Shown here: piece after piece, positions 1-64,000 of the stretch
How the letters are laid out: every line of letters begins with the position of its first letter
Position numbering within the stretch: the first letter of the stretch is position 1
From: Pseudofrankia coriaricola
GTDB lineage: Bacteria > Actinomycetota > Actinomycetes > Frankiales > Frankiaceae
DNA: 64,000 nt
Direction of reading: 5' to 3'
Assembly: GCF_001854805.1 (NCBI RefSeq)
Contig: NZ_MBLO01000191.1
Span: 1-64,000 of the forward strand
Made by a program: the position numbers and the translations under genes
Notes under the pieces: generated by a model
Seen by the model: only the letters and a program-made list of their open reading frames with translations
Told to the model about the DNA's origin: nothing
Database searches by the model: none

Positions 1-452
1 TCTGGCGATCCGGTCGATCAGGTCGAAGATTGCCCGTGCGTCCTCGGCGGGCAGGGTCGCCGACAGCAGCGCCATGCCGTCCTCGGCCGGCTCGAGGGAC
101 ACGTCCCGTTTCGCTTTCGCTTCGTCGCGGCGCCGGGCGGCGGCGTCGGGGTCGAGCCGGCTGATCATGCGGTGGATTTTGCGTCGCCACTGGGTGGGTG
201 AGCTCAGCTGGCTGCCGGCGAGCATCTGTGCCTCCACTGTCGCGCGTTGCCCATCGGACAGGACACCGGTCAGCGCGTGCAGCGCGCGTAGCCGGGTCTG
301 GTCCAGCTCGCCGGCCGTCAGTGCGTCGCGAGACCCGATCTGGCCGTGCCGTGACGGTCGTGACAGCCGCAGTGGTGTCCGCGGTTGACGAGTTCTGGGA
401 CAACGGCACAGCGCCGTCGTCGGGACCGTCGCCACGCATTTCGAACATGCGT
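1..452 (-). pseudogene. DUF222 (13E12-type) protein, 5'-truncated and running off the left edge
   Basis: The reverse strand is open from the window edge to a TGA at 453-455. Its translation includes ALTAGELDQTRLRALHA, then SRLDPDAAARRRDEA, then DGMALLSATLPAEDARA near the edge, which is the typical mid-section of actinobacterial DUF222 proteins, often HNH-nuclease-linked. Function of the family is unclear. In family members this block follows well over 100 residues of N-terminal sequence. Here the frame closes only about 40 residues upstream, with no ATG or GTG start in frame. An ATG at 448 lies in a different frame and would need a frameshift. I read this as a 5'-truncated remnant; the 3' part, including any HNH motif, is outside the window. 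Confidence 0.6.
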
Positions 453-1007
453 TCATCCTAGCCAGGAAAGCGGAATGGCACAAACCGCCAGCCAGGCAGC
501 ATGGCCCAATCATTGGGCCTTCCGTCTCAGCCCTGGCGCACCCCGAAGATAAACACCGAGCGGCCTAGAAAGAAGGCTTACCAAGAAACTGTCTTCGATA
601 TTCTTCTATGCGCATGGAAACCGGCCGGCATGGTACCGGGCACTCGATGAAGACGGATACCTTCCACAAGCCGCCATGGCCCTGTACGGCACCACATCAC
701 CGCCCTGGCTCGGACCGGAAGCCATGGAACCCGCAACCGACATCGTGGCCGCGCCCACCGATGGTGGCTGCCCGGTCGGCTTCTGTGTCGGCACCAGACG
801 AAGAGCGCCCATACGGGGCCAGGCCTGGCCCCGTGCGCAAGTCGGCCACCGCACCAGCGACAGCTCTCCGGGGCCGTGGCGTCGCCCCGGCCCGCCGGGG
901 CCGTGGGCGCCGCCAGCCTCCGGACGGACGGTCCGCTCCGGTGCTACGGTGTGGACCGGCGGTCCGCTTGGTGCGAGGGTCCGAGGTGAGGCAGGAGGCG
1001 CAGGCTG
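453..1007. other. Intergenic region with an AT-richer patch
   Basis: No convincing gene. Positions about 540-610 are clearly more AT-rich than the surroundings and could hold a promoter. A plus-strand frame from about 553 to 870 reads protein-like (FFYAHGNRPAWYRALDEDGY) but has no start codon and weak third-position GC bias, so it may be a remnant of an unidentified gene. The last 80 bases hold the palindromes listed separately upstream of the TetR gene. Confidence 0.4.
925..965 (+). promoter_or_regulatory. Candidate operator pair upstream of the TetR gene
   Basis: There are two perfect inverted repeats: CGGAC-G-GTCCG at 925-935 and GGACC-GGC-GGTCC at 953-965. They share the GGAC/GTCC half-site and lie 43-83 bases before the GTG start at 1008. 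TetR regulators commonly repress their own promoter through such palindromes, so autoregulation is a reasonable inference. GGAC/GTCC half-sites are not rare in DNA of this GC content. Confidence 0.4.
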
Positions 1008-1676
1008 GTGAAGGTCGGGCCGGAGCGCGCGGACGCTGCCCGCAACCGCGAGGCCATCCTGACGGCGGCGGCCGAGCTGTTCGACCGCGCGGACGTCGAG
1101 ACGGTGTCGATGAACGAGATCGCCGAGGCCGCCGGGGTCGGGAAAGGCACCCTCTTCCGCCGGTTCAGCGACCGGGGCTCCCTGATTGAGGCCGTCCTGA
1201 CCCGCCGTGCCGCCGCGTTGCTGCGCCAAGAGCAGGGGCCGCCGCCACTCGGGCCCGGCGGCGAGCCGGCCGAGGCGCTGCACGCCTACCTCGACGGCCT
1301 GCTCGACTTCGTCTGGGCCAACCGGTCCCTCATCCGGGCGCTCGAACAAAGCGGGCCGAACGTGTTCTACGCGAACCCCGCCAGCCGGCACTGGATCGCC
1401 GAGCTCACCCGGCGGCTCGCCGCCGCCCGCCCCGGCGAGGACGCCGACTACCTCGCCCACATCCTGTACACCGCGGTGCGCGCCGACGCCGTCGACTACC
1501 TGTACACCGCCCGCGGCATGTCGCTCGACCGGATCCGCGCCGGACTACACGCCCTCGCCACACCTGCCGCCACCGTCCCGCCCGTTGCGGCGACTGTCCC
1601 AGTCCCAGTCCCAGTCGCCGTCGCCGTTGCCGTCGCACCCGCCGTCACCACCGCCGTCGTTCCGCGCGGTGGCTGA
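1008..1676 (+). CDS. TetR/AcrR-family transcriptional regulator
   Basis: This 222-residue protein has a TetR N-terminal DNA-binding domain at about residues 10-60: NREAILTAAAELF, then the helix-turn-helix MNEIAEAAGVGKGTLFRRF. The remainder is the helical ligand and dimerisation domain, which cannot be assigned a ligand. The GTG start at 1008 sits directly before the conserved first helix. The C-terminus after about residue 185 is an unusual run of PV and AV dipeptides (PVPVPVAVAVAVAPAV) encoded by short repeats and is probably disordered. The gene is followed after 58 bases by an EthD protein and then a luciferase-like oxidoreductase on the same strand, which are its likely targets. Palindromes at 925-965 may be its operator. 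Confidence 0.85.
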   Translation: MKVGPERADAARNREAILTAAAELFDRADVETVSMNEIAEAAGVGKGTLFRRFSDRGSLIEAVLTRRAAALLRQEQGPPPLGPGGEPAEALHAYLDGLLDFVWANRSLIRALEQSGPNVFYANPASRHWIAELTRRLAAARPGEDADYLAHILYTAVRADAVDYLYTARGMSLDRIRAGLHALATPAATVPPVAATVPVPVPVAVAVAVAPAVTTAVVPRGG

Positions 1677-1734
1677 CCGCCTCGCCACCGGGCTCGCCGA
1701 CCGGCGGCCCAGCCCAGCCGAAGGGAGGAGCTCC

Positions 1735-2103
1735 ATGCTGAAGGTGATCATGCTGTTGAAACGGAAGCCCGGGCTTTCCCTGGCCGAGTTCATCGAGCAC
1801 TACGAGAGCGTCCACGTCCCGCTCGTCGAGAAACTCGCCACCCGGGCCAAACACTACGAGCGGCACTTCCTCCACCCCGCGGGGAACGTCGTCCTTGGCG
1901 GGGAGCCCGTGGAACCGGAGTACGACGTCATCACGGAGATCTGGTACGACGACATGGCGGCGTTCACCGACGAGCAGCGCGACGCGCGGCAGCATGCCGG
2001 CCTGGTCGCCGCCGTCATCGCGGACGAGAAGGTCCTGTTCGACCGCGCCAAGACCCGCGTCGCGTTCGCCGAGGACCGGGTCTCGGACCTCACGATCGCC
2101 TGA
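1735..2103 (+). CDS. EthD-domain (dimeric alpha/beta barrel) protein
   Basis: A 122-residue protein with the EthD signature: an N-terminal strand MLKVIMLLKRKPGLS, then FIEHYESVHVPLVEK, in which the Y..VH pair is typical of the family, and a later EIWYDDMAAF segment. EthD-like proteins are small ferredoxin-fold dimers found with oxidative degradation genes; most have no proven reaction. The ATG at 1735 is preceded by a strong ribosome-binding site (AAGGGAGGAG, 1721-1730). The reading frame is open further upstream, but that part overlaps the TetR gene in another frame and is not credible. It lies between TetR and a luciferase-like oxidoreductase, suggesting a small oxidative pathway. Confidence 0.8.
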   Translation: MLKVIMLLKRKPGLSLAEFIEHYESVHVPLVEKLATRAKHYERHFLHPAGNVVLGGEPVEPEYDVITEIWYDDMAAFTDEQRDARQHAGLVAAVIADEKVLFDRAKTRVAFAEDRVSDLTIA

Positions 2104-2384
2104 CGTCGCGGCAGTCGAGCCCGTCCCCGCCCACGGTCATTCATGACCGCCGCGGACGGTCGTCGTGGTCGTGGTCGTGGTCGCGGTCCGGCCGGATGTG
2201 CGGCTACGGCCGACACGTAGGTGGTGATCTACCAGCTGCGTGGCGGCGGCGAACGTCTGGTGGAGGCGGCGCCGGGCGGTGCCGGAATGCTGGACATGGT
2301 CTCGGCGGGCCGCGCCGTAGGACGGACATATGCCGGCGAGGGCAGAGCCGGCCGAGTAATCCGGGTACGCCGGATCCGTTGGAG

Positions 2385-3383
2385 ATGAGCATCGACATGG
2401 TTGATCCAGAGGTGTCCCTTGAGGTGTCCTGCGGGCTGCCGCCGGGGCCGGACTTCGCCGACCTGGCCGTGCTGGCCGAACAGCTCGGCTACCGCAGAGT
2501 GTGGATCTACGACTCGGCGCCGCTGTGGGAGGACCCGTTCGTCCACCTCGCGCTCGCCGCGGCGCGGACCACCCGCATCGGCCTGGGCACCGCGGTCCTC
2601 GTCCCCGCCGAGCGGTCGGTGATGGCCATGGCCACCGCCGTCGCCGCGATCGCCCGCATCTCCGACGGGCGGTTCCGCGCCTGCTTCGGCACCGGCTTCA
2701 CCTCCCGGATCGCCGCCGGCCAGCGCCCCATGAAGCTGGACGCCCTCGCCGACTACGTGACCGCCCTTCGCCAGCTGTTGGCCGGCAAGACCGCGGCCGC
2801 GGACGGCAAGCCGGTCCGCATGCTGCACGGGCCGGGCCTCACCGGCACCCGGCCGCTCGACGTACCGATCTGGCTCAGCGTCTTCGGCCCGAAGGGCGCC
2901 GCGCTCGCCACCGAGGTCGCCGACGGTGTCGTCGGCCCACCGCACCCCACCCTCCCCACCGCGACGATCATGTCGGGCACGGTGCTGGACCCAGGCGAGG
3001 ACCCCGCCTCCGACCGGGTCCTGGAGGCGGTCGGACCGTGGCGCGTCCTCGACTGGCACAACGCCTACGCCCAGGGCGGCGCCGAGGCCGTCGACGCGCT
3101 ACCCGGCGGCCGGGCCTGGCGCGAGGCCCTCGAGGCACTCGCCCCCGACGGCGAACGCCACCTGCTGACCTTCGAAGGGCACGTCACCCACCTGCCCGAG
3201 CGCGACCGTGCGCTGCTCGAACACATCGACACCCGCACCTTCGTCGGCGACCCAGAGCGCATCCGACGCGGGCTCGCGCGCCTCGCCGGCTTCGGCTTCC
3301 GCGAAATCGTCTACACGCCGACCGGCCCCGACATACCGCGCGAACTGACCACCTTCGCCGGCGCCGCCCACCACTCCTCATAG
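2385..3383 (+). CDS. Luciferase-like (LLM class) F420/flavin-dependent oxidoreductase
   Basis: A 332-residue TIM-barrel oxidoreductase of the bacterial luciferase-like family. Visible landmarks are FADLAVLAEQLGYRRVWIYDS near the N-terminus, ARTTRIGLGTAVLV at about residue 62, ISDGRFRACFGTGF, and the C-terminal FVGDPERIRRGLARLAGFGFREIVYTP. In actinomycetes such proteins usually use coenzyme F420, sometimes FMN; the substrate cannot be read from sequence. The start may be ATG 2385 or ATG 2397. A GGAG at 2381-2384 abuts the first and lies 12 bases before the second. Located after the EthD gene on the same strand but 281 bases away, so possibly separately transcribed. Confidence 0.8.
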   Translation: MSIDMVDPEVSLEVSCGLPPGPDFADLAVLAEQLGYRRVWIYDSAPLWEDPFVHLALAAARTTRIGLGTAVLVPAERSVMAMATAVAAIARISDGRFRACFGTGFTSRIAAGQRPMKLDALADYVTALRQLLAGKTAAADGKPVRMLHGPGLTGTRPLDVPIWLSVFGPKGAALATEVADGVVGPPHPTLPTATIMSGTVLDPGEDPASDRVLEAVGPWRVLDWHNAYAQGGAEAVDALPGGRAWREALEALAPDGERHLLTFEGHVTHLPERDRALLEHIDTRTFVGDPERIRRGLARLAGFGFREIVYTPTGPDIPRELTTFAGAAHHSS

Positions 3384-3403
3384 GCGGGGGTGGCAGCCGC
3401 GGG

Positions 3404-3540
3404 TCAGCGGGTCCCGAGGGCGAGGAGGCACAGGTCGTCCTCGCGGTCGGTGACGCCGGCGACCACGCGGTCGACGGAACCACCGACTCGAACCGGTCGT
3501 CCTCCATCCCACCCGCCCTTACCGGCGACGCCCGAGAAAC
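3404..3540 (-). pseudogene. C-terminal remnant resembling a PP2C/SpoIIE-type phosphatase
   Basis: On the reverse strand, one frame ends with SVDRVVAGVTDREDDLCLLALGTR and a TGA at 3404-3406. The REDDLCLLAL block resembles the final strand of SpoIIE/PP2C-type phosphatases (usual form DDVALLVLR). Upstream of about 3540 the resemblance disappears and no start is evident. It occupies the gap between the luciferase-like gene and the SHOCT protein. The match is short, so this is a tentative call. Confidence 0.35.
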
Positions 3541-3696
3541 TCCCGCCCATTGCCGCGGCCGGACTGCCCTCGCCTGACAGCCGTCCGGTTATCCCTCGTA
3601 CTCGCCGCGCAACCGACCGAATCGGATCTGAGTACGGTTCAGTCGATCGGGCTCGCGGCGTGGCGACGGCGCCGGCCGGACTGGTCTGAAGTGGCG

Positions 3697-4614
3697 TCAG
3701 ATCTCGGCGATGATCTGGTCGCGCTTGGCCGCGTACTCGGTATCGGTGATGACGCCCGCGGCGCGTAGCGCGTCGAGTTCGTCCATGCGCTCCACCGCGG
3801 ACCGCTTGGGTTTGGTCAGCAGCGTCGACGCGGCATCGGCGGCGGTCGGCCGGGCCTGGGTCGCCGCGGCCTCGGGCTGCGTGGCCTGGGTCGCCGCGGC
3901 CTGGCGCACGACGGCGCGCAGCTGGTCGCGCAGGGCCGGGTTCGAGCGGGCGTCGACCATCCGGTCGAACGGGACGCCGTGGGCCTTGAGGATCCGGAGG
4001 ATCTCCAGCAGCGGGCCGGCCTGCCCGGTCAGGTCGTAGGTCGTGTCGTCCTCGGCGAGGGTGAACCGCGCAGCTACCTGGCCGTTGACGAGCGCGCTAC
4101 GGTCCCAGTCGATGGCGATGGCCTGGGTGGCCGGGTCGACGAGGACGACGACCTTGCGCGCGTTGAGGGTGGCCATGCGGGTCACCTTGGCGATCACCTG
4201 GTCCTGGGTGTCGAACGCGAAGCCCGGCCCCTCGACCCGCAGGCGGATCGCGACCGTCGGATGGTCGTTGATACTGATGCCAGTCTCGGCCATGCCGGTG
4301 ATCTGGGCGAGCACCAGCACGCCGTCACGCTCGAGCGCGGCGGTCGACGCGGCGCCTCTGGCGTCCACCGGTACGCCGCCTCTGGTGTCCACCCGAGCCA
4401 GCAGCATGGCGGCTTGCATGCCCCCGCCGGCGCGGGTGATGAACACGGCGATCGCCAGGTCGACCACGGTGATCAGCAGGCCGACGACGAGCATCCACGA
4501 GAGCAGAGAACGAGTCTCCGAGTCGTTCAGGAAGTACACGAACAGGAAGATCGGCCCCACCAGGCCGCCCGACATCAGGACGATCAGCAGTGCCTTGATG
4601 TAGCGCCAGAGCAT
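3697..4614 (-). CDS. Two-helix membrane protein with C-terminal SHOCT domain
   Basis: This 305-residue protein has two N-terminal membrane helices (about residues 8-27 and 38-60), a long soluble central domain, and a C-terminal helical hairpin. The last 30 residues, MDELDALRAAGVITDTEYAAKRDQIIAEI split around V-I-T, match the SHOCT (short C-terminal) domain, a putative oligomerisation module found at the ends of many actinobacterial membrane proteins. The central part includes IAIDWDRSALVNGQ and is of no recognised family. The ATG start places the first helix at the very N-terminus, as expected for a membrane anchor. It appears monocistronic. Function is unknown. Confidence 0.8.
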   Translation of the reverse strand: MLWRYIKALLIVLMSGGLVGPIFLFVYFLNDSETRSLLSWMLVVGLLITVVDLAIAVFITRAGGGMQAAMLLARVDTRGGVPVDARGAASTAALERDGVLVLAQITGMAETGISINDHPTVAIRLRVEGPGFAFDTQDQVIAKVTRMATLNARKVVVLVDPATQAIAIDWDRSALVNGQVAARFTLAEDDTTYDLTGQAGPLLEILRILKAHGVPFDRMVDARSNPALRDQLRAVVRQAAATQATQPEAAATQARPTAADAASTLLTKPKRSAVERMDELDALRAAGVITDTEYAAKRDQIIAEI

Positions 4615-4841
4615 CGAACTGCCCCTGTCCCGAAAATCGATCGCCGGTCGGACCGCGGCCGGTCACCCGCCCCCTCCGAACCAGCCGGGTCCTGTGGGGC
4701 CCGATCCGGCGCGCACTGCTCGCGGCCCGGCCACCTGAAGGTCCTCGCCTGGTTCGGCCGAGCCGACGTCCGCGACGCACGAGATCCTCCGCCTCGCCGT
4801 TGCGCCCGGCAAGGACGAATGTGCGTCACATTCCAGATATG

Positions 4842-5020
4842 TCTGGTCGGGCAGGTACCGCCGAGCAGACCATCCTCTACCAGGACAGGTACCGGCGCGT
4901 GGCCGGCGCCTGGAGGTTCGTCTCGCGCAGGCACGAGCTGTGGTTCGGCGTCGAGCGGGGCGGGGCGCCCTGGCGCCCAGGCCCTGCCGGCCTGGGTCGG
5001 AGGTTCCACAGGCTGCTCAC
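4842..5020 (+). pseudogene. C-terminal remnant of a SnoaL-like (NTF2-fold) protein
   Basis: A plus-strand frame reads ILYQDRYRRVAGAWRF followed by VSRRHELWFGVE. This is the last strand pair of SnoaL-like NTF2-fold proteins, where the pattern Y-x-D-x-Y-x-R-x-x-G-x-W-R-F followed by R-x-H-x-L is characteristic. The 100 or so residues that should precede it are missing, and the sequence before about 4842 does not resemble the fold. No ribosome-binding site supports the nearby ATG codons. I read this as a truncated gene left between the SHOCT protein and the dioxygenase gene. Confidence 0.5.
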
Positions 5021-5100
5021 AGCAGGCGCACAGCGGGGCCAAAGATGTCCCCCTGATGCTGTGAAGCGCGCAACCATCCGATCGTCAGAGGAGAACGCAC

Positions 5101-6075
5101 GTGGCGAAGCACCAGCGTCCCGGCAGGATCTCGTCCTATGAGGGACGTCCACTCGCCCGGCCGGCGGAGGACCTCGTCGATCAGGGACTCGCCTTCGACA
5201 TCGGCACCGTGCTGAGCCGGCGGCGGATCCTGACCCTGGTGGGGCTGGGCGCGGCGACGGCGGGCCTGGCGGCGTGTGGGTCCGGCTCCGCCACGTCGGC
5301 GGGCGCGACATCCGGCTCCACGGCGTCCGCTTCGACCGCGTCCACGTCAACGAGCGGCGCGTCCGGGGAGATCCCGCAGGAGACGGCCGGTCCGTACCCC
5401 GGCGACGGTTCCAACGGTCCTGACGTGCTCGAGCAGAGCGGCGTCGTGCGCAGCGACATCCGGTCCAGCTTCGGGACGGCGACCGGCACCGCCGGCGGTG
5501 TTCCCATGACGTTGGAACTGGCAATCACCGATCTCGCCGGCGGTGGTGGCGCATTCACCGGCGTAGCCGTCTATGTGTGGCACTGCGACCGGGAAGGTCG
5601 TTACTCGATGTACTCGCAGGGTGTCACCGAGCAGAACTACCTGCGCGGCGTCCAGGTCGCCGACACGGCCGGCAAAGTGCGATTCACCAGCATCTTCCCG
5701 GCGTGCTACAGCGGACGATGGCCACACATCCACTTCGAGGTCTACCCCGACCAGGCCAGCATCACCGACGCCACCAAGGCCATCGCCACGTCCCAGGTCG
5801 CGCTGCCCAAGGACATCTGCGACAAGGTCTACGCGCAGTCGGGCTATGAAGCGTCCGTAGCGAACCTCTCCAAGGTCAGCCTCGCCAGCGACAACGTCTT
5901 CGGGGACGACGGCGCCGTCCGCCAGCTCCCCACCGTGACCGGAAGCGTCACCAGCGGCTACACGGTCTCCCTCGCCGTCGGCGTCGACACCACGACCACC
6001 GCGGGCAACGGCCAGACATCCGGCGTACCCGGCGGTCAGCCGGGCGGCCAGCCGCCGGGCGGCCAGTCAGGCTGA
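5101..6075 (+). CDS. Exported intradiol ring-cleavage dioxygenase-like lipoprotein
   Basis: A 324-residue protein whose N-terminus carries SRRRILTLVGLGAATAGLAAC (about residues 39-59): a twin-arginine-like stretch, a hydrophobic segment and a lipobox LAAC. It should be exported and lipid-anchored. A Ser/Thr/Ala-rich linker follows. The catalytic domain then shows ETAGPYPGDGSN, VAVYVWHCDREGRYSMYS, and GRWPHIHFEVYP. In intradiol dioxygenases the Fe(III) ligands are two Tyr and two His, which these Y and H residues can supply. The family cleaves catechol-type rings between the hydroxyls, but exported members have few known substrates. The C-terminus is a PGGQ-rich repeat. The GTG start at 5101 leaves a long cytoplasmic lead of about 38 residues. 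Confidence 0.8.
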   Translation: MAKHQRPGRISSYEGRPLARPAEDLVDQGLAFDIGTVLSRRRILTLVGLGAATAGLAACGSGSATSAGATSGSTASASTASTSTSGASGEIPQETAGPYPGDGSNGPDVLEQSGVVRSDIRSSFGTATGTAGGVPMTLELAITDLAGGGGAFTGVAVYVWHCDREGRYSMYSQGVTEQNYLRGVQVADTAGKVRFTSIFPACYSGRWPHIHFEVYPDQASITDATKAIATSQVALPKDICDKVYAQSGYEASVANLSKVSLASDNVFGDDGAVRQLPTVTGSVTSGYTVSLAVGVDTTTTAGNGQTSGVPGGQPGGQPPGGQSG

Positions 6076-6117
6076 CCCGCGCGGGCGAGTGTCCGGCGAC
6101 CAGCGGCGGTCGCCTCG

Positions 6118-6153
6118 CGACGCCACGCGACACTGGCCCGTCACGTGGCGTCG
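6118..6153. terminator. Hairpin between convergent genes, probable terminator
   Basis: A perfect 10-bp inverted repeat, CGACGCCACG at 6118-6127 and CGTGGCGTCG at 6144-6153, with a 16-base loop. It lies between the convergent dioxygenase and diguanylate cyclase genes, where it could end transcription from both sides. There is no T-run, as is common for actinobacterial terminators. Confidence 0.5.
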
Positions 6154-6173
6154 ACGGGCGTCTCCTCAGGTGG

Positions 6174-7832
6174 TCACTCGCTCGATGCGCCGCGGTCGTG
6201 CTTGTCGGTGATGGTGGACGACTCGGGACGGTAGATGACCAACCCGCCCGTGCCCTCCCGTTTGGCCGCGTACATTGCCTCGTCGGCTTGGTGAAGGAGA
6301 AGGTCGGGAGTGGTCGGCTGGGCGGAGGAGTCGAGGATGACCAGGCCGACGCTGGCTCGTGGGAGGTACGGCTGACCCGCTAGCAGGCATGGCTCTCGGA
6401 CGGCTTCCGCCAGTCGTTCACCCGTACTTCTGACGTCCGGTTCGTCGCCGTCCAAGATGACGCCGAACTCGTCGCCGCCGAGGCGAGCGACCGTGTCCGC
6501 CGCGCGGGTTCCCGCCCGCAGCCGATCCGCACTGATCTTGAGTAGCTCATCCCCGGCGGCGTGCCCGAAGGCGTCGTTGACCTGCTTGAACCTGTCAAGA
6601 TCCAGGAAAATGACGGACACCGGCGCGATGGGGGATCTGGTGCCATTGACCTTATGGCCGAGTGCTCGCTGTAGCCGTCGCGCGAACAGGGCCCGGTTCG
6701 CCAACCCTGTCAGCGGATCGTGGTACGCCTGGTAACGGAGCCGTCTTTCGCGTTTCTGGATCTCGGCGAGGAGCTCGGTGTTCTCGGCTAGCGTGAGCAT
6801 CTGCCGGACCAGTGCCACTAGCAGCAGCCCTACCGTACCGTAGGCCTCGAACCCGTCCAGCGGCCCGCCAGCGAGCAGTTTGACACCGACCAGTAGGCCC
6901 GCGATGGCGAGCGCCGCATACGGTAGTACGACATGGGCCCACATGGCCCGCGGGCCGGGCGGCGGTGTCAGCTCATGGTCTGGCGTTGCTTCCCGGACTG
7001 GTACCAGCGCCGAGAGAAACAGCAGCAGATCGGCGATGGTGAATCCTATGTAGGCCGCCGCCGGAGGGTTGTAGATTTCGCGGGCGGCGAGGTAGACGAA
7101 GACGTTGCCGCTGACGGCGAAGATCAGCAGTCCTGTGCCGAGCAGCGCCAGCGTCGTCGGAGAGTGGGGCCGGCGGAAGCATGCGACGAGCGCGACCGCC
7201 GTGGTCAGGATCAGACTTCCAGCCGGGGTGCCCGCGACCACCAGTAGCTGCGTGAGGTCGGGCGTCCCCGCCTTGACGATCGCGCCGATCACCGTGGCCC
7301 ACTCGATCAGGGCGATCGAGCCGACGATCAGCACGCAGTCCAGCAAAGTTACGACGTACCAGCGATAGCCGCCACTCCGCGCCGACCGGGTGCTTTCGGC
7401 CTTGTTCTCCATGGGGTCCGTGGGCAGTGACAGCAGGCCCGCCAGCGCCACCGCATAGAGGACGAGAAAGACCGCCTGCGCCGGAGAATAACGGCCTATC
7501 GCGGAGCCGCCGGCCGCCATCGCCTGCGTCGTTCCGACGCTGATGCCAACCCCACCGGCCGCGGTGAGACCGATGAGAAGCCGCCAACGCCGCTCGGCGC
7601 CGCGGGTACGGCGGGCGGTCCAGAAGCACGCGGCGGCCGTGGCGATCAGGACGGCTCCCGACGTGGCGTTGATGGCGGCCCCTGCTGCCTGCCGGTCGAG
7701 GAGTACCGCGAAAGTCACGAGCAAACCGGTGATGGCCGCCGATGCCGCGACCGCATACCGAAGAACCCGCGGCGCGCGACCCTGACCGGCTGGACGCCGC
7801 GGACTTGGTGCGGCGCCGCGTGCTCCCGACAT
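6174..7832 (-). CDS. Membrane-bound diguanylate cyclase (GGDEF), paralogue 1
   Basis: A 552-residue protein with about ten predicted membrane helices over residues 25-340, then a short coiled-coil link and a C-terminal GGDEF domain. The active site is intact: DPLTGLANR at about 373, and GGDEF at about 452-456. An RAAD motif five residues before it matches the RxxD inhibitory site. It should make cyclic di-GMP from two GTP and be product-inhibited. The membrane domain contains a Y-R-W-Y-x-x-T-L-L-D-C-x-L-I-V-G block shared with the neighbour at 8300-9964, so the pair arose by duplication. No EAL domain is present. GGTGGAG lies just before the ATG. Confidence 0.9.
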   Translation of the reverse strand: MSGARGAAPSPRRPAGQGRAPRVLRYAVAASAAITGLLVTFAVLLDRQAAGAAINATSGAVLIATAAACFWTARRTRGAERRWRLLIGLTAAGGVGISVGTTQAMAAGGSAIGRYSPAQAVFLVLYAVALAGLLSLPTDPMENKAESTRSARSGGYRWYVVTLLDCVLIVGSIALIEWATVIGAIVKAGTPDLTQLLVVAGTPAGSLILTTAVALVACFRRPHSPTTLALLGTGLLIFAVSGNVFVYLAAREIYNPPAAAYIGFTIADLLLFLSALVPVREATPDHELTPPPGPRAMWAHVVLPYAALAIAGLLVGVKLLAGGPLDGFEAYGTVGLLLVALVRQMLTLAENTELLAEIQKRERRLRYQAYHDPLTGLANRALFARRLQRALGHKVNGTRSPIAPVSVIFLDLDRFKQVNDAFGHAAGDELLKISADRLRAGTRAADTVARLGGDEFGVILDGDEPDVRSTGERLAEAVREPCLLAGQPYLPRASVGLVILDSSAQPTTPDLLLHQADEAMYAAKREGTGGLVIYRPESSTITDKHDRGASSE

Positions 7833-7851
7833 CTCTCCACCCTCGAAGTAG

Positions 7852-7914
7852 CATATCGCAGCCCTTTAATTGCAGGTCGTGGTCATCTGGGAGATATGCG
7901 CCGGTTGCGATATG
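7852..7914. promoter_or_regulatory. Inverted repeat flanking the promoter region of GGDEF paralogue 1
   Basis: CATATCGCA at 7852-7860 and TGCGATATG at 7906-7914 form a perfect 9-bp inverted repeat separated by 45 bases. The enclosed DNA is AT-richer (CTTTAATTG) and begins 20 bases before the ATG at 7832. A dimeric regulator contacting both sites, or a long stem in the leader RNA, would both fit. Confidence 0.35.
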
Positions 7915-7927
7915 TGAACACTCATTA

Positions 7928-7996
7928 GTGCTTCTGGGGACGGAGCCTCCGGAGGTGCGAAGGAGGAGCATTTTCGCACCTCCTTTGGCCCTCTAG
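7928..7996. repeat. Diverged copy of the 70-bp hairpin repeat
   Basis: It matches the three copies near 59.3 and 63.5 kb in its outer parts (CTGGGGAC and CCTTTGGCCCTCTAG) but differs in the stem. Its arms are GGAGGTGCGA and TCGCACCTCC around an AGGAGGAGCATTT loop. The changes relative to GGGCGTGCGA and TCGCACGCCC are paired, so the 10-bp stem is preserved. It lies in the gap between the two paralogous GGDEF genes. Confidence 0.75.
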
Positions 7997-8299
7997 GGCG
8001 TTGCTTCTCTGGGTGCGCTTGCCCGCCGGCGGGGTCGCCGGCGGCCAGGGTGGCGAGCGCGGCGGCGCGGGCGACGGTCTCGTTCGGCGGGATGGCGGTC
8101 CGGCCGGCGGGATGATCTTTGGCTGTTGAAGGACGTCGACGTCCCAGCGAGGGGCTGTCTGGCTGGCGGTGCGGGTGCCCTGACCGGGGTCGCCATGAGC
8201 ACGGGCCTGCCTTCGCGACCGGTGCGCCAACGTTGGCCGGACGGCGACCTCGATCTCGATCACTGGGAAGGTGTGCCCTCCCCAGCCTGTCCACGGGTC
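7997..8299. other. Intergenic region between the two GGDEF paralogues
   Basis: No gene supported. A reverse-strand frame contains ETVARAAALATLAAGDPAGG (about 8030-8090), which reads protein-like but matches no family I recognise and has no start signal nearby. Confidence 0.3.
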
Positions 8300-9964
8300 T
8301 CAACCAGTGCTTGCGGCGAGGGCGGGGTGGTAGACGACGAGTCTGCCGGCTCGTTCCCGCTTGGCTGTGTACATGGCGAGGTCGGCTTGGTGGAGCAGGA
8401 TGTCGGGGGTGGCGGGTCGGGTGGCGGCGCTGTCGAGGGTGACCATGCCCAGGCTGGCGCTAGGGGTGTAGCGCTGTCCGACCAGCAGGCAGGGCGCCTG
8501 GATGGCGAGGGCGAGCCGCTCGCCGACGTGGCGGGGGTCGTCGGGGCCGCCGCCGTCGAGGATGACGGCGAACTCGTCGCCGCCGAGGCGGGCGGCGGTG
8601 TCGACCGCGCGGGTCTCCGTCAGCAGCCGGTCGGCGATGATCTTGAGGAGCTCGTCGCCGGCGGCATGGCCGAACGTGTCGTTCACCCGCTTGAAGCCGT
8701 CGAGGTCCAGGAACAGGAGGGACACTCGTGTGTCGGGGGCGTAGTCGGCGGTGATCCTGGAGACGTCGCCATCGGGGACGCAGGCGAGGACCCGCTGTAG
8801 ACGTCGGGTGAACAGCGCCCGGTTCGCCAGGCCGGTCAGGGGGTCGTGGAATGCCTGGTGGCGCAGTTGCTGCTGCTGTTCCCGGGTCTCGGTGAGCAGC
8901 CGGGTGTTCTCGGCGACGGTGACCATCTGTCGGATCAGGGCCACCACCACCAGCGCGATCATGCCGTAGGTCTCGAACAGGTCGAGCCGGACGCCGGCTA
9001 CCCGCTTGTCGACGACCAGGAGGCCCGCGGCCACGAGCGCCGCGTAGGGCAGCACGGCGTGTGCCCACATCGCCCGCGGGCCGGGTGGAGCGGGGTCGTC
9101 CGGGTGCGTAGGGCGCGGAACGGGGGCGAGTGCGGCGATGAAGATCAGCAAATAGGCGAGGGCGAACCCGATCATGCCCCAGGGCGGCAGCTCTAGCCCA
9201 TGCACCGCCGCTATGTAGGGCATGAGATTGGTGGTCACGGCGTAGGCCAGCAGGCCGGTGCCGAGCAGGGCCAGTACCGCCGGGGCGCGCGGCCGGCGGA
9301 AGGTGGCGATCAGCACAACCGCGGTGGCGAGGACCAGGCCGGCTACCTGGTGGATCATGGCGAGCTCGAACGTCTCGGTGTGGTGGCCTGCCTGGACGAG
9401 CGAGGCGAGCGTCATCCCCCACTGCAGCAGGATGATCGAGCCGACGATCAGCAGGCAGTCCAGCAGGGTGATCGTGTACCAGCGGTAGGCGCTGTGCCGC
9501 CGCCGGCCCGGACCGCCGCCGTGCTCACCGACCCGGTCGGTGGGCACGCACAGCAGACCGGCCAGAGCCAGGACGTAGAAGATGAGGAAGGCGGCGTACC
9601 CGGCGGAGATGCCGCCCTGGTGGGGCATGTGGCCGGCCAGGAGCGCCGGCGTCACCGACAGGCTCGCCAACATCGCGCCCGTGGAGGTGATGGCGATGAG
9701 CACCCGCCAGCGGCGCTCCGCGCCGTGTACCCGCCGGGCGGACCAGAAGCAGGCGATCGCGGCGGCGAGCTGGATGGTGGCGTTGACGAGGGTCGTGGCG
9801 GCGCGGGCGGGGTGCAGCTCCAGCAGCGCCGCGAGGGCGACATCGAGCCCGAGGAGCGCTACGGAGGCGATGAGGGCATACCGCAACAACCATGGCGCGC
9901 GGCCCAAACTGGCCGGACGCCACAGCCTGTCTGCGGCGTCGACGACGCCGCGGAGTCCGGACAT
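8300..9964 (-). CDS. Membrane-bound diguanylate cyclase (GGDEF), paralogue 2
   Basis: A 554-residue protein with the same plan as paralogue 1: about ten membrane helices, the shared YRWYTITLLDCLLIVGS block, then GGDEF at about residues 461-465 with the RxxD inhibitory site RAVD five residues earlier. It should synthesise cyclic di-GMP. I chose ATG 9964 (MSGLRG) because it aligns with the MSGARG start of paralogue 1; an upstream codon at 9997 is also open. The frame of the membrane domain is well conserved but the first 20 residues and the loop before DTRVSLLFLDLD differ. An inverted repeat lies 33-48 bases upstream of the start. Confidence 0.9.
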   Translation of the reverse strand: MSGLRGVVDAADRLWRPASLGRAPWLLRYALIASVALLGLDVALAALLELHPARAATTLVNATIQLAAAIACFWSARRVHGAERRWRVLIAITSTGAMLASLSVTPALLAGHMPHQGGISAGYAAFLIFYVLALAGLLCVPTDRVGEHGGGPGRRRHSAYRWYTITLLDCLLIVGSIILLQWGMTLASLVQAGHHTETFELAMIHQVAGLVLATAVVLIATFRRPRAPAVLALLGTGLLAYAVTTNLMPYIAAVHGLELPPWGMIGFALAYLLIFIAALAPVPRPTHPDDPAPPGPRAMWAHAVLPYAALVAAGLLVVDKRVAGVRLDLFETYGMIALVVVALIRQMVTVAENTRLLTETREQQQQLRHQAFHDPLTGLANRALFTRRLQRVLACVPDGDVSRITADYAPDTRVSLLFLDLDGFKRVNDTFGHAAGDELLKIIADRLLTETRAVDTAARLGGDEFAVILDGGGPDDPRHVGERLALAIQAPCLLVGQRYTPSASLGMVTLDSAATRPATPDILLHQADLAMYTAKRERAGRLVVYHPALAASTG

Positions 9965-9996
9965 CACTACATCCCAGTGGTAGCCTACCGCAATCA

Positions 9997-10012
9997 ACTG
10001 AATTCATTCAGT
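9997..10012. promoter_or_regulatory. Inverted repeat upstream of GGDEF paralogue 2
   Basis: ACTGAAT-TC-ATTCAGT is a perfect 7-bp inverted repeat with a 2-base centre, in an AT-rich spot 33 bases before the ATG at 9964. Its size and position suit a dimeric repressor or activator. No matching element is seen upstream of paralogue 1. Confidence 0.4.
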
Positions 10013-10308
10013 GACGACCTGGCGGGTCTGGCCGACCGGCCGCACCCGCCTCTGCCCACCGGGGCCGGACGCCCTCACGTGCGTCAAACCGTCGTAGCCG
10101 ATCTTGTCTGACGTGTCGCCGTCGGCGGCCTTCGCCAGGTGCGGATGCGGACCTGCGGCCGCACGTCGACAGCGCCTTGGCTGCCCGTGCGGACGGTGGG
10201 GCTAGGCCCACCCACAGTGGCGGTTCAGGCCCCTCGTGTGCGGGCGGACCCGTTCCTAGCGTGAGTGTCGCTACCTGCCACGAACGGCCACTCACCTGGA
10301 GCGACCTC

Positions 10309-11692
10309 ATGACAGCCCCGCCAGTCGCCTTCGCGCTGGAGGCACAGGGCCTGACCCGGATCTTCGGCGCGGGCGCGGGAACCGTGCACGCCCTCGACGG
10401 CGTCGACCTCGCCTTCCCCCGCGGCACCTTCACGGCCGTGATGGGCCCCTCCGGCTCCGGCAAGTCCACCTTCCTGTCCTGCGCCGCCGGGATCGACCAG
10501 CCGACCGGCGGCCGGGTGCTGGGGCACCCTGATCGTGCTCTTCTCGGTCGCCTCGACGGTCGGTCTCACCGCGGCGCGCCGAACCGGCGAGATCGGGTTG
10601 CTGCGCACCCTCGGCGCGACCCCGCGCCAGGCCCGCCGGCTGATCCGCCGGGAGGCGCTGGCCGTCGCGGTCTGCGGCGCGCTCGCCGGCGCCGTGCTCG
10701 CCGCCGCCACCGGCTGGCTGCTGCTGGACCTGCTGCGCGGCCACCTCGTCTCCGCCTCCGTGGGGTACGCGGCCGGGCCCGCGTCCCTCGGCGCCGCCGC
10801 GGGTCTGGTCGTGCTCACCAGCGTGGCGGCAGCGGCCGTCGCGGCCCGGCGGTCGACCCGCGCGCCCGCCGGCGTGACGCTGCGCGACAGCGACGCGGAG
10901 ACGGGCCGGATGCGCTGGTACCGGGTGGTGGCGGCGCTGCTGCTGATCGCCTACGGCATCGGCGGGGGCATCGTGACGATCAGCGTGACGGCGAACTCCG
11001 ACGACCCGTACGCGGCGATGCAGACGAGTGGGAGCTGCTCCATCCTGGTCGGCCTCGGCCTGGCGCTGCTCGCGCCGCTGCTGCTGCGCTGGCTGTCGGC
11101 CCCGCTCGCGGGGCTGGTCACGGGCCTCGGCGGCCGGGGCGCCGGCTACCTCGCGGCGTACAACGCCCGGCGGCGGGCGCACCGGCTCGCGGCCGTGCTC
11201 GCCCCGGTGATCGTGCTGACGTCGGCGGCGATCGGGACGCTCATGCTGGTCAGCATCGACACCCGCACCCTGCCCGGCGGAACCGAGGACTCCGACACCA
11301 TCAACCTGTTGAACAACGTCGTCGTGGGCATGGTCTCCCTGTTCGCGGCCATCATGGTCGTGAACGCGTTCGCCGCGGGCGTCGCCGACCGCCGCGCCGA
11401 GCTGCGCCGCCTCTGGCTCATGGGCGCGACCCCGACACAGGTCAGGAGCTCCGTGGTCGCGGAGGGCGCCGTCGTCACGGCCGTCGGCCTGGTGCTCGGT
11501 GCCCTGGCCTCCCTCGCGACCGTGATCCCCTTCTCGGTCGCCCGTGACGAGGGTGTCGTCCCGGACGGCCAGCTGTGGATCGCGCCGCTGGTCGCCACCG
11601 TCGTCGTCCTGCTCACCCTGACCGCCGCCCGCGTCGCCGCCGGCGCTAGCATCCGGACCGCCCTCGGGGAGGTCAGACGTCCCGCCACATGA
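10309..11692 (+). pseudogene. Collapsed ABC exporter locus: ATPase N-terminus joined to FtsX permease C-terminus
   Basis: The ATG at 10309 opens an ABC ATPase in which the Walker A motif [10 protein letters not shown] is intact, but the homology stops about residue 69 (AAGIDQPTGGRV). From about 10520, in the next reading frame, the sequence continues as CWGTLIVLFSVASTVGLTAARRTGEIGLLRTLGATPRQARR. That is the end of the first FtsX domain of a MacB/FtsX-type permease, and it runs to a stop at 11692 with a complete second FtsX domain. Missing are the ATPase signature, Walker B and roughly the first 300 residues of the permease. A single out-of-frame deletion of well over 1 kb explains this. A GTG at 10535 could express a permease fragment, but without its ATPase it is unlikely to work. 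Confidence 0.8.
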
Positions 11693-12128
11693 CGACGTGC
11701 GGGCCGATCCGTGGCTCCTCCCACGGCTCACCCCGCGTGCGCAGCCCTCCCCGCTCGTAGAAGGGGACGGCGCGCACGCGGGCGTTGCACCACAGCAGCC
11801 CGCCGCCGTGGCCGCGGACGTGGTCGACCGCGGCCGCGAGCAGCCGGGACCCGATCCCGAGGCCGCGCATCGCCTCGTCGGTCGCCATGCCCCGCAGCCG
11901 CCAACCGGCCGCCCCCCACGGCGCCTCCTCCCGCATCACCGACACGGTCCCGACGACGGTCCCGTCCGCCAGTACTGCGACCACATGGGCGCTGTCCGGC
12001 TCGTCGTCACCCGGGAACACCACGTCATGAACCGCCTGGTGCGGCCGCAGCACCCGCTGCCGCAACGGCAGCGTCACCTCGGCCTCGACCCGCTCGAGAC
12101 GGACCCCCGCCGGCTCGTCAGCGCTCAC
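11673..12128 (-). CDS. GNAT-family N-acetyltransferase
   Basis: A 151-residue GNAT protein. The acetyl-CoA-binding motif is MRGLGIGSRLLAAAVDHVRGHG (R-x-x-G-x-G/I form), preceded by VVGTVSVMRE and WRLRGMATDE strands and followed by FYERGGLRTRGE. It transfers acetyl from acetyl-CoA to an unknown amine. The GTG start at 12128 overlaps the stop of the upstream methyltransferase gene by four bases (GTGA), indicating translational coupling. Its 3' end overlaps the convergent broken permease by 20 bases. The last residues (PHVVMWRDV) fit the usual final strand, so it appears complete. Confidence 0.85.
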   Translation of the reverse strand: MSADEPAGVRLERVEAEVTLPLRQRVLRPHQAVHDVVFPGDDEPDSAHVVAVLADGTVVGTVSVMREEAPWGAAGWRLRGMATDEAMRGLGIGSRLLAAAVDHVRGHGGGLLWCNARVRAVPFYERGGLRTRGEPWEEPRIGPHVVMWRDV

Positions 12129-13207
12129 CGACCTGTCACCTGTGCCTGAGCCCCATGCCAGCGTTCCTGACGGGTGGCGAGGGCGAGGAACCGGTGTGCT
12201 GGGTCGTCGTAGCTGTCCAGGCGCCAGCCGGTGGCGGCGAGCAGCGGCTCGAGGCGGCTGGCGGCCAGCGGCTCGTCCGGGCGCAGCGCTCGGCCGTGGC
12301 GGGCCGCCAGTGCGGTGCGGCCGGAGGGGTGGAAGATCGCCAGCGTTCCGCCGGGGCGGCTGACCCGAGCGAGCTCGGCGAGCCCCGCGGACATGTCCGG
12401 CAGATGGTGCACGAGGCCGGCGGCGAAGACCGCGTCGACGGCGCCGGCCGCGATGGGCAGCCGGCGGGCGTCGGCGAGGACCAGCGCCGCGTGGGTGGCG
12501 CGACCACGCTGGCGGGTGGTGACGAGCATCTGCGAGGTCACGTCCAGGCCGATCACTGTGCCGGCCGGCCCGACCGCGTCACGCAGCGCGGGCAGGGCCC
12601 GCCCGGTCCCGCAGCCCGCGTCGAGCACCACCGCGCCGGCGCGCAGCCCGATCTCGCGGACGGCGGCGGCGTAGGCCGGCAGGTCGTCGCCGAACTTCGT
12701 GTCCCAGGTGGCCGCGCGCACGGCGAAAAACGCCTGGCTCTCGCTGACATGCCAGCTCCCGTCGCCGGCCAGCCGGGACGCGACGTGCCTGATCACCGGC
12801 CACGCCGGGTCGTCCACGTCGACGACGACGTCCGGGCCGCGCTCGTCGTCGCGGTCGTCGCGGCCCGCTGAGCGGGTTCGCAACCAGACGACGACATCCC
12901 ACTCGCCGCCTGGCGGCGCGGCGCGCCAGCGAGGGCCGTCCGCCAGCACCGCCAGGTCGGCGGCACCCTCGTCGAGCGTCGCGTCGCCGTCCGCCTCCGA
13001 CGCGCCCGCGTCCGTCGCCGACGCGTCCGCCAGCCGGCGGCAGGGATGCCCGTCCGCGCGCAGGTGGGCCGCCAGCCGGTCCGCGAACACGGCGGGCAGG
13101 CCTTCGCCGTCGGCTCCGTGGACGAGGACCCGAACGGCGCCCGGCGGGACCATCCCGGCGACCGTGCCGACGACCGTCTTCCAGCGGCCGACCTGCTCGC
13201 TCGTCAT
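12125..13207 (-). CDS. Degenerate uridine-kinase-like domain fused to a SAM methyltransferase
   Basis: A 360-residue protein. Residues about 1-165 resemble nucleoside/uridine kinases: WKTVVGTVAGMVPPGAVRVLVHG, then WDVVVWLRTRSAGR, then DDPAWPVIRHV. The phosphate-binding loop, however, reads GADGEGLP where GVDGAGKT would be expected, so the Lys and Thr are lost and kinase activity is unlikely. The second half is a class I methyltransferase with motif I VLDAGCGTGRALP at about 205 and VFAAGLVHHLPDMSAGLAELARVSRPGG later. The substrate is unknown. Start chosen at ATG 13207 because GGAG lies six bases upstream; ATG 13255 and 13285 are alternatives. It is coupled to the GNAT gene by a GTGA overlap. 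Confidence 0.75.
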   Translation of the reverse strand: MTSEQVGRWKTVVGTVAGMVPPGAVRVLVHGADGEGLPAVFADRLAAHLRADGHPCRRLADASATDAGASEADGDATLDEGAADLAVLADGPRWRAAPPGGEWDVVVWLRTRSAGRDDRDDERGPDVVVDVDDPAWPVIRHVASRLAGDGSWHVSESQAFFAVRAATWDTKFGDDLPAYAAAVREIGLRAGAVVLDAGCGTGRALPALRDAVGPAGTVIGLDVTSQMLVTTRQRGRATHAALVLADARRLPIAAGAVDAVFAAGLVHHLPDMSAGLAELARVSRPGGTLAIFHPSGRTALAARHGRALRPDEPLAASRLEPLLAATGWRLDSYDDPAHRFLALATRQERWHGAQAQVTGR

Positions 13208-13317
13208 CTCCAACTCCACGGCCGCCGCCGCTCCACCGTCCGCCACGGGCACCATGATGGCCACCCGACCAGACCGGGTGGCCATCGGACCGGACAACCG
13301 GGCCGCGCCTCGTTCGG

Positions 13318-15486
13318 TTAGTCGTTGCGCGCGGTCTCCGGGCCGGTGATCCGCCGCAGCAGCGGCAGTGTCGACGCGATGACCGCCAGCGAGAGTGCCA
13401 GCCCACCGGCGACGACCGTGTAGTACGCGGGGCCGGGTGCGACCAGCGTGTAGTCGAGCTGCGCGCGCAGGAACAGCTGCGCGGCGACGAACCCCATGCC
13501 GATCGCCACGGCGGCGGTGACCAGCAGTGGTACCACGCTCTCGATCGCGACCACCCGGCGCAGCGTCGCGAGCTGTACCCCGGTCAGCCGCAGCAGGCTG
13601 AACGGCCGTCTCCGGTCGCTGAGCCCGCCGGCCACACTGACCGCCAGGCTGCAGCCCGCGATCGGCAGGCTGCACAGGATGACCACGTTGGCCAGCTGCT
13701 GGAACCTGACCAGCAGCCGGGCGTTGTCGGCCTCCCACTCACCCTCGCTCGCCGGCAGCTGCCCCTGGGGGAACGCGTTCTCCAGCATGGTCCTGGCGCG
13801 CTCGAAGGCCGCCCGGTCGGTGGTGTCGACCACCACGGACATGACGGGCATCCGCGCGACCTCGGCGGGCACGACATCGGCCGCCTCGATCTCTGTGCCG
13901 GCCACGCCGACGAGGCCGGGCGCGACGGTGGCGACCTGTGCGCCGGCCGGGCAGTGGCCATACACGGCCAGGCGGTCCAGCTCGGCGCACGTAATCACTG
14001 GGCGTCCCTTGAGCGGGTCGGTGTCGCGGTGGACCACCGTGACAGCGCGGACGCCGGGGATCGCCCCGAGCCCTGCCGGGATCTGGCCCGCCGTCGGCAC
14101 CGGGCCGTCCTCGGGCCAGAAGATCTTGTGCAGGGTCGTCGCCGCCACGGAGTCGGTGCGGGGCGCGCCCCGGTTGGCGACGAACGTCGTGATGGCCCCG
14201 GTCGCCACGCTGGTCACGAACAGGGCCACGATCAGCCCGCTGACCGACCGGAAGCCGGCCCGCGGGTCGTCGGCGAGGCGCCGCCCGGCGATGAGGGCGG
14301 CCGGTCGGCTCGCCCGCCCGGCCAGCACACGGGCGGCCAGCATGGTGAGCCATGGCCCGGCCAGCACCAGCCCGCTCAGGATCAGCACGAAGCCGGTGAA
14401 GTACGCGGCGAGCTGGCCGCTGGTCGTGTCGGGCCGGCGGCCGATGAAGTAGGCCAGCTCCGCGAGCCCGGTGGCGAGCGGGAGCACCCGCCAGGCCCGC
14501 GGCGGGCGGGGCGTGACCCGCCGGCTCACGCCCAGCGGCGAGATCCGCACCCGGCGCAGCGCCAGCCCGGCCGCCACGACGGCGCCGGCCGGGACGCCGA
14601 GCGCGACCACCAGCACGTCCAGCGCCGTGAGTGACAGGTCGGCGCGGAAGAACCGCTCGCCGGTGAACGCTATCCCGGCCAGTCCCGGCCGGGCCGCGAA
14701 GAACAGGGCGAACCCGACGGCGGTGCCGGCCGCGGCCGCGAGCGTCGACTCCACCGCGGACAGCAGCGAGATCTGCCGCGGCGTGGCGCCGACCAGCCGC
14801 ATCGCCGCGAACCGCTGCTCGCGGCGGGTGGCGGCCAGCCGGGTCGCGGTGCCGATGAAGATGAGGACAGGGAAGAGCAGCGACGCGGCCACGACGGAGA
14901 GGGTGACCGCCATGGCGTTGGCGTTGAACCCCACGTAGCAGTCGTGGCAGGCGCTCGGCGTGGTGGTCATGATCTGCGTGACCCGCGTGGCGCCCAGCCT
15001 CTCCAGGTCGGCGCGGGCGCGGCCGAGGACGATGAGCAGCGAGTCGGGCGAGGGCAGTGCCGAGCCGCCGATGGTGCCGATCTCGTGGCCGGGGAAGCGG
15101 TCGCCGAGCTGCGCGGCGGGTGTGGTGCGCAGCAGCTCGCCGAGCGCGGGGGAGACGTAGTACTCGCCGGGACCGGGCAGGCGCGGGATGCCCGGCGGTA
15201 CCGGCGCGTCCGCTCCCAGCGCGGCGACCTCGACCCGGCCGATCGACCGGCCGTGGTAGTAGTCGCCGCGGACCAGCCACAGCATCGCGTCCTGGCCCGG
15301 GGCGGCCGGGGCGACGGCGGTGTTGAGCCAGGCGTACCGCTGGTTCTGCGCGCCCACCGCGTTCACGCCCGCCACGGGGGCGAGCAGCAGCGCGACGCCG
15401 AGCGCCACCGCGCCGGCGATGATGACGAGCCGGGTGACGGCCTCCCGGCCGCCGGCCAGGGACAGCCGCACCGCGAACCGGATCAT
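13318..15486 (-). CDS. FtsX-like ABC transporter permease
   Basis: A 722-residue permease with a cytoplasmic N-terminus, one helix, a large extracytoplasmic domain, then two FtsX domains. Landmarks are LAATRREQRFAAMRLVGATPRQ at about 220 and SDRRRPFSLLRLTGVQLATLR at about 630, the paired coupling-helix motifs of this family. Such permeases work with a cytosolic ATPase to move lipids, peptides or drugs, or to relay conformational signals. The ATG at 15486 overlaps the stop of the ATPase gene by four bases (ATGA). It is the last gene of the PadR-ATPase-permease operon. It is separated from the methyltransferase start by about 110 bases. Confidence 0.88.
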   Translation of the reverse strand: MIRFAVRLSLAGGREAVTRLVIIAGAVALGVALLLAPVAGVNAVGAQNQRYAWLNTAVAPAAPGQDAMLWLVRGDYYHGRSIGRVEVAALGADAPVPPGIPRLPGPGEYYVSPALGELLRTTPAAQLGDRFPGHEIGTIGGSALPSPDSLLIVLGRARADLERLGATRVTQIMTTTPSACHDCYVGFNANAMAVTLSVVAASLLFPVLIFIGTATRLAATRREQRFAAMRLVGATPRQISLLSAVESTLAAAAGTAVGFALFFAARPGLAGIAFTGERFFRADLSLTALDVLVVALGVPAGAVVAAGLALRRVRISPLGVSRRVTPRPPRAWRVLPLATGLAELAYFIGRRPDTTSGQLAAYFTGFVLILSGLVLAGPWLTMLAARVLAGRASRPAALIAGRRLADDPRAGFRSVSGLIVALFVTSVATGAITTFVANRGAPRTDSVAATTLHKIFWPEDGPVPTAGQIPAGLGAIPGVRAVTVVHRDTDPLKGRPVITCAELDRLAVYGHCPAGAQVATVAPGLVGVAGTEIEAADVVPAEVARMPVMSVVVDTTDRAAFERARTMLENAFPQGQLPASEGEWEADNARLLVRFQQLANVVILCSLPIAGCSLAVSVAGGLSDRRRPFSLLRLTGVQLATLRRVVAIESVVPLLVTAAVAIGMGFVAAQLFLRAQLDYTLVAPGPAYYTVVAGGLALSLAVIASTLPLLRRITGPETARND

Positions 15487-16172
15487 GAGTGCACCAGCGC
15501 GTTCACCTTGCCGTCGCGCACGATGACCTGCCGGTCGGCGTACGCCGCGACGCGGGCCTCGTGGGTGACGAGGACGACGGTCGTGCGCTGCTCCTGGGCG
15601 GAGTCGACGAGGAGGTTCATCACCTGCTCGCCGGTGATGGAGTCGAGCGCTCCGGTCGGCTCGTCGGCGAACAGGACGCTCGGCCGGGCGACGAGGCCGC
15701 GGGCGAGCGCCACCCGCTGCGCCTGGCCGCCGGACAGCTCACCCGACCGGCGCCGTTCCAGCCCGGCAAGGCCCAGCCGCTCGAACCAGGGCAGGGCCGC
15801 GGACATGGCGGCCCCCCGTCGGACACCGCCGAGCAGCAGAGGCAGCGCGACGTTCTCCTGGGCGGTCAGCTCCGGCACGAGCTGCCCGAACTGGAAGACG
15901 AACCCGAACCGGTCCCGGCGAAGGACGCTGCGCTCGATCTCACCCAGCCGGTCGACGCGGCCGCCCTCGAAGTGGACCTCGCCGGCGCTAGGGATGAGGA
16001 TCCCGGCCAGGCAGTGCAGCAGCGTGGACTTGCCGGAGCCGCTCGGGCCCATGATGGCGACGATCTCGCCCTCGTCCACGGCGAGGCTCGCGCCGCGCAG
16101 CGCCGGGGTCTCGCCGAACGACAGGACGACGTCGCGCGCCTCGATCGCCGTCACGCCCCCACTGGCCGTCAT
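15483..16172 (-). CDS. ABC transporter ATP-binding protein (MacB/LolD type)
   Basis: A 229-residue ATPase with Walker [11 protein letters not shown]-loop FQFGQL, signature LSGGQAQR, Walker B VLFADEP and switch His in VTHEARVA. The ADEPTGALD block is typical of the MacB/LolD subfamily, which pairs with FtsX-like permeases. The ATG at 16172 overlaps the PadR stop (ATGA) and its own stop overlaps the permease start (ATGA), so the three genes are translationally coupled. The reading frame is open upstream through the PadR gene, but this start fits the usual N-terminus AIEARDVVLSFG. Confidence 0.92.
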   Translation of the reverse strand: MTASGGVTAIEARDVVLSFGETPALRGASLAVDEGEIVAIMGPSGSGKSTLLHCLAGILIPSAGEVHFEGGRVDRLGEIERSVLRRDRFGFVFQFGQLVPELTAQENVALPLLLGGVRRGAAMSAALPWFERLGLAGLERRRSGELSGGQAQRVALARGLVARPSVLFADEPTGALDSITGEQVMNLLVDSAQEQRTTVVLVTHEARVAAYADRQVIVRDGKVNALVHS

Positions 16173-16693
16173 GCCGTCACCACGGTACGCAGCGCGTCCA
16201 GCCGGACGACCGTCGTGTCGATCCAGTGCAGGTCGGCCTCCAGGTGGAACAGCCCGTGGTCGGCCAGCAGGACGTCGACGAGGTTGCCGCCGCGCTTGAC
16301 CGCGGTGAGCTCCTTCATCCGCCGCAGGTGCGCGGCGCGCTGCGTGTCGAGGTACTCCTCGGCGGGGCGGCCCAGCATCAGCGCCAGCACGACCTTGCTG
16401 AAAAGCACCGTCTGCAGGTTGGGCTCCGGCTCCACCGGTTCGGTCAGCCACGCGTCGACCTCGGTCACGCCGAGCTCGGTGATGACGTAGCGCTTCCGGT
16501 CCGGCCCGACGCCCGGTTCCACGTCGCCGATCATGATCTTGCCGTCCCGCGCGAGCCGGCCGAGCGTGGCGTAGACCTGCCCGAACGGCAGGGGCTTGCC
16601 GCGGTTGAAGAAGGTGTCGTAGTCGCGCTTGAGGTCGTAGCCGTGGCTGGGCTCGCGTTCGAGCAGGCCGAGGAGGGTCAGTGGAACGCTCAT
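16169..16693 (-). CDS. PadR-family transcriptional regulator
   Basis: A 174-residue PadR protein. The winged helix is seen in LTLLGLLEREPSHGYDLKRDYD, then FGQVYATLGRLARDGKIMIGDVEPGVGPDRKRYVITELG; the GY.L and Y..L.RL positions are family-defining. The C-terminal Vir-like helical part contains LQTVLFSKVVLALMLGRPAEEYL. PadR proteins often repress an adjacent transporter operon and release on ligand binding. Here the downstream partners are the ATPase and FtsX permease, coupled by a 4-base overlap. Direct repeats at 16715-16736 upstream of the ATG are the probable binding region, so the whole operon is likely self-regulated. Confidence 0.9.
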   Translation of the reverse strand: MSVPLTLLGLLEREPSHGYDLKRDYDTFFNRGKPLPFGQVYATLGRLARDGKIMIGDVEPGVGPDRKRYVITELGVTEVDAWLTEPVEPEPNLQTVLFSKVVLALMLGRPAEEYLDTQRAAHLRRMKELTAVKRGGNLVDVLLADHGLFHLEADLHWIDTTVVRLDALRTVVTA

Positions 16694-16711
16694 GCGAGCA
16701 CCATACTCTGA

Positions 16712-16736
16712 GCGTATACCTCGCGTATATACCTCG
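16712..16736 (-). promoter_or_regulatory. Direct repeat in the PadR promoter
   Basis: In the direction of the PadR gene the sequence CGAGGTATA occurs twice with a 13-base period (TATACCTCG at 16715-16723 and 16728-16736 on the plus strand). It is an AT-rich island 22-43 bases before the ATG at 16693. TATAC also resembles a -10 element, so a bound regulator would block the polymerase. Confidence 0.5.
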
Positions 16737-16840
16737 GGCGTACAGCGAGGGTCGTGATTCCGCTGTCAAGGTCAGGCATTCGGGCGGCGGATGCGCGCCA
16801 GTGCCCGCCAGGAGGTCGGGCAGGCGGCCGGCTCGCGGTG

Positions 16841-19267
16841 CTACGGCCCCTCGGGCTGTGGCTGACCGCGGGGGCGGGTCTCGGCCGGGACGCCGGGCCG
16901 TTCGGGATGCCAGTCCCCGAAGAGCCGGCCGGACGCCTGGCGGCAGCCGATGTCGTGGGCGCAGGCGGCGGTGCACTCGTCGGCGACACCGTCGGCGATG
17001 GTGGTCAGCCCGAGCCGGAGCGCGGCGGTCAGGTAGGCGTGGGAGAGCGCGGCCGTGGCCGGGTCGTACAGCGTCCCGCTGAGTGCCGCGATGAGCGACT
17101 CGTGCAGGACGACCATGTCGATGGGGAGGATGCGCAGCGCGTCGGGGATGGTGTCGGTCGTGCCCACCTCCGCCAGCGAGATCCGCACCCCGAGGTCGTG
17201 CAGGCGCCTGAGCGCGCGCGCCGTGGTGTGCAGGTCGGGTGCTCGGGAGGTGCCCGCGAGCTTGAGCACCAGCGTCTGCGGCCGTACTCCGGTGGCGTCG
17301 ACGGCGGCAAGGATCTGCCGGGTGATGTCCTGGCCGGCCAGCCGGGCCGCGGAGAGGGGGATGTGGACCGGCAGCGGCCCGCCCGCCGCGTCGGGGTGGC
17401 TGGCGGCGTGCGCGCAGGCCGCCTGGAACAGCAGCTCGTCGAGGGCGGGCGCGAGGCCGGCGGCGGTCGCGGCGGTCAGCATCCGGTCGACGGGCACCGT
17501 GCCGAGGGTGGGATGGTGCCAGGTCAGCCGGGCCTCGTGTGCGACCGAGGTCCTGCCGACGAGCTCGACGACGGGCCGGTAGTCGACCACGAGGCGTCCG
17601 CCGGCCGGATCGCCGCGGATCGCCGCCCCCAGCGCCGCGTGCAGCGCGGCCAGGGTGTCCGGCCCGGCGAGCCGCGGGCTGTACAGGACAAGCCCACCGT
17701 CACCCTGGGCCTTGGCCGTGTACATCGCCAGGTCGGCGTGATGGAGGAGCGTCTCGGCGTTGACCGGCCCGGCGGCGGGTTCGACCACGGCCAGCCCGGT
17801 GCTGGCCCGGACGACGTAGTAGGCGCCGGCGAGCAGGAACGGCTCCCTGACGGCGTCCGTGAGCCGCCGCGCCACCTCCGCCGGGTCGGCGGCCTCCAGC
17901 AGCACCGCGAACTCGTCGCCGCCGAGCCGGGCGACGGTGTCGGAGGCGCGCACGGCGGCCCGCAGCCGGCGGGCCGTCAGCCGCAGCAGCTCGTCGCCCG
18001 CGGCGTGCCCGAGGGTGTCGTTGACGCGCTTGAAACCGTCGAGATCGCAGAAGAGCACGGCCAGCCGGCCAGGGGCCCGGGCCTGCCGGCTCAGGGCGTG
18101 CGCGAGCCGGTCAGTGAACAGCGCACGGTTGGCCAGCCCGGTCAGCGGGTCGTGGAACGCCAGGTGGCGCAGGGCGACCTGGTCCTCCTCGACCCGGTCC
18201 ACCAGCCGGAGGTTGTCCGCGAGGGTGACCATCTGGCGGGCAAGGGTGAGGGTCAGCAGCGCGAGCAGCCCGCACATCTCCACGGTCAGCCCCCGTTGCC
18301 CGGCGACCGCGGCCAGGGCGGCTCCGCCGGCCGCCACCAGCGGCACGTAGGGCAGCGCGGCCTGCCACCAGCGGCGCCGTGGGCGGCGGAGCGGTGCCTC
18401 GGGCAGATCGGCGTCCGCCGGTAGTACGGACGGCGCCGATGCCGGTGCGGAGGCTGATGCCGTCGGCAGCAGGGTGGCCAGCGCGATCAGCGGCGGCCCC
18501 ACCACATAGCCGAGATCGAACAGGCGCAGGTAGTCCGTCAGCCCGCGGACCTCGGTGAAGATCTGCACGAACAACGGGAAGATGCACGCGAACTGCCCGA
18601 GGCCGAGCAGGATGAGGCCGCCCGGGCGCCGGAGCCGGCGGAAGGCGAGGACGAGGACCACGGCGACTATCTGCACCACCCCGACCGTCGTGAGCCCGAA
18701 GGAATACAGCTCCTCCGAGGACCTGGTCCCGGGGCGCACGAGACTGTCGAGGATGATGATCCAGGCCAGGAGGGCGAGCGCTCCGGTCACGATGAGGCTG
18801 TCCAGGACGATCACCAGGAGCCAGCGGCGGTCATGGTGTCCGGTCGGGCCTCGGATGGTGACGTCGTACGGCTGGGACGGATAGAGCATCAGCCCGGCCA
18901 GCCCGCACGCAAAGGGCACGAGGAACACCAGGACGGTGGCGTCGAACTCGGGAATCGCGTTTCCCTGTTCCGCCACGCGGAGCAGGAACGGGACGGCTAT
19001 CACCGCGCCGAACAGGAGCATCACGCCCACCAGGGCGCGCCACCATCGCTCGACCCCGTGATGCCGGCTCGCCGTCCACGCGCAGATGACGGTGCCGACC
19101 ATCGTGGCCGCGGCGTTGGCCGCGCGGATGGCGGTCAGCGCCTCGTGGGAGGGCAGCACCAGTGCGCAGATCACCACGGCGACCGTGAAGCCGGCGAGTC
19201 CGACGGCGAACCGGCGAGCCGCCTGACCCGCCCGCGGACTGGCTGTTGTCATCCCACCGTCGCCCAT
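16841..19267 (-). CDS. Membrane GGDEF protein with degenerate EAL domain
   Basis: An 808-residue protein. About nine membrane helices cover residues 20-345, followed by an intact GGDEF domain (GGDEF at about 449-453, RxxD inhibitory site RASD before it) and an EAL-like domain from about 555 to 790. The EAL catalytic residues are lost: EAL reads EAR, the LEITE position reads LKLAG, the DDFGTG loop reads AEVGTT, and the EGVE position reads DGVAD. The protein should make cyclic di-GMP, and the EAL part may only bind it. Its membrane region resembles the two paralogues at 6-10 kb. Start chosen at ATG 19267; ATG 19252 is equally possible. Confidence 0.85.
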   Translation of the reverse strand: MGDGGMTTASPRAGQAARRFAVGLAGFTVAVVICALVLPSHEALTAIRAANAAATMVGTVICAWTASRHHGVERWWRALVGVMLLFGAVIAVPFLLRVAEQGNAIPEFDATVLVFLVPFACGLAGLMLYPSQPYDVTIRGPTGHHDRRWLLVIVLDSLIVTGALALLAWIIILDSLVRPGTRSSEELYSFGLTTVGVVQIVAVVLVLAFRRLRRPGGLILLGLGQFACIFPLFVQIFTEVRGLTDYLRLFDLGYVVGPPLIALATLLPTASASAPASAPSVLPADADLPEAPLRRPRRRWWQAALPYVPLVAAGGAALAAVAGQRGLTVEMCGLLALLTLTLARQMVTLADNLRLVDRVEEDQVALRHLAFHDPLTGLANRALFTDRLAHALSRQARAPGRLAVLFCDLDGFKRVNDTLGHAAGDELLRLTARRLRAAVRASDTVARLGGDEFAVLLEAADPAEVARRLTDAVREPFLLAGAYYVVRASTGLAVVEPAAGPVNAETLLHHADLAMYTAKAQGDGGLVLYSPRLAGPDTLAALHAALGAAIRGDPAGGRLVVDYRPVVELVGRTSVAHEARLTWHHPTLGTVPVDRMLTAATAAGLAPALDELLFQAACAHAASHPDAAGGPLPVHIPLSAARLAGQDITRQILAAVDATGVRPQTLVLKLAGTSRAPDLHTTARALRRLHDLGVRISLAEVGTTDTIPDALRILPIDMVVLHESLIAALSGTLYDPATAALSHAYLTAALRLGLTTIADGVADECTAACAHDIGCRQASGRLFGDWHPERPGVPAETRPRGQPQPEGP

Positions 19268-19406
19268 ACCCCGTCCAGTCCCTCCCGCCGGCCCTGAGCC
19301 TGTGCGGGCAAGGGGCACCGCGGGACCGGCCGCCACGGATGTCGTACCCTGACATAACCAGTTGTACGCCATCGGACGCATAGAGTGATGATGATTGAAG
19401 CGGCCG

Positions 19407-19830
19407 ATGGCTGGCACGGTGGCCGACGTGATGGTGGCGACGCTGAAGGCGTCCGGGGTGCGACGGGTCTACGGAATCCCGGGCGACTCGCTGAACGGGT
19501 TCACCGACGCGTTGCGCCGCGACGGCGCGAGCAGATTGGCCGCCGGGTACCGGCGCGGGTGCCGCTGGTCGGCACAGTCAAGGACACGATCGACGCCCTG
19601 CTGCCGCTGATCACCCCCAAGAGCGACTCCGGGCGTCTCGACCGGATGACCGCGCACTACCGCCGGGCCGGGCCCGGCCGGACAGTTTGGCCCGCCCCGG
19701 CCGCGACGGCGCCCCGCTGCACCCGCAGTACATCGCCGCCACGATCGACCGGCTCGCCGCCGCCGCCGCGGTCTTCACCGCCGACGTCGGCACGCCCTCG
19801 ATGCAGCTCGCTGGCAGGCGCGGGGCCCTT
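19407..19830 (+). pseudogene. Pyruvate oxidase/dehydrogenase (PoxB-type TPP enzyme) remnant
   Basis: Three fragments in three different frames keep the order of a PoxB-type thiamine-diphosphate enzyme. They are MAGTVADVMVATLKASGVRR with VYGIPGDSLNGF (19407 to about 19521), VPLVGTVKDTIDALLPLITP with DRMTAHYRRA (about 19550-19670), and GAPLHPQYIAATIDRL with VFTADVGTP (about 19690-19810). They correspond roughly to the first 40 residues and to two stretches in the middle of a protein of about 600 residues. The C-terminal TPP-binding domain is absent. Internal deletion plus frameshifts make this a clear pseudogene. Confidence 0.75.
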
Positions 19831-19924
19831 CCGACATTGGTCCGATCCATGACAAATCGGTCGAACCTGTCGGTGGCTCGGTCTACGGTGGCCACTGCTG
19901 GAGATCCACGCGAGGAGGCGGGCA

Positions 19925-20485
19925 GTGACCACACTTCCGGACCGGCCGAACACCGCGCTGCTCGTGGTGGACGTGCAGAACGCGGTCGTCAACAGCGCGT
20001 ACCAACGGGACGCGGTCATCGCGAACGTGGCCTACCTGGTCGAGAAGGCGCGGCGGGACCAGGTGCCGGTCATCTGGGTGCAGCAGACCGACGAGCACCT
20101 CGTGCCGGAGAGCGACGGCTGGCGGATCGTCCCCGAGCTGCTCCCGGGCGACGAGGAGCGGCGCATCGAGAAGCGCTACGGCGACTCCTTCGAGGACACG
20201 GGCCTGGCGGGCGTGCTGGCCGGGCTGCGTGTCGGGCGGCTCGTCGTGGTCGGTGCGCAGACCGACCAGTGCATCCGCTCGACGCTGCACGGCGCGCTCG
20301 CCCGGGGCTACGACGCGACGCTGGTCAGCGACGCCCACACCACCGAGGACACCACGGCGTGGGGCGCCCCGCCGCCGGAGGCGGTCATCGCCCACACCAA
20401 CCTGTACTGGACCTACCAGACAGCCCCGGGCCGCACGGCCGGCACCGTCGAGACCAAGAACGTCGACTTCGCCGGCGCGTCCTGA
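19925..20485 (+). CDS. Isochorismatase-family cysteine hydrolase
   Basis: A 186-residue protein with the family's catalytic triad: Asp in ALLVVDVQNAVV, Lys in EKRYGDSFEDTGL, and Cys in VVGAQTDQCIRSTL. A cis-peptide-like segment and the RGYDATLVSDAHTT strand follow as usual. Members hydrolyse amides or isochorismate; the substrate here is not predictable. The GTG at 19925 follows GGAGGCGGGCA, a fair ribosome-binding site. It is isolated, with the PoxB remnant upstream and a regulator fragment downstream on the other strand. Confidence 0.85.
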   Translation: MTTLPDRPNTALLVVDVQNAVVNSAYQRDAVIANVAYLVEKARRDQVPVIWVQQTDEHLVPESDGWRIVPELLPGDEERRIEKRYGDSFEDTGLAGVLAGLRVGRLVVVGAQTDQCIRSTLHGALARGYDATLVSDAHTTEDTTAWGAPPPEAVIAHTNLYWTYQTAPGRTAGTVETKNVDFAGAS

Positions 20486-20529
20486 GCACCGCTTCGAGCT
20501 GAGACCCGCCGCGGCGGGCACGCCGGCAT

Positions 20530-20617
20530 CCCTCCGCCAGCTGTCGGCCCGGTCTGTGCCGGCCGGGCCGGCGTCGTGGACCAGCACCGCGATCTGGGCG
20601 CGGTTGTTCAGGTCGAG
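20530..20617 (-). pseudogene. C-terminal remnant of a NarL/LuxR-type response regulator
   Basis: The reverse strand reads [17 protein letters not shown] starting at 20617. This is the extreme C-terminus of NarL-type LuxR helix-turn-helix domains (usual form KLDLNNRVQIALLVHDAG). The DNA-binding helices that should precede it are gone. It is a short fragment but the match is specific. Confidence 0.45.
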
Positions 20618-21087
20618 CACGGGGCCTGGCACGGCGCCGGCCGCGCCTCCGGTCCGGCCTCCGGTCAGGCCGGCCATGGCAGCCACGCCCACTTCGGCGG
20701 GGGCATCGGCCAGGTGAGCATGCTGCTCGGGACCGCCGGGCACGCGGCGAGCGCGGTCACGTTGGTAGACCGAGGCTCGCTGGCCGTCGCGCTCGGCCTC
20801 TTCGCGCTCACCGCCTTCCATCTCGTCGTCGGATGGAAGCTCCACCGGCTCTCCCGGACCGGGTCGCTTACCTGCGTCTCGACCGGGCAGGGCCTGTCGT
20901 GGCGAGGCGCTGGGAGCCCGCCGCAGGGGTCGTCTCCTCGCGGGTGGCATGGCTCGTCGACAGTGCGGCCGGCCGCCGAGGGTCATTGCCGCCCGCCTCA
21001 CGACCTGGCAGGCAGGCCGAGACCCTACTGGTACTTCGGCTGCTGGTCGTTCCCGTCGCATCTCGAGGAGTCGCTGAGGAGCAGCTG
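20618..21087. other. Gap upstream of the chaperone operon
   Basis: No intact gene. A plus-strand stretch around 20715-20860 encodes a hydrophobic helix ([20 protein letters not shown]) that may be the tail of a lost membrane protein. I see neither an HAIR (CTTGAGT-N7-ACTCAAG) nor a CIRCE element before dnaK. A GAGGAG lies eight bases before its ATG. Confidence 0.4.
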
Positions 21088-23028
21088 ATGGCGAAGGCAG
21101 TTGGCATCGATCTGGGCACGACCAACTCGGTGATCGCCGCGTGGGAGGGCGGCGAACCACGAGTCATCCCGAATGCCGAGGGCTCGCGGACCACGCCCTC
21201 GGTGGTCGCGTTCACCGAGGGCGGCGAGCGGCTGGTCGGCCAGCTGGCCCGACGGCAGGCGATCCTCAACCCGAAAGCCACGATCTACTCCGCCAAGCGG
21301 TTCGTCGGCCGGCACTACGACGAGATCAGCGAAGAGGCCAAGGCCGTGACCTTCGACGTCGTCCCCGGCCCCGGGGGCGCCGTCCGGTTCAACGTGCGGG
21401 ACAAGCCGTACTCGCCGGAGGAGATCAGCGCGCTCGTGCTGCGCAAGCTCGCCGAGGACGCCGCGAAGAACCTCGGGGAGAAGGTCACCGAGGCGGTCAT
21501 CACCGTGCCCGCCTACTTCAACGACGCGCAGCGCACCGCGACCAGGGACGCGGGCCGGATCGCCGGGCTCGAGGTGCTGCGGATCATCAACGAGCCGACC
21601 GCCGCCGCGCTCGCCTACGGGCTCGACAAGCACGGCCACGAGACCGTCCTGGTTTTCGACCTGGGCGGCGGCACCTTCGACGTCAGCGTCCTCGACGTCG
21701 GCGACGGGGTCGTGGAGGTCCGCGCGACGGCCGGGGACAGCCACCTCGGCGGCGACGACTTCGACCGCCGGCTTGTCGACCACCTCGCTGACGGGTTCCA
21801 CCAGGAGCAGGGCATCAACCTGCGCGCGGACCCGCAGGCGCTGCAACGGCTGTTCGAGGCCGCCGAGAAGGCGAAGGTGGAACTGAGCTCGGTGACCCAG
21901 ACGCAGGTCAACCTGCCGTTCATCACCGCCGACGCCGCCGGGCCGCGGCACCTGACCACCACCGTCATGCGGTCCACGTTCGAGCAGATCACCGCCGACC
22001 TGGTGGAGCGCACGCTGGGCCCGGTGCGGCAGGCGATGGAGGACTCCAAGGTCGCCGCCGAGGACCTGGACGAGGTGATCCTGGTCGGCGGCGCCACCCG
22101 GATGCCCGCGGTGCAGATCCTGGTGCGCCGGCTCACCGGCGGCAAGGAACCGAACATGAGCGTCAACCCCGACGAGGTGGTCGCGCTCGGGGCGGCGATC
22201 CAGGCCGGGGTGCTCAAGGGCGAGGTCTCGGATGTGCTGCTGCTCGACGTCACCCCGCTCTCGCTCGGGGTGGAGACGCGTGGCGGCCTGATGACGAAGA
22301 TCGTCGAACGCAACACGACGATCCCGGTCCGCCGCTCGGAGGTGTTCTCGACCGCGCAGGACGACCAGCCGGCCGTCGACATCGTGGTGCTGCAGGGCGA
22401 GCGGGACCGGGCCTCGGACAACCGGGCGCTCGGCCGGTTCCGGCTGGAGAACATCCGGCCCGCGCCGCGCGGCGAACCGCAGATCGAGGTCACCTACGAC
22501 ATCGACGCCAACGGCATCCTGAACGTCACCGCCCGCGACAAGGACACCGACGCGCAGCAGGGCATCACGATCAGCGAGACCTCGAACCTCCCGAAGGACG
22601 AGGTCGAGCGCATGATCGCGGAAGCCGAGCGGCACCGGGCCGAGGACCACGAGGCCCGCGCGGGCATCGACGCGCGCAATGAGCTGGACTCCGTCGCCTA
22701 CCAGGTGGAGCGCCTGCTGGCTGAGCTCGGCGACGGCGCGCCGCCGCACGAGAAGGCGCGCGCCGACCTGCTGGTCGCCGAGGCCCGCCAGGCGGTCAAG
22801 GAGGAGGCGCCGCTCGACCGGGTCCGGTCGCTGACGTCCGATCTCCAGCAGGTCTACCACGGCCTCGCCGCCCCCAGATCCGGAGCGGCCGGCCCAGGCG
22901 GTCCCACGGGGGACGCCGGGACGGGCGGCCCGGCCGGCGGCCCGGGGCAGCGCGGCGCGCAGCCGCCGCCGGCTGGCGGGGCGCCCGGAGCCGACGACGT
23001 CATCGACGCCGACTTCGACCGGGGCTGA
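21088..23028 (+). CDS. dnaK: Hsp70 chaperone DnaK
   Basis: A 646-residue Hsp70. The ATPase domain begins [19 protein letters not shown], with [16 protein letters not shown] and [15 protein letters not shown]. The substrate-binding domain carries [17 protein letters not shown] and [16 protein letters not shown]. The C-terminal lid ends in a Gly/Pro-rich tail and [11 protein letters not shown], close to the EEVD-like acidic end of bacterial DnaK. It refolds proteins using ATP, with GrpE and a J-protein encoded immediately downstream. ATG 21088 was chosen from its GAGGAG site and the invariant N-terminus. No HspR or CIRCE site is visible, which suggests this is not the main heat-regulated locus. 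Confidence 0.95.
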
Positions 23029-23032
23029 TCCG

Positions 23033-23644
23033 ATGATGACCACCGAGCAGGGGCGGGGAGAAGATCCGGGCCGGTTCCAGGAGGAGCCCGCCGCCGCGGA
23101 GCCGGCGGAACTGGCCCGGCGGTGGCGGCAGGCCGCCGCCGACCTCGACAACCTTCGCAAACGGTTCAGCCGCGACCTCGACCGGGAACGGGACGCCGCC
23201 AGGGACGGCGCGGCCGCCGCCTGGCTGCCCGTCGTCGACCACCTGGATCTCGCGCTCACCCATGCCGACGCCGACCCGCGCTCGGTCGTGGCCGGCGTCC
23301 GGGCCATCCGCAACGAGGCGCTCGGCGTACTGGACCGGCTCGGCTACCGCCGCCACGAGGAGGTCGGGATGCCCTTCGACCCGGCCCGGCACAGCGCGGT
23401 GGCCCTCGTCGACCAGCCGGACGTGCCGCCGGGCACGGTGGTGGCAGTGGTCCGCCCCGGCTACGGCGACGCCGAGCGGCAGCTACGCCCCGTCGCCGTC
23501 GCTGTCGCTCAGCAGCCGCCGAAGGCCACCGCCGCCGAGGACGCGGCGCCCGACGGCGGCCGGGACCGCGCGCGCCCACCGCGACCGGCCGGCGGGCAAC
23601 CGGGGCAGGCGGGCGGCCGTGGCGCCGCCCGTCCCGCGGAGTGA
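23033..23644 (+). CDS. grpE: Nucleotide exchange factor GrpE
   Basis: A 203-residue GrpE-like protein. The long N-terminal helix includes ELARRWRQAAADLDNLRKRFSR, matching the conserved coiled-coil region, and the beta domain includes LDRLGYRRHEEVGMPFDPARHSAVALVD and GTVVAVVRPGYGD. It should release ADP from DnaK. The C-terminal 45 residues are a low-complexity Ala/Pro/Arg tail not typical of GrpE. It starts four bases after the dnaK stop and ends six bases before the J-protein gene, so it is part of one operon. Confidence 0.9.
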   Translation: MMTTEQGRGEDPGRFQEEPAAAEPAELARRWRQAAADLDNLRKRFSRDLDRERDAARDGAAAAWLPVVDHLDLALTHADADPRSVVAGVRAIRNEALGVLDRLGYRRHEEVGMPFDPARHSAVALVDQPDVPPGTVVAVVRPGYGDAERQLRPVAVAVAQQPPKATAAEDAAPDGGRDRARPPRPAGGQPGQAGGRGAARPAE

Positions 23645-23650
23645 CCCGCG

Positions 23651-24619
23651 GTGGCCCGTGACTACTACGAGGTTCTCGGCGTCGGGCGGGGCGCCAGCGC
23701 CGAGGAGATCCAGCAGGCCTACCGGCGGCTCGCCCGCCGCTACCACCCGGACGTCAACGCGGACCCGGCGGCCGAGGAACGGTTCAAGGAGGTCGGCGAG
23801 GCGTACCACGTGCTGTCCGACCCGAAGACGAGGGCGCGTTACGACCGGTTCGGCGAGGACTTCCGGCGGCTCCCAGAGGACTTCGACGAGCGGGTGGCCG
23901 CCGGAGTCGGCGCGGACACGGGCTGGGCCCGCGGCGGCGGCGGCCGGGTCCGCGGCGTCCGGGTCGGCCCAGGCGGCACGGGTGGTCCGGGGGGCTTTGG
24001 AGCGGGCGGGTTCGAGGACCTGTTCGGCGACTTCTTCGGGGCTGGCCGCGGCGCGCGAGGTGCCACGGGGCCGATCCCCGGCGCGGACCAGGAAGCCGAG
24101 CTGGCGGTGACGGTCGAGGAGGCGTACCGGGGCGGCCGGCGGCGGGTGGCACTGGCCGGCCCGGACGGCCCGCGTAGCTACCAGGTGACCATCCCGCCCG
24201 GGGTGGTGGACGGGCAGCGCATCCGGCTGGCCGGCGAGGGCGGCCGCGGCAGCTCCGGTGGCGCGGCCGGCGACCTGTACCTGCGGGTGCGCCTCGCGCC
24301 GCACCCCCGCTATCGGCTGCGCGGCCGCGACATCTCCGTCACCCTGCCGGTCGCCCCCTGGGAGGCGGCTCTGGGCGCGACAGCCCCGGTCACGACGCCG
24401 GGCGGGGAGGTGAAGGTACACGTTCCGGCCGGCTCGTCGACGGGCCGCCGGCTGCGGCTGCGCGGCGAAGGGATGCCGAACCGTGCCGGAGCGCCCGGTG
24501 ACCTGTACGCGGAGGTCAGCATCGCGGTGCCGGCGACGCTGACCGAGCGGGAAGGGGCGCTGTTCCAGGAGCTCGCGACCGTGTCGGACTTCGACCCGAG
24601 GGAGGGCCGAGCACGATGA
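23651..24619 (+). CDS. J-domain co-chaperone of CbpA type (DnaJ without zinc finger)
   Basis: A 322-residue type II J-protein. The J-domain has [20 protein letters not shown] and the HPD motif in [11 protein letters not shown] Gly-rich linker (about residues 85-140) follows, then two C-terminal client-binding beta domains ([41 protein letters not shown]). No CxxCxGxG zinc repeats are present, so it is closer to CbpA than to canonical DnaJ. It stimulates DnaK ATPase and delivers clients. The GTG start at 23651 follows grpE by six bases. Its stop overlaps the next gene (ATGA). Confidence 0.9.
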
Positions 24620-25041
24620 GCACCCGATCACAGGGGGCGCCACAGGTGCCGTACGGCGCGGCCGAGGGGCGCCGCTACCCGCTGGCACCGGCTCGCCCGC
24701 GGCCCGCCCTGGCCGTGGGGTCACGGCTCACGCTGGAGACCGTCGCGAGCCGTAGCGGGCTGCATCCCGACCTGGTCCGCCGGTTCGTGGCACTGAGCCT
24801 GCTGGAGGCGACCCGGGACGACCGCGGCGATCTCTGGTTCCCGCCGAGGACGCTGGCCACGATCGCGCGGATCCAACGACTGCGCGCCAGTCTCTGCCTG
24901 AACTATGCCGCGATGGGCCTCGTCCTCGACCTGCTCGACCGGATCGAGGAACTGGAGGCCGCGGCGCGCGCGGGCGCGTCGGCCATGGCGGCGCCGCCAG
25001 GTGGGCCGGCGCCCCGCGACCGGCCACCGACGGTCCGCTAG
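24616..25041 (+). CDS. CbpM/MerR-like J-protein modulator
   Basis: A 141-residue protein whose middle part reads [31 protein letters not shown], then [43 protein letters not shown]. This is a winged-helix region followed by a coiled coil, as in CbpM and MerR-like partners. CbpM binds the J-domain of CbpA and inhibits it. Its position directly after the J-protein gene, with a 4-base ATGA overlap, supports that role. The N-terminal 35 residues and the C-terminal tail are low complexity. A DNA-binding role as operon repressor is an alternative. Confidence 0.75.
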
Positions 25042-25103
25042 CAGCCGCTGACGGTTCTGAACAGCCGCCCATCGGGAGGGACCGCGGACGGGCAGGAGCT
25101 CCG

Positions 25104-28100
25104 CTATCGCGGTGCGGGGCGTGGGAGTGTCGCCTCCACTCTGTTGCGTCCGCCGTGTTTTGCCCGGTATAGCGCCGTGTCGGCGAGTTCGACGAAGGCT
25201 GTCGGGTCGTCGTCGGGGGTGGGGGTGATCGCGGTGACGCCGATGCTCACGGTGACGATGTGGTCGGCGACCGGCGGGTGTGGTTCGGCGAGCTCGGCGA
25301 CGGCGGAGCGGAGCCGGTGGGCGATTCGGGTGGCGACGCGAAGGTCGGTGTCGGGCATCACGATGGCGAATTCCTCGCCGCCGTAGCGGGCGGTCAGGTC
25401 GGTGTCGCGGGTGTTGTCGCCGAGGCAGGCGGCGACGTGTTGGAGGCAGCGGTCGCCGGCGGTGTGGCCGTAGTGGTCGTTGTAGGCCTTGAAATGATCG
25501 ATGTCGATCATGGCGAGCCCGATGGGTGCTGCCTGGTGCGTGGCTCGGGGCCATTCGGCGTCGAGGACCTCGTCGAGGCGCCGACGGTTGGCGAGCCCGG
25601 TCAGTGGGTCGGTGATTGTGAGCTGTTCGAGGCGCTGGTTGGCGGCCGCGAGTTGTCGGGTGCGTTCGGCGACCTTTCGCTCAAGGGATGCGTAGACCGT
25701 TGCGTTGTCGAGGGAGACGGCCAGTTGTCCGGCGATGAGCATGATTCCTTCGAGGCGTTCGGTGGTGAAGGCGCCGCGGATCATCCGGTTCTCCAGCAGC
25801 AGCATCGCCCGTAGCTCACCGCGGATCATGATGGGAATTGCCAGCAGGGAGCAACGGTCCAGGTCGGTGAGGTAGGCGTCGCGGCGGAACCGGTCGTCGC
25901 GGGTGGCGTCCGCGATGATGACGGGTTCGTGGGTGCGTTCGGCGTACCAGACGACCGAGAGTGGAAGTAGTCGCCGCCGGCCGGCCTCCCGCAGCGAGAC
26001 GGTGCTGGCGTCGCCAGCCGGCACCGACCAGTCCCGCAGCTCCTGATCGCGCAGCAGCAGGTGGACGCCGGTGGCGCCGGTCATCGTCGACAGGATGTTC
26101 ACGACTCTGGCTCGTAGCCCCTCGACGCTGGTCTCGGAGCTGAGTGCCTGGGAGGCGGCGACGACGCCGAGCAGGTCGATGGTGCCGGTGGTGATGGTGG
26201 CGCGGCGCGCGGCGGGCCGCGCCGGTGGTCGCGTGGCCGGCTGGGCGCCAGCGGGCTCGGCGCGTAGCGTCGGGTGGGCCCAGTCGAGCTGGCTGACCTT
26301 CGCGGTCGCGCCCCAGTCCAGGTACTGGCGACGGGCGGCGTCGAGCAAGGCACTCCCGCCTGCCGCCATGCCGTGGGCGAGGTGGAACCGGGCGGCGCGT
26401 TCCAGGATCAGCGCCCGATGCCACGGGCGCGCCCGTACCGGGGCCTCGCACTGTGCCACGTCGAACGCGTACGCCGCCGCGCGGAAGTCGCCAGCGGCCC
26501 AGGCCCGCTCCGCCTCCGCCAGGCGCAGCAGGTGCAGGAAGTTGACCGGCGCGTCGGCCGCACGCCCGGCCAGCCACTCGACCGACTCGTCCAGCTCGGC
26601 CAATATCGCCTCGCGCCGGCCCATCTCTGTAGTTGTGCGGGCATGCCAGGCCAGTGCCATGGCCCGCAGCAGGTGCGCCCTCGCCACCACATAGGTCGGC
26701 CCGAGGAAAGGCAGCAATGGCATGACGGCTTCCGTGCACTGGGCAAGCTCAGCCGGGCGATCGAGGATGGCCGCGGCGAAGGCCCGGTTGAGATGCAGGT
26801 AGGCGGTGGCGATCGGGTTGGCGGCCAGCCTGCTCAGCTTTGCCGCCTCGTCGGCCGCCGAGTCGATGGCCTCGCCGCGCAGTACCAGGGCCAGCTGGCT
26901 CCAGGTCCGCAATGACTCCTCGGCGTGGCCATTGCCGGTGCGTGTGGCGAACGCCAGCGCGGCGTCGACCTGAGCGACCAGGGCGTCCAGCGACGGCGCG
27001 CAGTCCAGCAGGTCGATTACCAGTACGATATGGGCCCAGCACGCGCTCTGCAGATTGCCATTCTGGACAAGTTCTTCCAGCGCGTGGCGCGCCTCGGACA
27101 CGTTGTCCTCGAGCGGGTCGAACCAGTGACCGGTACTGAGCACGTACAGGAACCGCGCCCGCGACATGTCCGGCTCGAAGCCGCGTTCCCGACCGACCGC
27201 GAGGATCCGCCGCAGGATGCGATACCCGGTGCGGTAGTCCTGCCTGCGGGCGCTAGTCACGAACATGGCATGGCCGGCCGGGCCGAGCAGGGCGGGATCC
27301 GGGCCGTGCCGTGCCCACATCCGCAGCGCCTGCACGGTCAGCCAGGCCATCATCGCCTGGTCGCAGAAGTGCGCCGCGGGCATGACGGAGTCGACGACCC
27401 TGAAGGCGTCGAGCCGCGAGCGATCGGTGACTCTCGGCCGGCGCAGATCGTCGGATTCGCTGGTCTGGTCTATCCATTGATAGACCGCGTCAAGTCCGCG
27501 GTCGATCTCGGCGTCGAGATGGTCGCGGTCCGGGACGGCGAGGCCGAGCTGGCGCAGCTGGTCGAGGCCGAGCCGCATCGCCTCGCCGGTCCGGCCCCGG
27601 TTGGTGATGCTCCTGACCTGCACCACGGTGGCGTCCGTGCGCTGCGCCGGGTGGATGCACAGCCGGGTGATGGTCTGGTAGACCTCGTCGGCGTCGTCCA
27701 ACCTTCCGAGGCCATACAGGGCGGCGTGCCGGCCGGTGTGGACCGCGATCAACTGGTCGGTGTCGGTCGGGTCGATGAACGTCGCCGCCGCGGTCAGGAA
27801 CCGCTCCACCAGTGGGTCGTTGCTCAGCAGTTTCGCCTCGTCGGCGGCGCGCCGGAAGAGCTTTGTCATCCGCTGCCGCTCCGCGGGGTCGTGCACGGCG
27901 TCGGCCACGGGCAGGTACTGCTCCGCCGCGACGGCGAACAACTCACCTCGGCCGGCCAGGCGTCGGGCCAGTCGCAACCGCTCGGCGCGTAGCGCCTGTG
28001 CGCCGAGGCCGCGCAGGACGGACTCCCGCGTCCGGTCGTGGTGAAACCGCACGCCGGGCCGGCCGTCGGACTCCCGCACCAGCAGGCCGTTGGTGAACGC

Positions 28101-30020
28101 GGGACCGAGCCGCCGCTCGACCTCGTCCACCGGCAGACCGGCCGCGGCCTCGAGGAGGTCCAGGTCCACCCGGCCGGCCAGGCAGGCCATCACCGCCAGC
28201 ACATCCCTGGTGTTCGGCGGCAACGCGGCCACGTGCGCGGCCAGCAGTTCGGTCACGTCCACGTGCTCCAGCCGGCCGCGCAGCGTGGACTGATCCCATC
28301 GCCAGCCACGATCATCACAGACCAGTACGCCCTCGTGGCGAAGCGAGTTGAGCAGCTCCACCGTGTCGTTCGGATTGCCTCCGGTGGCTGGCGCGATCAG
28401 CCGCGCCAGCTCGGCGGCGGGCCGCGGGGCCAGGCGCAGCAGGTCGGCCACCATCCCCGCCTGACCTTCCGGCGTCAGGTTGCCCAACCGCAGGTGGTAC
28501 GGACCGACCGGCTGCCGGCGCCACCGGGCGAGCATCGGGGCCAGCGGATGAGCGGTATCCACCTCGCTCTCCCGGTACGCGCCGACCATCAGCAGCCCCT
28601 CGACCTGCTCCTCGCCGCCGAGGAGCAGGTCGACGAAGCCCAGTGGCGTTCGCCCGGCCCACTGCAGGTCGTCGACGAAGAACACCACCGGCCGTTTCCG
28701 GGAAGCGATGGCGCGCAGCATCTCGAATCCGGCGCGTTGAGCTCGTACCTGCGCGGTCATCGGATCGCCCTGCGCTGGGGGGACCTTGAGCAGCGCCGCC
28801 ATCTCCGGCACAACGGCGCTGATCAGTCCGGCGTTGGCTCCCAACGCCCGAAGCATCCGCTCCCGTAGCTCGACGACATAGTCCTCCGGCTCGGCCAGCA
28901 ACAACCGGCCCAGTGCCCGGAACGCCTGCCGAACCGCGTCGTACTCCTGGTCCCGGCGATACTGGTCGAACTTGCCGGCCACGAACCAGCCATCGCCACC
29001 GGCCACGACGGGCCGCAGCTCGTTGACCAGGGACGTCTTGCCCACCCCCGGTGCGCCACCGACCAGGAGCCCACGGCAGCGGCCCGCCATCGCCTCGACG
29101 AAGGCCACGCCCAGTTCGCCGATCTCCTCCCCACGCCCGGCCAGCCGGGACGGCGTCAGCGGCCACGCCGGAAGATCGTGGTCGCCGGGATGTACCGCCA
29201 CGCCGCGGCCCAGCAGTGCGAGATCATGCACCAGCCCGTCGGCGCTCTGATAGCGATCGTCTGGCTCCTTCTCCAACAGATGCATGATGATCGCCGACAG
29301 GCCGGCCGGCACCGCCGGGTTCACGGCCGACGGCGGTGCCGGTGCGCGCGCGAGATGGTCATGGATGATCCGCAGCGGTTCGCCCGTGCCGAACGGCGGC
29401 GAACCGGTCGCCAGCTCGTACAGGGTTGCCCCAACGGCGTACAGGTCGGCCCGCTGGTCGACCTGGCGACCGGTTCGGCCGGTCTGCTCCGGCGCCAGGT
29501 ACGGCAACGTCCCGACGATCTCGCTGTGGTGGACGAACTCCGGCTGGACTGCCGCGAAGGTCGTAGCCAGCGCGAAGTCGATGAGGCAGGGCGTGCCCCG
29601 GTCGCCGCTCACCACGATGTTCGCGGGATTGATGTCCTGATGCACCAAACCCCGGTGATGCACCCCGGCCACGGCGCGCGCGAGCGATCCGGCCAGATCG
29701 ACCAGCTCGGCCGCCGCGAGTGGCATGGCCCGCTCGGACAGAGCTGTGCCGCCGACATCGACCAACAGGACCGACCCACCCGACGGCGGCACCCCGGCCG
29801 CCAACTGCGCGACCCCCTCGACACCGGACAGCTGCTCGAGGATCTCGACCTCATGCCGCAGCCGTCGCGGCGCGTCAGGACCCAGCGGTTCCTTCCGGAT
29901 CACACTTCCGGATGGCGGCACCAGCCGCGAGACCCGGGTCCGCGCCGTCTCATGAAGCAGCTCCACTCGCGCCGCCGCAAGCGGCGGATCCCGACTCGGT
30001 CCCGTTCGCTGGAGCCCCAT
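25104..30020 (-). CDS. Giant kinase/AAA/GAF/GGDEF signalling protein
   Basis: A 1638-residue soluble protein. Residues about 15-275 are a Ser/Thr kinase domain with catalytic HQDINPAN (D129) and candidate ATP lysine K43; the DFG motif is altered to DFA (148-150). An AAA ATPase follows, with Walker A GGAPGVGKT at 321-329 and Walker B VVFFVDDLQWA. A long helical TPR-like region runs from about 650 to 1250. A GAF domain is seen around 1310-1450, then a coiled coil, and a GGDEF domain with GGEEF at 1547-1551 and the RxxD site RDTD. The layout parallels kinase/ATPase/GAF histidine kinases, with a cyclase replacing the histidine kinase. It should link a signal to cyclic di-GMP synthesis. GAGG lies seven bases before the ATG. 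Confidence 0.88.
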   Translation of the reverse strand: MGLQRTGPSRDPPLAAARVELLHETARTRVSRLVPPSGSVIRKEPLGPDAPRRLRHEVEILEQLSGVEGVAQLAAGVPPSGGSVLLVDVGGTALSERAMPLAAAELVDLAGSLARAVAGVHHRGLVHQDINPANIVVSGDRGTPCLIDFALATTFAAVQPEFVHHSEIVGTLPYLAPEQTGRTGRQVDQRADLYAVGATLYELATGSPPFGTGEPLRIIHDHLARAPAPPSAVNPAVPAGLSAIIMHLLEKEPDDRYQSADGLVHDLALLGRGVAVHPGDHDLPAWPLTPSRLAGRGEEIGELGVAFVEAMAGRCRGLLVGGAPGVGKTSLVNELRPVVAGGDGWFVAGKFDQYRRDQEYDAVRQAFRALGRLLLAEPEDYVVELRERMLRALGANAGLISAVVPEMAALLKVPPAQGDPMTAQVRAQRAGFEMLRAIASRKRPVVFFVDDLQWAGRTPLGFVDLLLGGEEQVEGLLMVGAYRESEVDTAHPLAPMLARWRRQPVGPYHLRLGNLTPEGQAGMVADLLRLAPRPAAELARLIAPATGGNPNDTVELLNSLRHEGVLVCDDRGWRWDQSTLRGRLEHVDVTELLAAHVAALPPNTRDVLAVMACLAGRVDLDLLEAAAGLPVDEVERRLGPAFTNGLLVRESDGRPGVRFHHDRTRESVLRGLGAQALRAERLRLARRLAGRGELFAVAAEQYLPVADAVHDPAERQRMTKLFRRAADEAKLLSNDPLVERFLTAAATFIDPTDTDQLIAVHTGRHAALYGLGRLDDADEVYQTITRLCIHPAQRTDATVVQVRSITNRGRTGEAMRLGLDQLRQLGLAVPDRDHLDAEIDRGLDAVYQWIDQTSESDDLRRPRVTDRSRLDAFRVVDSVMPAAHFCDQAMMAWLTVQALRMWARHGPDPALLGPAGHAMFVTSARRQDYRTGYRILRRILAVGRERGFEPDMSRARFLYVLSTGHWFDPLEDNVSEARHALEELVQNGNLQSACWAHIVLVIDLLDCAPSLDALVAQVDAALAFATRTGNGHAEESLRTWSQLALVLRGEAIDSAADEAAKLSRLAANPIATAYLHLNRAFAAAILDRPAELAQCTEAVMPLLPFLGPTYVVARAHLLRAMALAWHARTTTEMGRREAILAELDESVEWLAGRAADAPVNFLHLLRLAEAERAWAAGDFRAAAYAFDVAQCEAPVRARPWHRALILERAARFHLAHGMAAGGSALLDAARRQYLDWGATAKVSQLDWAHPTLRAEPAGAQPATRPPARPAARRATITTGTIDLLGVVAASQALSSETSVEGLRARVVNILSTMTGATGVHLLLRDQELRDWSVPAGDASTVSLREAGRRRLLPLSVVWYAERTHEPVIIADATRDDRFRRDAYLTDLDRCSLLAIPIMIRGELRAMLLLENRMIRGAFTTERLEGIMLIAGQLAVSLDNATVYASLERKVAERTRQLAAANQRLEQLTITDPLTGLANRRRLDEVLDAEWPRATHQAAPIGLAMIDIDHFKAYNDHYGHTAGDRCLQHVAACLGDNTRDTDLTARYGGEEFAIVMPDTDLRVATRIAHRLRSAVAELAEPHPPVADHIVTVSIGVTAITPTPDDDPTAFVELADTALYRAKHGGRNRVEATLPRPAPR

Positions 30021-30200
30021 CTGCCAACCTCACGCCGTGTCACAAACGGCTCACCCTTCCAGCCTTCCCGCGACCACGGTGACGCAACAGGGCAGCCGGA
30101 CTCAGGTCGAGGCGAGCCGGATGCGGCAGCAATGATCCCCAACAGGGACTCGCCCTGGACGATCAGTGGCGTCCGGCATGTGACACGCTATCGTTTTATA

Positions 30201-30218
30201 TGTAAGAATCCTCTTACA
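30201..30218 (+). promoter_or_regulatory. Palindromic operator before the ArsR-type gene
   Basis: TGTAAGA-ATCC-TCTTACA is a perfect 7-bp inverted repeat with a 4-base centre, 15 bases before the ATG at 30233 and just after a TTTATATG stretch that could be a -10 element. This size is usual for ArsR-type dimers. Autoregulation of the two-gene operon is likely. Confidence 0.6.
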
Positions 30219-30232
30219 GGTGAAGGAGGGAC

Positions 30233-30583
30233 ATGACGGAGGCCCGGCCGACCGGTGACGAGCTGGTCGAGATGCTGGCGGCCCTGGCCAACCCGTTGCG
30301 GCTGCGCATCGTCGCCACGTTGGCCACCGGTCGTGACTATGTGAGCCACCTGGCTCGGGTGATCGGCGTGAGCAGGCCGCTCATGCACATGCACCTGCAG
30401 CGTTTGGAGGCTGCCGGCCTGATCGTCGGCAGCCTGGAGCTCTCGGAAGACGGCAAAGCCATGAAGTACTACGAGGTCACCGATTTCGACCTGCGCCTGA
30501 CGGCGTCCGCGCTGGCCGTCGCGGCACGCAGCCTGACCAGCCATGACCCGGACAAGGGTCACGCACCCAAGGAGAGCTCCTGA
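30233..30583 (+). CDS. ArsR-like winged-helix regulator
   Basis: A 116-residue winged-helix protein: LVEMLAALANPLRLRIVATLATG is the standard ArsR first helix pair, followed by YVSHLARVIGVSRPLMHMHLQRLEAAGLIVG, the recognition helix, and a wing. There is no CxC or other metal-binding cysteine motif, so it probably does not sense metals. GAAGGAGGG precedes the ATG. Its TGA overlaps the ATG of the next gene (TGATG), giving translational coupling with a small membrane protein. A perfect palindrome lies in its promoter. Confidence 0.85.
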   Translation: MTEARPTGDELVEMLAALANPLRLRIVATLATGRDYVSHLARVIGVSRPLMHMHLQRLEAAGLIVGSLELSEDGKAMKYYEVTDFDLRLTASALAVAARSLTSHDPDKGHAPKESS

Positions 30584-30864
30584 TGTATCTCGCCGAGGAT
30601 GACTTCGGCGCCGGCACGGGGATTGCCGCCGCCGCGTTCATGATCGCCGCCGCCGCCGTGATCATCGCCATCCTGTGGTTCACCTTCGACTACCGCAAGA
30701 CCAAGCTCCGGACCGCGCAGACGGAGGACCTGCGGCAGCTCGTCCAGCGGTTCGAGCAGCTCGCCGAGAGCTCGATGGATGCCCAGCAGCGGGTGGCCAC
30801 CGACGTCGCCGAGCTCCGGGGCCGTACGGCCTCGATCGAGAAGATCCTCAGGTCCGTCGATTAG
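30583..30864 (+). CDS. Small single-helix membrane protein with coiled coil
   Basis: A 93-residue protein with a short acidic N-terminus, one hydrophobic helix (about residues 13-36, AAAAFMIAAAAVIIAILWF), then a basic YRKTK stop-transfer and a charged helix QTEDLRQLVQRFEQLAESSMDAQQRVATD that has heptad character. It would be anchored in the membrane with the coiled coil in the cytoplasm. Translation is coupled to the ArsR-like gene. Similar regulator/small-membrane-protein pairs are common in actinomycetes, but the role is unknown to me. Confidence 0.75.
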   Translation: MYLAEDDFGAGTGIAAAAFMIAAAAVIIAILWFTFDYRKTKLRTAQTEDLRQLVQRFEQLAESSMDAQQRVATDVAELRGRTASIEKILRSVD

Positions 30865-31152
30865 CTGGTACACGGCCACGGGCACCTCGTGGCTCTCGCC
30901 CTCTCGCCTGGCCAAGCCCGGAGCTCGCCCAGGACATCCGGGCACACTCCGCACCGCACCCCCAGCTACCCGTCCACCTCGTCCAGGTCGCGGCCTGGGT
31001 CACCGAGCAGCGGCTGCGCCAACGCTTGTGAAGGCTCGGTCAATTGCCCGATGCCCGCGCCCGTTATCCGTGCTAGCAGGGAGATCGAGCCGGCGGCGTG
31101 CCGGTAGTTTGACCGATGGCCGGCCCCGTGCGGCAGTCCTAGCGTCCACCCC

Positions 31153-31974
31153 ATGTCACGCGCTTCGAGGCTTGCGCCCCTGCCCGCGGCGGGCGAACAG
31201 CCGCCGCGCGCGGTGCTGCGTACCCTGACCGTCCCGTCCCGCTTCTGCGGGCCGCCCGACAGCGCCAACGGTGGCTACGTGGGCGGTCGCCTCGCCGGGT
31301 ACCTCGACGGCCCGGCTACGGTCACCCTGCGCCGACCGCCGCCGCTGGCCACACCCATGACCGTCGAGGCCGGCGCCGAGGGTTCGGTACGCATCCGTCA
31401 CGCTGGCACGTTCATAGCCGAGGCCGCGCCCGCCCAGGACCGCCCGGCGCTGCGCGTACCCGACACCGTCTCGATGGCCGAAGCACGTGCGGCAGAGGGC
31501 CACTCGCGATACTTCCAACGTCCGGAGTTTCCGACCTGCTTCGTCTGCGGCACTCGCCGTGGGCGAGGCGACGGCCTGCGTATCTTCCCTGGGCTCGTAC
31601 GCGGCCGGCCCCTGTGGGCGGCGCCATGGACACCGGATGCCTCGTTGGCGGCCGGCGGCCCGAGCGTGCGCCCGGAGATCGCCTGGGCGGCACTGGACTG
31701 TCCCAGTGGGATCGCCGCCATCGAAGCCCATGACATCAGCGAGGATGCCGCCATCCTGCTCGGCCAGATGACCGTCAACGTGGCCTCACTGCCGGCGGTC
31801 GGACACGAGTACCAGGTGGTCGCCTGGTCGATCAGACGTGAGGGCCGCAAGCTGATCGCCGGCTCGGCCCTGCTGGTGCAGGGTGGCGAGGTGCTCGCGG
31901 TGGCCAGGACGGTGTGGCTCACCGTGCAGCGCCCGGTCCCGAGGATGACCGTGGGCGCGGAAGCGGCGTCATGA
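31153..31974 (+). CDS. Hotdog-fold (thioesterase-like) protein
   Basis: A 273-residue protein with two tandem hotdog-like halves. The first half contains FCGPPDSANGGYVGGRLAGYL and LRRPPPLATPMTVEAG. The second half begins after FPTCFVCGTRRGRGDGLRIFPG and contains PEIAWAALDCPSGIAAI and GQMTVNVASLPAVGHEYQVVAW. Conserved positions resemble thioesterase-superfamily proteins, with no certain catalytic residue. The CFVCG segment has two cysteines three apart but no second pair for a zinc site. It would act on an acyl-CoA or acyl-carrier thioester, if active. ATG 31153 is the first start in the frame, and no operon partner is seen. Confidence 0.6.
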   Translation: MSRASRLAPLPAAGEQPPRAVLRTLTVPSRFCGPPDSANGGYVGGRLAGYLDGPATVTLRRPPPLATPMTVEAGAEGSVRIRHAGTFIAEAAPAQDRPALRVPDTVSMAEARAAEGHSRYFQRPEFPTCFVCGTRRGRGDGLRIFPGLVRGRPLWAAPWTPDASLAAGGPSVRPEIAWAALDCPSGIAAIEAHDISEDAAILLGQMTVNVASLPAVGHEYQVVAWSIRREGRKLIAGSALLVQGGEVLAVARTVWLTVQRPVPRMTVGAEAAS

Positions 31975-32311
31975 CGGTGCGGCGCGCTGTGGGGCTCACG
32001 CCCGTGGAGACCCGGCGGAGGTCATCGTCAAGGCCGCGGTGCTGGCCGAGGAGCTGGGGTACGAGAGCTTCAGTTTCACCGGCTGGTCTCGGTGCTGTCC
32101 GGCTCGATGTCCACGATGAGCATGCCCCGACCAGACCCAGCAACTCCACCGCCGCGTCGTTCAGGCTGACCGTCAACATGCGGCCCATGGTCCCAGCCCT
32201 CGCCGACATCCGGCCCAGCAAGCTGGCAACTCGGCATTCTTGGGCATGACGTGCACGAATGCGCAGTGCGCGGCAGGTGTGGAAACGAGGAAGCGCTGGA
32301 AACGCTGACTG
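31975..32311. other. Gap holding a possible oxidoreductase fragment
   Basis: No intact gene. In the plus strand at about 32012-32092, PAEVIVKAAVLAEELGYESFSFTGW resembles the N-terminal strand-helix of luciferase-like oxidoreductases (AQLAEELGYDSVW). It has no start and runs into a stop within 15 codons. I treat it as a possible remnant only. Confidence 0.3.
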
Positions 32312-33217
32312 TCAGTCGGGAACGACCGCCATGCCTTGGAGGCGTTGGGCGTCGAGGGCGGGCGGGAGCCCGAACAGGCGACGGTATTCGCGGCTGAACT
32401 GGGAAGCGCTGTCGTAGCCGACCTCGTGGCCGACGGCGGCGATGGTGCCAGGGCTGGCCAGCAGCCTGAGCCGGGCACGCTGCAGGCGGAGCTGCTTCTG
32501 ATATTGCAGCGGGCTCATCGACGTGGCTGCGCGGAAATGGCGGTTGAGCGTCGAGACGCTGAGCCCGACGCCGGCGGCGAGGTCCGGGACGTGCAGCGTC
32601 TCGTCGTAATGATCCCTGATCCAGGCGATCGCGCGGGCGACCAGCGCGATGCGGCTCTCCGCGAGCCCGATCTGGCGGACCAGGCCGCCCTGGGGCCCCG
32701 AGAGAAGCCGCCAGTGGATCTCACGGCGTACCGCGCGGGCCAGAACCGGGCGGTCAGCGGGAGAGCCCACCAGCCGCAGCAGGCGCACGACCGCGTCCAG
32801 CAGGTCCTCACTGGCGGTGCTGACCGCGAGCGGCGGTCCGTCGTAACGCGCGCCCGGCGCGGCCTCGGTCTCCAGCAGCAGCTGGGCGATCATGCCCGCC
32901 TCCAGCGGCATGCTGAACGCGAGGAACGGCTCGGCCGGTGAGGCCGCCGCGATGTGCGAGGTCAGCGGGAGATCCAGAGTGACCACCAGGAACTGGCCCG
33001 CGCGGTACTCGAAGACCTCCTCGCCCAGTGCCGAGCGCTTCACGCCCTGCGCGACCAGCGCCACCGAAGGGCGCCCCACGGTCCCCATCGGCGCCGTGGC
33101 CGCCGCGGTGGCGAAGACGCTCAGGTCGTCGTCATACCAGCGCGGCGCGGCCGAACCCACCGCCAGCGCGGCGATTCGCTCGCGAAGCTCGGGCAGGCGG
33201 TCCTCCACGTCCCCCAC
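32312..33217 (-). CDS. AraC-family transcriptional regulator
   Basis: A 301-residue protein with an N-terminal cupin-like AraC_N domain (PSVALVAQGVKRSALGEEVFEYRAGQFLVV) and a C-terminal AraC DNA-binding domain. Both helix-turn-helices are present: VPDLAAGVGLSVSTLNRHFRAATSMSPLQYQKQLRL and VGHEVGYDSASQFSREYRRLFG. It is transcribed divergently from an aldo/keto reductase 147 bases away. This is the classic arrangement for an AraC activator and its target. The cupin domain of this subgroup probably binds a small effector, not identifiable here. Confidence 0.9.
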   Translation of the reverse strand: MGDVEDRLPELRERIAALAVGSAAPRWYDDDLSVFATAAATAPMGTVGRPSVALVAQGVKRSALGEEVFEYRAGQFLVVTLDLPLTSHIAAASPAEPFLAFSMPLEAGMIAQLLLETEAAPGARYDGPPLAVSTASEDLLDAVVRLLRLVGSPADRPVLARAVRREIHWRLLSGPQGGLVRQIGLAESRIALVARAIAWIRDHYDETLHVPDLAAGVGLSVSTLNRHFRAATSMSPLQYQKQLRLQRARLRLLASPGTIAAVGHEVGYDSASQFSREYRRLFGLPPALDAQRLQGMAVVPD

Positions 33218-33364
33218 TACACCACGTCGACGGCGCCGTCCGCGGGCGGATCGGACCGCCGGCGCGAGCGGATCGTGCAGACCTTCGCACCGATCGTCCT
33301 AGGAGCCGGCCCGCCCCGGCGGTGGACTGAATCCATCACCACGAACCCTCTCTTCAGGAGCACC

Positions 33365-34459
33365 ATGTCCCTGACGTCCTATGTCACGCTCGGTCGGTCC
33401 GGCCTGCGCGTCAGCCCGTTCACGCTGGGCACCATGACCTTCGGAAACGACCACGGCTGGGGCTCCGGCCCGGCGGAGTCCAAGGACATCCTCGCCGCCT
33501 ACCTCGGGGCCGGCGGCAACTCGATCGACACCGCGAACATCTACACCAACGGCCACTCGGAAGCGATCATCGGGGAGTACCTCTCGGCCAGCCCGGGCCT
33601 GCGTGACCGGATCGTGCTAGGTACCAAATTCTTCTGGAACCTCCACTCCGGCGACCCCAACGGTGGCGGCCCGGGCCGCAAGGCGACAGTGCGCCAGCTC
33701 GAGGACTCGCTGCGCCGTCTGCGCACCGACTACGTCGACCTGTACTGGCTGCACAACTTCGACCCGGTCACCCCGGTCGAGGAGACCCTGCGGACGCTCG
33801 ACGACCTGGTGACCGCGGGGAAGATCCGCTACGTCGGCTTCTCCGACGTGCCCGCGTGGGCGACCGCCGAGGCGGCGACCGTCGCCCGGTTCCGCGGCTG
33901 GGCGCCGGTCGTGGCGCTGCAACTGGAGTACTCGCTGCTGGAGCGGACCTCCGAAGGAGAGCTGATCCCCATGGCCCAGGCGCTCGGGATGGGCGTACTG
34001 CCATGGAGCCCGCTGCGCAGCGGCTTCCTGTCCGGGAAGTACTCCAGCGCCACCACCGGAGCCGACGCGTCCGGCGTCGACACGACACGCGCGGCGATGG
34101 TGGGCGCCCCGCGTGCCGAGGACTACGCGGTGATCGACACGGTCAACGAGATCGCCGCCGAGCTCCGCGTCTCTCCCGCTGCCGTCGCGCTGTCATGGGC
34201 GCAAGGCCGCCCCGGCATCACCTCGACCCTCATCGGCGCCCGCCGCGTCGACCAGCTGGAGACCAACCTCGCCGCGCTCGACCTCACCATGGGCGACCAG
34301 CACCGCGCCCGGCTCGACGAGGTCTCCCGGCCACGGCTGAACTTCCCAGCCGACAACAACGCGGCCCTCTCCCGGCTGGCCCGCAACGGCGGCACGACCG
34401 TCGACGGCGTACCGACACCGCTCTCACCGCTTCTCGCCGCCAGCGCCGCCCGCTACTGA
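33365..34459 (+). CDS. Aldo/keto reductase
   Basis: A 364-residue NADPH-dependent oxidoreductase with a (beta/alpha)8 barrel. The catalytic tetrad is visible: Asp in NSIDTANIY, Tyr in the same IYTNG block, Lys in IVLGTKFFW and His in LYWLHNFDPVTP. C-terminal NADPH-binding segments include STLIGARRVDQLETNL. It reduces carbonyls of unknown identity. The ATG at 33365 follows AGGAGCACC, and the frame upstream is open but overlaps the divergent promoter. The neighbouring AraC gene is its likely regulator. Confidence 0.9.
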   Translation: MSLTSYVTLGRSGLRVSPFTLGTMTFGNDHGWGSGPAESKDILAAYLGAGGNSIDTANIYTNGHSEAIIGEYLSASPGLRDRIVLGTKFFWNLHSGDPNGGGPGRKATVRQLEDSLRRLRTDYVDLYWLHNFDPVTPVEETLRTLDDLVTAGKIRYVGFSDVPAWATAEAATVARFRGWAPVVALQLEYSLLERTSEGELIPMAQALGMGVLPWSPLRSGFLSGKYSSATTGADASGVDTTRAAMVGAPRAEDYAVIDTVNEIAAELRVSPAAVALSWAQGRPGITSTLIGARRVDQLETNLAALDLTMGDQHRARLDEVSRPRLNFPADNNAALSRLARNGGTTVDGVPTPLSPLLAASAARY

Positions 34460-34709
34460 CCAGGCACCACCACCCATGACAACGAACGCCTTGCTCCCCA
34501 GACAACGGACCGCCCATCTCCCAGAGGGCCGAGGCATCGACATCAGTCCCCGGGGGTGGCCGGTCTGGTCACGCCCGACGTCGGCGCCGCCGGTGGCGAG
34601 GACATGGGTGAGGGCATGTGGGTCTGGGGGGTCCCCGGCCCACTGCCGCACGCCGGCACCTGGCCGCCCAGCCTGCCGGACCCGTCTTCGGCAGCTCATG
34701 GAAACGCGC

Positions 34710-35954
34710 TCAGGCGTCAAATTCGGTTGGGAATGTGATCCGCAGGTCTAGTCCGCCGTCTTTGCCGGGAAGGGCGGCGATGCGCGCGTGGTGGCTGTCG
34801 GAAATGGCCTTGACGATCGCGAGGCCGAGGCCGAACCCGCGGCTGCCGGTGCCGCGTGTCTGGTTGGGCCGGCCGCGCCGGAAGGGTTCGAACAGCCCGT
34901 CGATGTCGTGGGGGAGGAGCCGCGGGCCGCTGTTGGCAATGGTGAGGTGAGCCCAGGCGCCGGTGATACCGGTGATACCGGTGGTGCCGGTGGTGCCAGT
35001 GGTGCCAGTGGTGATGGTGACCCAGCCGTCCGGCACGTTGTGGTCGATGGCGTTCTCGACGAGGTTGCGGACGAGCTGGTGGAGCAGGATGGGGTCTCCG
35101 AGTACCGGGGCCGCCGTTAGATTGGCGTCGATCCGGGGGCTGCTCGGGCTGTCCGTGCCGGTGTTGGCCAGGATGTCGGCCGCGAGGTCGGCGAGGTCGA
35201 CGGGTACGGGCTCGGTGAGTTCGTTGGCGCCGTCGGCGAGAGTCAGGAGCCGGTCGACGAGCTCGGCGTTCCTGGCGTTGACGGCCAGCAGGCGGTCAGC
35301 GAGGTGAATGGTGTCGGGGTGAGCGTCTGGCCTGGTGGCCTCGAGCTCGATCACGGCTCGTTCCAGCGCGAGCGGGGTGCGAAGCTCATGCGAGGCGCTC
35401 GCGACGAAGCGGCGCTGGCCGTCGAAGGCCCGGTCGAGGGTTTCGAGCATGGCGTCGAAGGCGTCGGCGAGCCGTTTGACGTCGTCGCTGTGTCCGGTCA
35501 GCGCGATGCGCCGGCCCAGATCGCGGTGGGGGCCGGTCGACCGGGCGATCTGTTCGGCGGTGGTGGTGATGGCATGGAGTGGCCGTAGACCGCGTCCCGC
35601 GACGATCCAGCCGGTGCCCGCGGTGGCCAGGCTGATGACGAGGACGATGCCGCTGCCCGGCACGAGCAGTGTGTCCAGCGCAGCGTTCCTGATCTTCTCC
35701 TCGTTGTCCCTGATCTGCCCGACGAGCTCCTCGAGGCTGATCCGGCGCCCGTCGGGCGTGGTGATCGTCGCGTCTCCTGTCTGACCGGCCTTCTGCCGAA
35801 GGGCGGCTATACGGGAGTCGGAGTCTCCGGCGAGCTCGGCGTCGAGGCGGGCCTGGACGACCAGGTAGAGGACCGTCAGGATGACCGCCCCGGTCAGAAG
35901 GGACAGCACTCCGTAGAGCACGGTGAGGCGGGCGCGCAGGCTCAGGCGGTTCAC
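34710..35954 (-). CDS. Sensor histidine kinase
   Basis: A 414-residue kinase: helix at about 9-34, an extracytoplasmic sensor region of about 60 residues, a second helix, then HAMP and the H-box FVASASHELRTPLALERA. N-box NLVENAIDHN and G-box GFGLGLAIVKA are intact. An extra Thr/Gly repeat (TTGTTGTTGTTGITGITG) from 9-bp tandem DNA repeats sits between the N-box and the following beta strand. It phosphorylates the OmpR-type regulator encoded upstream. Start GTG 35954 overlaps the regulator's stop (GTGA), so the two are coupled. The sensed signal is unknown. Confidence 0.9.
   Translation of the reverse strand: MNRLSLRARLTVLYGVLSLLTGAVILTVLYLVVQARLDAELAGDSDSRIAALRQKAGQTGDATITTPDGRRISLEELVGQIRDNEEKIRNAALDTLLVPGSGIVLVISLATAGTGWIVAGRGLRPLHAITTTAEQIARSTGPHRDLGRRIALTGHSDDVKRLADAFDAMLETLDRAFDGQRRFVASASHELRTPLALERAVIELEATRPDAHPDTIHLADRLLAVNARNAELVDRLLTLADGANELTEPVPVDLADLAADILANTGTDSPSSPRIDANLTAAPVLGDPILLHQLVRNLVENAIDHNVPDGWVTITTGTTGTTGTTGITGITGAWAHLTIANSGPRLLPHDIDGLFEPFRRGRPNQTRGTGSRGFGLGLAIVKAISDSHHARIAALPGKDGGLDLRITFPTEFDA
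34962..35015. repeat. Six 9-bp tandem repeats within the histidine kinase gene
   Basis: Units of 9 bp run from 34962 to 35015: GGTGATACC twice, GGTGGTGCC twice, then AGTGGTGCC and AGTGGTGAT. Being a multiple of three, the array changes only the number of Thr-Gly-type tripeptides in the ATP-binding domain. Such arrays can expand or contract by slippage without breaking the frame. Confidence 0.85.
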
Positions 35955-36610
35955 GGGATGCGGTATCCCGCCGCCGGGAGCGTCTCGATCAGCTGGGGTG
36001 CGCCGAGTTTGCGCCGCAGCTTCATCACCGTCACGCGGACGGTGTTGGTGAACGGGTCGATGTTCTCGTCCCAGACCTTTTCCAGCAGATGTTCGGCGGA
36101 CAGGACGCCGCCGTCGGCGCGGAGGAGTTCGACAAGGAGCGCGTACTCCTTGTTCGTGAGGGTGATGGGCTGGCCGTCGCGGGTGACGGCCCGGCTGGTC
36201 TGGTCCACGCGCAGGCCGGAGCGTTCGAGAACCGGTGCGGCGGCCGGCAGGGTGCGGCGGGCGAGGGCGTGCACCCGGGCGGACAGCTCGGCCAGCGCGA
36301 AGGGCTTGACGAGGTAGTCGTCCGCGCCGATCGCGAGCCCTTCGACCCGGGCGCGGATCGCCGAGGCGGCAGTGAGCATCAGAACCCGTGTCGGGCGCCG
36401 GGCGGCCACGATCGCGCGGCACACGTCGTCGCCGTGCACGACCGGCAGGTCGCGGTCCAGGACCACGACGTCGTAGTCGTGGGTGGCGCACTTCTCCAGG
36501 GCCTCGCCGCCGTCGTAGGCCACGTCGACCGCGAACGACTCCCGCCTCAACGCCTCGCGCAGCGCGTCGGCGAGCTGCGGCTCGTCTTCCACGATCATCA
36601 CCCGAACCAC
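35951..36610 (-). CDS. OmpR-family response regulator
   Basis: A 219-residue regulator. The receiver domain has the acidic pair in VEDEPQ, the phospho-acceptor Asp in VVVLDRDLP, Thr in LMLTAASA and Lys in YLVKPFA. The C-terminal winged helix contains LTNKEYALLVELLRADGGVLS and TVRVTVMKLRRKLG. It receives phosphate from the coupled histidine kinase. The divergent export operon starting at 36789 is its probable target, with direct repeats between them. Confidence 0.93.
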   Translation of the reverse strand: MVRVMIVEDEPQLADALREALRRESFAVDVAYDGGEALEKCATHDYDVVVLDRDLPVVHGDDVCRAIVAARRPTRVLMLTAASAIRARVEGLAIGADDYLVKPFALAELSARVHALARRTLPAAAPVLERSGLRVDQTSRAVTRDGQPITLTNKEYALLVELLRADGGVLSAEHLLEKVWDENIDPFTNTVRVTVMKLRRKLGAPQLIETLPAAGYRIP

Positions 36611-36643
36611 GGCGCTGCCTACCCCTCTCCTGGCCGGCGCTGA

Positions 36644-36723
36644 CCTGTTCAGCCCTGTTCAGCGTGGCGCCGCCGGCATAACCAGGGGATAACCCGTGCC
36701 GCCGGTCGTTACGGGCTGGTTAT
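36644..36723. promoter_or_regulatory. Direct repeats in the divergent promoter region
   Basis: Two repeat pairs lie between the regulator gene (start 36610) and the lipoprotein gene (start 36789). CCTGTTCAG occurs at 36644-36652 and 36654-36662 (10-base period). ATAACC occurs at 36678-36683 and 36689-36694 (11-base period) with a mirrored GGTTAT at 36718-36723. OmpR-type regulators usually bind direct repeats with such a helical-turn period, so these are good candidates. Confidence 0.5.
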
Positions 36724-36788
36724 CCGCGGCGCCGTCCACTGGCCATGTACTCGGGCACCGCCCGACCGGCTGATGGAGGAAGCGGACG

Positions 36789-37277
36789 ATGCGAACTACA
36801 CGACGATGGGCGGCCACGACCGCCGGGCTGAGCCTGGCCGCCGTGGTGCTGGCCGGGTGCGGCTCCGGGGACGGCGCGAGTGCGGCACCTGATGGTGGCG
36901 GCTCGGCGACGCCGGCAGCGCAGACCTACGCCGAGTGTATGCGCGACCACGGTGTCGACATGGCTGACCCGGACCCGTCCACCGGGGTTCCGCAGCTCGG
37001 GGAGGGTGTCGACCCGGCCGACCCGGCCGTCAAGCAGGCGTCGTCCGCCTGCCAGGATCTTCTTCCCGCGGGCCGGGGGGAGCCGGGCGCGGCGGATCTC
37101 GACGTCTATGTGGCCTTCGCGCAGTGCATGCGCGACAACGGCCTGCCAGACTTCCCCGACCCGCAGCCCGGCTCGTCCGGCGGCCTGTTCGCCGGTTCCA
37201 CCGTGGACCGTGACGACCCGGCGTTCCAGCAGGCGTCCCAGCACTGCCAGGGCATCCTCGACAAGGCCGGTGCGTGA
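36789..37277 (+). CDS. Lipoprotein with duplicated CMR motif
   Basis: A 162-residue protein with a signal peptide (RRWAATTAGLSLAAVVLAG) and lipobox LAGC near residue 24. The mature part has two matching halves, YAECMRDHGVDMADPDPSTG and FAQCMRDNGLPDFPDPQPG, each followed by a second Cys (ACQDLL, HCQGIL). Disulphides within each half are likely. Its GTGA overlap with the next gene ties it to the adaptor-ATPase-permease export operon, so it may bind the exported substrate. Lipoproteins of this type occur with MacB-like genes in actinomycetes. Confidence 0.8.
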   Translation: MRTTRRWAATTAGLSLAAVVLAGCGSGDGASAAPDGGGSATPAAQTYAECMRDHGVDMADPDPSTGVPQLGEGVDPADPAVKQASSACQDLLPAGRGEPGAADLDVYVAFAQCMRDNGLPDFPDPQPGSSGGLFAGSTVDRDDPAFQQASQHCQGILDKAGA

Positions 37278-38526
37278 CCATGGCCGGGACCGGGACGAAC
37301 GAGACCCGGGCGGGAGAGCCGCCCACGACCGCCCCGCCGATGGCAGCCCCGCCGGCGGTGGCCGAGCGGACAGCAGCCGAGCAGACGGTGGCCGAGCAGG
37401 CGGCGGGTGGCCGGCGGGTGCCGGGCAGGACCGGAGCGCGGGCGCTGGTCGCCCGGCTGGTGACCGCGTCACGGCACCTGTCCGGCCGGCACCTCCTCAT
37501 CGCCGTGGGGGCGGGAATCGTCGCGTTGCTCATCGTCGCCGCGGTGGGATTCGGCGGCGGCCCGGCGACGCCTCCGGCCGGTCCGGTCGCCGTGGCGACC
37601 GCGAAGGTCGAACGGGGCACCCTCACCCAGACACAGCAGGTCGGCGGCCTCATCTCCTACGGAGAGCCGGTCGGCCTCGTCGCCCAGCAGCAGTCCGGCG
37701 TCGTCACCTGGATCGCCGCGCCGGGGGCGACGGTCAAGATCGGCCAGCCCGTCTACGCGGTCGACGGCAGGCCGGTCATTCTCCTGCACGGCACCGCGAC
37801 GCCGTTTCGGACACTCGCCGCCGGCACGGTCGGGCCCGACGTGAAGGAACTCGAAGCCAGCCTCGACGACCTCGGCTACACCGGCCTCACCGTTGACGAC
37901 ACCTTTGACGCCGCCACCGGGTCGGCCGTGCGGGCGTGGCAGGCGAAGAGCGGCCTACCCGTCACGGGGACCGTCCCGCCCGACGAGATCTTCGTCCACG
38001 AAGGTGACATCCGGGTCGCGCTGCAGGCCATCCCGGTCGGGAGCCATCTGGGCCTGCAACCCAACCAGCAGGTCATCACGTACAGCGGCACCAGGCAGGT
38101 CGCGTCGATCCCACTGGACGTGTCCCTGCAGCATCTCGTCCACACCGGCGACCCGGCGACCGTAACCCTTCCCACCGGTCAACGTCTCGCCGGCACGGTC
38201 AGCAGCGTCGGCACCGTCGCCCAGACCATCGAGGAGCAGAAGAAGACCTTCGTCACCGTGATCGTCTCCTTCGACGATCCCTCCGCGCTCGCCGGCGGGT
38301 TCGACTCGTCGCCGGTCACGCTGACGATCGTCACGGGTCAGCGGATGAACGTGCTGACGGTTCCGATCACCGCGCTGATGGCGAACCCGGACGGCGGATA
38401 CGCGGTCCAGACGGTCCGGGACGGGCGGTCGACGTTCGTACCCGTCACCACCGGCATGTTCGCGAACGGCAAGGTCGAGATCAGCGGTGCGGACATCGCC
38501 GAGGGCGCCACCGTGCGAGTCGCCCA

Positions 38527-38530
<4 letters not shown>
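37274..38530 (+). CDS. HlyD/MacA-like adaptor with peptidoglycan-binding domain
   Basis: A 418-residue protein. A cytoplasmic lead of about 75 residues precedes one membrane helix ([20 protein letters not shown]). The extracytoplasmic part has a lipoyl-like hairpin ([32 protein letters not shown]), a PG_binding_1 insertion ([33 protein letters not shown]) and beta-barrel segments. In MacA-like proteins the adaptor links a MacB permease to the envelope; here the binding domain could anchor it in the wall. GTG 37274 overlaps the lipoprotein stop by four bases. It is coupled downstream to the ATPase gene by another GTGA. Confidence 0.85.
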
Positions 38531-39233
<703 letters not shown>

Positions 39234-39237
<4 letters not shown>

Positions 39238-40571
39238 CCGCCGCCCGACCCGCGACCGACCCGTCACCGACAGCCAGCGCCTTGCCGACGACGGGCGCCT
39301 TGCCGTCAGAGGGCGCCTCGCCGCGGACCGGCTCCGCACCGAGGCGCGCGACCGGATCCGCGACCGACGCCGGCCTCGCGCCCGGCCCGACCCATCTCAC
39401 GGCACGTGACCTCGTCCGGGTCGCCGCCGCCGGCCTGCGCTCGCGACCGACCCGCGTGGCGCTGTCCGCCCTCGGCATCGCGATCGGCATCGCGGCCATG
39501 ATCTCGGTCATGGGCGTCTCCTCCTCCAGCCGGGAGGACTTCCACCGCCAGATCGCCGCGCTCGGCACCAATCTGCTCACCGTCGGCCCCGGCCAGAATC
39601 TCTTCGGCGAGCAGGCACACCTGCCGGCCGAGGCCGTCACGATGATCGACGCCATCGGCGACGTCAAGTCGGTCAGCGCCATCGGACTGGTCCCGGACGC
39701 GAGGGTCTACCGCAACGACCACATCCCGGCCGCGGAATCCGGCAGCATCGCCGTGCTGGCGACCAGACTCGACCTCCCCGGCACCGTCGGCGCCGACATC
39801 CGCACCGGTACCTACCTCAACGAGGCAACCCAGAACTATCCCGCCGTGGTGCTCGGATCGGCGGCGGCCGCCCATCTGGGCGTCGACTCGACCGGACCGG
39901 CGCAGCAGGTCTACCTCGGTGGGCAGTGGTTCACCGTCGTCGGCATCCTCGCCCCCGTCGGCCTCGCGCCCGAGCTCGACCGCGCCGCCCTCGTCGGCTG
40001 GCCCGCCGCCGCCGACCTGCTCGGCTTCGACACCTTCCCGACGACCGTCTACACCCGCGCGAACCCCGACCACGTCGAGGACACCCAGATGCTGCTCGCA
40101 CGCACCGCCAACCCGTCGGCCCCCAACGAGGTCGACGTCTCACGCCCCTCCGACGCACTCGCCGCGCAGCACGCCGCCGACTCCACCCTGGGCGCGCTCC
40201 TGCTCGGCCTCGGGTCGGTCGCGCTCCTCGTCGGCGGCATCGGCGTCGCGAACACGATGGTCATCTCCGTTCTCGAACGGCGCGGCGAGGTGGGGCTTCG
40301 CCGCGCGCTCGGGGCCACCCGCGGCGACATCCGCAACCAGTTCCTGACCGAGGCGCTGCTGCTGTCCACACTCGGGGGGATCGCGGGACTCGTCCTCGGC
40401 GTCGGCGTCACCACCGGCTACGCCACGCTGCAGGGCTGGCCCACCGTCGTCCCGCCCTGGACGATGCTTCTGGCCCTTGGAGCTACCCTCGCCATCGGCG
40501 CCGTCGCCGGGCTGTACCCCGCGACCCGCGCCTCTCACCTCCAGCCCACCGAAGCCCTCACCGCGCCCTGA
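39234..40571 (+). CDS. MacB-like ABC transporter permease
   Basis: A 445-residue permease with an unusually long, low-complexity cytoplasmic lead of about 58 residues, then [25 protein letters not shown], a MacB periplasmic core domain (about 90-290), and a C-terminal FtsX domain with [22 protein letters not shown] and two more helices. Four membrane helices match the MacB plan. The operon of lipoprotein, adaptor, ATPase and permease is a probable exporter under the divergent two-component system. It is the last gene, ending 42 bases before the convergent amidohydrolase. Confidence 0.92.
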
Positions 40572-40613
40572 CCGGCGCTGGCGATCATCTTGGGCGGGTG
40601 AGCGGGGGGCGGT

Positions 40614-42005
40614 TCAGGGGCCGGCGTGCGCCGCCGCGGCGTTGGCCGGCTCGCCGGCGACGTCGGCCAGGCGGTGGCCGCGGACGAAGACCGCGCGGAT
40701 GCGGTGCAGCGCGTCGGGATCGGTGAGCGGGTCGCCGTCGACGGCGAGGATGTCGGCGTCGTAGCCGGGGGCGAGCCGGCCCTTGCGGTGGGCGAGGCCG
40801 CAGACGGCCGCGGCCTCGGACGTCGCGGCGCGCAGCGCCTCGGCCGGCGTCGGGCCGATCCGGGTGAACTGGCCCACGGCCCAGCGCAGCACGTCGGGCG
40901 GCTTGACGCGGCCGATGCCGGCGTCCGTCCCCAGCACGACCGGCGCCCCGGACTCGAACAGGCGGCGGCCATTCGCGACGAGCGCCGGCAGGCGGGCGGC
41001 GATCTGGGCGGGTACGGCGGCGCCGGGAACCGGGGCGGTGCCGAGCGTGAGGCCGAGGACGATCCGGCGGTCGGCGATCGTCGCCACCAGCCGCTCCGGG
41101 GCCGGGTCGACGCCGTCGCGGGTCATGAAGGAGACGTGTTCGAGCCCGTCGACGCCGGCGGCGACCGCGGCCGCGATCGCCGCCGTGCCATGGGCATGGG
41201 CGGTGACTGGCAGGCTGTGCCGGTGGGCCTCCTCGACGGCGGCGCGCAGCTCGTCGGGCCCGAACTGGGGCAGGTCCGGGCGCGTGCCCGGCGTGAGGTT
41301 CCCGCCGCTCGCCATGATCTTGACGAGGTCGACCCCGCGCTCGGCGCGCGCCCGCACGGCCGCCCTGACGGCCTCGACGCCCCGCACCGCGCCACCGAGG
41401 TAGTGGCAGTGCCCGTCCGGCGTGGTGAGGGGCGGCCCCGCCGCGACGATCGTCGGGAGTGTGGCGCCGGATCCAGACTCGGGTCCGGCGCCGGATCCGG
41501 CCCCTGGCGCCGGGCCGGCCGGGCCAGCCCGGCCGGCCGTGGCGGCCGTCCGCAGCGTGAGGCTGAGGTAACCGCGGTCGCCGAGGTCGCGCACGGTGGT
41601 CACGCCGCCGCGCGCGGCGTGCCGGGCGGCGGCCGCCATCGCGGCCATCGCGGCGTCGTCGTCGCGGCGGGCCAGGTTGCCGACGGGGTCGTCACTCGCG
41701 TCGAACGCGAGATGGACGTGGGGGTCGACCAGGCCGGGCAGCAGCGTCGCGTTACCGAGGTCGATGACCGTCACGCCGTCGGCCCGGGCGGCCTCCTCGT
41801 CTTCGAGCCCACCCGGTAGGGCCGCACCGATCGGTGCGTTCGTGTCGACGGCGACGATGGTGGAGCCGTCGAGGACGACGGTCGGGTTCGCGACCAGCGT
41901 CAGGCTGACGCCGTCGAACAGCCGGGCGGCCCGCAGGACGACCCGTCGAGGGCGCGCTCGCGCCGCCGTGACGGCAGGGGTGGCTGAGGTCATGCGCCGC
42001 AGCAT
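40614..42005 (-). CDS. Amidohydrolase-family metal hydrolase
   Basis: A 463-residue amidohydrolase. Metal-binding motifs are in order: HVHLAFD (first HxH), VKIMASGGN (probable bridging Lys), PVTAHAHG (His), VDGLEHVSF (His) and LGTDAG (Asp). The composite barrel ends with SGYD-like GYDADILAVDGDPLTD, typical of the imidazolonepropionase/prolidase-like amidohydrolases. An Ala/Gly/Pro-rich insertion lies near residue 165. Substrate unknown. I chose ATG 42005; ATG 41993 is a close alternative. A direct repeat in front of it may be a regulator site. Confidence 0.85.
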   Translation of the reverse strand: MLRRMTSATPAVTAARARPRRVVLRAARLFDGVSLTLVANPTVVLDGSTIVAVDTNAPIGAALPGGLEDEEAARADGVTVIDLGNATLLPGLVDPHVHLAFDASDDPVGNLARRDDDAAMAAMAAAARHAARGGVTTVRDLGDRGYLSLTLRTAATAGRAGPAGPAPGAGSGAGPESGSGATLPTIVAAGPPLTTPDGHCHYLGGAVRGVEAVRAAVRARAERGVDLVKIMASGGNLTPGTRPDLPQFGPDELRAAVEEAHRHSLPVTAHAHGTAAIAAAVAAGVDGLEHVSFMTRDGVDPAPERLVATIADRRIVLGLTLGTAPVPGAAVPAQIAARLPALVANGRRLFESGAPVVLGTDAGIGRVKPPDVLRWAVGQFTRIGPTPAEALRAATSEAAAVCGLAHRKGRLAPGYDADILAVDGDPLTDPDALHRIRAVFVRGHRLADVAGEPANAAAAHAGP

Positions 42006-42038
42006 GCGGTCGAGCCCTGACCGGCCGCGTCGCGGAAA

Positions 42039-42058
42039 GTACTCATCCCGGGTACTCA
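42039..42058 (-). promoter_or_regulatory. Direct repeat upstream of the amidohydrolase gene
   Basis: GTACTCA occurs twice, at 42039-42045 and 42052-42058, 34-53 bases before the ATG at 42005. The 13-base period suggests a tandem binding site for an activator. Confidence 0.3.
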
Positions 42059-42190
42059 GATCCGGCGAGCTGCCCCGCCGCCCTTCCGTACGACCTCCGT
42101 CGTGACCGCCGCCGTCGCCGCGGACGTCGGCGCCGACGTCCGCGGGCGGATGTGGTCGTCGGGGACGCGCGCATGTGGGCGTCGGCGTGT

Positions 42191-45100
42191 TCAGGCCACT
42201 GGAGGGCGCGGGTGGCCCTGTCCCGCCACCCAGGCGGCGATCTGGGAACGGCTGGTGAACCCGAGCTTGCCGAGGATGTGCTGGACGTGGTTCTCCGCGG
42301 TCCGTTCGCTGATGTGCGTGGCGGCCGCGATCTGCCGGCTGGTCAGCCCCTGCGAGACGAGGACCGCGATCTCGCGTTCCCGCGGGGTCAGCGGGCTCCC
42401 GGCGGCGAGTCCCTTCCCGCGCCCGGACCCGCCCTGGGCAAGGGATTCCACCAGCTCCTGGCACCAGCGCCGCAGCGGTCGCATGCCCAGCCTGGCGGCG
42501 AGGGCCTCGGCGGACCGGGCCAGCGCTGCGCCCTCGTCCCGGTCACCCGGGCGGCGCCGCCGGCCCAGCACACGCGCGAGCTGGTAGCGGGCCGTGGCGA
42601 CCTGCGGTGGCACGCCCGCACGCTCGTGGATCTCCACCGCGGCGCGGAGGTGGCGCACGGCGTCGTCCAGCCGGCCGAGGCACGCCGCGGCCAGGCCGAG
42701 GGGCAGCCGCGCTGAGCCGAGGACGGCGACGATGCCCGCGCCGCCGCAGACGAACCGGTCGGCGAACGGGGACAGCAGGCGGTACATCTCGCCCGCCGTC
42801 TCCCGGTCGTCGAACTCGGCGGCGAGCTCGGCCGTGCCGGCCAGCGCCGGCAGCAGCATGAAGCCGGGCAGTGACGTGGGAGGCGCCATCGTCCGATAGA
42901 TCTGGCGGGCCTGCTTGCGCTCGCCCTGCATGAGCAACAGCAACGCGCGGATCGGTCTGAGCCCCGGCATCGCCGCCGGGCTCCAGCCGAGCAGCTCGTC
43001 CAGTTGACGGTCGGCCTGGCCGGTCTGGGCGCGCACGACCAGCAGGAAGCCGAGGGTCGGCAGGACCGCGCTGTCGTGGCCGGCCCGCCGGGCGAGCCCG
43101 AACGACTGCTCGCCGAGGGCCTGGGCGTCGTCGAAGCGGCCGCGGGCCAGCGCGATCGCCGCCTGGCAGCGCAGCAGGTGCCAGCGGGCGAGCGACGAGC
43201 CCGTCCGTTCGGCCGCCGCCGCGACGAGGTCGACCTCCGCCTCGGCCCGGTCGATCTCTCCGAGCTGCGCGAACGCGTCGAAGCGCCACAGCCGTCCCCA
43301 CAGCACCGCCTCGTCGTCGCGGTCGGCCACCCCGATGGCGAGCATCCGATCACCGAGGGCGAGCCGCTGCTCCGTGCCGCCCGGGCCGCTGAGCGCGATC
43401 TGGCGGGCCCGCAACGCGTCGAGGACGGCGCGCCGGTCGCCGACGCGCTCGGCCATCGCCAGCGCGGCGACCGACATCCGCTCGGTCGCCGCGAAGGAGC
43501 CGCCGGCGTCGTTCACGGCGAACTGGGCGAGCAGCCGCGCCCGCAGTGGGCTGTCCTGTTCGGGGATGGCGGTGAGTGCCTCCTGGTAGAGCGCCCGTCC
43601 CGTCGCCTCCCACCAGATGAAGTCGCCGACGCCTTCCAGGGTGAGCACGGCCTCGGCGATGGTTCGCGCGTCCCCCGCGCGACGCGCGATCTCGGCGGCC
43701 GCCAGCAACGACCGCCGAGCACCCGCCATGTCGGCCGACCGCATCTGGGCGCGCGCGCTGGCCAGCAGGAGATGGCACCGATCCCGCTCGCCCAGGGCGG
43801 CGTCGGCGGCGACCGCCAGGGCACGGCCGTAGAAGGAAGCAGTCTCCTCCCAGGCCAGCTGCCTCTCGGCCCGCTCGGCGGCCCGCCGCGCCCAGGAGAC
43901 GGCCTGCGCGGGATCCCCTGCGGGCAGCGACTCGAGCCAGTGGACGGCGACCTCGCTGACCCGCTCGGCCGCGTCGACACGGCCCGCGAGGTACTCGGCC
44001 ATCCGCCCGTGCAGGGCGAGCCGGTCGGCCGTGGGCATCTCGAGGCGGGCGGCCTCGCGGATGAGGTCATGGCCGAACCGCCACGTGCCTGGACCGACGG
44101 CGCCATCGCCGAGACGTGCCCGTTGCTCCGGCCCGAGCGTCGTGCCGGTCACGATCCCGGCGGCTTCCGCCTCGTCCAGCGCGGCCAGCACCCGTTCGAG
44201 CGCCCATCCGGTCGCCACGGCGAGTGAGGCCGGCTCGACCTCGGTACCGAGGACCGCGGCCGCCGCGACCACCCGCTGGCACGAGGCCGGCAGCCGGGCG
44301 AGCCGCCCCCGGATGGCGTCGCGCACACCGTCGGGCAGCGGGCCGTCCCACGAGCCGTCGCGCGCCCCCCCACCCGCGCCCGCGCCGACGGCCGCACGGG
44401 CCTCTCCGGGCGGCTCGGCCGCCAGCACTCGGCCGATCTCGGTCACGAAGAAGGGGTTGCCCTGAGTCCGCCGGCTGACCGCGGCGGCCACCGATGCGGG
44501 CGCTTCCCAGCCGGCGACGCCGGACAGCAGCCGGCCGACCTCGGACTCGGTCAGGCCGACCAGCCGCAGCCGGGTGACCGACGGCTCGCGGGCGAGGGCC
44601 GCCAGCGTCCGCCGCAGCGGCGTCCCCCCACCCACCTCGGTGTCCCGGTAGGTCGCCAACACCATCAGCCGGGACAGGGCGACGTCCTGAGCCAGGTACG
44701 TCAACAGCCGCAGCGACGCCGGATCGGCCCACTGCAGGTCGTCGAACACCACCAACATCCCGCTCGGATCGGCGGCGGCGGCGAGGAACTCGGCCACCGC
44801 CTCGAAGGCGCGCAGACGCTGTTCGTCGCCTGTGCCCGCGTCGCCTGTGCCGGTACCGCCGGCATCCGCGCTGCCGGCGGTCGGCGCGGCGGCCGCGGTG
44901 GCGTGCGGCTGGGTCGGGCCGCCCGGGCTCGGTGCCTCGAGGTGGTCGAGTTCCGGGACGATGAGAGCCAGGTCCGCGCGCGCGACGCCGAGGGAGGTCC
45001 GTGCTGGCGACGGGGCCGCGGGCTGTGCGAGCGGCTGCGCGCGCCACCACGGATCTGAGCGGGAAAGCGCGCGGATCAGCTGGCGGAACGGCCAGTACGG

Positions 45101-45334
45101 CGGGCTGCCGTCCTCCTCGGGCGACCGGGCCCAGCAGGTACGCAGGCCCAGCGCACTGGCCTGGTCGCGGATCTCCTCGGCCAGCCGGCTCTTGCCCGCG
45201 CCGGGCTCGCCAGCGAGCAGGACCACCTGCCCAGCGCCGCCGGCCGCGGCCCGCAGCCGGTCCGCGAGCGACGCGAGCTCACGCTCGCGGCCGACGAACC
45301 CGGCGCGCGATGCGAACGGCCTGGTCGTCGTCAT
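42191..45334 (-). CDS. Large LuxR-family ATPase regulator (LAL type)
   Basis: A 1047-residue regulator. The N-terminus has an AAA ATPase with GRERELASLADRL, Walker A LAGEPGAGKSRLAE and Walker B MLVVFDDLQWADP, and an NPFFVTEI sensor-like motif. A long helical TPR-rich middle follows. The C-terminus is a LuxR helix-turn-helix (LTPREREIAVLVSQGLTSRQIAAATHISERTAENHVQHILGKLG split over two helices). LAL proteins activate genes for secondary metabolism or sugar use, with ATP and a ligand as signals. It is followed by the amidohydrolase gene. Two Gly/Ala-rich insertions in the ATPase region look disordered. Confidence 0.9.
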   Translation of the reverse strand: MTTTRPFASRAGFVGRERELASLADRLRAAAGGAGQVVLLAGEPGAGKSRLAEEIRDQASALGLRTCWARSPEEDGSPPYWPFRQLIRALSRSDPWWRAQPLAQPAAPSPARTSLGVARADLALIVPELDHLEAPSPGGPTQPHATAAAAPTAGSADAGGTGTGDAGTGDEQRLRAFEAVAEFLAAAADPSGMLVVFDDLQWADPASLRLLTYLAQDVALSRLMVLATYRDTEVGGGTPLRRTLAALAREPSVTRLRLVGLTESEVGRLLSGVAGWEAPASVAAAVSRRTQGNPFFVTEIGRVLAAEPPGEARAAVGAGAGGGARDGSWDGPLPDGVRDAIRGRLARLPASCQRVVAAAAVLGTEVEPASLAVATGWALERVLAALDEAEAAGIVTGTTLGPEQRARLGDGAVGPGTWRFGHDLIREAARLEMPTADRLALHGRMAEYLAGRVDAAERVSEVAVHWLESLPAGDPAQAVSWARRAAERAERQLAWEETASFYGRALAVAADAALGERDRCHLLLASARAQMRSADMAGARRSLLAAAEIARRAGDARTIAEAVLTLEGVGDFIWWEATGRALYQEALTAIPEQDSPLRARLLAQFAVNDAGGSFAATERMSVAALAMAERVGDRRAVLDALRARQIALSGPGGTEQRLALGDRMLAIGVADRDDEAVLWGRLWRFDAFAQLGEIDRAEAEVDLVAAAAERTGSSLARWHLLRCQAAIALARGRFDDAQALGEQSFGLARRAGHDSAVLPTLGFLLVVRAQTGQADRQLDELLGWSPAAMPGLRPIRALLLLMQGERKQARQIYRTMAPPTSLPGFMLLPALAGTAELAAEFDDRETAGEMYRLLSPFADRFVCGGAGIVAVLGSARLPLGLAAACLGRLDDAVRHLRAAVEIHERAGVPPQVATARYQLARVLGRRRRPGDRDEGAALARSAEALAARLGMRPLRRWCQELVESLAQGGSGRGKGLAAGSPLTPREREIAVLVSQGLTSRQIAAATHISERTAENHVQHILGKLGFTSRSQIAAWVAGQGHPRPPVA

Positions 45335-45435
45335 CGCGGCTCCTGACCGGCGTCATCCGGGGCCGCGGACCCATCCACACGGACATTGTGAGGCAGCCGC
45401 CAGGGGACGGCCGCGAGCGAGGCGGATGGAGGTGG

Positions 45436-46737
45436 TCACTCCAGCCCGGCCGCCTTGCGCAGCAGCACCGATCTCTCCCGGGCGTTGCGGCACAGCCGGG
45501 CGGCGAGCTCCAGCTCGGCGCGTGCCTCGGCGGGCCGGCCGAGCCGGATGAGCAGCTCGCCGCGCACGCTGGGGAGCAGGTACGACCCCGACAGGCGGTC
45601 GGAGGCGACCAGCTCGTCTACGAGGGACAGCGCCTCCAGCGGTCCCTGCGCCATCGCGACGGCGACGGCCCGGTTGAGCTCGACGACCGGTGACGGGGCC
45701 ACCCGGCCGAGCGCCTCGTAGAGGAGCACGACACGCTCCCAGTCGGTCGCCGGGACCGACGGGGCCGACGCGTGGCAGGCGGCGATCGACGCCTGCAGCC
45801 CGTACGGCCCGAGCCCGCGCCCCAGCATCGAGGCCCGGCCCAGAGCGGCCTGGCCGCGGCGGATCGCGGACCGGTCCCACAGCCGCCGGTCCTGGTCCTC
45901 CAGGAGCACCGCCTCGCCGTCGGGCCCGGTGCGCGCGGGAAAGCGTGCGGCGGTGAGCTCGAACAGCGCGAGCAGCCCGTGCACCTCCGGCTGGTCGGGC
46001 AGCAGAGCGGTCAGCATCCGGGCCAGCCTGATCGCCTCGTACGCGACGTCGGGGCGCAGAAGGCGGTCGCCGGCCGTCGCGGTCGAGCCCTCGGTGAAAA
46101 TCACATAGAGCACGCTGAGGACGCCGCCGAGCCGCTCGCGCCGGTCCTCGGCCGGTGGCAGCTCAAACGGCACACCCGCGGCCGCGATCGTCTTCTTCGC
46201 CCGGGTGATCCGGGCCTGCACGGTCGGCACAGGCACCAGGAACGCGCGGGCGATCTCCTCGCTCCCGAGCCCCCCGACCACGCGCAGCGTCAGGGCCACC
46301 CTGGCCTCCGGCGAGAGCACCGGATGGCAGGCCACGAACATCAGCGCGAGGATGTCGTCGTCGACCCGGTCGGGATCCCACAGCAGGTCGTCCGCCCCGC
46401 TCCGCGAGGCCGCGCCCGAGCTCGCCTCGCCCTCGCCGAGCTGGCCGGCGAGCGCCGCGTACCGCTCGTCCAGCGCCGACCGGCGGCGGAAGCTGTCGAT
46501 GGCGCGCCGTCGCGCGGTCGTGAGCAGCCAGCCCACCGGATTCGCCGGCGCACCGTCTCGCGACCAGGTGACGAGAGCCTCGGCCACCGCCTCCTGCGCG
46601 ACGTCCTCGGCGAGCGCGAAGTCTCCGGTGTGCCGGGCCAGCGCGCCGACGATCCGCGCCGACTCGATCCGCCAGACGGCCTCGACGGCCCGCCGCGCCG
46701 ACTCGGCACTCGGCGGGCCGTCCGAAGCCTCGACCAT
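45436..46737 (-). CDS. ECF sigma factor with C-terminal extension (ECF42-like)
   Basis: A 433-residue sigma factor. Region 2 contains DFALAEDVAQEAVAEALVTW and region 4 contains VGGLGSEEIARAFLVPVPTVQARITRAKKTI. A long C-terminal domain (about 200 residues) has TPR-like helices such as HGLLALFELTAARFPAR and VVELNRAVAVAMAQGPLEAL. This layout, together with a DGPF/YCII gene directly upstream, matches the ECF42 group, in which the extension controls activity instead of an anti-sigma factor. It starts at ATG 46737, overlapping the DGPF stop by one base (TGATG). It should redirect RNA polymerase to a small regulon, probably including this operon. Confidence 0.88.
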   Translation of the reverse strand: MVEASDGPPSAESARRAVEAVWRIESARIVGALARHTGDFALAEDVAQEAVAEALVTWSRDGAPANPVGWLLTTARRRAIDSFRRRSALDERYAALAGQLGEGEASSGAASRSGADDLLWDPDRVDDDILALMFVACHPVLSPEARVALTLRVVGGLGSEEIARAFLVPVPTVQARITRAKKTIAAAGVPFELPPAEDRRERLGGVLSVLYVIFTEGSTATAGDRLLRPDVAYEAIRLARMLTALLPDQPEVHGLLALFELTAARFPARTGPDGEAVLLEDQDRRLWDRSAIRRGQAALGRASMLGRGLGPYGLQASIAACHASAPSVPATDWERVVLLYEALGRVAPSPVVELNRAVAVAMAQGPLEALSLVDELVASDRLSGSYLLPSVRGELLIRLGRPAEARAELELAARLCRNARERSVLLRKAAGLE

Positions 46738-47156
46738 CAGAGCTGGCCGGTCCGCTCGCGCCACGCCCGCTCCATGACGACCCACTCGTTGTCCTGTGGG
46801 AACTCGTCGATGCCCGGCACACGGCGGATCTCGCACTTCGAGCCGGCCATCGCGGGGATCCGCTTCGCCCACTCGACCGCTTCCTCCTTCGAGGCGACGT
46901 CGATGATGTAGTAGCCGCCGAACAGCTCCTTCGTCTCGCCGTAGGGACCGTCGGTGACCACCGGTGTCTCGCCGCCGAAGTCGACCACGACGCCCTGGCT
47001 CGGGTCGTCCAGGCCCTCGGCCGCGACGAGCACGCCCGCGCGGATCAGCTCCTCGTTGAAGCGGCCCATCAGCTCGAGCATCTGCTCGAACGGCGTGTCC
47101 ATCATCTTCGCGACGGACTCGTCCGTGCCTCGCATGATCAACATGTACTTCGCCAT
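46737..47156 (-). CDS. YCII/DGPF-domain protein
   Basis: A 139-residue protein of the YCII-related (DGPF) family: KYMLIMRGTDESV at the N-terminus, the family-naming VVTDGPYGETKELFGGYYIIDVASKEEAVEW in the centre, and IRRVPGIDEF near the end. The fold is a ferredoxin-like alpha/beta dimer with unclear activity. ECF42 sigma genes nearly always adjoin one or more DGPF genes, and here the coupling is direct. The start fits a GAGAT site just upstream. Confidence 0.9.
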   Translation of the reverse strand: MAKYMLIMRGTDESVAKMMDTPFEQMLELMGRFNEELIRAGVLVAAEGLDDPSQGVVVDFGGETPVVTDGPYGETKELFGGYYIIDVASKEEAVEWAKRIPAMAGSKCEIRRVPGIDEFPQDNEWVVMERAWRERTGQL

Positions 47157-47324
47157 CTTCGATCTCCCTGATCCGGGGGCCGCCCTTCGACCCTCACACT
47201 CACAGGTCGAACGGGACAGCCCCGGATCGACACCAGCCGTCCGACGTCATTTCGGCGGCAGGTCACGTCGAGCTGTCTCCAGATTTTCCGCCTGGAAGGC
47301 GGGAGTTCGCCCGAACGTCGGATC

Positions 47325-47570
47325 TCACAGCTGGCGGTGCTCGTCCGTCAACTGGTCCAGAAGTCCACGAGCCGCGTCGACGCACCGGCCGAGGCGGTCG
47401 CGTGGCCCGATGCCCGCCTCGGCCTGGGAGCGCAGCGGGACCTCCAGACCGATGACGAGGCCGGGCGGCAGCGCCGTGAGCATGTCGAGCAGCGGCAGCT
47501 CGCCTGTGCCTGGCACCATCCGCTGGTCACCAGGGCTTGGGGCCCCGGGCGTGAATCGCCCGTGGGCCAT
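47325..47570 (-). pseudogene. C-terminal remnant of a xylose-isomerase-like TIM barrel protein
   Basis: The reverse strand encodes RMVPGTGELPLLDMLTALPP, then GLVIGLEVPLRSQAEAGIGPRDRLGRCVDAARGLLDQL, and a TGA at 47325. This is the end of sugar-phosphate isomerase/epimerase barrels (PGEGELPL..LL..LP, then EVP). Roughly the first 200 residues are missing; the codons before RMVPG (AHGRFTPGAPSPGDQ) do not match. It lies between the DGPF and VOC genes. Confidence 0.55.
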
Positions 47571-47587
47571 TGCGCTGGGAGCCGGCG

Positions 47588-47992
47588 CTAGTCGCTGTCG
47601 GGCTGTGGGGCGCCTTCGACCACTTCGATGGTGTTGCCGTCGGGATCGTGGACGACGGCGATGCGCACGCCAGGACCGATGTCCATGGGGCCGTGCAGGA
47701 CCTGGCCCTTGCGGGCCGCGACGCGTTCGAGGGTTCCGTCGAGATCGGTGACATACATCGTCAGGTAGCGCAGACCCGTCGCGCCGAGGAAAGAGCCGAT
47801 CGGTTCGGCGGGGCTGGGTGGCACGGACGGCACCATCACTTTTATCGCCACACCCGGCGCCTGGACCCGGTGCACGATGCCGGCGCCTGACCCGATGGGC
47901 GGCAGCCGTTCCAGCTCGAACACGTCCGCGAAGAAGTCGACCAACGCCTCGTCCATACTGACCAGCCCGATCTCGACCCGCTGTAAGGCCAC
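47588..47992 (-). CDS. VOC-superfamily (glyoxalase-like) protein
   Basis: A 134-residue VOC protein: LQRVEIGLVSMDEALVDFFADVFELE for the first beta-alpha-beta unit and YVTDLDGTLERVAARKGQVLHGPMDIGPGVRIAVVHDPDGNTIEVVEG for the second. The C-terminal DPDGNTIEVVE ends in a Glu that commonly binds metal. The first-module metal ligand (usually His) is not obvious, being EIGL. Activity is therefore uncertain; a binding or resistance role is possible. It appears monocistronic. Confidence 0.8.
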   Translation of the reverse strand: MALQRVEIGLVSMDEALVDFFADVFELERLPPIGSGAGIVHRVQAPGVAIKVMVPSVPPSPAEPIGSFLGATGLRYLTMYVTDLDGTLERVAARKGQVLHGPMDIGPGVRIAVVHDPDGNTIEVVEGAPQPDSD

Positions 47993-48170
47993 GGCACGCT
48001 CCGTTTTCTCGACGTCGTCACTCGTTCGCCCTGAGATCCGCCCCGTCAGGCGACCGCTCCCGCTGATCCGCCGACGGTGCGCCGGCGCTCACGGGCTCCC
48101 GTGGGCTCCCGCCGGGCCGAGTACACCCCGGCGCCTCCCACGTTATGACTCGCGAGCTTGATCAGCAGTT

Positions 48171-48221
48171 CTGTATCCGGATCCGAACTGGCGGCGGCTC
48201 GGAGTTCGGATCCGGATACAG
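48171..48221. terminator. Perfect 19-bp inverted repeat after rsgA
   Basis: CTGTATCCGGATCCGAACT at 48171-48189 and its exact complement at 48203-48221 enclose a 13-base GGCGGCGGCTCGG loop. It begins 15 bases past the rsgA stop, where a terminator is expected. The stem is longer than usual and has no T-run. A perfect match over 19 bp also suggests a recent or selected element. Confidence 0.5.
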
Positions 48222-48235
48222 TCCTGGCGATCTTC

Positions 48236-49504
48236 CTAGCGGCCGCGTTCCCGGTACATGCGCCGCTGCTCCTTGCTGATCGATCTCCACTGGCGCTCCT
48301 GCTCGGCGCGCAGCCGGGCGTCGCCACGAGCCGCCGTGTAGGCGTTCTCCCGCAGCAGCCGGCGGTAGCTCGCCAGCCGCCGGGCCGGCAGCGTCCCGGC
48401 GTCGACCGCGGCGAGCACCGCGCAGCCGGGTTCCGTCCGGTGCTCGCAGTCGCCGAACCGGCAGCCGGCGGCGAGCTCCTCGACGTCCGCGAAGGCCTGG
48501 CTCAGCCCGTCGTCGGCGGCCCACAGCCCGACCCCGCGCAGCCCGGGGGTGTCGATCAGCACCCCGCCGCCGGGCAGCGGCAGCAACTCGCGGCGGACCG
48601 TGGTGTGGCGGCCCTTGCCGTCGGCCGACCGCACCGCGCGGACCTGCTGGGTCTCGGTGCCCAGCAGCGCGTTGGTCAGCGTCGACTTGCCGGTCCCGGA
48701 CGTGCCGATCAGCACCGAGGTACCGGCGAGAAGGACGGCCAGGGCGTCCAGCCCGGACCCGTCGGCCGCGCTGGTGGTGACGACGTCGACGCCGGGTGCC
48801 GCCGCCTCGGCCTCGGCCTCGGCGGTCCGGACGGTCTCGGACCCGGCGCCGCCGGCCTGATCGGCCTTGGTCAGCACCACCAGCGGGCGGGCGCCGCTCT
48901 CCCAGGCCAGGGTGACGAGCCGTTCGAGGCGGCCGAGGTTGATCGGGGCGGTCAGCGCCACGGCCACGGCGACGATGTCGACGTTCGCGGCCAGCGGCTG
49001 CGGGTCGGACCGCCGGGACGAGGACGCGCGGACCAGCGCGGTCCGCCGGGGGAGCAGCGCGGCGACGGCCAACCTCTCGCGCGTGGCCGGACCGGCGACG
49101 GGGCCGGGACGCAGCGCCGCCCAGTCACCGGTGCAGGGCACGGTGTCGGCCGGCCCGGTCGGCGCCGTCGCCGGCCACGAGCGGCCGCCCGCGGTGACCA
49201 CCTCGCAGCCTCCCCGGTCGACGCGGGTGATCCGGCCCGGGACGAGGCCGGCGACGCGGTAGGGAGCGAACGCGTCGTCCCAGCCGGCATCCCAGCCATA
49301 GGCGGAGAGGTCCTCGCCGACGCCGACGCCAGGGTCGGAGCTGGAGGCGGGCAGGGCAGGGGGAACGGGTGGGTGAACGGACGTGGGGGAGTGAACGGCT
49401 CCGAGGTCGAGGTCGGAGCCGGACGGGCGGCGATCTGGGTGGGCATGGTCCGGGTGCGGACGGCCGGGTGGAGACGTGTGATCGCCAGTGGGAAACGCGA
49501 GCAA
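48236..49504 (-). CDS. rsgA: Ribosome small-subunit GTPase RsgA
   Basis: A 422-residue circularly permuted GTPase. Order of motifs is G4 VVLTKADQAG, G1 GTSGTGKSTLTN, G2/G3 GRHTTVRRELL and DTPGLRG, as in RsgA. The C-terminal zinc site is CRFGDCEH..GC. The N-terminal OB-like domain begins YGWDAGWDDAFAPYR. It helps 30S maturation. The start is a TTG at 49504, with an extra N-terminal stretch of about 65 low-complexity residues before DLSAYGW; I found no ATG or GTG in frame nearer to the domain. The extension may be untranslated if a non-standard start is used. Confidence 0.85.
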   Translation of the reverse strand: MLAFPTGDHTSPPGRPHPDHAHPDRRPSGSDLDLGAVHSPTSVHPPVPPALPASSSDPGVGVGEDLSAYGWDAGWDDAFAPYRVAGLVPGRITRVDRGGCEVVTAGGRSWPATAPTGPADTVPCTGDWAALRPGPVAGPATRERLAVAALLPRRTALVRASSSRRSDPQPLAANVDIVAVAVALTAPINLGRLERLVTLAWESGARPLVVLTKADQAGGAGSETVRTAEAEAEAAAPGVDVVTTSAADGSGLDALAVLLAGTSVLIGTSGTGKSTLTNALLGTETQQVRAVRSADGKGRHTTVRRELLPLPGGGVLIDTPGLRGVGLWAADDGLSQAFADVEELAAGCRFGDCEHRTEPGCAVLAAVDAGTLPARRLASYRRLLRENAYTAARGDARLRAEQERQWRSISKEQRRMYRERGR

Positions 49505-49917
49505 CGGAGGAAACCCCTCGGGATTGCTCCGGCGACCGGCGGCGGACAGGCGGTAGCCAGGTCCGGCCGCGGCGTGGTGGTCAGCCGGTGGCGGTGGATG
49601 GTCGGAAGGATCGGGGGCGCGCGAACGCGACAGTCACCGCGGCGGCCATGCCCCACCTCTTCGCCATCCGGGCCGGAATGATCGCCAGCTGCGACCTGCC
49701 CGACCACTACATCGTCCGGGCGGCAAGTTACCACTCACCACCGAACACCGCCGCTGAATTTCCGGCGCCAGATCTCCGACCCGTCCGCGTGCGGCGGAGT
49801 CGGGCACGCTCCTCAACTCTCGGCAGAGTGACCACTCACTCTGTTACGTTGCTGCGGTCTTGGTCCGCCCCCGGTACCTGCCGGTCTGGCGTTCGGCCAC
49901 ATCGAGGAGTCGCCGCG
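49505..49917. other. Divergent promoter region of rsgA and P450
   Basis: No gene supported. The segment 49820-49870 is AT-richer than its surroundings (GTGACCACTCACTCTGTTACG) and is a probable promoter for the P450 gene; a GAGGAG lies at 49904-49909. Confidence 0.4.
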
Positions 49918-51129
49918 ATGACCACCAGCGCAGAGATCCTGTTCGACCCGTCGAGCCCGGAGTTACGCCGGGACCCGTACCCGGTCTACCGAAGGATGCG
50001 GGAGCAGGCGCCCGCGTGGCGCTCGCCCGACGGGGTCTGGTACCTCTCGCGCTACGCCGACTGCTTCACGATGTTCCGCAGCGCGGCGCTGAGCTACGAC
50101 GTCACGGCGTCGCCGAGCGTCCAGCGGAGCCTCTCGCCCGACCCGGACAAGCGCGCCGAGCAGCTCAAGGCGATCCGGCGCACCAGGTCGCTGCTCGACA
50201 CCGACCCGCCGGAGCACACCCGCCTGCGTGGGCTGATCAGTTATGCCTTCACCGCTCCGAGCGTCGAGCGTAGCCGCCAGGCGATCAACGACCTCGTCGA
50301 GCAGCTGATGGACGAATTCGACGGCCCGACCGTGGACGTCGTGTCCCAGTACGCCTCCCTGCTGCCGATCCTCGTCATCTGCGACATGCTCGGCGCCCCG
50401 CCGGAGGACCGGGAGCAGTTCATTGACATCGGCAACGAGATCGCCCGTTCCGTCGACCCGGGCGTTCCCGCCGACGAGCGCCTCGCGGCCGTCCACCGGA
50501 TGCGCGGGTACATTGCGGGCCTCCTGGAACGGCGCCGCCGGGACCCTGGAGACGACCTGATCACCAGGCTCATCGAGGCCGGCGAGGACGGCCGGCTCGC
50601 CAGCGAGGACGAGCTGCTGACGAACACCGGCGTGCTCCTCATCGCCGGCTTCGAGACGACCACCAACCTGATCACCAACGCGGTCTACCAGCTCCTGCGC
50701 CATCCGGACCAGCTCGCCCTGCTGCGCGCGGACCCGTCGATCATCCGCACGACGATCGAGGAGGTGCTGCGGTTCGACCCGCCGGTGCACATGATGCGGG
50801 CGCGTCCGATCATCAGCGAGATGCGGCTCGGCGACGTGGTGCTGCGATCGGGGGAGGGTGTCGTACCACTGATCGCGGCCGCCAACCGCGACCCGGCGGA
50901 GTTCGAGGACGCCGAGACGTTCGACGTGCGGCGCAGGGTGAACCGCAATCTCAGCTTCGGGCTGGGGCACCATTTCTGCGTCGGTGCGGCGCTGGCGCGG
51001 ATGGAGGCCCAGACGGCCGTCCTGCGGCTCTTCGAGCGCTTCCCGAACCTGGCGCTGACCGACGAGGAGCCCGAGTTCCGCCCCAACCTCACCCTGCGCG
51101 GCTTCTCTCGGCTGACCGTGTCCCTCTAA
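49918..51129 (+). CDS. Cytochrome P450
   Basis: A 403-residue soluble bacterial P450. I-helix AGFETTTNLI carries the proton-relay acid/alcohol pair, K-helix ExxR is EEVLR, and the heme loop is FGLGHHFCVGAALAR with the Cys ligand. N-terminal RRDPYPVYRRMREQAP and DPPEHTRLRGLI are typical of class I actinobacterial CYPs. It needs a ferredoxin and reductase, neither nearby. Substrate is not predictable. ATG 49918 is supported by GAGGAG eight bases upstream; the open frame before it overlaps the rsgA region. Confidence 0.93.
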   Translation: MTTSAEILFDPSSPELRRDPYPVYRRMREQAPAWRSPDGVWYLSRYADCFTMFRSAALSYDVTASPSVQRSLSPDPDKRAEQLKAIRRTRSLLDTDPPEHTRLRGLISYAFTAPSVERSRQAINDLVEQLMDEFDGPTVDVVSQYASLLPILVICDMLGAPPEDREQFIDIGNEIARSVDPGVPADERLAAVHRMRGYIAGLLERRRRDPGDDLITRLIEAGEDGRLASEDELLTNTGVLLIAGFETTTNLITNAVYQLLRHPDQLALLRADPSIIRTTIEEVLRFDPPVHMMRARPIISEMRLGDVVLRSGEGVVPLIAAANRDPAEFEDAETFDVRRRVNRNLSFGLGHHFCVGAALARMEAQTAVLRLFERFPNLALTDEEPEFRPNLTLRGFSRLTVSL

Positions 51130-51184
51130 CTCCGTCCGCCTGACACCGTGTTTCCCTGGCGAGGTCCCGCCGGCGGCCCCCGGC

Positions 51185-51540
51185 CTACTGCCACCAGCCG
51201 CCGGCATCGCCCCAGATCGGGTAGAGCGACGGGCCGCCGTCGGGCAGGGCGATCTCCGGGCCGATCCGGCGTAGCCCCAGCCGCAGCCACAGGGCGAGGC
51301 TGCGCTGGTTGGAGGCCTCCGCGTAGACCCCGGCTCCGGCCGCGTTCGCGACCGCGGCAAGAGTCCTGCTGACGGCGGCGGCGTGGCCGCGTGCCTGATG
51401 CCCGGGACGGACCCCGGCGAACAGCACGTGGAGTGCGGTGGCAGGTCGGCCGGGTGGGCGGCGTCCAGCGCCTGCATGATGACCGCCGCCCGCTCGCCGC
51501 CCTCGCCGTACGCATTGAACAGCGCGTCCGCTAGTCGGCC
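51185..51540 (-). pseudogene. GNAT acetyltransferase remnant with frameshift
   Basis: The C-terminal part ends FAGVRPGHQARGHAAAV, then GVYAEASNQRSLALWLRLGL and a TAG at 51185, matching the acetyl-CoA loop and last helix of GNATs. The preceding part, ALFNAYGEGGERAAVIMQAL with DAAHPADLPPH, lies in another frame and joins near 51435. A frameshift therefore splits it. The N-terminal strands of the domain are missing, replaced by a decarboxylase fragment. Confidence 0.6.
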
Positions 51541-51727
51541 CGGGCGCGCATGGCGGCCCGGTGCGCATCCGGGTGGGCGCACAGCACCACGCCGCAGTCG
51601 TGCGGCACGTTGAGCCACTTGTGCGCGTCGGTGGCCCACGAGTCCGCCCGCGCCAGCCCGGCGAGCGCGGGCAGCTCGGCGCGCAGGCGCGGGCTGGCCG
51701 CGGCCCACATGCCGAAGGCCCACTCTG
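51541..51727 (-). pseudogene. PLP-dependent decarboxylase fragment containing the lysine motif
   Basis: The reverse strand encodes WAFGMWAAASPRLRAELPAL then ADSWATDAHKWLNVPHDCGV. This is the cofactor-lysine region of group II amino-acid decarboxylases (glutamate or aromatic type); the Lys of DAHKW would form the Schiff base. The upstream catalytic domain and the downstream half are both lacking. The fragment reads directly into the GNAT remnant (RARAD then LADALF), showing a deletion joint. Confidence 0.65.
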
Positions 51728-52291
51728 GTTGTTTGGGTGCCGTTTCGGCTCGACATCGCGACCCGTCCTGTGAGCAGGACTACATCCACCTGGGCGGCAC
51801 CTCGGCGGCCGCGTCGGCCAACACCGGGCCGCCGGCGGTCGCGCCTGGCGGCGATGTTCGACCCTGACGTCCCGCGTGGCTCTGCCCGCGGGGTGGCGTT
51901 CAGCACGTGAGCCGCTAGGCTGCGCCGGGACTCAGCAGTGATCCGGGTCCAGTTGGAGCCCTTCGGCCGGGGCCGGATGAGGCCCGTCGAGCTGGGCCGT
52001 GGCGGGCGCCGCGGGCGGCCGGAGCCGGGCAGACGGTGCCACCGCCACGCGGGCGGCCACCCGCCCTTCCCGCCTGGACATAGCGGATACTTTTGACAAA
52101 ACGGTCATCCAGTCGCGGTGAGCGCATACCGCTGCCGATTTGGATAGTTCGCCCACGTTTCCTGCGTTAACCTGCCCGCCACGCCATCGTGCGACTAGGC
52201 GTCGTCAGTTCGCTACGCCCACTGTCGGCTGTGGTGCGGCGGGTGGGAACGGTGGTTCCCGGCCCTGACCGCTTGGAAGTGGGGGATCTCG
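51728..52291. other. Intergenic region upstream of the TrmB/LuxR-like gene
   Basis: No gene supported on either strand. The stretch 52078-52150 is relatively AT-rich, with CTTTTGACAAAACG, and is a probable promoter for the regulator at 52292. Confidence 0.4.
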
Positions 52292-53296
52292 GTGCCGGGC
52301 GACGAGCAGGAGCTGTTCGGGCTGGACGAGACGGGCCTGGCAGTTTTCCGGGCCGCGGCCGGCCACCACCGGGCCACCATCGAGATGCTCGCGGACCGGG
52401 CAGGGCTGCCCGTGGAGAAGGTGACGGCCGAGGTCGACCGGCTCGTGGGGCGGGGCCTGCTGCGCAAGATCGACGAGGGCTGGGAGGCGCAGGACCCCTC
52501 CATCGCGCTGTACGTCGAGCACGCGATGCGGGAGCGCGCTCTGGAGCTGCGGGAGGCGGCGCTGTCCGCGCAGCGGACCGCCCTGTACCGCAGCCGGCTG
52601 CTGTCGGACTACGTCGCCGGCCGGCACCGCCCCGACAACGTCGACGGGGTGGCCGCGCTCCTGGACCCGCACCAGGTGTGGGTGCAGATAGCCGAGCTGG
52701 TCGAGAACGCGGCCAGCCAGATCGGCTTCCTGCTGTCCGGGCCGACCCCGCCGCGCCCGGCCGCGGTGGACATGTTGCAGGGGCTGGCGCGGGCGGCTGG
52801 GCGGGGGGTGCGCGTCGCCTCGGTGTGGACGCCCGACCAGGTGGCGGCGGCCAGGGCGCTGGGCGGCGGCCGGCTGCCGGCGGTCGGCTGGGTGCGCCAG
52901 AGCCCCCTCGTGCCCATGCGGGTGATGATCGTCGACGGGCGGGAGGCGGTCCTGCCGGTCGACCCGGACGACCTCGGCCAGGGCGCGCTGCTGGTGCGTG
53001 CCCCCGGCCCCCTGTCCGTGATCAGTGACCTGGTCGAGCGGGTGCACCGGGACGCGCAGCCGCTGAACGGCCCGCGGCCAGCCGCCGACGGCTCCGAGCA
53101 GGCACGCCGCGGCGCGGTGCTGGCACTGCTGGCCCAAGGCCACACCGACCAGGCCGTCGCCGACCGCCTGGGGATCACCCCGCGTACCGTCCGCCGGGAC
53201 GTCGCCGACCTCTATGTCCAGCACGGCGTCACGAGCCGCTTCCAGTTGGGCGCCATCACCGCCCGCCTCGGCCTCCTGCCGCCGCCCCGCCGCTAG
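52292..53296 (+). CDS. Two-HTH regulator (TrmB-like plus LuxR-like)
   Basis: A 334-residue protein. The N-terminus has a TrmB-like winged helix (IEMLADRAGLPVEKVTAEVDRLVGRGLLRKID). The middle is a TrmB-like sensor region with VWVQIAELVENAASQIGFLLSG. The C-terminus has a LuxR/sigma-70-like helix-turn-helix, LLAQGHTDQAVADRLGITPRTVRRDVADLYVQHGVTSRFQLG. Such combinations are frequent in actinomycetes as regulators of secondary genes. GTG 52292 begins PGDEQELFGLDETGLAVF; the frame upstream is not supported. No target is evident in the neighbourhood. Confidence 0.75.
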   Translation: MPGDEQELFGLDETGLAVFRAAAGHHRATIEMLADRAGLPVEKVTAEVDRLVGRGLLRKIDEGWEAQDPSIALYVEHAMRERALELREAALSAQRTALYRSRLLSDYVAGRHRPDNVDGVAALLDPHQVWVQIAELVENAASQIGFLLSGPTPPRPAAVDMLQGLARAAGRGVRVASVWTPDQVAAARALGGGRLPAVGWVRQSPLVPMRVMIVDGREAVLPVDPDDLGQGALLVRAPGPLSVISDLVERVHRDAQPLNGPRPAADGSEQARRGAVLALLAQGHTDQAVADRLGITPRTVRRDVADLYVQHGVTSRFQLGAITARLGLLPPPRR

Positions 53297-53399
53297 GCAC
53301 CCCGCCGCTGGTGCCGCCCCCGCAAACGTCTGCTCCCCGGAGAGCGCCCGGTTCTCGTACGCCGCCGCTCTCCTGACCGCCGTCTCGCCCAACCGCTGT

Positions 53400-54203
53400 C
53401 TATACCGGTGCCGGTGCCGGTGTCGGCGCTGGTTCCGGTGTCGTGGGCGCCTCGCTGCCCGCCGTGGCCATGGCCGGTGCGCCGACGTCGACGAAGCGTT
53501 CCTCGGCGACCCAGTCGGTGAACCGGGCCAGGCCGAACGCGTCGACAGTCGGTCCGATCTGGGTCGCCATCGCCCGCAGCGCCACCACCTTGCGGTCGAG
53601 CTCGGGCCCGTCGAGCGCGACGCGCAGGGACAGGACGTCCGCGGGCACGCCGGCAGGGTGGGCGTCGGTCATGAACACCTGGAACTCGTCGTGCAGGTCC
53701 GCGAAGCGTTCGAGCGCCTCCGCCGTCCACGCCGCCTCCAGCAGGCGGAAGCCACGGCCCCGCTCCTCCCAGGCGTGGCGCACCCAGCGGTGCACGGCGA
53801 CATGGTCGGGGTGGAAGGTCGTCCCGTCCGGCCCGAAGGTCACAACGGTGTCGGGCCGCACCTCGTCGACCACCTGACCGACCAGCCGGGCGCCGACGGG
53901 GCCCCAGGCATCCAGACCGCCGTCGGGCATCCCGATGATCCGGTGCTCCCGGACTCCGAGCACGGCCATCGCGGCGCCCGCCTCGAGCCGGCGCACCGCG
54001 CCGAGCCGCTCCGGCGGCCACGCCGCGGGGTCGTCGGTGCCGCGCTCGCCGGCGGTCAGCGCCACACACGCCACCCGCTGGCCATTCGCCGCGGCCGCGG
54101 CCATCAGCCCGCCCGCCAGATAGGTCTCGTCATCGGGATGCGCCCACACCGACAGCACGGTCCCAAGGTCAGCAATACGCAGTCGATCCATGCCATCCAC
54201 CAT
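53400..54203 (-). CDS. PIG-L (LmbE-like) deacetylase
   Basis: A 267-residue zinc deacetylase. Active-site motif AHPDDET at about residue 20, and the third zinc ligand region in FHPDHVAVHRWV at about 150. Family members include MshB, which deacetylates a mycothiol precursor. Others act in antibiotic or glycan pathways. No mycothiol-specific neighbour is here. The C-terminal tail is a Pro/Ala/Thr repeat (TPEPAPTPAPAPV). ATG 54203 has AGGGG about eight bases upstream; ATG 54191 is the alternative. Confidence 0.85.
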   Translation of the reverse strand: MVDGMDRLRIADLGTVLSVWAHPDDETYLAGGLMAAAAANGQRVACVALTAGERGTDDPAAWPPERLGAVRRLEAGAAMAVLGVREHRIIGMPDGGLDAWGPVGARLVGQVVDEVRPDTVVTFGPDGTTFHPDHVAVHRWVRHAWEERGRGFRLLEAAWTAEALERFADLHDEFQVFMTDAHPAGVPADVLSLRVALDGPELDRKVVALRAMATQIGPTVDAFGLARFTDWVAEERFVDVGAPAMATAGSEAPTTPEPAPTPAPAPV

Positions 54204-54371
54204 CGCCCGCGCCCCTTCCCCCGGCCTTCTCGGCGCGGGTCGCGTACCGGACAGCGACCGATCGGACCGCCGGGCCAGGTCAGGCGGCCTCAGGGGCCGG
54301 ATCCGGAGCCCCGTCCGCATACCCAGCCGGCGGTGCGGGTCGCGCAAGCGACCTTCCCGCCCAGCGGCGCC

Positions 54372-56276
54372 CTAGCGGTGGTAGGCGTGGCGGCTGGCCA
54401 GGACGGCGATGGCGGTGGTCAGGCGGTGGGAGGTGGCCGGATAGAGCATGCGGACGTCCAGGAGCACGTCGCAGCGCATGGCTGGGTTCCGCCAGATGCA
54501 CAGGGTGCGGTTTCTCGGGATCCACCGGGCGGGTCGGTCGAGGTCGGGCGTCCGCAGCGCCCACTCCGGCGTCGGCCAGACCGCGACGACCTCGCGCTGG
54601 CCCAGGCGGATGACCCGGGCGCCGCGTGCCTGCGACCACGGGATGTCGTAGTGACGCCCGCCCGCCCGCGCCTGGATGCCGCCGGGCGTGATCGAGAGCC
54701 AGGGCGGGCTGGATGCCAGGTGGAGCCGCCACACCGCGCGTCGCAGGCCCGCGATGGCGAGGAACAGGGCGCCGGCGCCGACGAGCACGCTGAACAGTCT
54801 TGTTCCGGCTCCGACGGTCGGGTCGTTGCCGCCCAGGGTCGTGAGGCAGATCAGGACCGCGAGCAGCGCGAGCAGGGCCGCGAGGAGCGTCAGGACTCCG
54901 GCGACGACGTTGGGCCACCGTCTGCCGGTGAAGACGCAGGATTCGTCGGAGCCGTTCTCCGCCAGCGCGACCCTCGTGGGCGCGAGCGGCGGGTAGCCCG
55001 GCGCCGGTACCGGCAGGCGCTGGACACCCGGCACCACCACTCCCGGCGCCGCCCGAGTCGGCAGTCCAGGTGGTCGCGCCGCCCGCTCGACGGGTGCCGG
55101 CGGCCGTGGCGGCGCCGCGCGGACCACGGCCTGGTGCGCCGCGGCGCCTGGCGGTGGCAGCTCTCGTCGTGTCGGCTTCAGCGGCGCCAGGCCGGGCGAA
55201 TCCGGAGACCGCGGCGCCAGCGCAGGTTGCTGCAATGCCGGTGCCGGTTGCGGTGCCTGTCGTTGGGGGGATGCTGGTGCTGGCGGCGGCGCCGGTGTCC
55301 CGCCGGGCCGGGCGGCAGGTGCCAGCGGGAGGGCGCGTGGCGGCGCGACGGCGAGCGCGGGCGGGCTGGGGGTGGCCGGCAGCCAGGCCGCGATCTCGGC
55401 CTCCCGCTCGCGGACCAGCCGAGCCACCTCCGGCGGCCAGGCCGGCGACGGGCCGAGATCGGCGGCGAACAGCTTGAGCAGCGTGGCCGGGGCCGGGCGG
55501 TCCGACGGGTCCTTGGCCAGGCAGGGCCGCAGGCGGTCCCGCAGCGCCGCGGGCACCCCGCGCAGGTCGGGCAGGTCGTGCACTATCCGGAACAACAGCG
55601 CCGCCGGGTCGCCGGACCCGAACGGGTCGCGGCCGGTGGACGCGAAGATCAGGACCAGCGCGAACGCGAACACGTCGCAGGCAGGGCCGACCTCGCCGCC
55701 CATCGCCTGTTCGGGCGACATGTAGGCGGCGGTGCCGAACACCTCGCCGGCGCGGGTCAGTGCCGTCTGGTCGGCGGCCCGGGCGATCCCGAAGTCGATG
55801 AGCCGCGGGCCGTCGGCGGCGAGCAGGACATTGTTGGGCTTCAGGTCCCGGTGGGCGATGCCGTCACGGTGGACGGCCATGAGCGCCTCAAGCATGCGGG
55901 CGCCCAGCATGAAGCAGGCTTCCAGCTGCAGCGGGCCGAGCACCTCGACGGCGTCGCGCAGCGAAGGGCCCGGCACGTACTGGGTGGCGAGCCAGGGCCG
56001 AGGGCCGTCCGGGTCCGCGTCCGCCACCGGCGCGGTGAAAGCGCCTGCGATCCGGCGAGCCGCCGCGACCTCCCGGCGGAACCGCTCCCGGAAGACGGGG
56101 TCGCCGGCGACGGTGGGGCTGACCACCTTGACCGCGGCGAGCCGTCCGGCCGGTGAGCTCGCGAGGTAGACCCGGCCCATCCCGCCCTCGCCGATCAGCG
56201 CGCGGACCAGGTATGGGCCGATCGTCGTGGGATCTCGCGGCCCCGGGGCGCCCAGGCGCCCAGCGGAAGACGTCAC
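54372..56276 (-). CDS. Membrane Ser/Thr protein kinase with PH-like C-terminal region
   Basis: A 634-residue kinase. Gly-loop GEGGMGRVYLA, Lys in AAVKVVSP, catalytic HRDLKPNN, DFG in LIDFGIA and GTAAYMSPEQA are intact, so it should be active. After a Pro/Ala-rich linker (about 300-440) come two membrane helices (WPNVVAGVLTLLAALLALLAVL and LFSVLVGAGALFLAIAGL). A C-terminal segment with WLSITPGGIQARAGGRHYDIPWSQARGARV resembles bacterial PH-like membrane proteins. PknB-type kinases usually carry extracellular PASTA domains instead. No phosphatase gene is nearby. Confidence 0.85.
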   Translation of the reverse strand: MTSSAGRLGAPGPRDPTTIGPYLVRALIGEGGMGRVYLASSPAGRLAAVKVVSPTVAGDPVFRERFRREVAAARRIAGAFTAPVADADPDGPRPWLATQYVPGPSLRDAVEVLGPLQLEACFMLGARMLEALMAVHRDGIAHRDLKPNNVLLAADGPRLIDFGIARAADQTALTRAGEVFGTAAYMSPEQAMGGEVGPACDVFAFALVLIFASTGRDPFGSGDPAALLFRIVHDLPDLRGVPAALRDRLRPCLAKDPSDRPAPATLLKLFAADLGPSPAWPPEVARLVREREAEIAAWLPATPSPPALAVAPPRALPLAPAARPGGTPAPPPAPASPQRQAPQPAPALQQPALAPRSPDSPGLAPLKPTRRELPPPGAAAHQAVVRAAPPRPPAPVERAARPPGLPTRAAPGVVVPGVQRLPVPAPGYPPLAPTRVALAENGSDESCVFTGRRWPNVVAGVLTLLAALLALLAVLICLTTLGGNDPTVGAGTRLFSVLVGAGALFLAIAGLRRAVWRLHLASSPPWLSITPGGIQARAGGRHYDIPWSQARGARVIRLGQREVVAVWPTPEWALRTPDLDRPARWIPRNRTLCIWRNPAMRCDVLLDVRMLYPATSHRLTTAIAVLASRHAYHR

Positions 56277-56415
56277 GGGCCACCATTCCGACCAGCACCG
56301 GGTCCGACCAGCTCAGGGCAAGCCACCCGAGCGCGGACGACTCATCCCGGGCCGCAGATTACCCCACCCGGGCCGCCCGCTCACGGCGCACCGGCCCGGG
56401 TCCGCCGAACGGCCG

Positions 56416-57207
56416 CTAACGCCCCGCGAGGTCGAGAAAGAAGTCGAGGCCGGTCCACGTCGGCTGGGTGACGACGCCGTCAGCCCGCAGCGACGGGTTC
56501 TTCGCGCGGCAGAACTCCTGGAAATCGCGCACGGCCTTCTCGGTCGCCGCGTCGAAGACACCGTTCGGGTCGAGCAGCCGGTTCGCGCCCTCGCGTTGGG
56601 ACGCGATGTTCAGCGCGTTCTGCACGGTGACGACCGGATGCGCGAGGTCGGGGAACACCCCGGTAGGGCCTCGGTCGCGCGCGCCCAGCCGCAGGTCAGG
56701 GAAATGGCCGAAGCGGTTGCCCGCCTGCGCCACCTGTGGCCGTAGCCCGGCGGGCACGCCGCTGAACAGGTGCTGCCAGCTGACGCAGCCGGCGATGAGC
56801 TGGCCGCCGGCGGTCCAGGTCTTCGCGAGAACCTGGTCGTCGCCGATGTTGCCCTCGACCGTCTGGATCTGGCCGCCGGACCGTCCGACCACGATGCCGG
56901 TATGCGTCTCGGCGGTGAGGGCCTTCTCCACGCCGGTCCAGTCGAAGACGATCTGGTCCCCGGGCTTGCTGCTGGTCGACGGAATGGCCAGGCCGTGCGC
57001 CTGCGCCCACGACCAGATCGAAGGCACCCAGGCCGAGCGGATTCCCGGCTGAACCCCGACGTCCTCGTACATGCAGTAGGCGAACATCGCGCACCATGGG
57101 CTTCCCGGCGCCTGGAAGCGGTCATTCCAGAGTGTGTGGTTCTCCTGCGCCGGCTTGAAGCCGACCTGGTCCTTGCAGTGCTTCACGAACTCGTCCACAG
57201 TCGCCAT
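56416..57207 (-). CDS. CHAP-domain peptidase/amidase with peptidoglycan-binding domain
   Basis: A 263-residue protein. The N-terminal CHAP domain shows the catalytic Cys in SPWCAMFAYCMYED and His in AETHTGIVVGRS. The C-terminal half has a PG_binding_1 repeat (VTVQNALNIASQ, GVFDAATEKAVRDFQEFC). The CHAP fold cuts peptidoglycan peptide or amide bonds. There is no signal peptide or membrane helix, which is like phage or tailocin lysins and unlike ordinary exported hydrolases. There are no phage genes nearby. It is the only gene of its unit, starting ATG 57207. Confidence 0.8.
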   Translation of the reverse strand: MATVDEFVKHCKDQVGFKPAQENHTLWNDRFQAPGSPWCAMFAYCMYEDVGVQPGIRSAWVPSIWSWAQAHGLAIPSTSSKPGDQIVFDWTGVEKALTAETHTGIVVGRSGGQIQTVEGNIGDDQVLAKTWTAGGQLIAGCVSWQHLFSGVPAGLRPQVAQAGNRFGHFPDLRLGARDRGPTGVFPDLAHPVVTVQNALNIASQREGANRLLDPNGVFDAATEKAVRDFQEFCRAKNPSLRADGVVTQPTWTGLDFFLDLAGR

Positions 57208-57438
57208 GCCCGCCGTCCCCCGGTTCTGTGCGTGGCTGCCGGCCAGTCGCTCAGCGCGATGGCGGCGGCATTACCATAATGGAGAGTGCACCCCGCCGAT
57301 CGATGCGTCCGTTCGGCCCGGGCGCTGCTCCACGCCGAGGGCGTGGCTTCCGGCGGCATAGGCTGGGCTCTGGCGCCGCGTGCCGGTCACCGGCCCGGTG
57401 AGGCATGGAGGCGCCAGAACGCCCTCGGAGACATGTTC

Positions 57439-57837
57439 ATGCCCGTCCACCTGAACCACACGATCGTGCATGCTCAGGACAACCGGGAGTCCGCCGAGTT
57501 CCTCGCCGGCATCCTCGGCCTCGAGGTCGGCCAGGAATGGGGCCCGTTCATCCCCGTCGCCACCGGAAACGGTGTCACGCTGGACTTCGCGACAGCCCCG
57601 GCGGACAAGATCGCCACCCAGCACTACGCGTTCCTGGTGTCGGAGCCGGAGTTCGACGCCGCCTTCGCGCGAATCCAGTGTGCCGGGGTCGTCTACTACG
57701 CCGACCCGCACGGACGGCTGCCAGGCCAGATCAACCACAACGACGGCGGCCGCGGCGTCTACTTCCTGGACCCCTCCGGCCACGGCATGGAGATTCTCAC
57801 GCGCCCCTACGGCGGCGGCCCCGCGCTCGCCTCTTAG
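57439..57837 (+). CDS. VOC-superfamily (glyoxalase-like) protein
   Basis: A 132-residue VOC protein. First module: VHLNHTIVHAQDNRESAEFLAGILGLE, where LNHTIV carries a His that is a usual first metal ligand. Second: QHYAFLVSEPEFDAAFARIQC, with H, and GRGVYFLDPSGHGMEILTRP, with the terminal Glu. These three residues fit a metal site. Reaction unknown. Start ATG 57439 was preferred over ATG 57433 because GGAG lies eight bases before it. Confidence 0.85.
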   Translation: MPVHLNHTIVHAQDNRESAEFLAGILGLEVGQEWGPFIPVATGNGVTLDFATAPADKIATQHYAFLVSEPEFDAAFARIQCAGVVYYADPHGRLPGQINHNDGGRGVYFLDPSGHGMEILTRPYGGGPALAS

Positions 57838-58293
57838 GACAGAACCGCGGCCGCCGTCGCAACCAGGCGACGGGCTACGCCTTGGGCCCGCTGGTTGTGG
57901 CGGCCGAAAGCGATCTTCGCTGCGCCGGCCGGGTGTGCGCGCCGTCGCTCGTGCGTAGCGGTCGGGGTCACATTTGCGACCGCATCAAGCGAGCGGTGGC
58001 AGAGAACCTCGAGGTGCCGAAGAAGATCCAGGAGAGCTAGTCCCGCCCCAGCAAATGTTCACCCCGTCGCTGGCACCATCGGAATCAAGATCAGTCAGAC
58101 GTTGTGTGTCATCGGCGGCGCGTAACGCCTGACTGATTCTGGAAAGATCGTTCCGAAATGAGGGGAACGTTGCCGGAGGCGGTCCTAGTCCCTGATCTAC
58201 AGTGATCGCAAGCTGGGGCGCGCGCTCGGCGCGCCGCAGTGCCCTGACGCCGCCGTGACGCCCGGGCCGAGAGGCCCCTACCCAGCCCACGTT
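57838..58293. other. Intergenic region before the HTH-PASTA gene
   Basis: No complete gene. A plus-strand frame ending at 58040 finishes ICDRIKRAVAENLEVPKKIQES, which reads like the end of a real protein but matches no family I know and has no start signal; it may be a remnant. Otherwise nothing is seen. Confidence 0.3.
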
Positions 58294-58311
58294 TGTCAGG
58301 TTATCCTGACA
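58294..58311 (+). promoter_or_regulatory. Palindromic operator overlapping the HTH-PASTA start
   Basis: TGTCAGG-TTAT-CCTGACA is a perfect 7-bp inverted repeat with a 4-base centre, ending three bases before the ATG at 58315. A protein bound there would block either initiation of transcription or a near-leaderless message. The downstream product has its own helix-turn-helix, so autoregulation is the simplest reading. Confidence 0.55.
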
Positions 58312-58314
58312 TGC

Positions 58315-59181
58315 ATGGCTAAGGGTAGGAGCGGTCCGTGGCAGGAGGGCCGCCGAGCGTGGGAGCGGCTGGACAACTGGCGGGACCGCGTGTTCGGCCG
58401 CCCAGAGAGCATCGACCATGGCGAGGCGGCGCTCGGCGCGCTGACCGACATCGGCACCCTGCGTCGGCTGCTCGACCAGACCGAGCTCGAGGCGGTTCGC
58501 GCGGCCCGCTTCCACCGCAAGTCGTGGGCGGAGATCGCCACCCGGCTCGGTGTCTCCCGCCAGTCGGCCTGGGAGCGCTGGCGTGACCTCGACGAGAACC
58601 TCCCGCCGCTCACCTCCGGGCCGGCCGCGGGCCCCGTCAGGCTCCAGGTGCCCATCGACGACGCCGCCGCCGAGCAGGTCAGGCGGGCGCGTGCTCTCGC
58701 CGAGGAAGTCATGAAGGACTCCAACGCGACCGACGCCCCACCCGAGGTGGGAGCCGAGCCGGCCTCGGCTGCCGGCGCCGGTGCGGCGGTCGCGGCCGGC
58801 GGTCGAGGGGACGAGGCGGGCGGCTCCGGCCGGCGGGCGCGGCGCCGGTCGGGCAAGACGGTCGTGGTGCCGAACGTGGTCGGCCGGACGTGGGAGGACG
58901 CCCGGTCGGTGCTGGCGGGCTGGGGCTTTCCCGCCGTCGCCGTCGGTCTGTCGACAGAGCCTGGTGCCGGGCTGGTCGAGGTCGAGCCGGACACCGGCTC
59001 GCTCGTCACCGGCCAGGCGCCGGAGGCCGGCGCCAAGGTCGCGTCCGGCACCCCGGTGCGGCTGTGGATCGGTGGCCGCGGCGACGGCTCCGCGGGTGTC
59101 CGCGAACCCCGGCGCCCGTTCCCGTCCTCCCCGCCGGCCCTCGAGATGCTCCCCGAGTCCGTCACCGAGGCGGTCGGCTGA
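58315..59181 (+). CDS. HTH protein with C-terminal PASTA domain
   Basis: A 288-residue protein without any membrane helix or signal peptide. Residues about 55-90 contain RKSWAEIATRLGVSRQSAWERWRD, a helix-turn-helix. After a charged and then Ala/Gly-rich linker, residues about 180-255 form one PASTA unit: VVVPNVVGRTWEDARSVLAGWGF, then GLVTGQ-like SLVTGQAPEAGAKVASGTPVRLWI. PASTA units usually occur outside the cell on kinases and penicillin-binding proteins, where they bind peptidoglycan. Here the domain is attached to a DNA-binding region in the cytoplasm, so it may bind another ligand. ATG 58315 is preferred because it precedes the conserved lead MAKGRSGPW, close behind the palindrome. Confidence 0.75.
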   Translation: MAKGRSGPWQEGRRAWERLDNWRDRVFGRPESIDHGEAALGALTDIGTLRRLLDQTELEAVRAARFHRKSWAEIATRLGVSRQSAWERWRDLDENLPPLTSGPAAGPVRLQVPIDDAAAEQVRRARALAEEVMKDSNATDAPPEVGAEPASAAGAGAAVAAGGRGDEAGGSGRRARRRSGKTVVVPNVVGRTWEDARSVLAGWGFPAVAVGLSTEPGAGLVEVEPDTGSLVTGQAPEAGAKVASGTPVRLWIGGRGDGSAGVREPRRPFPSSPPALEMLPESVTEAVG

Positions 59182-59254
59182 CCGTGCCCGGCGCCGCGGG
59201 ACGCGGCCCGGCGCCCGGCCGCCTGGTGTCTGGTACCTGGCCGCCGTCCCGTCG

Positions 59255-59324
59255 GTGATCCTGGGGACAACGGCCGCCGGGCGTGCGAAGGAAGATCATT
59301 TTTGCACGCCCTTTGGCCCTCTAG
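59255..59324. repeat. 70-bp hairpin repeat, copy A
   Basis: Begins GTGATCCTGGGGACAACGGC and ends CCTTTGGCCCTCTAG. Central stem GGGCGTGCGA with TTGCACGCCC, one mismatch in this copy, enclosing AGGAAGATCATTT. It is head-to-tail with copy B and starts 74 bases after the HTH-PASTA stop. Confidence 0.9.
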
Positions 59325-59393
59325 TGATCCTGGGGACAACGGCCGCCGGGCGTGCGAAGGAAGATCATTTTCGCACGCCCTTTGGCCCTCTAG
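59324..59393. repeat. 70-bp hairpin repeat, copy B
   Basis: It has the same sequence as copy A except that the right arm is TCGCACGCCC, giving a perfect 10-bp stem with GGGCGTGCGA. Copies A and B share the final G of CTAG as the first base of the next unit, so they form a true tandem. Confidence 0.9.
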
Positions 59394-60234
59394 CGCGGCG
59401 CCGTCCCACGCTGACGGCGAGGCGTGCTGGGGCGCCGGCTGGGCCGCCCTCGCGCCTGCCTGCCAGAGGGAATGTTGAAGGTGTCGACATTCGGCGGAAC
59501 TTCGGGCATGATGAAGTGCATTGCCGGCTGTGCCGGCGCGGACCCCCCCGTACCGCGCCGGCATGGTCGGTTTTGTCGTTCCCCGCACGCCAGTCCGCGG
59601 GCTTGGTGCGCGTGGCCGGGGGATGACCTCGCCCGGTGGGGGTAATCGGCCTTCGTGAGGTCTCCGGCCGTGAGCGTGACGGCGGCGGGACCGGTGCCGG
59701 CCGTCGACCGGCACCGCCCTGGCGACGCCGGCGGCGGCGAGCGAGTTCCCCGCCCGGTCGGATGGGCGCCTGCTGGGTGCCCGCGCAGTTCGCCTATCGA
59801 CTGCCCGTGATCATCTGGGTCGGGTGCGTCAGGTCGGCGGTGGAGATCGTCGGGTCCAGGCCCCGGCCGGTCGGCGTGGTGACTTTTCTCGCGGTCGGGA
59901 GGGGAACCTGGGGTAGCTCGGGGGCCATGTCGGGTGAGCGACAGGGCGCCCGGATCGGGCCCGGAGCCGGGCCGCGGGCGGGTCCGCTTCGGGCGCAGGT
60001 GCCCTGGTGAGGTGACCGGGCCGCCGGCGGGGAGCGCTGGTGGGCCGGTCGGCCCGGCGGGGACGGCCGATGGGCCGGGGACGATGTGTCCGATGCCGGT
60101 CAAGCTGGGCGTATGACCTGGCGTTAAGGTAGGGCGTAGGGGGGCAAAGGTGCCGCCGCGAAACGCCGGCAGGCTCGCCGACGGCGTCGGCGGTCATGAT
60201 CGCTCGCTGATCACGAATTCATCATCGCCGCGCC
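59394..60234. other. Long gap before the Rieske oxygenase gene
   Basis: No gene supported on either strand despite several overlapping open frames. It has one 8-bp hairpin, GGTGCCGG at 59693-59700 with CCGGCACC at 59708-59715. Nothing else recognisable was found. Confidence 0.4.
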
Positions 60235-60250
60235 AGGGAGGCTTCCGATC
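60235..60250 (+). promoter_or_regulatory. Strong ribosome-binding site followed by ATC instead of a start codon
   Basis: AGGGAGG at 60235-60241 is followed, after six bases, by ATC at 60248 in frame with the Rieske gene. The 17 codons from there to the first ATG (60299) read IDRNELIDITRRALKIA, which looks like genuine coding sequence, while the ATG itself has no good site. Either ATC is used as a rare start or a normal start has mutated. Confidence 0.5.
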
Positions 60251-60298
60251 GACCGCAACGAGCTCATCGACATCACGCGGCGAGCCCTGAAGATCGCA

Positions 60299-61399
60299 AT
60301 GGACAAAACGACGGACATGATGCCCGGCGAGCGCATCCTTCCGGCCGCGATCTACACCAGCCAGGAGCTTTTCGAGCGCGAGCGCGAATTCGTGCGCAGC
60401 TCCCCGCAGCTGGTCGGCTACCGCTCCGAACTGCCCGGTCCGGGTACGTACACCACCAAGACGGTGATGGACGTCCCGGTGCTGCTCACCCGCGACGACG
60501 AAGGCACCGTCCGCGCGTTCCAGAACATCTGCGCGCACCGGCAGGCCAAGGTCGCCGAGGACTGCGGCGAGGCCGAGCGGTTCACCTGCCCGTACCACGC
60601 GTGGAGCTACAACAACAAGGGCGCGCTGGTCACCTGCCCCGGCCGGGACGGCTTCCCGGCGGTGATGGCGAACAAGCCCGGCCTCACCGAGCTGCCGGCC
60701 GCCGACCACGCCGGCTTCCTGTGGGTCGGCCTCGACCCGGACGGCGGCCCGCTGGACATCGAGGGCCACCTCGGCGAGCTCGGCCCGGAGCTTGCGTCCT
60801 GGGGAATCGGAGACTGGAACTCGGTCGGCGAGAAGGTCCTCGACGCGCCGGTGAACTGGAAGCTCGCGCTGGACACGTTCGGCGAGAACTACCACTTCCC
60901 GACGGTGCACAAGAACACGTTCGCGCTGCTGGTCCGCGGCAACTGCGCGCTGTTCGACACCTATGGTCCGCACCACCGGTTGATCTTCCCGATGCAGAAC
61001 ATCACCGAGCTCGCAGACAAACCGGAGAGCGAATGGGAGCCACTGCACTACTTCGTGGTTATCTATGCGATCTTCCCGAACATCGTCATGTCGGTGACGT
61101 TCATCAACGGTGAGATCTTCCGCGTCTACCCGGGCAGCGGGGCCGGCAACTCGGTGACCGTTCACCAGAACGCCACCACCCTCGACGTCTCCGACGAGGC
61201 GGGCCGCGCGGGCGCGGACGACATCTTCGAGTACGCCCACGCCAGCGTCCGCGACGAGGACTACCCGCTGGCCGCGAAGGCCCAGGCCAACATGGCGTCC
61301 GGCGGGCGTCCTCAGCTCGTCTTCGGCCGCAACGAGCCCGGCCTGCACCACCGCCACGCCAGCATGGAGACGGCCCTGGGTATCAGCCTCGACGCCTGA
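60299..61399 (+). CDS. Rieske [2Fe-2S] ring-hydroxylating oxygenase, alpha-subunit type
   Basis: A 366-residue oxygenase from ATG 60299; 17 more residues if translation begins at 60248. The Rieske cluster motif is ICAHRQ..CPYHAWSY (CxH-x17-CxxH). The non-heme iron site has the conserved bridging Asp and two His in DTFGENYHFPTVHKN. These proteins insert O2 into aromatic or other hydrocarbon substrates or demethylate them, using electrons from a reductase. No reductase or ferredoxin gene is adjacent. The substrate is unknown. The repeat tandem and a long gap precede it. Confidence 0.9.
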   Translation: MDKTTDMMPGERILPAAIYTSQELFEREREFVRSSPQLVGYRSELPGPGTYTTKTVMDVPVLLTRDDEGTVRAFQNICAHRQAKVAEDCGEAERFTCPYHAWSYNNKGALVTCPGRDGFPAVMANKPGLTELPAADHAGFLWVGLDPDGGPLDIEGHLGELGPELASWGIGDWNSVGEKVLDAPVNWKLALDTFGENYHFPTVHKNTFALLVRGNCALFDTYGPHHRLIFPMQNITELADKPESEWEPLHYFVVIYAIFPNIVMSVTFINGEIFRVYPGSGAGNSVTVHQNATTLDVSDEAGRAGADDIFEYAHASVRDEDYPLAAKAQANMASGGRPQLVFGRNEPGLHHRHASMETALGISLDA

Positions 61400-61501
61400 G
61401 CGCTCGCGGCATCCGGCTCCGCCCGACCCGCTCCAGGCCAGCCCCGGCTGACCTGGAGCGCGTTGGTGTGCGGACCAACGGGGTTCTGCGGACCACCGGC
61501 G

Positions 61502-61987
61502 CTAGTCGATCTGCGCGGTGGGCCCGTCGGACAGGCCGGTGTGTTCGGCCTGGCGACGGGTGGCCGCGAGCAGGCGGCGCAGGCCGGCGACGTGGCCGCC
61601 ACTACCGATGACGAGCAGCCGGTAGGTGCGGCCGAGTATGCCAGGGAAGGCGGCCCTGGTCTCGGCGCGCAACCGGGTGCGGCCCCCGCCGGCGTCGTCG
61701 AGCCGGAAGATGAGGGTGTAGTCGGAGAAGCGGTGGCGCCCGGCGAGCATCAGCCGGGAGCCCGGCTCGGCCGCGACAACCCGGAAGCCGACGATCGTCG
61801 ACCCGGTGGCGAGCGGCCGCGGCCCGGACGGCGCGCACTCGGCGCAGCCGACCGCGCGGGCATAACGTTGCGCGCCCGCGCCGCCGAACGACCGGTCCAG
61901 CCGTTCGGCGAGCGCCAGCCAGACGTCCTCGGCGGCGGCGTCGACGACCGTCGCGTGCTCGTCGACGAACGGCAGCTCGGAGATCAC
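61502..61987 (-). CDS. SRPBCC/DUF2867-like protein
   Basis: A 161-residue protein. ISELPFVDEHATVVDAAAEDVWLALAERL at the N-terminus and VGFRVVAAEPGSRLMLAGRHRFSDYTLIFRLD in the middle resemble START/SRPBCC or DUF2867 ligand-binding folds. The C-terminus TRLRAETRAAFPGILGRTYRLLVIGSGGHVAGLRRLLAA is typical of such actinobacterial proteins. It likely binds a hydrophobic ligand. The GTG start at 61987 precedes the first strand; the frame upstream has no similarity. Confidence 0.65.
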   Translation of the reverse strand: MISELPFVDEHATVVDAAAEDVWLALAERLDRSFGGAGAQRYARAVGCAECAPSGPRPLATGSTIVGFRVVAAEPGSRLMLAGRHRFSDYTLIFRLDDAGGGRTRLRAETRAAFPGILGRTYRLLVIGSGGHVAGLRRLLAATRRQAEHTGLSDGPTAQID

Positions 61988-62064
61988 TTCCGCGATTCTC
62001 CCAGCTCCGTGCTCGCCAGGAAACCGTTTGACCCGGAGGCTTTGCCTTCGGCGGAGTCTGCCCG

Positions 62065-63456
62065 CTATGGAAGCCCGCTGGGCGCGAAGACGGCGCCGGG
62101 GTTGAGGATGCCGAGCGGGTCGAGGGCCTGCTTGATGCGCAGCGACAGGTCGAGGACGTCCTGGCCGACCTGGGGGAGCAGCCACGACCGCTTGAGCCGG
62201 CCGACGCCGTGCTCGCCGGTGATGGTGCCGTCGAGGCTGATCGCCAGGTCCATCACCTCGCCGAACGCGAGCCAGGCCCGCTCGGCCGCGGCGGCGTCGG
62301 CGGGGTCGACGACGATCAGCGGGTGGGTGTTGCCGTCGCCGGCGTGCGCGACGACCGCGATCGTGACGTCGCGGGCTGCCGCGATCGCCTCGACGCCCGT
62401 CACCAGCTCCGGCAGCCGGGGCAGCGGGACACCCACGTCCTCCAGCAGCACCGGGCCGAGCCGCTCGATTGCCGTGATCGCGCAGCGGCGGGCGACGACG
62501 AACGCCTCGCCCTCGTCCGGGTCGTCGGTGGCGAGCACCTCACTCGCCCCGGCGGCCTCGCACGCGGCGACCATGGCCCGCAGCTCCTCCTCGCCGGCCC
62601 GGTGGGGGGCGTCCGTGCGGGCGAGCAGCAGCGCCGCGGCGCCGCGGTCCAGGCCCATGGTCAGCATGTCCTCGACCGCGTTGATCGACGTCCGGTCCAT
62701 GAGCTCGAGCATCGCCGGGCGCAGCGCCGAGGTGATCGACAGGACCGCGGCCGTGGCCGCCGCCATGGTCGGGAAGCTCGCGACCAGCGTGCTCGCCGGC
62801 GGCTGAGCGGGCATCAGCCGCAGGGTCGCCTCGGTGATGATCCCGAGCGTGCCCTCGCTGCCGACGAACAGCTTGGTCAGCGACAGGCCGGCGACGTCCT
62901 TGAGCCGCGGCCCGCCGAGCCGGACCGCCGTGCCATCGGCGAGCACCACCCGCAGGCCGAGCACGTAGTCGGTCGTCACCCCGTACTTCACGCAGCACAG
63001 GCCGCCCGCGTTGGTCGCCACGTTGCCGCCGATCGAGCAGATCTCGAACGACGACGGGTCCGGCGGGTACCACAGCCCGTGCTCGGCGGCCGCCCCCTTC
63101 ACCTCGGCGTTCAGCGCCCCGGGCTGGGCGACCGCGATCCTCGTCACCGGGTCGACGTGGACCGCCCGCATCCGCTCCGTCGAGAGCACGATGCCGCCGG
63201 TCACGGCCGTCGACCCGCCGGACAGGCCGGTGCCGGTGCCGCGTGGCACCACCGGCACCCGGTGCCGCGCCGCCCAGCGGACCGCCACCTGCACCTGTTC
63301 GGTCGACTCCGCCCGCACCGCGGCGAGCGGAATCCCGGCGTCGGGATCCGCCGCCCGGTCCCGCCGGTACTTGTCCAGCAGGTCGGGATCCGTCGCCACG
63401 ACACCCGCCGGCAGCGCGTCCACGAGCTCGGCGAGCTCGGCGAGCGTCACACCCAC
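62065..63456 (-). CDS. FAD-linked oxidase of glycolate oxidase (GlcD) type
   Basis: A 463-residue flavoprotein. The PCMH-type FAD domain has VPVVPRGTGTGLSGGSTAV, then PPDPSSFEICSIGGNVATNAGGLCCVKYG, which contacts FAD. The C-terminal cap has VVAHAGDGNTHPLI and GTITGEHGVGRLK, both active-site features of GlcD/D-lactate dehydrogenase. It oxidises a 2-hydroxyacid. GlcE and GlcF partners are absent. The GTG start 63456 has GGGAGG six bases upstream. Hairpin repeat copy C lies 40 bases beyond it. Confidence 0.92.
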   Translation of the reverse strand: MGVTLAELAELVDALPAGVVATDPDLLDKYRRDRAADPDAGIPLAAVRAESTEQVQVAVRWAARHRVPVVPRGTGTGLSGGSTAVTGGIVLSTERMRAVHVDPVTRIAVAQPGALNAEVKGAAAEHGLWYPPDPSSFEICSIGGNVATNAGGLCCVKYGVTTDYVLGLRVVLADGTAVRLGGPRLKDVAGLSLTKLFVGSEGTLGIITEATLRLMPAQPPASTLVASFPTMAAATAAVLSITSALRPAMLELMDRTSINAVEDMLTMGLDRGAAALLLARTDAPHRAGEEELRAMVAACEAAGASEVLATDDPDEGEAFVVARRCAITAIERLGPVLLEDVGVPLPRLPELVTGVEAIAAARDVTIAVVAHAGDGNTHPLIVVDPADAAAAERAWLAFGEVMDLAISLDGTITGEHGVGRLKRSWLLPQVGQDVLDLSLRIKQALDPLGILNPGAVFAPSGLP

Positions 63457-63495
63457 GGTCCGCCTCCCAGTTCCCGCCCCCGCTGTGTCCCGTCA

Positions 63496-63565
63496 GTGAT
63501 CCTGGGGACAACGGCCGCCGGGCGTGCGAAGGAAGATCATTTTCGCACGCCCTTTGGCCCTCTAG
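63496..63565. repeat. 70-bp hairpin repeat, copy C
   Basis: Identical to copy B over the 70 bases, including the perfect stem GGGCGTGCGA/TCGCACGCCC and the CTCTAG end. It lies in the promoter region of the FAD oxidase gene, about 4.1 kb from copies A and B, and in the same orientation. Confidence 0.9.
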
Positions 63566-63850
63566 ACGTTAGGTGGCCGGGTGGTGTCATGTCAGACGGT
63601 GTGAACGACACGAACGCGATCTGGGACTCCCCGCGGCGTCGGCATCTGCCTGCGGGAAGCGGCGACGAGGCAGGCAATATTGGGGTCGAGGACGCCGATT
63701 CCACTCGAATATCGACTGCCTCGTCGCCGCCACCCACGACACCGCCGAACCGTCGGCGGGCGACCAGTCCGCCCACCGACGACTACCGCCGGTCGACTGT
63801 CGTTACAGATCCGCCGAAACGGCCTGACAATCGGATCGGAGCATCCAGGC
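63566..63850. other. Intergenic region at the right end
   Basis: No gene supported. There is AT-richer sequence around 63680-63710 (GGCAATATTGG, ATTCCACTCGAATATCG). Open frames on both strands overlap and none shows a domain. Confidence 0.3.
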
Positions 63851-64000
63851 TCAGGTGGCCGGCGGAGGCCCGGAGCGGCGGTCGCGGGCCCATGGTCGCC
63901 GCGCCGCGACGGCCAGCCCGACGGCAAGCGCGAGCAGGGCGATCAGGATGGCGAGCAGGGCGGTTGCGCCCGCTGCGCGGACCCAGTCGGCGAGCGTGCC
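63851..64000 (-). CDS. C-terminal end of a membrane protein, cut by the window
   Basis: The reverse strand from the window edge reads GTLADWVRAAGATALL then AILIALLALAVGLAVAARRP and ends RDRRSGPPPAT with TGA at 63851-63853. This is one clear membrane helix followed by a basic cytoplasmic tail. Only the last 49 residues are inside the window, so the family cannot be named. Confidence 0.6.
   Translation of the reverse strand, partial: GTLADWVRAAGATALLAILIALLALAVGLAVAARRPWARDRRSGPPPAT

What the first reader, a model, noticed from the sequence alone, without database searches (positions are those of the whole stretch)
59255..63565. Dispersed 70-bp repeat with a covarying hairpin, four copies in the window
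Copies at 59255-59324, 59324-59393 and 63496-63565 are nearly identical. A diverged copy at 7928-7996 changes several stem bases, and the changes are paired (GGGCGTGCGA/TCGCACGCCC versus GGAGGTGCGA/TCGCACCTCC). Compensatory change argues that the folded stem, as RNA or extruded DNA, is selected. All copies are intergenic and end in CTAG. This resembles a REP-like or other non-autonomous element, mobilised by an enzyme encoded elsewhere, or a structured transcript end.
Basis: partly seen in the sequence, partly recalled or inferred. Interest (0 to 1): 0.72.

Follow-up and report, generated by a model that had tools for sequence, protein, structure and literature searches.

The report
Jumping 69-letter DNA hairpin, mover unknown
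A 69-letter DNA hairpin has been copied into about a hundred spots of a Frankia-like soil bacterium's genome, and into the genomes of some relatives, although the enzyme usually held responsible for spreading such hairpins was not found in most of the genomes richest in it.

Summary
The repeat is 69 bp (68 in the diverged copy). The window's genome (genus Pseudofrankia, inferred) has at least 148 matches; 17 of 35 genomes of its family have some. In 119 aligned copies the stem covaries strongly: two base pairs occur as GC, CG, AU and UA. The repeat is mobile: at window 63497 two genomes of the genus keep the uninterrupted site TC-AG-ACG where this genome has exactly 69 extra bases. Insertion follows CCCNTYAG on the left flank only (72 flanks), with no target duplication beyond a shared AG. 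The element's own right end is CCCTCTAG, so it is itself a target, which explains head-to-tail arrays.

The suggested IS200/REP transposase is not supported: Y1_Tnp is absent from five of the seven genomes with 20 or more copies. A strand-specific transcript end is not supported; a host role of the fold is not excluded.

Best reading: a non-autonomous, orientation-specific mobile hairpin, REP/MITE-like, moved in trans by an enzyme that I did not identify. An HUH-type single-strand enzyme is likeliest. The class is known; the family, its target rule and the missing known transposase look new.

The parts
7921..7928 (+). target motif left of the diverged copy (CTCATTAG)
7929..7996 (+). 68-bp element, TGCTTC subfamily, between two GGDEF genes on the minus strand
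59248..59255 (+). target motif left of the two-copy array (CCCGTCGG)
59256..59324 (+). 69-bp element, copy 1 of a tandem pair: left arm 59256-59271, GGCC 59272-59275, upper stem 59279-59291 with 59299-59311, GGCC 59315-59318, right end CTCTAG 59319-59324
59325..59393 (+). 69-bp element, copy 2 of the tandem pair (junction CTCTAG|TGATCC)
63489..63496 (+). target motif CCCGTCAG
63497..63565 (+). 69-bp element, absent at the same place from G001 (empty site ...CCCGTCAG|ACGTTAGG...) and G004 (...CCATCAG|ACGTTAGG...)

Best explanation
The repeat is a non-autonomous mobile element of 69 bp. Shown: it inserts without loss or duplication of target (apart from an AG shared by target and right end), in one orientation, just 3' of CCCNTYAG; and its hairpin (a 4-bp GGCC stem, a conserved internal loop KCC/TTT and a 9-13-bp upper stem) stays paired across the family while its letters change. 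Inferred: an enzyme acting in trans recognises the folded hairpin on one DNA strand, cuts next to the AG at both ends and joins the element to the 3' end of a target motif, as HUH enzymes do with single-stranded DNA. Because the right end CCCTCTAG is itself a target, and the left target survives each insertion, new copies land beside old ones and give head-to-tail arrays. The enzyme was not found.
For: At least 148 matches in the own genome; 17 of 35 family genomes and 5 of 7 genera have matches. At 63497 an exact 69-bp difference from G001 and the same junction in G004, and a second place, 76627, where G001 lacks the element. Left-flank motif in 72 flanks: -7 C .89, -6 C .85, -4 T .81, -3 Y .95, -2 A .93, -1 G .97; right flank (71) near background. 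Covariation in 119 aligned copies from 12 genomes: 195 double-change cells against 72.5 when shuffled and at most 14 when slid. Arrays at the element's own right end.
Against: No enzyme and no autonomous relative were found. Seven identical copies on seven contigs carry one C.A opposition in the stem, so one mismatch on the top strand does not stop spreading; on the other strand it is a G.T pair. Strand bias expected for lagging-strand insertion was not seen with a weak proxy, the GC skew of flanks. Guide-target pairing of the IS200/IS605 kind (CTGGGG with TYAG) does not hold in G030. The element has one hairpin, not two. Orthologous copies are mixed: by eye 14 true pairs, of which 5 show a paired double change, so selection at the site is not excluded.
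Confidence: 0.56

Rival explanations
1. A Y1 (IS200/IS605 or RAYT) transposase moves it, present earlier or on an unassembled or lost piece.
For: REP-like build: hairpin with a TAG-containing tag, one-sided target, intergenic preference; TnpA-REP is reported to cut at CT next to a GTAG-tagged hairpin (PMC8266576, passages), and CT/AG is where this element's right end meets its flank. Of the 17 genomes with copies, 6 have a Y1_Tnp match over the cut-off: G007, G010, G025, G030, G031, G032.
Against: No Y1_Tnp match at E<=1 in G000-G006, G022, G033 and G034 (G000), which include five of the seven genomes with 20 or more copies. Over the cut-off, Y1_Tnp is found in 6 of 17 genomes with copies and in 11 of 18 without. 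24 identical copies among 100 read point to recent movement.
Confidence: 0.15
2. A double-strand site-specific recombinase, for example of the IS110 kind with a bridge RNA supplied in trans, inserts a circular form at a dinucleotide core AG (CT on the other strand).
For: AG is shared by target and right end and no longer duplication is seen; the left half-site is long and the right side shows only avoidance of T, recalling the 7-bp LD and 2-bp RD varied in IS621 donor tests; a 22-bp donor is reported not to recombine until the full-length RNA was supplied (PMC11208160, passages cut short).
Against: IS110 targeting pairs both sides of the core, and the right flank here is near background. Nothing in that mechanism, as I know it, requires the covarying hairpin. 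A home-made IS110 motif found nothing in 1.15 Mb of own-genome loci (overlaps counted), but the motif was recalled and had no positive control.
Confidence: 0.17
3. A conjugative relaxase of the MobF (TrwC) kind mobilises it, the hairpin plus CTCTAG acting like an origin of transfer.
For: 7 TrwC matches in the own genome and 1-6 in each of G001-G006; hairpin followed at short distance by TAG resembles an oriT (recalled).
Against: No TrwC match in G030 (132 copies at E<=0.1; assembly 81% complete), G031, G032, G033 or G007, and 8 genomes with TrwC have no copies.
Confidence: 0.06
4. A host element (terminator, mRNA or DNA structure) whose fold is kept for the host, multiplied by some recombination.
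For: Preference for gaps between genes, few divergent (promoter) gaps, 8 of 69, stable fold, and paired double changes in 5 of about 14 orthologous pairs.
Against: No wobble bias for the top strand, 44 G.U against 66 A.C cells; orientation to neighbouring genes not fixed, 22 ++ against 18 --; precise insertion; many orthologous copies with unpaired stem changes.
Confidence: 0.06

Closest known systems
REP elements and BIMEs with RAYT (TnpA-REP)
   Same: Short hairpin in high copy number, mostly intergenic, tag containing TAG at its foot, tandem groups, mosaic forms with a second hairpin.
   Different: No Y1_Tnp match in most copy-rich genomes; sharp left and right ends over 69 bp; an 8-nt target motif on one side; CTAG at the 3' side of the hairpin.
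CGTC-tagged REPs (PMC3733652, passages)
   Same: Palindromic repeats reported to lack a dedicated transposase.
   Different: Different tag; words beginning with Frankia, Actinobacter or Streptomyces do not occur in that paper's main text.
MITE-like relatives of IS200/IS605 (recalled; no paper on them read)
   Same: Non-autonomous, no target duplication, insertion 3' of a short motif, one orientation.
   Different: One hairpin only, no parent element found, guide-target pairing not supported.
Helitron and IS91 ends (recalled)
   Same: 3' end with a hairpin shortly before CTRR, one-sided insertion, tandem copies possible.
   Different: Target is not A/T or GTTC-like; the Y2_Tnp search rang nowhere, even in controls, so the enzyme side is untested.

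Membership tests
REP with RAYT | High-copy extragenic hairpin | tested here: met
   At least 148 matches; 73 of 97 copies in gaps between called genes
REP with RAYT | GTAG tag at the 5' foot of the hairpin | tested here: not met
   Tag is CTAG/CTCYAG; read on the other strand CTAG precedes AGGGCC
REP with RAYT | RAYT/Y1 transposase in the genome | tested here: not met
   0 matches in G000; the control search does find E. coli. G000 is a draft of 280 contigs
IS200/IS605 non-autonomous derivative | Insertion 3' of a short motif without target duplication | tested here: met
IS200/IS605 non-autonomous derivative | Hairpins at both ends | tested here: not met
   One hairpin in the 69-mer
IS200/IS605 non-autonomous derivative | Guide letters that pair with and covary with the target | tested here: not met
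   In G030 C-type guides go with A targets 12 times and G targets 3 times; in G004 C with G 7, C with A 4, T with A 3, T with G 1, which leans the other way (the boundary choice there favoured AG)
IS200/IS605 non-autonomous derivative | Parent element with the same ends | tested here: inconclusive
   None among the 110 right ends read; one search counts 138 tails, so some were not read; draft assembly
IS110-type | Both sides of the core in the target are recognised | tested here: not met
   Right flank near background except few T at +1 (.03)
IS110-type | Matching IS110 recombinase element in the genome | tested here: inconclusive
   Recalled motif, no control, 1.15 Mb of loci only
IS91/Helitron-type | Y2 transposase in the genome | tested here: inconclusive
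   0 of 35, but the control also rang nowhere
Any Rfam family | Score over the gathering cut-off | tested here: not met
   0 matches in the window; one weak CPEB3 hit on a long form, 18.6 against a cut-off of 35

The most novel reading that the evidence does not exclude
These hairpins are mobilised by a not yet described enzyme: a hairpin-reading recombinase that needs only an 8-nt motif on one side of the target, joins at AG without target duplication, and works in bacteria in whose genomes no Y1 transposase is detected. This would be a second route to REP-like repeats.
Probability: 0.3. Interest if true: 0.8.

Novelty: new variant of a known kind. Interest (0 to 1): 0.58.

Why it matters
How REP-like repeats spread when no transposase is linked to them is open; PMC3733652 says so for CGTC repeats (passages). 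Here the spread looks recent (24 identical copies among 100 read), the ends and the target are defined to within 2 bp, and related genomes keep the empty site. An assay for the mover could therefore be set up directly with a 69-bp donor and an 8-nt target. If the mover is new, it is also a very small insertion system with one-sided sequence choice.

Tried and rejected
Rfam: nothing at gathering score. A CPEB3/HDV-like ribozyme hit on one long form was weak; after the last helix the sequence reads GGAGG where the model has CGAAU, and the active cytosine of HDV-like ribozymes (recalled) is missing. Rejected.

Y1_Tnp: no match in the own genome. TrwC relaxase: distribution does not fit. Y2_Tnp: uninformative, the control was silent. 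IS110 motif of my own: no hit, uninformative. Genes beside clustered copies: open frames of L204 and L208 were listed only; no family search was made on them.

Guide-target pairing as in IS608: suggested by G004 copies, not borne out by G030. In that call the left boundary was chosen partly by looking for AG, so its flank logos are biased; those are not, because boundaries there come from the element.

Strand bias by GC skew: none in 96 own, 31 G030 and 16 G004 copies. Phage and plasmid records: no match; viral contigs: no match of a tail pattern. These collections may leave out near records. Distribution outside the order is untested: the order held only the same 35 genomes.

Site 7929 could not be compared with relatives (paralogous GGDEF genes). 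At 59256 the relatives lack the array, but about 95-110 bp around it are missing or different as well.

Rows dropped: 10 of 110 rows had no recognisable left end (three long forms, three pieces cut by contig ends, three diverged copies, and L094, probably a chance match). In one search, 222 cores were reduced to 122 distinct arm pairs with at least 9 of 13 pairs formed, which favours paired arms. A2 was fitted to the R1 structure, so its counts lean towards that structure; the slid controls and the gapless arm count guard against this.

Orthologous copies: I first read six pairs by eye (output cut at 20,000 of 105,084 characters) and thought that nearly all changes were unpaired. A check lists 18 pairs. 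Four of these (L064/L330, L333/L332, L351/L120 with arms GGCGCCGCG, L215/L108) look like coding DNA and not elements. Of the other 14, five hold at least one paired double change and most of the rest carry unpaired changes. I therefore withdrew the claim that the fold is kept by movement alone, and moved 0.04 from the best explanation, 0.02 of it to the host-element rival. The per-genome mismatch means printed include such false matches and are not used.
Full report
WHAT WAS REPORTED. Four copies of a 70-bp repeat with a hairpin whose stem changes are paired. I checked the sequence directly. The unit is 69 bp, TGATCCTGGGGACAAC-GGCC-GCC-GGGCGTGCGAAGG-loop-TTTTCGCACGCCC-TTT-GGCC-CTCTAG, at 59256-59324, 59325-59393 and 63497-63565, with a 68-bp relative at 7929-7996. 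Rfam has no match in the window at gathering score.

COPY NUMBER. In the window's own genome (G000, 11.2 Mb, 280 contigs) a BLAST search lists 58 matches from 40 scored candidates. The tail TTTGGCCCTCTAG with up to one mismatch occurs 138 times, against 14 for the reversed pattern. The covariance model R1 gives 148 matches and R2 gives 145. They include array members; the loci I held gave 96-97 separate places. Several contigs end inside arrays (C40, C57, C65, C106, C135, C255, C264, C265), so true arrays are longer.

WHO HAS IT. 17 of 35 genomes of the family, in 5 of 7 genera, have a match at E<=0.001; 17 of 35 again with R2 at E<=1e-5. A plain BLAST of the 69-mer finds it in 4 of 8 genomes of the genus. 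Counts: own 148, G004 88, G001 61, G022 27, G003 22; the five genomes of genus g7 have 12-122. Of 13 genomes of genus g2 only G010 has matches (3). G001 is Pseudofrankia asymbiotica NRRL B-16386, judged by an element in a contig of the same length, 201,500; so the window is probably from Pseudofrankia. The order held only the same 35 genomes, so the wider distribution is untested. No match was found in phage or plasmid records, and none of a tail pattern in viral contigs.

COVARIATION. On 36 copies (A1) 45 cells changed on both sides against 16.0 in shuffles. On 119 copies from 12 genomes (A2) it was 195 against 72.5, the covariation score was 0.282 against 0.131, and slid structures gave at most 14 double changes. 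Two pairs occur in all four Watson-Crick forms: GC 42, CG 39, AU 18, UA 5, and GC 36, CG 31, AU 16, UA 15. A count without alignment freedom, on 122 distinct arm pairs, gave 89% pairing at five stem positions against 74% when 3' arms were shuffled within genomes (maximum 77%). In the same set top-strand G.U cells number 44 and A.C cells 66, so nothing favours a top-strand RNA; a DNA fold, or either strand, fits as well. One C.A opposition is carried by seven identical copies on seven contigs, so a single mismatch on the top strand is tolerated; on the other strand it is a G.T pair.

IT MOVES. At 63497 the own sequence is GTGTCCCGTCAG|69 bp|ACGTTAGG; G001 has GTGTCCCGTCAGACGTTAGG and G004 GTGTCCATCAGACGTTAGG. 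Against G001 nothing is lost and nothing is duplicated. The AG can be assigned to the target or to the element, so the cut is known to within 2 bp. At 76627 of the same contig G001 also lacks the element; the left junction is less exact there. At 86634 the same target holds a TGATCC-type copy in the own genome and a TGCTTC-type copy in G001 and G004, as expected if a target is used repeatedly. At 59256 the relatives lack the array but the flanks differ too, and 7929 could not be compared.

TARGET. I read 110 right ends in the loci held at that point; 100 had a recognisable left end. Leaving out array-internal joints, 72 distinct left flanks show C at -8 (.61), -7 (.89) and -6 (.85), T at -4 (.81), T or C at -3 (.95), A at -2 (.93) and G at -1 (.97). 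The 71 right flanks are near background except for few T at +1 (.03). Left tetranucleotides: TTAG 27, TCAG 24, CTAG 5, others 16. Element ends: CTAG in 43 of 53 distinct elements. Left and right are therefore not a duplicated target. The right end CCCTCTAG fits the target rule, which accounts for arrays with a period of about 67-70.

WHAT KEEPS THE STEM? A comparison of orthologous copies in four genomes of the genus gives 14 pairs that I take for true elements, out of 18 listed. Five hold a paired double change; most of the others hold unpaired changes (for example L074/L107 with 2 and 3 mismatches, L246/L274 with 1 and 3). Array homogenisation or a second insertion could explain some of the paired ones. 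The result does not decide between selection through movement and selection at the site.

PLACE IN THE GENOME. In the window, one copy pair follows a PASTA-domain gene, one copy lies 40 bp before an FAD-oxidase gene, and one lies between two GGDEF genes. With a crude gene caller, 73 of 97 own copies are intergenic while 74% of the DNA in long own stretches is called coding; contexts relative to the element are ++ 22, -- 18, convergent 21, divergent 8. So copies avoid genes and divergent gaps, but have no fixed orientation to transcription.

WHICH ENZYME. Y1_Tnp (IS200/IS605, RAYT) has no match in G000, none at E<=1 in G001-G006, G022, G033 and G034, and one each in G007, G030, G031 and G032. 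Over the cut-off it is found in 6 of the 17 genomes with copies and in 11 of the 18 without. MobF relaxase is present in the own genome (7) but not in G030-G033. Y2_Tnp rang nowhere, controls included, so that search says nothing. No long element with the same ends was seen among the right ends read. The 'long forms' (L015, L076, L088, L100) look like 69-mers with a second hairpin family inserted; that family is widespread on its own in Pseudofrankia and g7.

READING. A non-autonomous mobile hairpin, REP- or MITE-like, moved in trans. The one-sided target, the absent duplication, the fixed orientation and the conserved fold point to strand transfer of folded single-stranded DNA by an HUH-type enzyme, but the usual one is missing. 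IS110-type recombination at an AG core is the main rival for the chemistry. PMC8266576 (passages) reports cleavage by TnpA-REP at CT next to GTAG-tagged hairpins; PMC11208160 (passages) describes the two-sided targeting of IS110; PMC3733652 (passages) describes CGTC repeats without a dedicated transposase and does not hold the word Frankia; PMC2770080 (passages) surveys insertion sequences of three Frankia strains, and the passages shown name no such repeat. Paper searches: Pseudofrankia with repeat (2 of 2 listed), Frankia with tandem repeat and hairpin (2 of 2), REP with RAYT and Actinobacteria (none), Frankia with REP terms (20 of 4,194), with MITE terms (15 of 1,502) and with insertion sequence terms (12 of 504). 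None of the titles and abstract starts listed describes this element; the unlisted papers and the papers outside this library were not seen.

Noticed in passing
L088 (-) 1893, L015 729, L302, L304-L308: A second dispersed hairpin family (GGACCTCCCAGATCGCTTCGCGATCCGGCAGGAACCCC) gives strong matches in G000-G006 and in g7 genomes, also in genomes almost free of the 69-mer (G002, G006), and sits inside the 69-mer in the long forms, at a similar place in two genera.
   Followed up: partly
window 58034-58190: Another dispersed repeat with inverted repeats (ATCAGTCAG...CTGACTGAT, CGTTCC...GGAACG): parts of it match nine other places in G001 and G004 (sequence). No tRNA.
   Followed up: no
window 6174-7832 and 8300-9997 (minus strand): Two neighbouring paralogous GGDEF genes; further repeats of the same type near 17.7-18.3 kb suggest a third.
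   Followed up: no
L022 (+) and L077 (-), array units: Two units end in CCCGTTAG instead of CCCTCTAG, that is, with letters typical of a target site; possibly a trace of exchange between target and right end.
   Followed up: no
L038, L040, L083, L085: Units of one array share private changes, and inner joints (CTGG, CCAG) differ from the last right end (CTAG), so arrays also grow by local duplication.
   Followed up: partly
L136 and L108 (G003:C5), L123 (G033), L125 and L144 (G010): Tandem arrays of shorter units (about 60-67 bp) with the same core hairpin; the one in G003 runs into an assembly gap.
   Followed up: no
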